Of a stretch of 24,763 nucleotides of DNA, positions 1-24,763 are shown in pieces. Numbering within the stretch: position 1 is the first letter of the stretch; every line of letters begins with the position of its first letter. This DNA is from a virus, in the IMG/VR virus record IMGVR_UViG_3300044608_002745, positions 1 through 24,763 of that record. One strand, given 5' to 3'. The notes under the pieces are model-generated. The model was given only the letters and a program-made list of their open reading frames with translations, was not told the origin of the DNA and made no database searches. The translations under genes were made by a program, and so were the position numbers.

Positions 1-773
1 ATCTCACTTGATACGTTATGCAATTTAATAAGTTCTATTAATTCAGACAAAGTTTCGCTTGGCTCTTGCCTTGTTACTTCTTCCTCCTCTAGTACAACGT
101 CATCGAATTTAATAAGTTCTATGAATTTGGCTAAAGTTTCGCTCGGCTCTTGCCTTGTTACTTCTTTCTTCTCTAGTACAACGTGATCGAGTTTGTTGCT
201 TAGCATATCGGTTTTTGTCACATGTGTTACGTTCTTTTCTGGCATATCTACTACCTGATAGTCTTGTGCCTCTTCAACTGTTATCAAGCCTCCTAAAGCA
301 TCTGCAAACTTATCTCTAAGAGCAAAACCTCTAGCTCTCATCTGCATCATTCTTTTCGGATACTGAGTCCAAGGACCAGTCTTACCCCATAAACCAGCCT
401 TTTTAGCATCTTCTATGCTAAAGCTTACAGTATGCTCAGTTTGGTTCTTACGTTTTACTGTGCAAAAAACTGTATTTGTTTTCTCATCATACCACTCCTT
501 GATATCTTCAAATGACGAATGCGCCTGTACAAGAGCAAGTAATGCGTCGCCATACACGGAGGGTTTGCCGTTAATAACCGCTATATTCTGCAAAGCCTGT
601 ATAGGCTTTAACCCAAGTTCAGCTCCCATCTGTACGGCAACCAGAATATCTGCTGCTTTACCTTGGTAAGTTTTTGGCACCATAGCACTATTTGCTATAA
701 TAGTAGCATACTCCATAGCTTCTTTTAAATTACTCGGTGTTAATAACGTTGTTTTTACTGCTATATTACTCAT
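1..773 (-). CDS. recT: RecT-family ssDNA-annealing recombinase, 3' end cut by window edge
   Basis: The start is the ATG at 773, preceded by an AAAGGA-type ribosome site; the frame stays open to the window edge (257 codons seen). The N-terminal half has the RecT layout: an early segment with ILVAVQMGAELGLKPIQAL, then NGKPSVYGDALLALV, a charged hydrophilic segment, and the GPWTQYPKRMMQMRARGFAL block near residues 135-155. RecT proteins anneal complementary single strands behind a processive 5'-3' exonuclease, and such an exonuclease is encoded two genes upstream in the same operon. The C-terminal tail is unusual: a 28-residue unit is repeated in tandem (separate entry), which is not part of the usual RecT core. 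The true C-terminus is not visible. The family call is firm from motifs; the symbol follows the family name. Confidence 0.93.
   Translation of the reverse strand, partial: MSNIAVKTTLLTPSNLKEAMEYATIIANSAMVPKTYQGKAADILVAVQMGAELGLKPIQALQNIAVINGKPSVYGDALLALVQAHSSFEDIKEWYDEKTNTVFCTVKRKNQTEHTVSFSIEDAKKAGLWGKTGPWTQYPKRMMQMRARGFALRDKFADALGGLITVEEAQDYQVVDMPEKNVTHVTKTDMLSNKLDHVVLEKKEVTRQEPSETLAKFIELIKFDDVVLEEEEVTRQEPSETLSELIELIKLHNVSSE
22..189. repeat. Two tandem copies of an 84-bp unit inside recT
   Basis: Positions 22-105 and 106-189 are near-identical direct repeats of exactly 84 bp, differing at only a handful of bases. Being a multiple of three, the duplication keeps the frame and encodes two 28-residue acidic units, each containing the string EVTRQEPSETL. 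Further copies could continue beyond the window edge. Confidence 0.92.
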
Positions 774-794
774 TTTCTATATCCTTTCTTTTAA

Positions 795-1022
795 TTACAT
801 TTCTAAATTAATAACCTTATATCTGTGCTTTTCTTTGTCGTAATCCAGTAAATAAGAGACACTAGCTCCTATATCTTTCGGTCCAATACCTGCATTAAAA
901 GCTTGTGTTTTATTAAAAAAATATTCTTCATCATGATCGTCATCGTCAATAATAAAGCCATAGCCTTTTTCTTCGTTATAAAATTTGATTTTTCCTGTAT
1001 GAATATAGCTTGTATTACTCAT
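795..1022 (-). CDS. Cold-shock-domain nucleic-acid-binding protein
   Basis: A 75-aa single-domain protein. It has the cold-shock order: GKIKFYN at residues 10-16, then an RNP1-like KGYGFI at 19-24, then an acidic stretch DDDDHDEE, and a YFF where the RNP2 strand should lie. The usual VFVH of RNP2 is altered and the loop is unusually acidic. CSD proteins bind single-stranded RNA or DNA in a small OB barrel. I chose the ATG at 1022 because an AGGAGG lies at ideal distance upstream; a TTG at 1031 would add three residues. The gene lies between the exonuclease and RecT, so binding single strands during recombination, or acting as an RNA chaperone for element transcripts, are both plausible. Confidence 0.8.
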   Translation of the reverse strand: MSNTSYIHTGKIKFYNEEKGYGFIIDDDDHDEEYFFNKTQAFNAGIGPKDIGASVSYLLDYDKEKHRYKVINLEM

Positions 1023-1140
1023 TTTCTTCAACCTCCTCCTCTTCTATTTTCTTGTTAAAATCTCTATACAAAACTGTTATCCATATACTAGTAGCCAATA
1101 TTAATACTGCGTATGCCATAAAGTGAATATTACAAACCAT
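1015..1140 (-). CDS. 41-aa single-pass membrane peptide
   Basis: ATG at 1140, TAA at 1015-1017. The peptide begins MVCNIHFM, has a hydrophobic helix at about residues 7-25 (AYAVLILATSIWITVLY), then a basic patch RDFNKK and a strongly acidic tail EEEEVEENE. The tail-coding GAGGAGGAGG doubles as the ribosome site of the cold-shock gene, and the two genes overlap by 8 nt, so they are probably translationally coupled. I do not recognise a family. An inner-membrane location with a cytoplasmic acidic tail is the simplest reading. Confidence 0.55.
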   Translation of the reverse strand: MVCNIHFMAYAVLILATSIWITVLYRDFNKKIEEEEVEENE

Positions 1141-1147
1141 TGTTACC

Positions 1148-2056
1148 TCACTTAATTAAAAACATTCTTGATTGCTTTCCTGTGTTTAGACATTGTTCGT
1201 ATGCGTCCTTAAACATTTCCTTTAGTTTATTGACGTTCACAAGAGACCTCGGAACAGTGTTTTTCCATGTGGCTATCACATTGCCGTTAATGTCTATTAG
1301 TACATCATAATCTCTCATAAATTCCTGTATATCGGTCTTTAATTTCTCAATGGTATCAGCTATCCTATTTTCTTCCTCCTTAGCCGCTTTAAGTTGTTCC
1401 CATTTTTCCAAAATGTTACTTTCCGCTACTATTTCGTGATGGTTACTTTGTGGAAATAAATTAAATGTATCCCTAGTACTCACACATTTAGGCGGGATTC
1501 TTTTTTCTATATGGTTATGCCAGAAATTACAGGCTATTTTAATTAGCTTTTCCTCTAACTCCTTATTTCTATTATACGTGTATATTCTAAAATCTTGACC
1601 TCCGATGAGTACTGCTGTATCAACTACTGGAACATTACAAACTGCCGAATATGTAGCGTTTTGAATAAGATAGGACTCGGGGATTTGGTCAGTCCCTAAG
1701 TCGCCCCATTCTTTAGCTTTAAGAAACGAAGCAGTTTTACATTCAAGAATACGCCTTTTATTATCTGCCCACCGATCAATATTAGCTGCTAAAAATGAAT
1801 ATTCAGGATGATAAATCGTGTTTGGCTCTATTTCCACATCATAGCCAGTATCCTCACTATAAGCCTTAGCAACCACATCTTCTAAAAGGTTGCCCCACCT
1901 CATTGCAGCGTTAGTCTCTTCGGTTATGTCATCGCTGGTTTTATCTAAGTATACGTCAAGAGCAGTCCTATAAGGGTTAAGTCCTGCGATAGCACCTAGA
2001 TCACTTCCACCCAAGTAATTCTTACGCTCCCTTAGCCATTGTTGCTTGTTTTCCAT
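1148..2056 (-). CDS. YqaJ-type viral exonuclease (lambda Exo superfamily)
   Basis: A 302-aa protein with the YqaJ recombinase/exonuclease domain in the first ~200 residues. Visible motifs are GGSD at 16-19 within an LGGSDLGAIAGLNPY block, an acidic WGNLLED with E59, the catalytic ANID (D94) followed by ECKT (E105-x-K107) and a downstream QNATYSAV helix. This is the PD-(D/E)XK arrangement of the lambda exonuclease superfamily, which resects duplex ends 5'-3' and loads the annealing protein. The C-terminal ~90 residues form a charged, probably coiled-coil tail. It is cotranscribed with RecT and would form a two-component SynExo pair with it. Confidence 0.9.
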   Translation of the reverse strand: MENKQQWLRERKNYLGGSDLGAIAGLNPYRTALDVYLDKTSDDITEETNAAMRWGNLLEDVVAKAYSEDTGYDVEIEPNTIYHPEYSFLAANIDRWADNKRRILECKTASFLKAKEWGDLGTDQIPESYLIQNATYSAVCNVPVVDTAVLIGGQDFRIYTYNRNKELEEKLIKIACNFWHNHIEKRIPPKCVSTRDTFNLFPQSNHHEIVAESNILEKWEQLKAAKEEENRIADTIEKLKTDIQEFMRDYDVLIDINGNVIATWKNTVPRSLVNVNKLKEMFKDAYEQCLNTGKQSRMFLIK

Positions 2057-2112
2057 ACTAATACCATTATTTCTTTATTTATAACTTTCTGTATTAATAG
2101 TTTAATGTATTC

Positions 2113-2361
2113 CTATAAATATTTTTTTAAATTCTCAAATGTTTCTAATGTTTCTTTTTCAATTACAAGAAAATTATATTTATTAAATCCCTCAATAAAT
2201 TGTAACAATAAATCACAAAAAGTTTTTGGAACTACTACCCATTGATTGTTAGTTTGAGACTTAAGCCACATTGACAATTCGTGCGTATCTACACCATCAA
2301 TTTTAGTAAATAACAACCTCATAAACTCTTCTTTCGGAATAAAACGATCTTTTATAGCCAT
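2113..2361 (-). CDS. Hypothetical protein, 82 aa
   Basis: It starts one base beyond the stop of the 217-aa gene, so the two are one transcription unit. I recognise no known domain. The N-terminal half (FIPKEEFMRLLF...ELSMWLKSQTNN) resembles the product at 22209-22415 (FITKAKIEELL...LSKWLRDNTNS), suggesting two paralogs of an element-specific small helical family at opposite ends of the window. A leucine-rich helix occupies the C-terminus. Confidence 0.7.
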   Translation of the reverse strand: MAIKDRFIPKEEFMRLLFTKIDGVDTHELSMWLKSQTNNQWVVVPKTFCDLLLQFIEGFNKYNFLVIEKETLETFENLKKYL

Positions 2362-2362
2362 A

Positions 2363-3016
2363 TTAAACCTCTATTCCTCTTGATTGTGAATAATAAGAAC
2401 GTAACTCCTGATCGGCCATGTAAGCATTATGCTCAGCTTCTTCTATTGCCTGCTCTAGAGCTACAAGGTCATATTCGCTACTATCCCAGTCTACACAATA
2501 GTCGTTTGCCTTTCCCAGTAAATACTCGTATTTATCAATATCAAGCATTAATTGGTAGTAATTCTCACCATAACTTTTATAGGGAATGTTATAAAAGTCA
2601 GCTCTCTCAATCTGCTCCTCTATAAACGCTTCCCTTGCTCTTTCACCGATTCTAGCAAATGTTTCTTTGCTAGATGCTGATAATTCTACAGGTTCACTTT
2701 TAGCCTCGTGAAACTTAGGAGCTTCGGTTATGTTAGCTGGTAATTTTACTGCTTGACGCTCATTAGAAATTTTTATCGCTTCCCTTAATTGCTCAAGATT
2801 AGAAAATACTTGTACCGCTTCTCTTGAGGGCAATAGCATTTTTCTTAAAACTTCCTTAGCCTTGGCAACGCTTAGTTCTTCAAGTCGTGACACAGCAGAT
2901 AATTTACAAGTGGATGGTTCTATTGTACCATAACTTGCTAGATTATTAATGTTTTTACGATTTTTTTCGTAAGAATTTCTACCTTGACATAATGGTAGCG
3001 TTGAGATATTTTGCAT
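2363..3016 (-). CDS. Hypothetical protein, 217 aa, first gene of the recT operon
   Basis: ATG at 3016 with a GAGAAG ribosome site. The product is hydrophilic, with basic residues near the N-terminus (SYEKNRKNINNL), a central charged helical region and an acidic C-terminal half rich in Glu, Asp and Tyr. I see no catalytic motif, membrane segment or signal peptide. It leads the operon for exonuclease and RecT, so a recombination or early regulatory role is possible. A 10-bp inverted repeat in the leader (3049-3086) may control it. Confidence 0.72.
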   Translation of the reverse strand: MQNISTLPLCQGRNSYEKNRKNINNLASYGTIEPSTCKLSAVSRLEELSVAKAKEVLRKMLLPSREAVQVFSNLEQLREAIKISNERQAVKLPANITEAPKFHEAKSEPVELSASSKETFARIGERAREAFIEEQIERADFYNIPYKSYGENYYQLMLDIDKYEYLLGKANDYCVDWDSSEYDLVALEQAIEEAEHNAYMADQELRSYYSQSRGIEV

Positions 3017-3048
3017 ATATACTTTCTTCTCAATTTGGGTTATTGAAA

Positions 3049-3086
3049 GTAAGAATTATTGAGTCTGATTACTGGTTAATTCTTAC
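3049..3086. promoter_or_regulatory. 10-bp perfect inverted repeat in the recT-operon leader
   Basis: GTAAGAATTA at 3049-3058 is the exact reverse complement of TAATTCTTAC at 3077-3086, with an 18-nt spacer. It lies 33-70 nt upstream of the 217-aa gene start. It could be a repressor operator or a leader hairpin. I could not assign a convincing -35/-10 pair around it. Confidence 0.5.
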
Positions 3087-3104
3087 AACTTATAAGGTTC
3101 TTAA

Positions 3105-3138
3105 AACGTCTTAAGCTTCCAACTTAAGGCGTTTTTTT
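3105..3138 (+). terminator. Intrinsic-terminator-like hairpin with T-run
   Basis: An 11-bp stem (3105-3115 with 3123-3133, one G-T-type mismatch) closes a 7-nt loop and is followed by seven T on the plus strand. No plus-strand gene lies directly upstream, so it may end an antisense transcript or insulate the minus operon. Read on the minus strand the trailing T-run is only four. Confidence 0.5.
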
Positions 3139-3202
3139 ATTGCCTTATGAGATGAGTATAGAAAAATATTATTGACTAGTCAAGCTTTTTTGAAAAATAT
3201 TT

Positions 3203-3520
3203 TTATTTTTTTATTAAATTTAACCCTATTTTCTTTTTTTTGTATATTTTTACAAGCCAATCTAATTTTTCTTTATTTATATTATAAGAGTTATTTTTTT
3301 GAGATTGATCACGTTTTCTAGAAATATATCCACCATTTTCTAAAGAACGGAGAACAATATATGTACTATTAGGAGCTAATTTAATTGCCTTGCTAATAGA
3401 TGGTACACTAATATATGCAACGTTATCTACTGCCACTGCTACTAAAGTAGCAAGAACGTTTTTTTGTTTTTGAGTGAAAAGATCACTGTCATTTATTGCT
3501 TTAATAGTCATGTCTTCCAT
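3203..3520 (-). CDS. Winged-helix DNA-binding regulator
   Basis: A 105-aa protein. The segment from about residue 15 to 75 has the MarR/GntR-like winged-helix pattern: FTQKQKNVLATLVAVA, then SVPSISKAIKLAPNSTYIVLRSLENGGYISRKRD, where SISKAIKLAPNSTYIVLRSL is the helix-turn-helix and GGYISRKRD starts the wing. The C-terminus is strongly basic (KIYKKKKIG). It is divergent from the Rep-like gene, and a near-palindrome overlaps its own -35, so it probably regulates itself and perhaps the replication gene. An upstream ATG choice of MEDMTIKA or MTIKA is open. Confidence 0.75.
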   Translation of the reverse strand: MEDMTIKAINDSDLFTQKQKNVLATLVAVAVDNVAYISVPSISKAIKLAPNSTYIVLRSLENGGYISRKRDQSQKNNSYNINKEKLDWLVKIYKKKKIGLNLIKK

Positions 3521-3558
3521 ATATTTTTTATATTATTCTAGGCATACTAATTTTAATA

Positions 3559-3600
3559 ATTATATAAGCTTTTTGATAAAAACTTCAAGATATAACTTGA
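3559..3600 (-). promoter_or_regulatory. Sigma-70-like promoter with operator for the winged-helix gene
   Basis: On the minus strand TTGAAG (3583-3588) and TATAAT (3559-3564) are separated by 18 nt. A 16-bp palindrome with one mismatched pair (3585-3600, arms TCAAG and CTTGA) overlaps the -35, the position expected of a repressor site. Confidence 0.6.
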
Positions 3601-3655
3601 TTTTAATAAAATAGTTAATATTCTTGTTTGTTATGTAAGTAAAAATTAGGAGGTT

Positions 3656-3679
3656 ATGGAGAGTATTTGTAGAAAATAG
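3656..3679 (+). other. Possible 7-codon leader peptide before the Rep-like gene
   Basis: AGGAGG at 3648-3653 is followed by an ATG at 3656 encoding MESICRK and a TAG. A strong ribosome site with so short a frame, upstream of a large hairpin and a T-run, recalls translational attenuation leaders. The spacing between site and ATG is only 2 nt, which weakens the call. Confidence 0.25.
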
Positions 3680-3719
3680 GAATTAAAACATCAGAAACAA
3701 TAGCGATAAAAAAAGAAAG

Positions 3720-3810
3720 AGTGCCGACCCAGAAGAGAAAGCACCCAAACTCCTTACATATAACAGTTTGGAGTATAGTGGTATATTGTCTCTTCGTCAA
3801 GGCACTTTTT
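3720..3810 (+). repeat. Nested palindromic element ending in a T-run, upstream of the Rep-like gene
   Basis: AGTGCC (3720-3725) pairs with GGCACT (3801-3806), GAC (3726-3728) with GTC (3796-3798), GAAGAGA (3732-3738) with TCTCTTC (3789-3795), and CCAAACT (3745-3751) with AGTTTGG (3765-3771), all nested in order. The 3' arm runs into TTTTT. It could be a long terminator, a structured antisense or leader RNA that sets replication, or a small palindromic insertion of the MITE or Rickettsia-palindromic-element kind. The GTG at 3721 opens a frame through it, but I think translation begins further down. Confidence 0.6.
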
Positions 3811-3846
3811 CTAAAAAATTATAAATTATTAAAATTTTTAGAGAAT

Positions 3847-4923
3847 ATGGCAAAACAACAAGAGCAAAAATTAACCTTTACGGAATCATACCTAGAACAA
3901 CTATGCAAACTCTACTCATTTAAGGAAGAAAAAGCCCGCTATCGTAAGAGTTATATTAACTGGGATAAGATAAATAGAGCTAATCAAAAGGTTAAGCCAA
4001 TTCGTCAAAAGTCCTTTTTTCTTAGTAGCCCAGCTAATAAATTACTTAGTGCTGTTATGGGAAAACTAATCAAAGGGGAAAGAGTATTCCTAAATCACAA
4101 ATATATTTCTACTTTTACATTCGTTGAAAGAAGGCAGAATATAAGGATTATTGAAGAGCTAGCGGATATATTAGATATTTCTTACCATAATTCTATTACT
4201 TATAATGGCAAAAAATATCGATTTAGTTATGAGTTTAGTTATAAGGAGGAAAGGCTAGAAAATACAAGCCCCACAGAAAATTCTATCGTGACATTTAAGT
4301 CCCGAGAAAACGACCCTCTCTATATATATGAAAATAAAGATATTGAAGATATAGATCTGAAATCTAATTTTTTACAAAATTTTGAAAGTGGTAAACTTGA
4401 GGAAAATACAGAACCTCAAATTAGAGAATTTTCACCTACTACCCCCACTAAACTCAAAAAAAGACCCTCTAATAAGCGGAAAAAGCCTACTATGGCACAG
4501 GCAAAGGCAAGAATTTATCGTTTTAACCAGTACAAAGAGCCTCAATCATTAAGCCATCACTACCCATTGATAAAAGAGGACTGCACTAAACTACAAAGCC
4601 TGTCAGGACGAGACTTTAGCCTAAATGCAATGAATGAAATACTCCTCTCAATGTCAAAACGGCGAGATAATAGGTTTTGCTCGAAAGCGCAGTTTATGGC
4701 ATATTTCGGTAAGTGTCTGCGATTTGAGATGCGAGACGCTGTTAAAACTAGCAATGATAACTTCCGCATAAAAGCTAATATTCCCAAGGAGGAAGCTCCA
4801 AGAAAAACTAAGATATTCGGAGAACAGGAGCTAAAGGCGTATGACTTAGAGAATAGAAACACAGATGGTTTTCAAAGGCTATCAGTCTTTGGGATAGTTG
4901 ATAAATTTCAATTTAATAATTAA
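3847..4923 (+). CDS. Rep/DnaA-like plasmid replication protein (tentative)
   Basis: The 358-aa form from the ATG at 3847 is preferred; a GTG at 3721 would add 42 residues that translate a palindrome. Near the N-terminus a block FVERRQNIRIIEELADILDISYHNS...YNGKKYRFSYEF is closely mirrored in the 10971-12443 product (RSRFLAQLADIYEITPHTS...YKGKEYHFVYS), so the two share a winged-helix-like module. A basic linker rich in Pro, Lys and Arg follows (TPTKLKKRPSNKRKKPT), then a helical C-terminal domain with LSGRDFSLNAMNEILLSMSKR and AYFGKCLRFEMRDAV. From memory this architecture occurs in Rickettsia plasmid replication proteins; no ATPase motif is visible. A serine recombinase follows 12 nt downstream. 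Confidence 0.6.
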   Translation: MAKQQEQKLTFTESYLEQLCKLYSFKEEKARYRKSYINWDKINRANQKVKPIRQKSFFLSSPANKLLSAVMGKLIKGERVFLNHKYISTFTFVERRQNIRIIEELADILDISYHNSITYNGKKYRFSYEFSYKEERLENTSPTENSIVTFKSRENDPLYIYENKDIEDIDLKSNFLQNFESGKLEENTEPQIREFSPTTPTKLKKRPSNKRKKPTMAQAKARIYRFNQYKEPQSLSHHYPLIKEDCTKLQSLSGRDFSLNAMNEILLSMSKRRDNRFCSKAQFMAYFGKCLRFEMRDAVKTSNDNFRIKANIPKEEAPRKTKIFGEQELKAYDLENRNTDGFQRLSVFGIVDKFQFNN

Positions 4924-4935
4924 AGATAATTTTTT

Positions 4936-5580
4936 ATGACTATAAATTTTCGTGTATATGGATATGTATATGGACATATAAGGGCATCAACAAAAATACA
5001 AGATGCAATAAAAGCAATAAACACCATAATCCATTTTGCTAATAATTCAAATTTGCCTATTACAGCTTTTTTTACAGAGAATGAAAGTAGGGCCAAACTA
5101 GAACACCCTGAATTATTTAGATTATTGGATATGGCTCAAACCGGCGATATTATTTTAATTGAGCAGATAGATCGTATCTCAAGATTAAATGATATAGACT
5201 GGAACAAGTTAAAAACAATTATTAAAACAAAACAGCTTAAAATAATTTTTCTTGATATACCAACAAGTCATCAAATTATAGAATATAACGATAAATTTAC
5301 TGATACCATGTTAATGGTAATCAACGACTTAATGTTTGATATGTTAGATGCAATAGTTCGTAAAGATTACCAACGTCATAAACATAAACACTCAGAAGGA
5401 ATAATAAAAGCCAAATCTCAAGGATTATACAAAGGTAGAAGAGAAGATACTGAATTACATAGAAAAATTGAGCTGTTACTTTCAAAGAACGAGCCATATA
5501 GTGTGATTATGAGCTCACTTAGATGCTCAAAAGGTACTGTTGCTAAAGTTGCTAAACGAAAAAAGGAGTTAGAAAAATAG
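4936..5580 (+). CDS. Serine recombinase (resolvase/invertase family)
   Basis: 214 aa. The catalytic serine is Ser18 in YGHIRASTKIQ, the equivalent of the YxRVSTxxQ start of the family. The second active-site block is IEQIDRISRL near residues 77-86. A long helix follows, then a region with IIKAKSQGLYKGRRED and a C-terminal helix-turn-helix (LLSKNEPYSVIMSSLRCSKGTVAKVAKR in two parts). All expected catalytic arginines appear present, though the central domain is diverged. Placed directly after a Rep-like gene, it may resolve plasmid dimers. It is distinct from the second recombinase at 6043-6654. Confidence 0.85.
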   Translation: MTINFRVYGYVYGHIRASTKIQDAIKAINTIIHFANNSNLPITAFFTENESRAKLEHPELFRLLDMAQTGDIILIEQIDRISRLNDIDWNKLKTIIKTKQLKIIFLDIPTSHQIIEYNDKFTDTMLMVINDLMFDMLDAIVRKDYQRHKHKHSEGIIKAKSQGLYKGRREDTELHRKIELLLSKNEPYSVIMSSLRCSKGTVAKVAKRKKELEK

Positions 5581-5581
5581 A

Positions 5582-5875
5582 CTATTTATTATTATTTCTA
5601 ACTATCTCGGTAAAATCCGACCAGTCTTCTACTTTAAAGGCTCTAATATCTCGTACTGAGTCAGAGAACCACTGAACGTTAGATAGCTTATTAATTACCT
5701 TGTAAACAGTCGTAAGATCGTTCTTTTCATTTTTGGAAAGATAAAGACTACCTTGTGTTCCAATAAAACCTAAATCTTCCATCATTGCCCTAATTTCATC
5801 ATAAGCTTTATTATAGGGCTCGCCGTAGTTTTCTTTTAACTTTGCCACTTCCATGTCGAATGATATTGCGTACAT
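5582..5875 (-). CDS. vapD: VapD endoribonuclease
   Basis: 97 aa, the family's usual length. Characteristic blocks are [20 protein letters not shown] at the start, [13 protein letters not shown] in the middle, and [16 protein letters not shown] and [17 protein letters not shown] towards the end. VapD has a Cas2-like ferredoxin fold and cleaves RNA as a dimer; homologs sit on plasmids and in prophages. Here it is convergent with the first recombinase, whose stop is one base away, and lies near a separate VapBC pair. No obvious partner antitoxin (VapX type) adjoins it. Confidence 0.92.
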
Positions 5876-5945
5876 AACTGCTTAAAAATTTTAAAGTTGT
5901 AAAATGAGGTAAGCTAGGACTAAGTCGGTAAACCGCAAAGACACC

Positions 5946-6041
5946 ACGCATGCAGCGGACGTTCACTTACCCTCGTATTACTATAACACGAAACCAAGCT
6001 TAGTTCTATAGGCTTTTTAGGCATGCGTATACTAGTATACG
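5946..6041. repeat. Inverted repeats beside the resolvase gene, possible recombination site
   Basis: ACGCATGC (5946-5953) is the reverse complement of GCATGCGT (6021-6028), and a perfect 16-bp palindrome CGTATACTAGTATACG occupies 6026-6041, ending one base before the resolvase stop codon. The stretch 5876-6042 holds no gene I can support. Its less AT-rich composition resembles the adjoining resolvase, suggesting they moved together. Confidence 0.45.
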
Positions 6042-6042
6042 T

Positions 6043-6654
6043 CTAAAGTTTAAGCCGTTTTAATGCCCGCGCGCGAAGCTCGCCTGTTGGGCTAACGTAA
6101 CTATATAGTGTACTGCGTGTTATTTTTAATTCTTTGCAAAGATCGGTTACAGAAGTATCCCTATTTTTCATAGCGGCCTCCACCATTCGTACTTGTGCTT
6201 TACTTAATTGAAATTTTCTACCACCATTCGTACCTCTAGCACGAGCTGCGGCGAGTCCTGCTTTTACTCGCTCGCTAATTAAATCACTTTCAAACTCAGC
6301 AAGCGATGCAAATATTCCAAAAGTTAAACGTCCTGCGGCGGTAGTTGTGTCAATATTAGCTCCTTGTCCTGATAAAATACGAAAACCGATATTCCGCCGA
6401 GTAAGATCGGTGATAGTTTTGACTAAGTGTGAGAGATTACGCCCTAATCTGTCAAGTTTCCAGACCACTAAGACATCATGTTCTCTCAAGGATTTTAAAC
6501 AAGCCTCTAATCCCGGTCTTTTATCATTTCTACCTGAGGCATAATCTTCGTAGATATAAGGCTCTTGTACGCCGTGTGCTTTTAGAGCATCTAATTGGAG
6601 ATTTGTTGTTTGAGAGCCGTCTGCTTTTGAGACTCGCATATAACCGACAAGCAT
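6043..6654 (-). CDS. Serine resolvase/invertase, Tn3-resolvase type
   Basis: 203 aa with a complete family layout: YMRVSKADGSQ with catalytic Ser9, YEDYASGRNDKRPGL, LVVWKLDRLGRNLSHL, the SGQGANIDTTTAAGRL block and FASLAEFESDLISERVKAGL, then a linker ARARGTNGG and a C-terminal helix-turn-helix (DTSVTDLCKELKITRSTLYSY). It is richer in G+C than its surroundings, pointing to acquisition from another host. A strong promoter with paired operators lies upstream (6727-6774). Expected role: site-specific resolution or inversion. Confidence 0.95.
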   Translation of the reverse strand: MLVGYMRVSKADGSQTTNLQLDALKAHGVQEPYIYEDYASGRNDKRPGLEACLKSLREHDVLVVWKLDRLGRNLSHLVKTITDLTRRNIGFRILSGQGANIDTTTAAGRLTFGIFASLAEFESDLISERVKAGLAAARARGTNGGRKFQLSKAQVRMVEAAMKNRDTSVTDLCKELKITRSTLYSYVSPTGELRARALKRLKL

Positions 6655-6726
6655 AATATTTGTAATTTTTCACCTGTTTAAATAACAACTCAATTAAAAC
6701 ATGTATTTTAAAATAATGTGTCGTTC

Positions 6727-6774
6727 ATTATATCATTTATTCAATGTATTGTAAACCTATTATCAAATAAATGA
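6727..6774 (-). promoter_or_regulatory. Promoter and paired operator sites of the resolvase gene
   Basis: On the minus strand TTTACA (6750-6755) and TATAAT (6727-6732) are 17 nt apart. A 9-bp inverted repeat, TCATTTATT (6733-6741) and AATAAATGA (6766-6774), flanks the -35. The arrangement suits binding by a dimer, most simply resolvase at its own res site. Confidence 0.6.
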
Positions 6775-6826
6775 CAAACTGTGTAAAATTATTACCTTGT
6801 GCGTTTTGCTTTATTTTTGAAGTTGA

Positions 6827-7240
6827 TTATTTTTCAAAAGGATTAATTACTTCAAGCCCTTGATAACAAAAGTCTTTTGTATTTCTTGTAACTAAAATAA
6901 GGTCAAAATGCAACGCGGTAGAAGCTATTAAACTATCAATAACAGGTACAGATTTTGTGATTTCTGCGCATATTATTCCCCATTTATTTGCAACATCTAC
7001 ATCTATTGATAATATACGCTCACCAAACCAAGATACTAAGTCTTGTTCTAACCACAGGCATATTTTTCTCTTTTTGTCTAAATCGTTTATTTTTTCTAAG
7101 CCTTTTCTTATTTCACCTAAAGTTAAAACACTTATATACAAATCTTCGTTTGCTATCGAATTAAACCACTTAATGACATTAGCATTTGGAGTGGGTTTTA
7201 TTGTTTCGCAGATTACGTTTGTATCAATTAAATAAGCCAT
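6827..7240 (-). CDS. vapC: VapC-type PIN-domain toxin ribonuclease
   Basis: 137 aa, typical for VapC. Metal-binding acidic residues of the PIN fold are visible: D6 in LIDTN, E43 in LGEIRKG, D102 in PVIDSLIA and the final RNTKDF with D123. It would cleave RNA when released from its antitoxin. It follows the antitoxin gene with a 2-nt gap, the usual antitoxin-first order, and the pair is a plausible addiction module for the element. Confidence 0.93.
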   Translation of the reverse strand: MAYLIDTNVICETIKPTPNANVIKWFNSIANEDLYISVLTLGEIRKGLEKINDLDKKRKICLWLEQDLVSWFGERILSIDVDVANKWGIICAEITKSVPVIDSLIASTALHFDLILVTRNTKDFCYQGLEVINPFEK

Positions 7241-7242
7241 AA

Positions 7243-7491
7243 TTATAAGTTAATTTTCCGTGGTTCGTCAGCATTTCTTTCAATATCCAATACTATACCT
7301 ACCAACGGGGATTTTCGCATAAATTTTACCAAATTGTCTTTGGTGTTCACTAACTCTCTATACTTATCGATAGATAGAATAACTGCTGTTGATTTACCTC
7401 TAACACTTATTTCTTGTGGGCCATAATTAACAGCAGATTTTATAAGCTTGCTTAATTTTGCTTTAGCTTCTTGCATTTGCCATTTTTTCAT
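7243..7491 (-). CDS. Phd/YefM-type antitoxin of the VapC pair
   Basis: 82 aa. The N-terminal DNA-binding part carries KKWQMQEAKAKLSKLIKSA, then GPQEISVRGKSTAVILSIDKYREL, a clear Phd/YefM signature. The C-terminal ~30 residues would wrap the toxin. The complex would be expected to repress its own promoter, where tandem 9-bp repeats overlap the -10. Confidence 0.9.
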   Translation of the reverse strand: MKKWQMQEAKAKLSKLIKSAVNYGPQEISVRGKSTAVILSIDKYRELVNTKDNLVKFMRKSPLVGIVLDIERNADEPRKINL

Positions 7492-7515
7492 AAGGGTAAT
7501 CCATTAATAATAATT

Positions 7516-7552
7516 TATAAAACTAGTCTAACTAGTCTTATTAAGATTTGCA
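7516..7552 (-). promoter_or_regulatory. Promoter and tandem operator of the toxin-antitoxin pair
   Basis: AACTAGTCT occurs twice head to tail at 7521-7529 and 7530-7538. On the minus strand TTGCAA, 17 nt and TAGACT form a plausible promoter, with the repeats over the -10. This fits autoregulation by the antitoxin. Confidence 0.5.
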
Positions 7553-7827
7553 AGTGCATTTTTAATGTGGCAACAACTCCTCACTATACCCAGTAGAATT
7601 GTAATTTAACCTCTTTTCTTGAGCCAAGCGTTGACATAGGATTTATCAATTAGCTAAGCTAAAATAGCTAATGGCAATTTGAAAACCTGCCCTTGCAAAC
7701 AATAACTTAGTGCTCTCATGCTAGGGGTCAGTTATTATAAGTGCCTCTGGCATGAAGGTAACTGAATAATTGTTGTACAGCAATTGGTTTTCAGCCCCTG
7801 GCACTTATCAATTAAACATAGTAATTT
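7553..7827 (+). ncRNA. Foldable non-coding region, possible structured RNA or leader
   Basis: No gene is supportable here. GAAAACC (7681-7687) can pair with GGTTTTC (7786-7792), ATAAGTGCC (7737-7745) with GGCACTTAT (7800-7808), and TCAGTTA with TAACTGA inside; AATTGTTGTACAGCAATT (7768-7785) is a near-perfect palindrome. Some pairings exclude others, as in a switching leader. TTGACA at 7631-7636 followed 18 nt later by TAAGCT could be a promoter. The stretch leads straight into the small-protein cluster, so a regulatory leader is as likely as a free RNA. Confidence 0.35.
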
Positions 7828-8124
7828 ATGCAAGCAGATAGTTCTTGGGAGGTAGTCGCATCCTCTATTATAGACCAACTTAAAAATATTGAAGCATTTT
7901 TAAAAAACCAAAAATTAAGTGCAGAAGAATACTTACAACAAAATGGTGATAAAGCTACCTTCCAGGTTTTAGAAGCACAGCTTAGGTCAACTCAAGTTTC
8001 ATTCGAGAGGATGGAGGATAAACTACACGATATGATTATTTATTTATGTCGTGCGATGACAGTAAGTAAGGTTCATCAGTTAAACAATTTACTCGGGGAG
8101 GTTGGGCATGGAATGGAACAGTGA
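7828..8124 (+). CDS. Hypothetical helical protein, 98 aa
   Basis: The product looks wholly alpha-helical, with heptad-like spacing (IDQLKNIEAFLKNQKL, LEAQLRSTQVSFERMEDKL), and should form a coiled coil. No membrane segment or known motif. It is the first gene of a compact cluster whose next members are tiny membrane peptides; its 3' end overlaps the next by 17 nt, indicating coupling. Confidence 0.6.
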   Translation: MQADSSWEVVASSIIDQLKNIEAFLKNQKLSAEEYLQQNGDKATFQVLEAQLRSTQVSFERMEDKLHDMIIYLCRAMTVSKVHQLNNLLGEVGHGMEQ

Positions 8125-8218
8125 TGACCCTTTCATAAAGTGGATTACTAGGATTTATGTTATAGGAGTATTGATTGGGATGCCTACGGCTTATTACTGG
8201 ATATTGGGGGAGTTATGA
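8108..8218 (+). CDS. 36-aa membrane peptide
   Basis: ATG at 8108, TGA at 8216-8218. An acidic N-terminus (MEWNSDDPF) leads into IKWITRIYVIGVLIGMPTAYYWILGEL, a single hydrophobic helix. It overlaps the preceding gene in another frame and shares ATGA with the next. A GGAG-type site (GGGGAGGTTGGG) lies in the preceding gene's end. Function unknown. Confidence 0.45.
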   Translation: MEWNSDDPFIKWITRIYVIGVLIGMPTAYYWILGEL

Positions 8219-8328
8219 AAGAAGATGAAAATAAACCTAAAAATGATGGATGGACAACAACTATAATTAGTATTGCGATTACTTGCGGCTTTTTATTAGC
8301 ATGTTTAGGAAGGTGTGATTCCTTCTAA
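8215..8328 (+). CDS. 37-aa membrane peptide with cysteines
   Basis: ATG at 8215 overlaps the previous stop; the ribosome site is GGGGGAG. A charged N-terminus (MKEDENKPKND) precedes one hydrophobic helix TTTIISIAITCGFLLACLG ending RCDSF. The LLAC string resembles a lipobox only superficially, because it lies at the end of the peptide. Function unknown. Confidence 0.45.
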   Translation: MKEDENKPKNDGWTTTIISIAITCGFLLACLGRCDSF

Positions 8329-8367
8329 GCTTATTGGGATGTACTTGATATTGGGGATGGTGGAGTG

Positions 8368-8628
8368 ATGAAAAGATTTTTAGTATTGATATTTCCTATT
8401 GTATTAACATTTATTTTTTGCCTGTTAAACTTTATACTAGTAATCAATTTAATTGAAAATTGGGTTTTACAAATAATAATAATGTTTATTAATACACTTT
8501 TATTCATGTATGGATTGGTCTATACTGGGATTGATGACTACTATTATGATAATGAGAGTCAACAGAAAGTAATCAATAAATGTAAAATATTAAAATCCAA
8601 AATAATTAATCTATTATCAAGGGGTTAG
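8368..8628 (+). CDS. Small membrane protein, two predicted helices
   Basis: The 86-aa form from the ATG at 8368 is preferred over the GTG three bases earlier; GGTGGAG lies just upstream. Hydrophobic segments at about residues 3-25 (FLVLIFPIVLTFIFCLLNF onward) and 30-50 (VLQIIIMFINTLLFMYGLV) are followed by a tyrosine-rich acidic patch DDYYYDNE and a basic tail. No family recognised. Small size and clustering with two one-helix peptides would fit a phage membrane-active or superinfection protein, but nothing in the sequence proves that. Confidence 0.6.
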   Translation: MKRFLVLIFPIVLTFIFCLLNFILVINLIENWVLQIIIMFINTLLFMYGLVYTGIDDYYYDNESQQKVINKCKILKSKIINLLSRG

Positions 8629-8635
8629 TCATAAG

Positions 8636-8782
8636 CTACTTACCTTGTTGAAATATAAAGTAGAAAGTGAAAATCAAAAGAACTGCATCTAGTGTCAAAA
8701 AACCAAGAAAATGATAAAACTTGCTTTTTTCAAGTTTTATCATTTCTCGAGTCTTTTGAACCAATTGTGTAAATTCAGCCAT
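8636..8782 (-). CDS. 48-aa membrane peptide containing a 15-bp coding palindrome
   Basis: ATG at 8782, TAG at 8636-8638, with AAGGTG just upstream. A charged first half (MAEFTQLVQKTREMIKLEKSKFYHF) is followed by one hydrophobic helix LGFLTLDAVLLIFTFYFIF. A perfect 15-bp inverted repeat (8709-8745) lies inside the reading frame. It is convergent with the plus-strand membrane gene and downstream of the MFS gene. Real translation is plausible but unproven. Confidence 0.4.
   Translation of the reverse strand: MAEFTQLVQKTREMIKLEKSKFYHFLGFLTLDAVLLIFTFYFIFQQGK
8709..8745. repeat. Perfect 15-bp inverted repeat, 7-nt T-rich loop
   Basis: AAATGATAAAACTTG (8709-8723) pairs fully with CAAGTTTTATCATTT (8731-8745). 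It lies between convergent transcription units and may serve as a bidirectional transcription end, although neither strand has a clean T-run immediately after the stem. Confidence 0.6.
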
Positions 8783-8853
8783 AAGCACCTTAAATTCTAT
8801 CCTCAAATTTTATCATATCATTTCTCCTTCAACTTACTTCTAATTCCCAAAAC

Positions 8854-10146
8854 TTATTTTTGTGCATTTGACTCTTTCTCAAGTTTATCAAAGTAGAATA
8901 ATGCACTTGTGTAACAAATTAATATGGGAATAAATAAGATTAACAAACCAATATTACCAAAATTTTGTATTAATATTACTAATCCAAAAGAAGTGATAGC
9001 AAACATTATAGCTCGGCCAAGAGCATAGGTAATTCCTGTATACTTAGCACGTTGTAAAATATGAATATATTTATAAAAAATTGGAAAACCAGGCAAGCCA
9101 TGTATGGCAAATGCTGCCATTGCATATTGAATAATTGTTAAATGATAAGGTTCTGTTACATTGTTTAGTAAAAAAGGTAATGAAAGAACTAGAATTACTG
9201 ATATGACAAGTTGAATTTTTAGTATTTTAAGAGGATTTATATAGTAGCTAGTCCACATCAACAATATTATTCTTCCTAAATCGAAAATAGAAAGAACTAA
9301 ATTATGATGGATAACATTCTCAGATGAATAATTAAAAAGACTTTTAAAAATTTCACCTGTATAGATATAAACAAAATAATAATATAAAGGAAAAACACAT
9401 TCAATAATTAGGAGAAAGATCCAAGTTTGGTTTGGGGTATCTTCTTCTTTTAGATTTAAAATTTTTTTAGCTTCTGTGAAAGAAATATTAAATTTATCTG
9501 CAGTTTCTATTATTTTATTTTTAATATTTACAAACTCTGGAGTTTCTTTTAATTCTTTTCTTGCATACATTCCTACTAATGCAATTATTATTCCTATCCA
9601 AAAAGCATATCTCCAGCTAAAACCTTCTATTGTTACTATGGAGGCAACAGCAAGAGCAAATGTTCCTCCTAGAGCTGAGAATAATGAAGTTATTCCCATT
9701 GCGGGATATTGGATAGGGGGTCTTGTTGTCTCCATAATATATAGTGAACAGCTAGTTACTTCTCCAGTTGAAGATAAACTTTGCATAATTCGACATAAAG
9801 TCATTACAACAGAAGCAGTAATTCCAATCTGGGCATAACACGGAAGATTCGCCATAATAAAACATGATATGCTCATTATGATTGTTGTCAGTATTAAAAC
9901 TGGTTTACGACCGAAATTATCTCCTATCCATCCAAATATTACAGCACCTATTGGTCTAAATATAAAAGTAATACTAAATCCTAAAGCAGATAAAAGAGCT
10001 GCAGAATATTGATCTGTTGGCGGATAAAACAAACCATTAAGCAAAACTGCCATATGAACATAGAGCATCAAATCAAAGTATTCCAAAAATGTTCCAGTCG
10101 CTAGTAACCCTAATGTTTTTTTTAATTCTTTAGTTAATTTTTTCAT
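8854..10146 (-). CDS. MFS transporter, ProP-like (proline/betaine/metabolite:H+ symporter group)
   Basis: I place the start at the ATG at 10146 (430 aa), which gives the usual basic N-terminus MKKLTKELKK before the first helix (GLLATGTFLEYFDLMLY); upstream ATG/TTG at 10206/10209 would add about 21 residues with no ribosome site. The signature between helices 2 and 3 is GWIGDNFGRKPVLILTT, the GDxxGRR/KP motif. About 12 hydrophobic segments are visible, with a long charged central loop (KELKETPEFVNIKNKIIETADKF). The family exchanges small osmolytes or metabolites across the inner membrane. Intracellular Rickettsiales keep many such carriers; here it is cargo on a mobile element. Confidence 0.88.
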   Translation of the reverse strand: MKKLTKELKKTLGLLATGTFLEYFDLMLYVHMAVLLNGLFYPPTDQYSAALLSALGFSITFIFRPIGAVIFGWIGDNFGRKPVLILTTIIMSISCFIMANLPCYAQIGITASVVMTLCRIMQSLSSTGEVTSCSLYIMETTRPPIQYPAMGITSLFSALGGTFALAVASIVTIEGFSWRYAFWIGIIIALVGMYARKELKETPEFVNIKNKIIETADKFNISFTEAKKILNLKEEDTPNQTWIFLLIIECVFPLYYYFVYIYTGEIFKSLFNYSSENVIHHNLVLSIFDLGRIILLMWTSYYINPLKILKIQLVISVILVLSLPFLLNNVTEPYHLTIIQYAMAAFAIHGLPGFPIFYKYIHILQRAKYTGITYALGRAIMFAITSFGLVILIQNFGNIGLLILFIPILICYTSALFYFDKLEKESNAQK

Positions 10147-10222
10147 AAAAACCGAATCGTAAAATCTTACTACTCTTAATTTATAAGAAAATATTTTATT
10201 ATCCATCAAAAAATTAACAAAA

Positions 10223-10639
10223 ATGTTTATGCATCCAATTTATTTTATAGAAAAGCATTTAATTTCTCTAGAACAGAAAAAAATGACCATAAAACAACAA
10301 GAAATCTATGAACGTTTATTAAAACTTTTTAAAGAAATAATTAAAGTAAGTGAATGGGATCATAATAAAAAAGAATATAAAGAAACATCTATAATTAGAA
10401 AAGATTGGGGAGATAAATTAAATTATCGCACCCTAGATATATTAGATAATGATTTAAAAAGATTAGCAAATTTTAAAATTATCGATCGTAGAACAAACAT
10501 TCCTAGTGATAAAAAGAGTGGCAAAAAAAAGGGAAAAGTATCATTTGTTAGGATCAAAACTTCTGAATCTTTTTCAAAAAAATGTTCTAAAACATTATTT
10601 TTAGAAGAGATGAAAAAGATTTATCACAATTTGAATTAA
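10223..10639 (+). CDS. Hypothetical basic protein, 138 aa
   Basis: Divergent from the MFS gene. Lysine-rich throughout. A central stretch DWGDKLNYRTLDILDNDLKRLANFKIIDRR could be a small winged-helix-like module, then a poly-basic KKSGKKKGK run. An inner ATG at 10283 (MTIKQQEIYERLLKLF) is an equally credible start, as neither has a good ribosome site. Function not recognised; a DNA-binding role is a guess. Confidence 0.55.
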   Translation: MFMHPIYFIEKHLISLEQKKMTIKQQEIYERLLKLFKEIIKVSEWDHNKKEYKETSIIRKDWGDKLNYRTLDILDNDLKRLANFKIIDRRTNIPSDKKSGKKKGKVSFVRIKTSESFSKKCSKTLFLEEMKKIYHNLN

Positions 10640-10649
10640 GAATAACCAT

Positions 10650-10805
10650 ATGACCCCTCTTTTCTCCTCCTTCCTGCAAAAAATCCAAGAATGGCTAGCC
10701 TCAAGAGCAGAAAACCAACGCATCCGAGCAATAAAGGAAGCTCTGCGGAGTTATGCAGCAAGGCGTGGGATTAGCCTAAATAATAATAGCAAAGGTAGCT
10801 TATGA
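10650..10805 (+). CDS. 51-aa basic helical peptide
   Basis: ATG at 10650, TGA overlapping the next ATG (ATGA). The sequence is amphipathic and basic: FSSFLQKIQEWLASRAENQ, then RIRAIKEALRSYAARRG. It is richer in G+C than neighbours. The overlap with the next gene and the two-gene lead into the second Rep-like gene suggest one operon. Confidence 0.5.
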   Translation: MTPLFSSFLQKIQEWLASRAENQRIRAIKEALRSYAARRGISLNNNSKGSL

Positions 10806-10978
10806 CTCCACAAAGACAGAAAGATATTAAAACGATAGCCGAGAGGTTAAATCGCATGAGTAGAGTTGAGGGGAGGTCATTATTATGCCCTTCTTGTATG
10901 AAGTTAATGCCCTCAGTTTACTATGAAGATTTGGACACATTATTGAACAAGATTTTAGATGAGGGAAAGGATGAGTAA
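10802..10978 (+). CDS. 58-aa protein with CPSC motif
   Basis: ATG at 10802 overlaps the previous stop; TAA at 10976-10978 overlaps the Rep-like start at 10971. A basic helix (QRQKDIKTIAERLNRMSRVEG) precedes LLCPSCMKLMPSVYYEDL, where one CxxC could bind metal in a dimer. The rest is acidic. No family recognised. Confidence 0.5.
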   Translation: MTPQRQKDIKTIAERLNRMSRVEGRSLLCPSCMKLMPSVYYEDLDTLLNKILDEGKDE

Positions 10979-12443
10979 GGCGGCTAACGTATCCTATGTA
11001 GATTTTCAAAAAAAGAAAAGTGTTACCGAGCAGGATATATATAACAGTTGGTATGATAAATGGCTTGACATAAAAAGAGCATGCGATCCATCAAAGACAA
11101 TAGTACATGAAGCTATTACATTTATAGCGGCTCTAGAATTTCTTTTCTTAAAAAATCCCGATGAGATAATTTTTAATAAAGAGCTGTTAAAAAAGAAGTG
11201 TAAGCAGGGTCCAAGACAGCGGAGTAGATTTTTAGCACAATTAGCTGATATATATGAGATAACACCGCATACATCATATAAGTATAAGGGAAAAGAATAT
11301 CATTTTGTGTACTCTGCAAAACGCAGTAAAGATTCACTTGAAATCTTAAAAAATCCCAAAGAATTTTATAGAAAAAGTGTCTTAAAATTAGTTGAAACTC
11401 CTGACAAAAATGACTTGGATACAAGTCAAAAATGTCTGGTATCCAAGACAAATTTGACTACCACCTATACTGCCAACCCTAGTTCTTCTCAAGGATTGCC
11501 AGAACATAGAAACCCAGTAGATGAAGAGATAAACCATAGCTACGCTAATGGTTTTATCTCTGAAAAAGAAAAAAGTTACAAAAAAGAAAAACCCCACGAA
11601 GACAAGCCCGCAACTTTTGCCCCTTGCTCTCGTGCGGAGCTGGGGCAAGTTGCTCATACCTACAAGGAAGAAAAAGCCACCCACACTCAACACAAAGAGC
11701 GAACTAGCGAGAACACAGGCTTATTTGCCATGTCAGACCTAATGGCCAAAGTGCTAAACGACCCACAAAAGGAGGAGGAAATACCCGAAATGAACCTTGA
11801 AGACTTACCAAGGCTTACAGAAAAGGAGGAAAGAAGCGTACTGCTCTCTCGCACTTTGCAGCAAGCCTTCGGAGAGCAGCGATCCAGTGAAATACAAAAC
11901 GATTACAAGTTTGTTGAACAAGACCAGCAAAAGGTTTGTATTCAAACAAAAGCCATGCTCTTAAACGACATTGAAAAAGCTAAAATTCGTAAAACAATTC
12001 AGTCTGTTTACGGCGAAGATGTTACGATTTCAATGCAACTGCTTGAGCCGACTCGGGTAGAACCTCATAAGCAAGAAACGCCTGTTACTGCCAAGGATAT
12101 GCCAAGAGGGAACTGGCTTAAATTCAAAGCAAGTATCAGTGATAGCAATCTGTTAAGCCTACTGAACAATCGTTTGGTGAAAGTAACCGAGAAAGAAGAA
12201 ACGCTCATCATTAAAGCTTCGCCACTCTTCATCGAAGACTTAACGGCGGGAGGACATCTAACGGCACTTGAGGATGCCATAGTGCAGACCGGAATAACGC
12301 TGGAGCTTCACTATAGCGGGTTAAATACGTCATACACCAACGCTGTAAAGCAAAAAATAACCCTAACTCCCGAGCAAATCATTAAAGACAGGGAGTGGAT
12401 CAGGATACATCGGAAAGCAATCAACGAACTAGATAAAAAATAG
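10971..12443 (+). CDS. DnaA-domain/Rep-like replication protein
   Basis: The ATG at 10971 (MSKAANVSYVDF) is preferred for its GAGGGAAAGG ribosome site; 10959 adds four residues. N-terminal ~130 residues share the RSRFLAQLADIYEITPHTS...YKGKEYHFVYS module with the 3847-4923 protein. A long polar linker (residues ~150-300, rich in Lys, Glu, Thr) follows. The C-terminal part seems to hold two related modules like DnaA domain I: one ending in IEKAKIRKTIQSVYGEDVTI and one with NWLKFKASISDSNLLSLLNN, then LIIKASPLFIEDL and HLTALEDAIVQTG. No AAA+ motifs, so this is not a full DnaA. Replication initiation or recruiting host helicase is the likely role. Three hairpin-forming palindromes lie in the coding sequence. 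Confidence 0.62.
   Translation: MSKAANVSYVDFQKKKSVTEQDIYNSWYDKWLDIKRACDPSKTIVHEAITFIAALEFLFLKNPDEIIFNKELLKKKCKQGPRQRSRFLAQLADIYEITPHTSYKYKGKEYHFVYSAKRSKDSLEILKNPKEFYRKSVLKLVETPDKNDLDTSQKCLVSKTNLTTTYTANPSSSQGLPEHRNPVDEEINHSYANGFISEKEKSYKKEKPHEDKPATFAPCSRAELGQVAHTYKEEKATHTQHKERTSENTGLFAMSDLMAKVLNDPQKEEEIPEMNLEDLPRLTEKEERSVLLSRTLQQAFGEQRSSEIQNDYKFVEQDQQKVCIQTKAMLLNDIEKAKIRKTIQSVYGEDVTISMQLLEPTRVEPHKQETPVTAKDMPRGNWLKFKASISDSNLLSLLNNRLVKVTEKEETLIIKASPLFIEDLTAGGHLTALEDAIVQTGITLELHYSGLNTSYTNAVKQKITLTPEQIIKDREWIRIHRKAINELDKK
11612..11651. repeat. Strong hairpin inside the linker of the Rep-like gene
   Basis: AACTT..GCCCC..GCTC (11612-11629) pairs with GAGC.GGGGC AAGTT (11637-11651) around a 7-nt loop, with a 2-nt bulge on one side. 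It is conspicuously G+C-rich in an AT-rich gene, in a region encoding low-complexity linker. Two other inverted repeats lie in the same gene: CTTGGATAC/GTATCCAAG at 11414-11447 and CTGCTCTC/GAGAGCAG at 11841-11879. Confidence 0.6.
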
Positions 12444-12448
12444 CCAAA

Positions 12449-14137
12449 ATGATTACACTTCGCCCACGTCAGATTGAGTTTGTAAAAAGAAGCATTGAAG
12501 CACTGTTAAAACATGGTAACACGCTTGGCGTTGCACCTACAGGAGCTGGTAAGAGTATTATGCTCTCTAGCGTAATAGGGCATTTTTGTATGGTAAACCC
12601 TAATTTCAAAGTTTGCGTAGTTGCTCATCGTAAGGAATTAACGGAGCAGAATAACGATAAGTTCGAAAAAGTTAATCATTCTCTTAGCACTTCAATTGTC
12701 AATGCTGAAGTTAAAGATTGGAGCGGACAAGTTGTTTTTGCAATGGTACCGACTCTTTCCAAAAAGAATACTCTTAAAACAATACCTCATTTAGATTTGC
12801 TAGTAATAGACGAGACGCACCATGTAACTGCTAAAAGTTATATAAAAATCATACAACAAGCGAAAGAAATTAACCCTAATGTCATGATATACGGGATAAC
12901 TGCAACACCTCAAAGGGGTGATAAAAGCAGTTTAGGCCAGATATTCAACAATTGCGGTGATCAGATTTTTTTAGGTGAATTGATAGAAAGTAATCATTTA
13001 GTAAAACCGATCACCTATTCAGTAGATGTTGCTCAAGAAAAATTAATGGCTCTTAAAAAGAAAAATGCAGGTGATTATAGCGAAAGTGAAGTTGCAGATA
13101 TTTTAGATCAAGCAGTTATTGTTGACGAGGTGATAAGACACTGGAAAGCAAAAGCAGGAGACCGTAAAACAGTGATATTTTGTTCTACTATAAAACATGC
13201 CGAGCATGTATGCGTAGCCTTTAGAAGTTATGGAATAAGAACAGATGTAGTTACAAGTGAACTTACAAAAGAACAAAGAGAATTTGTATTAAATCAACTA
13301 ACTATCGGTGAAATTCAAGTACTGATTAATGTAGCAATTCTTACAGAAGGTTGGGACTATCCGCCTATTAGTTGCGTGGTGTTACTGCGTCAATCGTCTT
13401 TTAAGTCAACAATGATACAAATGATAGGCAGAGGGCTTAGAACTATAGAACCTAGCATTTACCCTGACATTATCAAAAAGGACTGTGTTGTGTTGGACTT
13501 CGGGATTTCAACAGTACTCCATGGCTCGTTAGAACAAGACATAGATTTAGAAATAAAATTTATTAAGAAAGTCAAAAAAGAAGCTAAGACAAAGAACTGC
13601 AAGGCTTGCGATAGAGAGATACCGGTTCAGACTAAGAAGTGTCAATTCTGCGGGCATCAACATGAAGCGGAAATTAAGGAAGATTTAAGTCATGTAGGAG
13701 TAGTGCAAATTGATATGTTAAAAAAGTTGCAAATACTTTTTGTAAGAATAGATAGTAATATTTTTTACATGGCAACATTTAATTGTTGGTGTTGTTTAAT
13801 CAATTTAGGTGAGAGTTTGATACTACTTGGCTGTAGTAAGGCAAAAGAAGAAGAACCTGAAATTATATATCAAGGTGATGATACAAGGCAAGCCGTTAAT
13901 CTTGCTAACTACTTTATCAAAAGAAAGGAAAAATCTTACTCTATTCAGAATTTTATTAAAATGGCTAATTTTGAAGCCACCAAGCAACAAATGAAATACA
14001 TTCCTGCTCAATACAAAAATTTAAGTCAAGCTGAAGCCTCGGTAATTTTGTCCTTTCAATTTGACGCAAAAAGAAAACTTGCAGAAATGGGATATATAAC
14101 AAATAAAACAGAAAAAATGGCTTTAAGTTATGCGTAA
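12449..14137 (+). CDS. Superfamily 2 DEAD/DEAH-box helicase with zinc ribbon
   Basis: 562 aa. Motifs in order: RPRQIEFV (Q-like) near the start, Walker A APTGAGKS at 29-36, VVAHRKEL motif Ia, DETH at 121-124 (motif II), TATPQRGD (motif III), then in the second RecA domain VIFCSTIKHAEHV, LTEGWDYP (motif V) and QMIGRGLRT (motif VI). A four-cysteine ribbon CKAC...CQFC follows, then an unrecognised ~150-residue C-terminal domain. The two-domain ResIII/SSL2-like layout is common in phage replication modules, where it unwinds or remodels DNA. It starts 6 nt after the Rep-like gene, so replication is the likely setting. Confidence 0.9.
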   Translation: MITLRPRQIEFVKRSIEALLKHGNTLGVAPTGAGKSIMLSSVIGHFCMVNPNFKVCVVAHRKELTEQNNDKFEKVNHSLSTSIVNAEVKDWSGQVVFAMVPTLSKKNTLKTIPHLDLLVIDETHHVTAKSYIKIIQQAKEINPNVMIYGITATPQRGDKSSLGQIFNNCGDQIFLGELIESNHLVKPITYSVDVAQEKLMALKKKNAGDYSESEVADILDQAVIVDEVIRHWKAKAGDRKTVIFCSTIKHAEHVCVAFRSYGIRTDVVTSELTKEQREFVLNQLTIGEIQVLINVAILTEGWDYPPISCVVLLRQSSFKSTMIQMIGRGLRTIEPSIYPDIIKKDCVVLDFGISTVLHGSLEQDIDLEIKFIKKVKKEAKTKNCKACDREIPVQTKKCQFCGHQHEAEIKEDLSHVGVVQIDMLKKLQILFVRIDSNIFYMATFNCWCCLINLGESLILLGCSKAKEEEPEIIYQGDDTRQAVNLANYFIKRKEKSYSIQNFIKMANFEATKQQMKYIPAQYKNLSQAEASVILSFQFDAKRKLAEMGYITNKTEKMALSYA

Positions 14138-14297
14138 GGAAATAGAAAAAACAAGGGTTCTCCAATATCTGCAGTTTGCTCAAAATGAGGTTGATTTACT
14201 GCATTTTGTTAAATGGTTGGAGACTTATGGTAATGGTTTATTCCACGTTAATAAAGGGAAAAGACCTAAAGAGAAGAATAATTATTTTGTTAAATAG
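14130..14297 (+). CDS. Hypothetical peptide, 55 aa
   Basis: ATG at 14130 overlaps the helicase stop by 8 nt. The N-terminal 30 residues form an amphipathic helix with aromatic residues (VLQYLQFAQNEVDLLHFVKWL), followed by a basic tail KGKRPKEKNN. No family recognised. The overlap argues for translation coupled to the helicase. Confidence 0.5.
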   Translation: MRKEIEKTRVLQYLQFAQNEVDLLHFVKWLETYGNGLFHVNKGKRPKEKNNYFVK

Positions 14298-14306
14298 GTA
14301 ATAGAT

Positions 14307-14579
14307 ATGGGATTCAAACTAAGTATAGCAGGAATTAACAAGTTAATAGAGAAAGGTTATGTAGACGAGGCATTCTCGGAAATTATGAGCAATCGTATTA
14401 GATGGGATCAATGGAGCAATGGTTTTATTGCCGTCTATCTTGTTAATCAACTTGGCAAGGAAAATATACGTAAGATTTATGACGCAATTAACCTGGGCTA
14501 TTGTCTCTTTGATAAAAGATTTCTTTCAAAGAGGAGATTAAAAGCCTTGGAAGATGCATATCAAACATATTGTAAATAA
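14307..14579 (+). CDS. Hypothetical protein, 90 aa
   Basis: Ribosome site AGGTAA. Helical, with conserved-looking aromatics: RIRWDQWSNGFIAVYLVNQLG followed by IRKIYDAINLGYCLFDKRF. No membrane segment, no known motif. Part of the continuous plus-strand early-gene run. Confidence 0.65.
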   Translation: MGFKLSIAGINKLIEKGYVDEAFSEIMSNRIRWDQWSNGFIAVYLVNQLGKENIRKIYDAINLGYCLFDKRFLSKRRLKALEDAYQTYCK

Positions 14580-14589
14580 GGAGGAGTAA

Positions 14590-14829
14590 ATGGATTTACA
14601 CAAAGCTTACAAAAAGTTTTTGAAGCGAGGGAAAACTATTACAGATGGCTCTTGTAGAATAACCATAGAAAATAAAAAATTTCTAATAGTTGAACGTATA
14701 TACGAGTTGGATAAATTAACTTTTCCAGTAATAAAAAGATTCATACCTAATTATGTTTATGATGGGCATTGGGAATGGGAAGAAAATTACGGCACACCTT
14801 CAACTTGGGAAGTAGTAGAGGAGGAGTAA
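14590..14829 (+). CDS. Hypothetical protein, 79 aa, WEVV C-terminus (distant Tad2-like candidate)
   Basis: GGAGGAG ribosome site. The start MDLHKAYKKFLKRGK and end GTPSTWEVVEEE resemble the ends of DUF2829/Tad2-like proteins (short N-terminal helix followed by GKK/GK, C-terminal WEVV). The middle differs, so the link is weak. The WEVVEEE codons themselves supply the ribosome site of the next gene. Confidence 0.6.
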   Translation: MDLHKAYKKFLKRGKTITDGSCRITIENKKFLIVERIYELDKLTFPVIKRFIPNYVYDGHWEWEENYGTPSTWEVVEEE

Positions 14830-15027
14830 ATGAGTGAACTAGAAGCTAGAAAATATAAGTCAATTAGTATGTTAAGAAAGAAAATTAGGGAAGATATGAA
14901 GGATTTACAGCTTTTAAACCGAACAGCTCCTATCGATTATACGAATTTCAATTTTTATAAAAGATACCTTTCAAACAGAATTGATAGCCATATTGAGCAA
15001 TTAATAACTAAGGGAGCAAAACAATGA
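14830..15027 (+). CDS. Hypothetical protein, 65 aa
   Basis: It begins directly after the previous stop, with GAGGAGG as ribosome site. Highly charged and helical: KYKSISMLRKKIREDMKDLQLL then YLSNRIDSHIEQLITKG. Its stop overlaps the next ATG by 4 nt. No family recognised. Confidence 0.6.
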   Translation: MSELEARKYKSISMLRKKIREDMKDLQLLNRTAPIDYTNFNFYKRYLSNRIDSHIEQLITKGAKQ

Positions 15028-15623
15028 ATAAATGGAATAATTTTAATGATGCCGAGGAGCAAATGTCTTACGAACTAATACCACATAAAACCATAGCAAA
15101 GGTGAAGTTAATGCTTAAGAAAGGCAACCACGTTACACAAGAGTTTCCTGACGGTTACGCTACCTTAAGCAAAGCAGGAACTAGTATATATCTAGCCTGC
15201 GAGTTTGTGATTTTAAGCGGTGAGTATGAACATAGGAAAGTATGGAGCAATATCGGTCTTTGTAATATGAATAGTAGATTAGGGACTGAGGGTGATAGAT
15301 ATGCCGATATTGGTAGGAGCATGATTAAAGCCATTCTTAACTCTGCTCGCGGTTTGCATTCCAAGGATAAATCACCAGAGGCAGAAAAACTAAGAACCAT
15401 TAGAAGCTTTGCCGATTTAGATAACCTTATATGCGTAGCTGAAATTACCATTAATGATAAAGGCGATAAGCCCTGTAACGAGATCAAGACTATTATTACT
15501 CCCGATCATGCCAGATACAGCGAGTTTATGGATGAGAGAAGCGGAAAGTTTCCGATTAATTACACGCAAGCAAATAATAAACAAGCAAATGATCCTTTTA
15601 CAGGAGATGAACTACCATTTTAA
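15024..15623 (+). CDS. Phage ssDNA-binding-like protein (DUF669/SSB type)
   Basis: 199 aa. The layout resembles phage OB-fold SSB-like proteins: DAEEQMSYELIPHKTIAKVKL, then TSIYLACEFVILSGEYEHRKVWSNIGL, and a conserved helix DIGRSMIKAILNSARGL. The last residues DPFTGDELPF form the acidic, Phe-terminated tip typical of SSB proteins that recruits partner proteins. It would protect single strands during replication or RecT-dependent annealing. The family name is from memory of the pattern; the OB assignment is inference. Confidence 0.72.
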   Translation: MNKWNNFNDAEEQMSYELIPHKTIAKVKLMLKKGNHVTQEFPDGYATLSKAGTSIYLACEFVILSGEYEHRKVWSNIGLCNMNSRLGTEGDRYADIGRSMIKAILNSARGLHSKDKSPEAEKLRTIRSFADLDNLICVAEITINDKGDKPCNEIKTIITPDHARYSEFMDERSGKFPINYTQANNKQANDPFTGDELPF

Positions 15624-15632
15624 AGAGGGGTA

Positions 15633-15971
15633 ATGAGTCAAGAGATACAACGCTGTATTAGCAGTGTTTACAATGCGATAGAGAATTATAATACGTGTTA
15701 CGAGTTTACTGAAATGCGTTATTGGTTATTAAACAGCAATTTAGGCAGGAATGAGAATTACTTATCTTTAATATCACAAATAGACCAGCAAAAGAAAATG
15801 GTTACTAGGCATTTAACTCAGCTATCGGAATCATTTGACGACCTTGAGATATTGATTAACCAATCAAAAAATCTGGTACAATTAGAAAGGAATAAGGATA
15901 AGCAGTTTGCTAAGCATTATGAGAAATATCATGCAAAATTAAATAGAGCAGTAAATGAAAGCAAAATGTGA
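15633..15971 (+). CDS. Hypothetical helical protein, 112 aa
   Basis: GAGGGG ribosome site. It looks like a coiled-coil or helical bundle protein (ISSVYNAIENYNTCYEF; VTRHLTQLSESFDDLEILINQ). Its end overlaps the next gene by 17 nt. No known motif. Confidence 0.6.
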   Translation: MSQEIQRCISSVYNAIENYNTCYEFTEMRYWLLNSNLGRNENYLSLISQIDQQKKMVTRHLTQLSESFDDLEILINQSKNLVQLERNKDKQFAKHYEKYHAKLNRAVNESKM

Positions 15972-16254
15972 AGAAATTATTATTGATCAGTATTTAAAGG
16001 GGAATATTAGCAATGAGTTTAAAGAGTTTTTATTGCTAGGACTTGCTGTTCCTGAAGACAAGAAACCTTTTCCTATGGATTTTAATGTATTACTCAAGAC
16101 GTTAGAAAAAGACCCGAAAAGCTTTCTTGAAACAGGAGAACTCCTGTTTATGTCCATTTTGGATTCAATCTCTTCAGGGATTTGTACCGAGGAGGAAATT
16201 ATTTCGGCATTCAAAGATAGAATAGAGGAGCTAGAAAATGAACCATCCAAGTAA
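15955..16254 (+). CDS. Hypothetical acidic protein, 99 aa
   Basis: Acidic and helical; IIIDQYLKGNISNEFKEFLLLG and LLKTLEKDPKSFLETGELL are the clearest blocks. It overlaps both neighbours, ending inside the methyltransferase start. The GAGGAG in its last codons is the methyltransferase ribosome site. Function unknown. Confidence 0.6.
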   Translation: MKAKCEEIIIDQYLKGNISNEFKEFLLLGLAVPEDKKPFPMDFNVLLKTLEKDPKSFLETGELLFMSILDSISSGICTEEEIISAFKDRIEELENEPSK

Positions 16255-17062
16255 TCATGAAACTATAACATGGCAGGCTACCGGTATTAAACTGGCACAT
16301 TTAAAAGAATATCCTAATAACCCGAGGAAAATAACGAAGGAAATGCTGGATAAGTTAGCTTCTCATATCAAGGAGGACGGGTATCATCAAAGAATAATAG
16401 TAGATAACGATTACACTATTATCGGCGGTCATCAACGCAAAAAAGCTTTATATATGGCAGGTTATGATGATGAGACTGAAATTGAGGTGTTAATGCCCAG
16501 TAGAAAACTAACGCAGGAGGAAATAGACAGGTTGAATATCAGAGATAACCTAGCGTTCGGTGAATATGACTTTGATGTGCTAACGGAGCGGTTTGATATG
16601 GAGGAGCTATTATCTTTTGGCATGGATAAGGAAATGCTCGCGCCTATATTTGATAAAACCATATTAGAAGAAATAGGGGAAGAAGAGGAAATAGAACTCC
16701 CGACAGAAGCTACTTCCAAGCTTGGTGATATTTACATGCTTGGGTCTCATCGTTTAATGTGCGGGGATAGTACTAACCCGCAGCATGTTGAAAAACTAAT
16801 GGGTGGAGCAAAGCCGATTTTGATGGTAACTGATCCGCCGTATGGAGTGAATTATGAGCCTGAGTGGCGTAATGAAGTAGGCAAAGGAGGTAGAAACACA
16901 GGCAAGGTACTAAATGATGATAGATATGACTGGTCTGAGGCTTACTCTCTGTTTACCGGTGATATAGCTTATGTCTGGCATAGTGCTAAGTATACTCATA
17001 AATTTGCCGAACATATAGAAAATAGCGGCTTCGAGTTAATAAACTTAATTATTTGGTACTAA
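16238..17062 (+). pseudogene. ParB-domain DNA methyltransferase, 5' part of a broken gene
   Basis: Residues ~10-110 form a ParB/Srx-like domain (LAHLKEYPNNPRKIT, then IIGGHQRKKAL and LTQEEIDRLNIRDN). Then the methyltransferase begins: LGDIYMLGSHRLMCGDST and the catalytic TDPPYGVNY with D199. The DPPY motif precedes the AdoMet-binding motif, which is the beta-class order of N6-adenine/N4-cytosine enzymes. Translation stops at TAA 17060-17062 immediately after LINLIIWY. The continuation is found one frame over, beginning VLSRGDYH, at 17053. In intact relatives a few residues (about five) lie between the IIW and SRGDYH motifs, so a small deletion of about 16 nt is the likely lesion. Confidence 0.85.
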
Positions 17063-17466
17063 GCAGGGGAGACTATCACAATAAGCACGAGCCTTTATGG
17101 TATGCGGTAAGAAAAAGCCAGAAAGTCAGGCATAATTGGCAGGGACGTCGTGATCAAACAACAGTATGGGATATAGATAATAATAATTACGGAGCAAAAA
17201 CAAAGGAAGAACAAACCGGTCACGGTACGCAAAAGCCGCTTGAATGCATGCTAAGGCCTATACTTAATAACTCCGCGCAAGCGGAAGGAGTATACGATCC
17301 GTTTGGCGGTAGCGGTACTACGTTAATTGCATGTGAGCGGTCAAAGCGTAATTGTTACATGATGGAATTATCCCCAGCTTATGTTGATGTTATAATAAAG
17401 AGGTGGGAAAAAGAAACTAATAAAAAAGCTGTATTATTGAATGAGGAAAAAAATAAAATTGGATGA
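17053..17466 (+). pseudogene. ParB-domain DNA methyltransferase, 3' part of a broken gene
   Basis: Frame-shifted continuation of the preceding fragment. It carries SRGDYHNKHEPLWYAVRK, the GHGTQKPLECM block and the AdoMet-binding YDPFGGSGTTLIACE, then the C-terminal CYMMELSPAYVDVIIKRWE. Both halves of the active site are therefore present in the DNA but not in one polypeptide. A TTG at 17053 could start a separate product, but it has no ribosome site. The lesion would abolish modification unless the two parts reassociate. Confidence 0.85.
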
Positions 17467-18016
17467 AGCTCAAATAGCTCAAGTAGAAGCATTAGCAGCT
17501 TACTTACCAATAAATAGAATTGCTGGATATTTTGGTTTTTCAGAGACCACCTTTCACGAAATTAAAAAACGGCAACCTGAAGTATCTGAAGCCTACAACA
17601 GGGGGGTGGCAAAAGCCTGTAGCTTTGTTGGTAGTATGCTTATGGGGTTTATTCGGGAAAAGGAAAACACTGCGAATAAATTGAATGCAATTACCTTTTA
17701 CCTTAGGACACAAGGGGGATGGGACAATAAATATAAAAATGATAATCAACCAGTTTATTTGACGTTTTCTGAAGAACAAACGCCTGCAGAAATACTTAAT
17801 GTTGGTTTTAATGCACTTAAAGAAGGTAAAATAGATTTTATTCAGATGCAACAGATAGGAAGTTTAGCATTAACCAAAATGAACATAGAAACTCGTACTC
17901 AGGAAGACAAAGCGGTATCAAAAGAACTGGAAATAGAAGAGGCAAAAGTATTTGTAAAAGAGCTAGATGAAGCAATAAAAAACTTGGATTTGTTAGAAAA
18001 AAATATGAAGAAATGA
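17441..18016 (+). CDS. HTH phage protein, possible small terminase subunit
   Basis: 191 aa. N-terminal helix-turn-helix: LAAYLPINRIAGYFGFSETTFHEI, followed by KKRQPEVSEAYNRGVAKACSFVG and a conserved helical block LMGFIREKENTANKLNAITF...YLRTQGGWDNKYK. This order matches small terminase subunits and related phage HTH proteins that bind element DNA. The C-terminal part is an acidic coiled coil. No large terminase is in the window, so the packaging role is only a possibility. The start overlaps the methyltransferase remnant in another frame. Confidence 0.65.
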   Translation: MRKKIKLDEAQIAQVEALAAYLPINRIAGYFGFSETTFHEIKKRQPEVSEAYNRGVAKACSFVGSMLMGFIREKENTANKLNAITFYLRTQGGWDNKYKNDNQPVYLTFSEEQTPAEILNVGFNALKEGKIDFIQMQQIGSLALTKMNIETRTQEDKAVSKELEIEEAKVFVKELDEAIKNLDLLEKNMKK

Positions 18017-18231
18017 TTATGTCGACAGGAAGATATATTAATGGTGTAGGTAGAAAGGCATATAGAAAACCTTTAGCAGAAGAAGAAAAAGATATACTAA
18101 GTGCAATTAAGCAAGATCAACGTGCAGCATTTGCTCGGTACAGAGAACTGGTAAAAGTTCGCAGGGAAAGAGAAAAGTTACGTCCCAGAGAACCTGAGGT
18201 GTATCATCACGACATCTTTAAAAAATCATAA
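18013..18231 (+). CDS. Hypothetical basic protein, 72 aa
   Basis: Starts at ATG 18013 or 18019, overlapping the previous stop (ATGA). Rich in Arg, Lys and Glu, with EEEKDILSAIKQDQRAAFARYR and RELVKVRREREKLRPREP forming long helices. A nucleic-acid or protein scaffold role is conceivable; no family recognised. Confidence 0.6.
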   Translation: MIMSTGRYINGVGRKAYRKPLAEEEKDILSAIKQDQRAAFARYRELVKVRREREKLRPREPEVYHHDIFKKS

Positions 18232-18255
18232 GAAAATCGGGGTAGCCAAAGCCTA

Positions 18256-18296
18256 TGGTATAATTACTTTAAAGTAGATAAGAACGTAAAGTAATT
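18256..18296 (+). promoter_or_regulatory. Extended -10 promoter with 10-bp inverted repeat before the cytosine methyltransferase
   Basis: TGGTATAAT (18256-18264) is an extended -10 element. AATTACTTTA (18262-18271) and TAAAGTAATT (18287-18296) are perfect inverted repeats starting within the -10, a good operator position. The methyltransferase start follows 9 nt after the second arm. Some C5 methyltransferases regulate themselves at such sites. Confidence 0.55.
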
Positions 18297-18304
18297 AAAA
18301 AAAG

Positions 18305-19354
18305 ATGTTAAATGTTCTAGATATTTTCTCAGGGATCGGGGGATTTTCAATAGGATTGGAAGCTGGAGGGATGAGAACGGTCGCATTTTGTGAGATTAAT
18401 CCATTCTGCCGGAAAATACTAACAAAACACTGGCCATCCGTACCGATATTTACTGATATTACCGCTATGCATAAGGAAGACTTAAAAGCTCTGCCAAGAA
18501 TAGACGTGATTGCGGGAGGATTCCCTTGCCAAGACATATCGGTAGCAGGCAAACAGAAAGGAATAGCGGCTAAACGCTCAGGACTATGGAAAGAATTTGC
18601 GAGGTTAATAAATGAAATTAGACCAAAATATGCAATTATCGAAAACGTGGCAAACCTTCGTAGCACGGGACTTATCAACGTCCTGCAAGATTTATGGGAG
18701 ATCGGGTATAATGCGGAATGGCATTGCATACCGGCTTCTGCCTTTGGCGCACCTCACAGACGGGACAGGATATGGATTATTGCCTACCCCGCTTGCCTCT
18801 GCAAAGTCGGATTGTCCATCGGAAAGGAGGAGACAGAGTCCGCACTTGGAGACAGTTGTAAAAATGCTTCCGACCCCGACTGCAAGCGATGCGAGCATAG
18901 GGAATATAATCAGCAAGGACGATGTTTACATGGTAACAAAAACAGGAAGTATCCGCAAACACAACAGGAACGGGATATCAGGAAGTCTGGGGCTAGCCAG
19001 ATATGTAAGATTCTTCCCGACACCGACCAGCAGGGATTACAAAGATGTGGGGGATTTGAAGAAATTAGCCCAATATGCACACAAGAGCAGATTGGCATGT
19101 ACTATTGCCGCCGAGGAATTAAGCAATGGGGAGAAGAGCCTTTAGAAGTAGCAAGGCTAAAAGATGAGAGGTTGAACCCTGATTGGGTAGAATGGCTTAT
19201 GGGCTATCCTATTAGCTGGACGGAAGGAGGAAGTCGCAAGCAGCGTCTTATGGCCTTAGGTAATAGTGTTGTGCCTTTAATTCCAGAGTTTTTGGGAGAA
19301 GCAGTTGTAAGCCGTTATAATAATTCTAATAAACTAATATATTGTAGTTTATAA
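18305..19354 (+). CDS. C5-cytosine DNA methyltransferase (Dcm-like) with suspected out-of-frame target domain
   Basis: 349 aa. The catalytic half is intact: FSGIGGFS (8-15, AdoMet site), AGGFPCQDIS with the nucleophile Cys75, IIENVANL (ENV at 113-115) and HRRDRIWIIAY (151-161). The C-terminal motifs are also in this frame: LNPDWVEWLMGYPISWT and QRLMALGNSVVP. Between them (about 18786-19130) the frame encodes an odd, cysteine-rich sequence (DCKRCEH, RCLHG, YYCRRG), while the next frame over the same DNA encodes LLPTPLAS, MLPTPTASD and FFPTPTSRDYKD, the repeated LPTPT pattern of phage C5-methyltransferase recognition domains. Two compensating shifts seem to have occurred, so sequence specificity is probably lost. 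Confidence 0.8.
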   Translation: MLNVLDIFSGIGGFSIGLEAGGMRTVAFCEINPFCRKILTKHWPSVPIFTDITAMHKEDLKALPRIDVIAGGFPCQDISVAGKQKGIAAKRSGLWKEFARLINEIRPKYAIIENVANLRSTGLINVLQDLWEIGYNAEWHCIPASAFGAPHRRDRIWIIAYPACLCKVGLSIGKEETESALGDSCKNASDPDCKRCEHREYNQQGRCLHGNKNRKYPQTQQERDIRKSGASQICKILPDTDQQGLQRCGGFEEISPICTQEQIGMYYCRRGIKQWGEEPLEVARLKDERLNPDWVEWLMGYPISWTEGGSRKQRLMALGNSVVPLIPEFLGEAVVSRYNNSNKLIYCSL

Positions 19355-19356
19355 AA

Positions 19357-19446
19357 ACTAATATATACTAATATTATTAAATTAATATATTGCAATATAC
19401 AGCAAAGCGTATATATTAGTATCAGTAAATTAATATATTAGTATAT
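19357..19446. promoter_or_regulatory. Repeat-rich partition promoter and possible centromere-like site
   Basis: ACTAATATATAC (19357-19368) is the exact inverse of GTATATATTAGT (19409-19420). TAAATTAATATATT also occurs twice as a direct repeat (around 19378 and 19425), and TAATATAT-type words recur throughout. TTGCAA plus 16 nt and TATATT may form a promoter overlapping the second arm. Iterated sites upstream of parA are the usual binding place for the small RHH partner. Confidence 0.55.
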
Positions 19447-20082
19447 ATGAAAATAATAGCAGTACTTAACCAGAAAGGCGGATGTGGTAAGACTACGATT
19501 GCTATAAACCTTACTCATTCATTACAGAACTTAGGTCATAAAGTATTACTTGTCGACAGCGATCCTCAAGGATCAGCTAGAGATTGGAATGTAGAAAACG
19601 ATGGTAAAATTATCCCGATTATAGGATTAGATAGAGTTTCACTCGCAAGTGATATAGAGGCAGTAAAAGCAGGTTACGAGTTTATTGTTATCGATGGAGC
19701 GCCATCAGTAACTAAACTCGCTGCTGCTGCTGTAAAAATAGCGGATTTTGTTTTAGTACCAGTCCAACCGTCTCCTTGGGATATCTGGGCAACATCTGAT
19801 TTAGTAGAAATAATCGAAGCGCGACAGGACGTTGCTAATGGTAAGCCATTGGCAGCTTTTGTCGTTAGTAGGGTTATTAAAAATACTAAATTAAGCCAAG
19901 AAGTAGTAGAGGCTTTAAAACAATATGAACTACCCGTTCTTAATTCATATACTACGCAGCGAGTGGTATATCCAACTTCTGCAAGCGAGGGCAATACTGT
20001 GTATACTCAGGTTTTTAACGATGCAACGTTAGAAATAGATTCTATAAGAGATGAAATACTAGAGGCAATGAAATGGCTTTAA
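19447..20082 (+). CDS. parA: ParA-type partition ATPase
   Basis: 211 aa, the short plasmid (type Ib-like) ParA length, lacking an N-terminal HTH. The deviant Walker A is KGGCGKTT (10-17), followed by VLLVDSDPQGSARDW (Walker A' region) and FIVIDGAPS (Walker B). C-terminal FVVSRVIKNTKLSQEVVEAL fits the family. It would position plasmid copies over the nucleoid together with the overlapping RHH gene. Upstream repeats support autoregulation. Strong evidence that the element is, or recently was, an independent replicon. Confidence 0.95.
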   Translation: MKIIAVLNQKGGCGKTTIAINLTHSLQNLGHKVLLVDSDPQGSARDWNVENDGKIIPIIGLDRVSLASDIEAVKAGYEFIVIDGAPSVTKLAAAAVKIADFVLVPVQPSPWDIWATSDLVEIIEARQDVANGKPLAAFVVSRVIKNTKLSQEVVEALKQYELPVLNSYTTQRVVYPTSASEGNTVYTQVFNDATLEIDSIRDEILEAMKWL

Positions 20083-20276
20083 AACCTAAACTAAAAAATA
20101 ATTCCAACCTTCATAAGGCAGAAGCTCTTAAAGAAGTGGTAAAAGAAAAAATGGTAGGGATCACGATACTTGTGCCTGAATCCGTAAAGGACAATCTTAA
20201 AGTGAAAGCTATCCGTAATAAGACTAATGTTACCAATGTAATATTAGATTTTATTAAGGAGTATATAAAGAACTAA
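20073..20276 (+). CDS. Ribbon-helix-helix partition partner (ParG/CopG-like)
   Basis: 67 aa, overlapping parA by 10 nt. A flexible basic N-terminus (KPKLKNNSNLHK) leads to GITILVPESVKDNLKVKAIRNKTNVTNVILDFIKEY, where the ITILVPES strand and two helices make an RHH fold. In short-ParA systems this protein binds the centromere repeats and stimulates the ATPase; the repeats at 19357-19446 would be its site. Confidence 0.85.
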   Translation: MALKPKLKNNSNLHKAEALKEVVKEKMVGITILVPESVKDNLKVKAIRNKTNVTNVILDFIKEYIKN

Positions 20277-20279
20277 AAC

Positions 20280-20573
20280 ATGGATTTCATAGAAGCAATA
20301 AAAGCAGTATATGAAAAAGATGCTGCTATTAAGAGGAAAAACACAAGTTATTGTATTTATAAAAACAAAAAAACTGACCGCTTAAGGATATTGAGTTTTG
20401 ATAAAACAGGAGAGGCTATTTATAAAAATTATAGTCTTTTGTCGAATATAGATGCTTTTAGCAATGATTGGGTGGTAACTGATGAATATGATTATTTTAT
20501 AGCAAGAGACAATTTAGTTCAGCGTAAATTACCCATATTAAAGCTTCCTAAAAAGAGATTTAAAAATATATGA
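20280..20573 (+). CDS. Hypothetical protein, 97 aa, possible Tad2-like fold
   Basis: The start MDFIEAIKAVYEKDAAIKRK resembles the MNIIEAMKEAREGKKIRRK start of the 23363 protein, and a SNDWVVTDEYDYF segment could be the equivalent of the DWEVV motif, followed by an extra basic tail. If so, it is a diverged DUF2829/Tad2-like member. Its stop overlaps the next ATG (ATGA). Confidence 0.6.
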   Translation: MDFIEAIKAVYEKDAAIKRKNTSYCIYKNKKTDRLRILSFDKTGEAIYKNYSLLSNIDAFSNDWVVTDEYDYFIARDNLVQRKLPILKLPKKRFKNI

Positions 20574-20809
20574 AAAATTTTGATGATCTAGACAAAACAG
20601 AGCAACTACATTATATAGCAGCTGCTATACTAAGACAGCAGTACACGAACAATGATATTTTAACAAAGAAAGTGACTCCTGAAATCTTGGTGGAGGAATT
20701 CTCGTCAGTAATAGAAATAGATGATCGTGAAGAAATGATACATAATTTAAAAGCAGTGTTATATACAGTACTTGTTGAATTTCCAGAAAAACCTAAAAAT
20801 AAAAAGTAA
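20570..20809 (+). CDS. Hypothetical acidic protein, 79 aa
   Basis: Coupled to the preceding gene by a 4-nt overlap. Helical, acidic: LDKTEQLHYIAAAILRQQY and VEEFSSVIEIDDREEMIHNL. No motif recognised. Confidence 0.6.
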   Translation: MKNFDDLDKTEQLHYIAAAILRQQYTNNDILTKKVTPEILVEEFSSVIEIDDREEMIHNLKAVLYTVLVEFPEKPKNKK

Positions 20810-20828
20810 TAAAGAGAGGTTACAAGCT

Positions 20829-21041
20829 ATGCTCTTAAATTTAATAGTTGCAGTAATTGTAGGTTTTATAATACTTATATTATGGGTATTAAAAGGAGTT
20901 TATGATTGCATAAGTACTATGGATCAATTAATAAAAAAACTTTCAAAAGTAACTGATCTTTTACACGATAGACTTTCACGTGTAGAAAGATTAATGAATG
21001 ATCGAGTAGAAGCAAAAAAGAACACGACTAAAGATGAGTAA
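20829..21041 (+). CDS. Single-pass membrane protein with coiled coil, 70 aa
   Basis: ATG at 20829 with AGAGAGGTT as ribosome site; an in-frame upstream start at 20772 would put 19 polar residues before the helix and overlap the previous gene. Residues 1-22 (MLLNLIVAVIVGFIILILWV onward) are a membrane anchor; the remainder (TMDQLIKKLSKVTDLLHDRL and LSRVERLMNDRVEAK) is a heptad-patterned coiled coil. The topology resembles small phage spanin- or tail-anchor-like proteins, but no function can be assigned. Confidence 0.6.
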   Translation: MLLNLIVAVIVGFIILILWVLKGVYDCISTMDQLIKKLSKVTDLLHDRLSRVERLMNDRVEAKKNTTKDE

Positions 21042-21393
21042 GGAATATAACTCTAAAAGTGCCATAATTCTCCAAAGATATACCCCTGAAGCAATACAAG
21101 AGTTGTTAAAAAGTGGCGAGTCTAAGTCAGCTGTAGCTAAAACTCTTGGATTACATATGAAAGCTTTTAACGAGTATATACAAAAGTATGGCCTAACTTA
21201 TCAGTATTCTCGAAAGTCTAAAAGCACTCAAAAGTACAATAGAGAGAAGGAAAAACAATACGAGAAGAGGATACCTGTTAAGGATTTAAATTCAGAAGAA
21301 GCAGCAGACCCACTTAAGAAGTTTCATGAAATGCTAGCTAAAAAGAGAGAAAGAAGGTTGTTGCGTGAGCTTAAGAATCCTTATGATTGGTAA
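21034..21393 (+). CDS. HTH-motif basic protein, 119 aa
   Basis: Overlaps the previous gene by 8 nt. AIQELLKSGESKSAVAKTLGLHMKAFNEYIQKYG is a homeodomain-like helix-turn-helix. The second half is very basic and charged (KSTQKYNREKEKQYEKR, KKRERRLLREL). It is probably a DNA-binding regulator or a terminase/recombination accessory protein. Confidence 0.65.
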   Translation: MSKEYNSKSAIILQRYTPEAIQELLKSGESKSAVAKTLGLHMKAFNEYIQKYGLTYQYSRKSKSTQKYNREKEKQYEKRIPVKDLNSEEAADPLKKFHEMLAKKRERRLLRELKNPYDW

Positions 21394-21417
21394 ATGATTA
21401 AATAATAGGACACATAA

Positions 21418-21648
21418 ATGAACATAGTTAGAGTAAAGTATCTGGAAAAACCTAACCTCAATCTTGTTTTAGAAAATATTATCAAGGCATATGGTTATAA
21501 AGGAGGGGTTACTATTTTATATAAGAATGAAGACGAGATTAAAATCACAGTAGAAAATTTGAATACGGATGAGTTATTGAAGAGTTTAAATATAGCGGTA
21601 TATCATGCGTTGCACATGGATTTTTGTATAGAACCACAGAGGGAGTAA
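21418..21648 (+). CDS. Hypothetical protein, 76 aa
   Basis: AGGA ribosome site. Alternating strand/helix pattern (VLENIIKAYGYKGGVTILYK, then EIKITVENLNTDELLKSL), consistent with a small alpha/beta fold. No family recognised. Confidence 0.55.
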   Translation: MNIVRVKYLEKPNLNLVLENIIKAYGYKGGVTILYKNEDEIKITVENLNTDELLKSLNIAVYHALHMDFCIEPQRE

Positions 21649-21653
21649 TTGGA

Positions 21654-21977
21654 ATGGATAAGAAACTAAAGTTTTTATCAGAAGGCGTCAGTTTCTGTGA
21701 TGAATATACTAAAAACATTATTAAGGTTAAGCTTAGTGAAGTATATTTTACTATCACTATTAACGACAAGACTTATTTTTTTACATTAAAGGACGACGGA
21801 AGATGTTTCTTTGATGGTACGGAATATTGTTTAATGGCTAAAGATGTTAGTACATACCCAACTTTAAATGATTTATCTTCTGCTAATATTCGTAATGATG
21901 GCAAACCTTGTTCTGATAATGAACAACAGAACAGAGAAATTGTCGAACAAATAAAAAATGATTTAACAAATCAATAA
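21654..21977 (+). CDS. Hypothetical protein, 107 aa
   Basis: ATG at 21654 with GAGGGAG upstream is preferred; a start at 21624 would lie inside the previous gene. The beginning MDKKLKFLSEGVSF is similar to MNKELKFLAINNIKF of the 23662 protein. A beta-rich middle (VYFTITINDKTYFFTLKDDG) precedes a polar tail. Function unknown. Confidence 0.6.
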   Translation: MDKKLKFLSEGVSFCDEYTKNIIKVKLSEVYFTITINDKTYFFTLKDDGRCFFDGTEYCLMAKDVSTYPTLNDLSSANIRNDGKPCSDNEQQNREIVEQIKNDLTNQ

Positions 21978-22148
21978 AGCACAGGTATCAAAAAAACGCT
22001 CGTTTTCTGGACACATTAAAAACTGCCTCTTTATAAACCTAAAAGCATCCAATAACCCATTCCAATTATCTATGCTAGTTTTACCCTTATGTTTTATTTT
22101 TTCTTGTAATAAAATAACTAAAAATAATTTTTTATTATCAAATAGTTA
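21978..22148. other. Intergenic stretch with possible gene remnant on the minus strand
   Basis: No plus-strand gene. On the minus strand a stop-free frame, ending at a TAA at 21964-21966, reads IKHKGKTSIDNWNGLLDAFR and MCPENERFFDTCALLIC, which looks protein-like, but there is no start codon or ribosome site and an upstream stop closes it. It may be the 3' end of a deleted gene. Confidence 0.25.
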
Positions 22149-22177
22149 TTGACAATAATTATAAATTATTGTAATAT
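22149..22177 (+). promoter_or_regulatory. Consensus promoter with operator between -35 and -10
   Basis: TTGACA (22149-22154), 17 nt, TAATAT (22172-22177). The spacer holds a palindrome with 8-bp arms, CAATAATT (22153-22160) and AATTATTG (22164-22171), so a bound repressor would block RNA polymerase. It drives the small-gene run from 22209. Confidence 0.75.
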
Positions 22178-22208
22178 GTAATTATAAAAGAAATAAGGGA
22201 TTAAAATT

Positions 22209-22415
22209 ATGAGCGCTAAAAATAGTACTTTTATAACAAAAGCAAAAATTGAAGAGTTGTTAAACACTACAAACGATCAAGTATCAATTCTAACCTTATC
22301 AAAGTGGTTAAGAGATAATACCAATAGCAAATTTACAATAAAAGAAACTATGTATACTAAAGTTTTCCATGGTAGATTTACTGGGTATGCTGACAATAAG
22401 GCTTGCAACATTTAA
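22209..22415 (+). CDS. Hypothetical protein, 68 aa, probably frameshifted at the 3' end
   Basis: First gene behind the strong promoter, with AAGGGA as ribosome site. Residues 8-40 resemble the 82-aa protein of 2113-2361 (LSKWLRDNTNS versus LSMWLKSQTNN). After the stop another frame encodes NSKDWEVTK and ends TGA overlapping the next ATG, as is normal for this gene run, so a one-base loss near the ATTTAAA at 22410-22416 may have truncated it. Confidence 0.55.
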   Translation: MSAKNSTFITKAKIEELLNTTNDQVSILTLSKWLRDNTNSKFTIKETMYTKVFHGRFTGYADNKACNI

Positions 22416-22440
22416 ACTCAAAAGATTGGGAAGTAACAAA

Positions 22441-22581
22441 ATGAATAACACAAAAGTAAAAGAACTCGAAAACGAGATAGTAGATTATATTATGGACAAT
22501 TGGGGTAGTAACGAAACAGAAGTAAAATTAAATTATCTTAGGTTATTAGTAACAAAATATTGTGAGGGAAAAGCAAAATGA
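22441..22581 (+). CDS. Hypothetical acidic peptide, 46 aa
   Basis: ATG at 22441 preceded by GGGAAG. MNNTKVKELENEIVDYIMDN and VKLNYLRLLVTKYCEGK form two helices. An upstream in-frame ATG at 22369 lies inside the previous gene and is less likely. Overlaps the next gene by 4 nt. Confidence 0.5.
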   Translation: MNNTKVKELENEIVDYIMDNWGSNETEVKLNYLRLLVTKYCEGKAK

Positions 22582-22796
22582 GTAATACAAAAGAAAAAGA
22601 AGTTTTTATGGAAGAATTACATCCTAACTTAGATTTGACTATGAAACAGATATTGAAACACACAGGTCTTACTAGAGAAGAATTAATTATTAGACTTTTA
22701 AACAAGTATTATGATGAACATTTTTATATAGTTATTGCTCACAATAGTTTAGAAGACTTAATATATATAATTGAGAGGTTAAAAGAAAGAAAATGA
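22578..22796 (+). CDS. Hypothetical protein, 72 aa
   Basis: Coupled on both sides by ATGA overlaps. Helical with LDLTMKQILKHTGLTREELI, which could be a small DNA-binding helix pair, and a hydrophobic YIVIAHNSLEDLIYIIERL. No family recognised. Confidence 0.58.
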   Translation: MSNTKEKEVFMEELHPNLDLTMKQILKHTGLTREELIIRLLNKYYDEHFYIVIAHNSLEDLIYIIERLKERK

Positions 22797-22906
22797 CAAT
22801 TGAATGTGCTGAATGCGGTAAGGAGTACGATCCTGATGATTTAATAGACATAGGGGATAAAGAAATTTATTTCTGTGAATGTGGTTATGAAAATGTATGG
22901 GTATAG
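22793..22906 (+). CDS. 37-aa zinc-ribbon peptide
   Basis: ATG at 22793 overlaps the previous stop (ATGA); TAG at 22904-22906. Four cysteines in two knuckles, CAECGKEY and FCECGYEN, separated by an acidic DPDDLIDIGDKE loop, give a minimal zinc ribbon. Such mini-ribbons are common in phage early regions as nucleic-acid or RNA-polymerase binders; the specific role here is unknown. Confidence 0.6.
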   Translation: MTIECAECGKEYDPDDLIDIGDKEIYFCECGYENVWV

Positions 22907-22909
22907 AAA

Positions 22910-23358
22910 ATGAATATAGTAAAAGCTTTAACTATAGCATGGGACAATTGTCAAGAAAGTATAGACTTTAAAAGTTTATATGGTCAAGTTTTCCTTGATA
23001 TCACCCGTTTCAGGACGAATAGAGATGGAGAAATAATTGTCTTTAAAACAAAAGATGGTTTGTACTTCATGGGGCATAAACAGGACTGTTGCGAAGATGT
23101 TGAGATAAAAGAGGTAAGCGGTAATTTTGAAGATTTATTAAACACTCCTATTTTAAAAGCGGAAGAGAATAGTAATTCAAGTGAAAATGAAGTCCCCCAT
23201 ACAGTGATTCCTATACATGGACTTTTTATAAGTTAGCGACGATTAAAGGGTACGTGGATATAACTTGGTTCGGTATTTCAAATGGATACTATAGTGAATC
23301 TGTGGATCTATTTTATATATCAAAAGATGATTTTTTGCAAATGACTGGGAGGTGGTAG
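22910..23358 (+). pseudogene. Conserved phage protein (DUF7448-like) split at a C5 run
   Basis: The first frame runs to a TAG at 23234-23236 and encodes the conserved YFMGHKQDCCEDVEIKEVSG and NTPILKAEE blocks. Immediately after the CCCCC at about 23192-23196, the -1 frame encodes the rest of the family: [19 protein letters not shown], then [16 protein letters not shown], ending at TAG 23356-23358. Together they make a normal full-length protein. One missing C, a sequencing error, or -1 slippage on the C-run would each explain it; after GTC-CCC the tRNA can re-pair perfectly one base back. The family name is from memory; the biochemical function is unknown. Confidence 0.75.
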
Positions 23359-23362
23359 AAAA

Positions 23363-23665
23363 ATGAACATAATTGAAGCAATGAAAGAGGCAAGAGAAGG
23401 TAAAAAAATAAGACGTAAAAATTGGCATCACACGCATTATATTTATTGTAATAATAGCAATATATTTTTTGGTCGTTTTATAAAAGAGTTTGTTTTTGAT
23501 TCTAAAAAATCTTATGAAAAATATTTAGATGCAGAAGCACAATATAGAAAATATCAAGACGAAGAAGAAGAAATGATTGAAAAGGCAACTTATGTAAATG
23601 AGTGTCGAGAAGTTACATTAAGAGATGATCACTTAGTGGCTGACGATTGGGAGGTAGTAGAATGA
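23363..23665 (+). CDS. DUF2829/Tad2-like protein, candidate Thoeris anti-defence
   Basis: 100 aa. It has the family's framing motifs: MNIIEAMKEAREGKKIRRKNW at the N-terminus (helix, GKK, basic-R-x-x-W) and LVADDWEVVE at the C-terminus. Tad2 proteins of this domain family are phage sponges that bind the cyclic ADP-ribose signal made by Thoeris defence; many other members are uncharacterised. The middle (YEKYLDAEAQYRKYQDEEEEM) is longer and more charged than in minimal members. The TGGGAGGT encoding WEV serves as ribosome site for the next gene. Domain call good, activity inferred. Confidence 0.7.
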   Translation: MNIIEAMKEAREGKKIRRKNWHHTHYIYCNNSNIFFGRFIKEFVFDSKKSYEKYLDAEAQYRKYQDEEEEMIEKATYVNECREVTLRDDHLVADDWEVVE

Positions 23666-23910
23666 ATAAGGAATTAAAATTTTTAGCAATTAACAATATT
23701 AAATTTGATACCCCTTTATCAAATAAAGAAGCATTTAAAAAATACAAAAAAGAAAGGAAAAAGATAAGTAAAGAATTTTGGAATAAGTTTGCTAAAAAAT
23801 TTGATTTAGTAGAATTTGGAAGTCCAATTGGGGACATAAGTAATTTAGTTACCATAGGTACTTTCCTTTCACATAAACTAGCTAATGGGGATAAGAGTAA
23901 TGATAAGTAA
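23662..23910 (+). CDS. Hypothetical basic protein, 82 aa
   Basis: ATG at 23662, overlapping the previous stop and using GGGAGGT as ribosome site; an upstream TTG at 23647 is less likely. MNKELKFLAINNIKF resembles the start of the 21654 protein. A lysine-rich helix (AFKKYKKERKKISKEFWNKF) follows. Unknown function. Confidence 0.6.
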   Translation: MNKELKFLAINNIKFDTPLSNKEAFKKYKKERKKISKEFWNKFAKKFDLVEFGSPIGDISNLVTIGTFLSHKLANGDKSNDK

Positions 23911-24271
23911 AGAATCTGATTTATTGTATTTTGAAGATGCTTTCATAAAAACTTATGTTTACACTATAAAAAGAGTAATATTAGAAATTCGCGATAAAGA
24001 AGAGTATAAGGATGGTTTTAAGATAAGTTATATACCTCTAGATGATAATATTAAACAAAAGATAATAAATAATAAAAAATTTGTAAAAGATTTATGCAAA
24101 AAAGTAGCTCCTAAATTTTTTCCTTATTTATGCAAGATTGTAATTGAAACGCAAAATGAGGATGACGTAGAAGATTTAAAAATTACTACTATATATTTTA
24201 AAAAATATGAATGTAAACCTCCATTATTTACAAGTAAACCTATAGAATTATTTATGATGAGGATTAAATGA
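23900..24271 (+). CDS. Hypothetical protein, 123 aa
   Basis: ATG at 23900 (MISKESDLLYF) with GGGGATAAGAG upstream; an in-frame ATG at 23885 adds five residues. Mixed alpha/beta pattern with YVYTIKRVILEIRDKEEYKD and PKFFPYLCKIVIETQ. It overlaps the preceding gene and ends inside the next ATG. No family recognised. Confidence 0.6.
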   Translation: MISKESDLLYFEDAFIKTYVYTIKRVILEIRDKEEYKDGFKISYIPLDDNIKQKIINNKKFVKDLCKKVAPKFFPYLCKIVIETQNEDDVEDLKITTIYFKKYECKPPLFTSKPIELFMMRIK

Positions 24272-24537
24272 TGATAAGTAAAGAAAGAGCAGAAGGACTA
24301 AGAGATAAATTAATTGTACAGCTAGTTAATGACTTGGAGGGATTAAAACAGGAAATTATAGAAGAATCATGGAAAGATCCTTTAGGTTTTTTATATAGAT
24401 ATATCCATAGTTTAAAAAAGGATATAAGAGCTTGTAGAGGTAATAGATCTGCTGATAGTTACGTATATATAGATTATCCTTTATCTAAATGGGATTTTAC
24501 AGAGGAAGAATTAAAATATTTTAAATTTTACGAATAA
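24268..24537 (+). CDS. Hypothetical protein, 89 aa
   Basis: Start ATG at 24268 or 24271 with GAGG upstream. MISKERAEGLRDKLIVQLVN echoes the MISKES start of the previous gene. Helical N-terminal half, then a Tyr-rich YVYIDYPLSKWDFTEEEL. Function unknown. Confidence 0.6.
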   Translation: MMISKERAEGLRDKLIVQLVNDLEGLKQEIIEESWKDPLGFLYRYIHSLKKDIRACRGNRSADSYVYIDYPLSKWDFTEEELKYFKFYE

Positions 24538-24555
24538 CCAAATAAAGAGTATTAA

Positions 24556-24723
24556 ATGACTAACAAGCAAAAAAATTCAATAAACATAAACCCTGACGAT
24601 GAACTACTAGAGCTGATAGACAAGGAAGCCAAAGATAAAATCCGCACTAGGAAAGCACAAGTAGAATATATAATAAAACAATATTTTAAAGATTCAAAAG
24701 AAAAGTTAATTTTTAAAGAATGA
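24556..24723 (+). CDS. Arc-like ribbon-helix-helix protein, 55 aa
   Basis: ATG at 24556, TGA at 24721-24723. After an acidic stretch NPDDELLELIDKEAKD comes KIRTRKAQVEYIIKQYFKD, the second helix pattern of Arc/MetJ RHH repressors (R-S/T-R-x-A-Q-V/I). A transcription regulator of this gene run, possibly acting at the palindrome in the 22149 promoter, is a reasonable guess. Confidence 0.55.
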   Translation: MTNKQKNSININPDDELLELIDKEAKDKIRTRKAQVEYIIKQYFKDSKEKLIFKE

Positions 24724-24763
24724 AAACCAGAGAAAAAATGATAATTGTAAATTTAATATTAGC
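24720..24763 (+). CDS. Start of a further small gene, cut by window edge
   Basis: ATG at 24720 overlaps the previous stop as ATGA, the same coupling seen throughout this run. Only 14 codons (MKTREKMIIVNLIL) are visible, too few to identify it. Confidence 0.4.
   Translation, partial: MKTREKMIIVNLIL

Follow-up and report, generated by a model that had tools for sequence, protein, structure and literature searches.

H-type pseudoknots are found among translational riboswitches and cis-regulatory leaders, examples being preQ1-II and SAM-II. Small membrane proteins are familiar from the exclusion systems of mobile elements, such as T4 Imm and HK97 gp15 (phage superinfection exclusion) and TrbK (conjugal entry exclusion). 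To our knowledge, few regulatory RNAs are known in the Rickettsiales, which live as obligate intracellular bacteria and for which few genetic tools exist.

The sequence analysed here (the window) is a stretch of 24,763 nt, an IMG/VR record of 24.8 kb representing a phage of Rickettsiales bacteria. An earlier note had flagged nt 7828–8782 as a cluster of five ORFs for tiny proteins, most of them predicted to be membrane-associated. A promoter, a palindrome and a structured leader lie upstream of this region (7631–7806), and are conserved to the same degree as the genes. The features of the locus are as follows:

7631–7636 (+): TTGACA, the −35 element of the cassette promoter, kept in 14/14 aligned copies
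7650–7671 (no strand): operator-like palindrome TTAGCTA-N8-TAGCTAA, over the −10 region
7670–7806 (+): leader RNA, from covariation, fold z-score and covariance-model matches
7680–7687 with 7786–7793 (+): leader helix P1a
7729–7734 with 7759–7764 (+): leader helix P2
7741–7745 with 7749–7753 (+): leader helix P3
7720–7727 (GCTAGGGG) with 7795–7802 (CCCCTGGC) (+): leader pseudoknot
7828–8124 (+): 98-aa helical-hairpin (coiled-coil) protein, from 14 phage contigs, dN/dS, AlphaFold2 and relatives by F-type tra genes
8108–8218 (+): 36-aa one-helix peptide, beginning MEWNSDDPFIKW, with Shine-Dalgarno sequence GGGGAGG; overlaps the 98-aa gene by 17 nt
8215–8328 (+): 37-aa one-helix ORF, ATGA overlap with the 36-aa stop; cargo at the junction
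8329–8367 (+): putative degraded 3′ terminus of a 36-aa gene copy, as a scar of recombination, from a weak, gapped local alignment with 8173–8220
8368–8628 (+): 86-aa two-helix cargo protein, in the window, L003 and L007, with distant 88/101-aa forms in L006/L013
8636–8782 (−): 48-aa convergent one-helix ORF of doubtful status, 56 aa if started at an upstream TTG
8708–8746 (−): terminator-like hairpin between the convergent units, with a 16-pair stem and T-rich tail

The locus resembles several described systems in part. Like leaders of the preQ1-II and SAM-II type, it has a covarying pseudoknot just before ORFs, and several chromosomal copies of the RNA carry a strand that may be able to mask the Shine-Dalgarno sequence; unlike them, it has no Rfam match, is followed by several unrelated micropeptide genes, and has phage copies without Shine-Dalgarno pairing. 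With its structured leader ahead of a small product of one helix, the locus recalls type I toxin mRNAs of the hok and tisB kind, whereas the phage unit has two genes, one of them for a soluble partner, and many unrelated peptides share one RNA. In being small, fast-varying membrane proteins carried on phages and conjugative elements, the products are akin to T4 Imm, HK97 gp15 and TrbK, but they show no sequence family match, and exclusion is here a candidate role.

A scan of viral contigs that used both the 98-aa sequence and an alignment of it returned 13 relatives besides the window, and in 14/14 of these contigs the 36-aa gene lies directly behind the 98-aa gene; it is duplicated in L007–L010. 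Values of dN/dS are ~0.32 (98-aa gene) and ~0.14 (36-aa gene). The peptide is under purifying selection, and the two ORFs are real, jointly kept genes. AlphaFold2 modelled the 98-aa protein as a two-helix hairpin (mean pLDDT 76). A clear Shine-Dalgarno sequence is absent before this gene in the phages. Searches of the small proteins against Pfam, PHROGs, PADLOC and PDB sequences returned nothing convincing, public phage and plasmid records (tblastn) gave no match to the 98-aa protein, and no close relative of it was present in the genome contigs searched. The proposal of a coiled-coil protein translationally linked to a one-helix peptide and belonging to no known family was thus borne out, the pair being conserved in 14 phage contigs.

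Beyond the pair the content varies. The next gene shares the terminal ATGA of the 36-aa gene in seven loci, a ~255–290-aa ORF follows in L009, L014, L015 and L016, and the ATGA junction is an exchange point for small genes, with the 37-, 86- and 48-aa ORFs as exchangeable cargo. The 37-aa ORF occurs in the window and L010 only, and selection on it is not assessable because the two copies are identical at the DNA level. For the 86-aa ORF there are two close relatives (83–87%) and a distant 88/101-aa pair in the same position; comparison of the window with L012 gave a pN of 0.10 and a pS of 0.086, so purifying selection is not evident. The only relative of the 48-aa ORF (50% over 32 aa) lies in L029, adjacent to an SSS symporter gene, and the ORF spans the 16-bp terminator-like hairpin. 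Since a possible decayed 36-aa tail precedes the 86-aa gene in the window, recombination may have exchanged cassettes ahead of that gene. Four TM-like ORFs of 35–95 aa were counted in nt 8101–8850 against 0.37 ± 0.58 expected from first-order Markov resampling, and a count of four was reached in 0/500 resamplings; the four include a 58-aa antisense ORF absent from the earlier note, and the 36-aa peptide falls just under the hydropathy cut-off (1.55). All five ORFs of the earlier note exist, but they do not form one unit, as only the first two travel together; gene order in relatives, which the note had proposed to check, is conserved through the 36-aa gene and not past it.

The ~200 bp preceding the 98-aa gene carry the TTGACA box, then the operator-like palindrome, and then a stretch that is variable in sequence and constant in pairing. 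The promoter was not listed by an automatic promoter scan; its −10 box probably lies at ~7655–7660. The palindrome pattern occurs once per record in six records, at this position, with mismatched forms in others, and its placement suggests an operator. The leader RNA, the most distinctive part of the locus, consists of a long arm plus a pseudoknot, and the folding energy of the window copy corresponds to z = −4.1. The 5′ strand of the pseudoknot can also pair with one side of P3 (CCUCUGGCA). This alternative pairing appears when the window copy is folded to minimum energy, and hints at two states of the RNA.

Support for the structure comes from covariation. Among the 14 phage copies, two-sided changes were found in 18/37 pairs. 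In an alignment of 72 distinct copies (A11), which was fitted to the nested structure and not to the pseudoknot, and which counts related sequences repeatedly, two-sided compensatory changes were present in 35/37 pairs and 93.7% of cells were paired. A slide of one column lowered the latter value to 41–44%, and compensatory changes filled 552 cells compared with 151 after shuffling and at most 85 after sliding. The pseudoknot, which lies outside the models, was paired in 97.7% of cells and showed two-sided changes in 6/8 pairs, with strand variants such as GCUAGGGG/CCCCUAGC, GCCGGGAG/CUCCCGGC and GCUGGGAA/UUCCCAGC. It is virtually certain that the leader is a real, conserved structured RNA.

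A DNA pattern scan of viral contigs detected the leader in 16, comprising the 13 already known along with L029, L032 and L035 (a truncated copy). Other genes lie behind the leader in these last three, so the RNA is not tied to the 98-aa gene. Genome searches with covariance models R2 and R3, whose E-values are rough, found it in up to 31/344 Rickettsiales genomes, at 1–4 copies each, and in 0/385 genomes drawn evenly from the class. Genomes G200–G222 appear to be Rickettsia-like from their gene content, and in the Rickettsia-like genomes inspected the RNA recurs at the cox3–coq7 and tim44–rbfA intergenic sites. No Rfam 15 family reached its gathering score in the window, four leader copies gave chance-level matches only, and the leader DNA was not found in public phages and plasmids by blastn. 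Candidate riboswitches and sRNAs, including leader RNAs before hypothetical proteins, have been described in Rickettsia conorii (PMC5105140); none of those loci could be matched to the leader sites by coordinates or flanking genes, a comparison that is not decisive as the coordinates refer to a different genome. Judged against Rfam 15 and open-access papers only, the RNA is apparently undescribed. Many chromosomal copies end in ACCA, but ARAGORN finds no tRNA or tmRNA in the phage sequences. Some copies start with CUGAUGA, as noted by eye for a possible hammerhead ribozyme, but the rest of that core is missing.

The genes behind the chromosomal leaders include one-helix peptides of unrelated families: 30–31 aa in L082, L083 and L142 (pN 0.25, pS 0.82), 57/58 aa in L143/L111, and 52–55 aa in L088, L092, L095, L096 and L101. 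In L081 and L132 the leader is followed by a soluble protein, related to that of L029, and then by a TM protein, and in genome G179 (L080) it lies ~0.4 kb upstream of a coiled-coil gene related to the 98-aa gene. Not every leader is associated with a membrane peptide: several Rickettsia-like copies have no clear downstream ORF, and the 81-aa protein behind the leader in L078 and L079 is a non-membrane protein. The leader and 57-aa one-helix ORF of L143 (1057–1181, +) immediately precede an apparent gene for the GTPase Era, and the leader and 81-aa gene of L079 (1501–1632, +) are directly upstream of a groES-like gene.

In most chromosomal copies outside the Rickettsia-like genomes, the sequence immediately preceding the start codon can base-pair with the pseudoknot 3′ strand, and does so better than shuffled spacers. 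The fraction relative to shuffled spacers was 0.004–0.036 for L082, L083, L142, L081, L143, L078, L079 and L032, and pairing was weak in other copies. Matched changes of spacer and 3′ strand were seen, such as GCTCC/GGAGC in L143 and ACTCC/GGAGT in L111. The phage copies show no such pairing with the Shine-Dalgarno sequence (fraction 0.4–0.7 against shuffled spacers).

Relatives of the 98-aa protein are carried by conjugative elements. A profile search of the 344 Rickettsiales genomes matched two genomes, and an 84-aa relative taken from these matches was present in six genomes and four Candidatus Megaera plasmids; the 98-aa family and the 84-aa protein, compared as profiles, gave an E-value of 2.7e-6 over 62 columns. 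In the loci read, the 84-aa-type genes lie within or close to F-type tra operons on Rickettsiales plasmids and ICEs (traL, traB or traG, traW). They are accompanied by a 39-aa one-helix peptide in L062, L063 and L065, and in L044/L045 a 39-aa one-helix peptide is joined by an ATGA overlap. Elsewhere the gene after the coiled-coil gene encodes a larger TM protein or an HTH protein. In L044/L045, and in the Megaera plasmid regions, the coiled-coil gene has no leader nearby.

The phage itself shows further ties to the Rickettsiales. One protein of a phage relative is 88% identical to its match in the Rickettsiales MAG contig RXKF01000009.1, and the MFS transporter of the window has its closest relatives on Candidatus Megaera plasmids. 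The cassette is located within the early/maintenance region, together with resolvases, ParA and a Phd/PIN toxin‒antitoxin pair:

6827–7491 (−), 6043–6654 (−), 4936–5580 (+) and 19447–20082 (+): Phd/PIN pair, two resolvase-family proteins and ParA, in the window
8854–10209 (−) in the window, 9149–10159 (−) in L014 and 5214–6632 (−) in L029: MFS/sodium:solute symporter genes by the cassette

Because resolvases, ParA and the Phd/PIN pair are present, and no integrase was recognised among the annotated genes, the gene content suggests a plasmid-like prophage that may persist as a plasmid. The MFS and sodium:solute symporter genes beside the cassette are swapped among the phage relatives, and lysogenic conversion with metabolite transporters is possible. 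A patatin-like phospholipase is encoded amid the structural genes of relative G007 (L019, 690–1853, −), with similar ORFs in G010 and G012. Proteins of ~80–100 aa with a motif like THxLSxWLxxxT were noted by eye only in the window (2113–2361, −), L015 and L029, and this type of family likewise appears, by eye only, to have relatives behind the leader RNA in chromosomes (L078, L079).

Starting from the leader structure, the fixed pair, the exchange point, the relatives on conjugative elements and the chromosomal leader copies, all of them established computationally, the locus may be explained as an RNA-controlled membrane module of Rickettsiales mobile elements, possibly serving superinfection or entry exclusion. 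We hold this explanation as a whole tentatively, at slightly less than an even chance. The phage unit would run from a palindrome-overlapped promoter through the pseudoknotted leader to the 98-aa/36-aa pair, and on to the exchange point at the ATGA. The leader is likely to be a cis-regulator of small protein genes. That it acts as a translational switch in the chromosomal copies is an evenly balanced proposition: in the off state the pseudoknot 3′ strand would be paired to the Shine-Dalgarno sequence, in the on state it would pair with its 5′ strand and leave the Shine-Dalgarno sequence free, and a signal stabilising the fold would thereby switch on a small, often membrane, protein. As Shine-Dalgarno pairing is absent from the phage copies, and a clear Shine-Dalgarno sequence is missing before their first gene, the phage leader may act otherwise, with transcription or RNA stability as an alternative target. 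The protein pair probably holds the helical protein at the membrane. Exclusion is the role held most likely for the pair, though on genomic context only it is doubtful; it is favoured because a small membrane module is common to phages and conjugative elements.

The main rival to an exclusion role is a toxin. The one-helix peptides would then be membrane toxins of a toxin‒antitoxin or abortive infection system, acting in element maintenance or phage defence and restrained by the structured mRNA leader (type I-like) or by the 98-aa partner. This is unlikely, even though tiny one-helix products stand behind a strongly folded leader, the genes overlap in an antitoxin-like order and the unit adjoins the Phd/PIN pair: PADLOC gave no match, no antisense RNA gene was noticed, doubled copies of the 36-aa gene are tolerated, and L078 and L079 have unrelated, non-membrane genes behind the leader. 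The leader might instead be a put-like RNA antiterminator, an early-operon element that alters RNA polymerase and thereby allows readthrough of the variable cargo. Its start directly after a promoter with an operator-like palindrome, ahead of such cargo, would fit, as would the missing Shine-Dalgarno pairing in phage copies, but each phage has one leader copy where HK022 has two put sites, and the chromosomal copies head very short units, making this distinctly improbable. Less credible again is a mobile palindromic repeat, similar to the Rickettsia palindromic elements, inserted near genes by chance. The RNA is stem-rich and occurs in Rickettsiales, but a covarying pseudoknot is unexpected for a simple palindrome, and the genomes hold 1–4 copies at recurrent sites (cox3–coq7, tim44–rbfA).

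A lysis cassette, which the earlier note had offered as one option, would make the small helical proteins parts of a holin, antiholin or spanin. Small membrane proteins in a phage are compatible with that, but the GH108 endolysin of relative G012 (L052:7425–7916) is unlinked, lying ~18 kb away among structural and late genes, the cassette is in the early/maintenance region, and its relatives sit on conjugative elements, which do not lyse; lysis is accordingly disfavoured and very improbable. A more substantial possibility, still well short of even, is that the small ORFs downstream of the 36-aa gene arose by chance or are in decay, and that the cluster is a real pair followed by debris. The two DNA-identical copies of the 37-aa ORF, the similar pN and pS of the 86-aa gene, the hairpin within the 48-aa ORF and the possible decayed 36-aa tail are all in keeping with this. 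On the other side, the 86-aa frame is open in three contigs and has a distant family at the same place, the 37-aa start is fused to the 36-aa stop, and TM-like ORFs outnumber those of resampled sequence.

The RNA-controlled membrane module can also be put in a broader form, which we regard as speculative and appreciably less probable than its failure. The leader would be a signal-sensing pseudoknot RNA of a new class, restricted to the Rickettsiales and the mobile elements they carry. It would turn on membrane micropeptides of several unrelated families, and phages and conjugative elements would have captured it to run a module of exchangeable parts that acts in membrane exclusion (or on the host membrane). 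A pseudoknot RNA with strong covariation that is found in chromosomes, a conjugative-type element and phages is a defined, testable regulator, and it points to micropeptide families overlooked by ordinary annotation. Questions of its structure and ligand are approachable in vitro, without culturing the bacteria.
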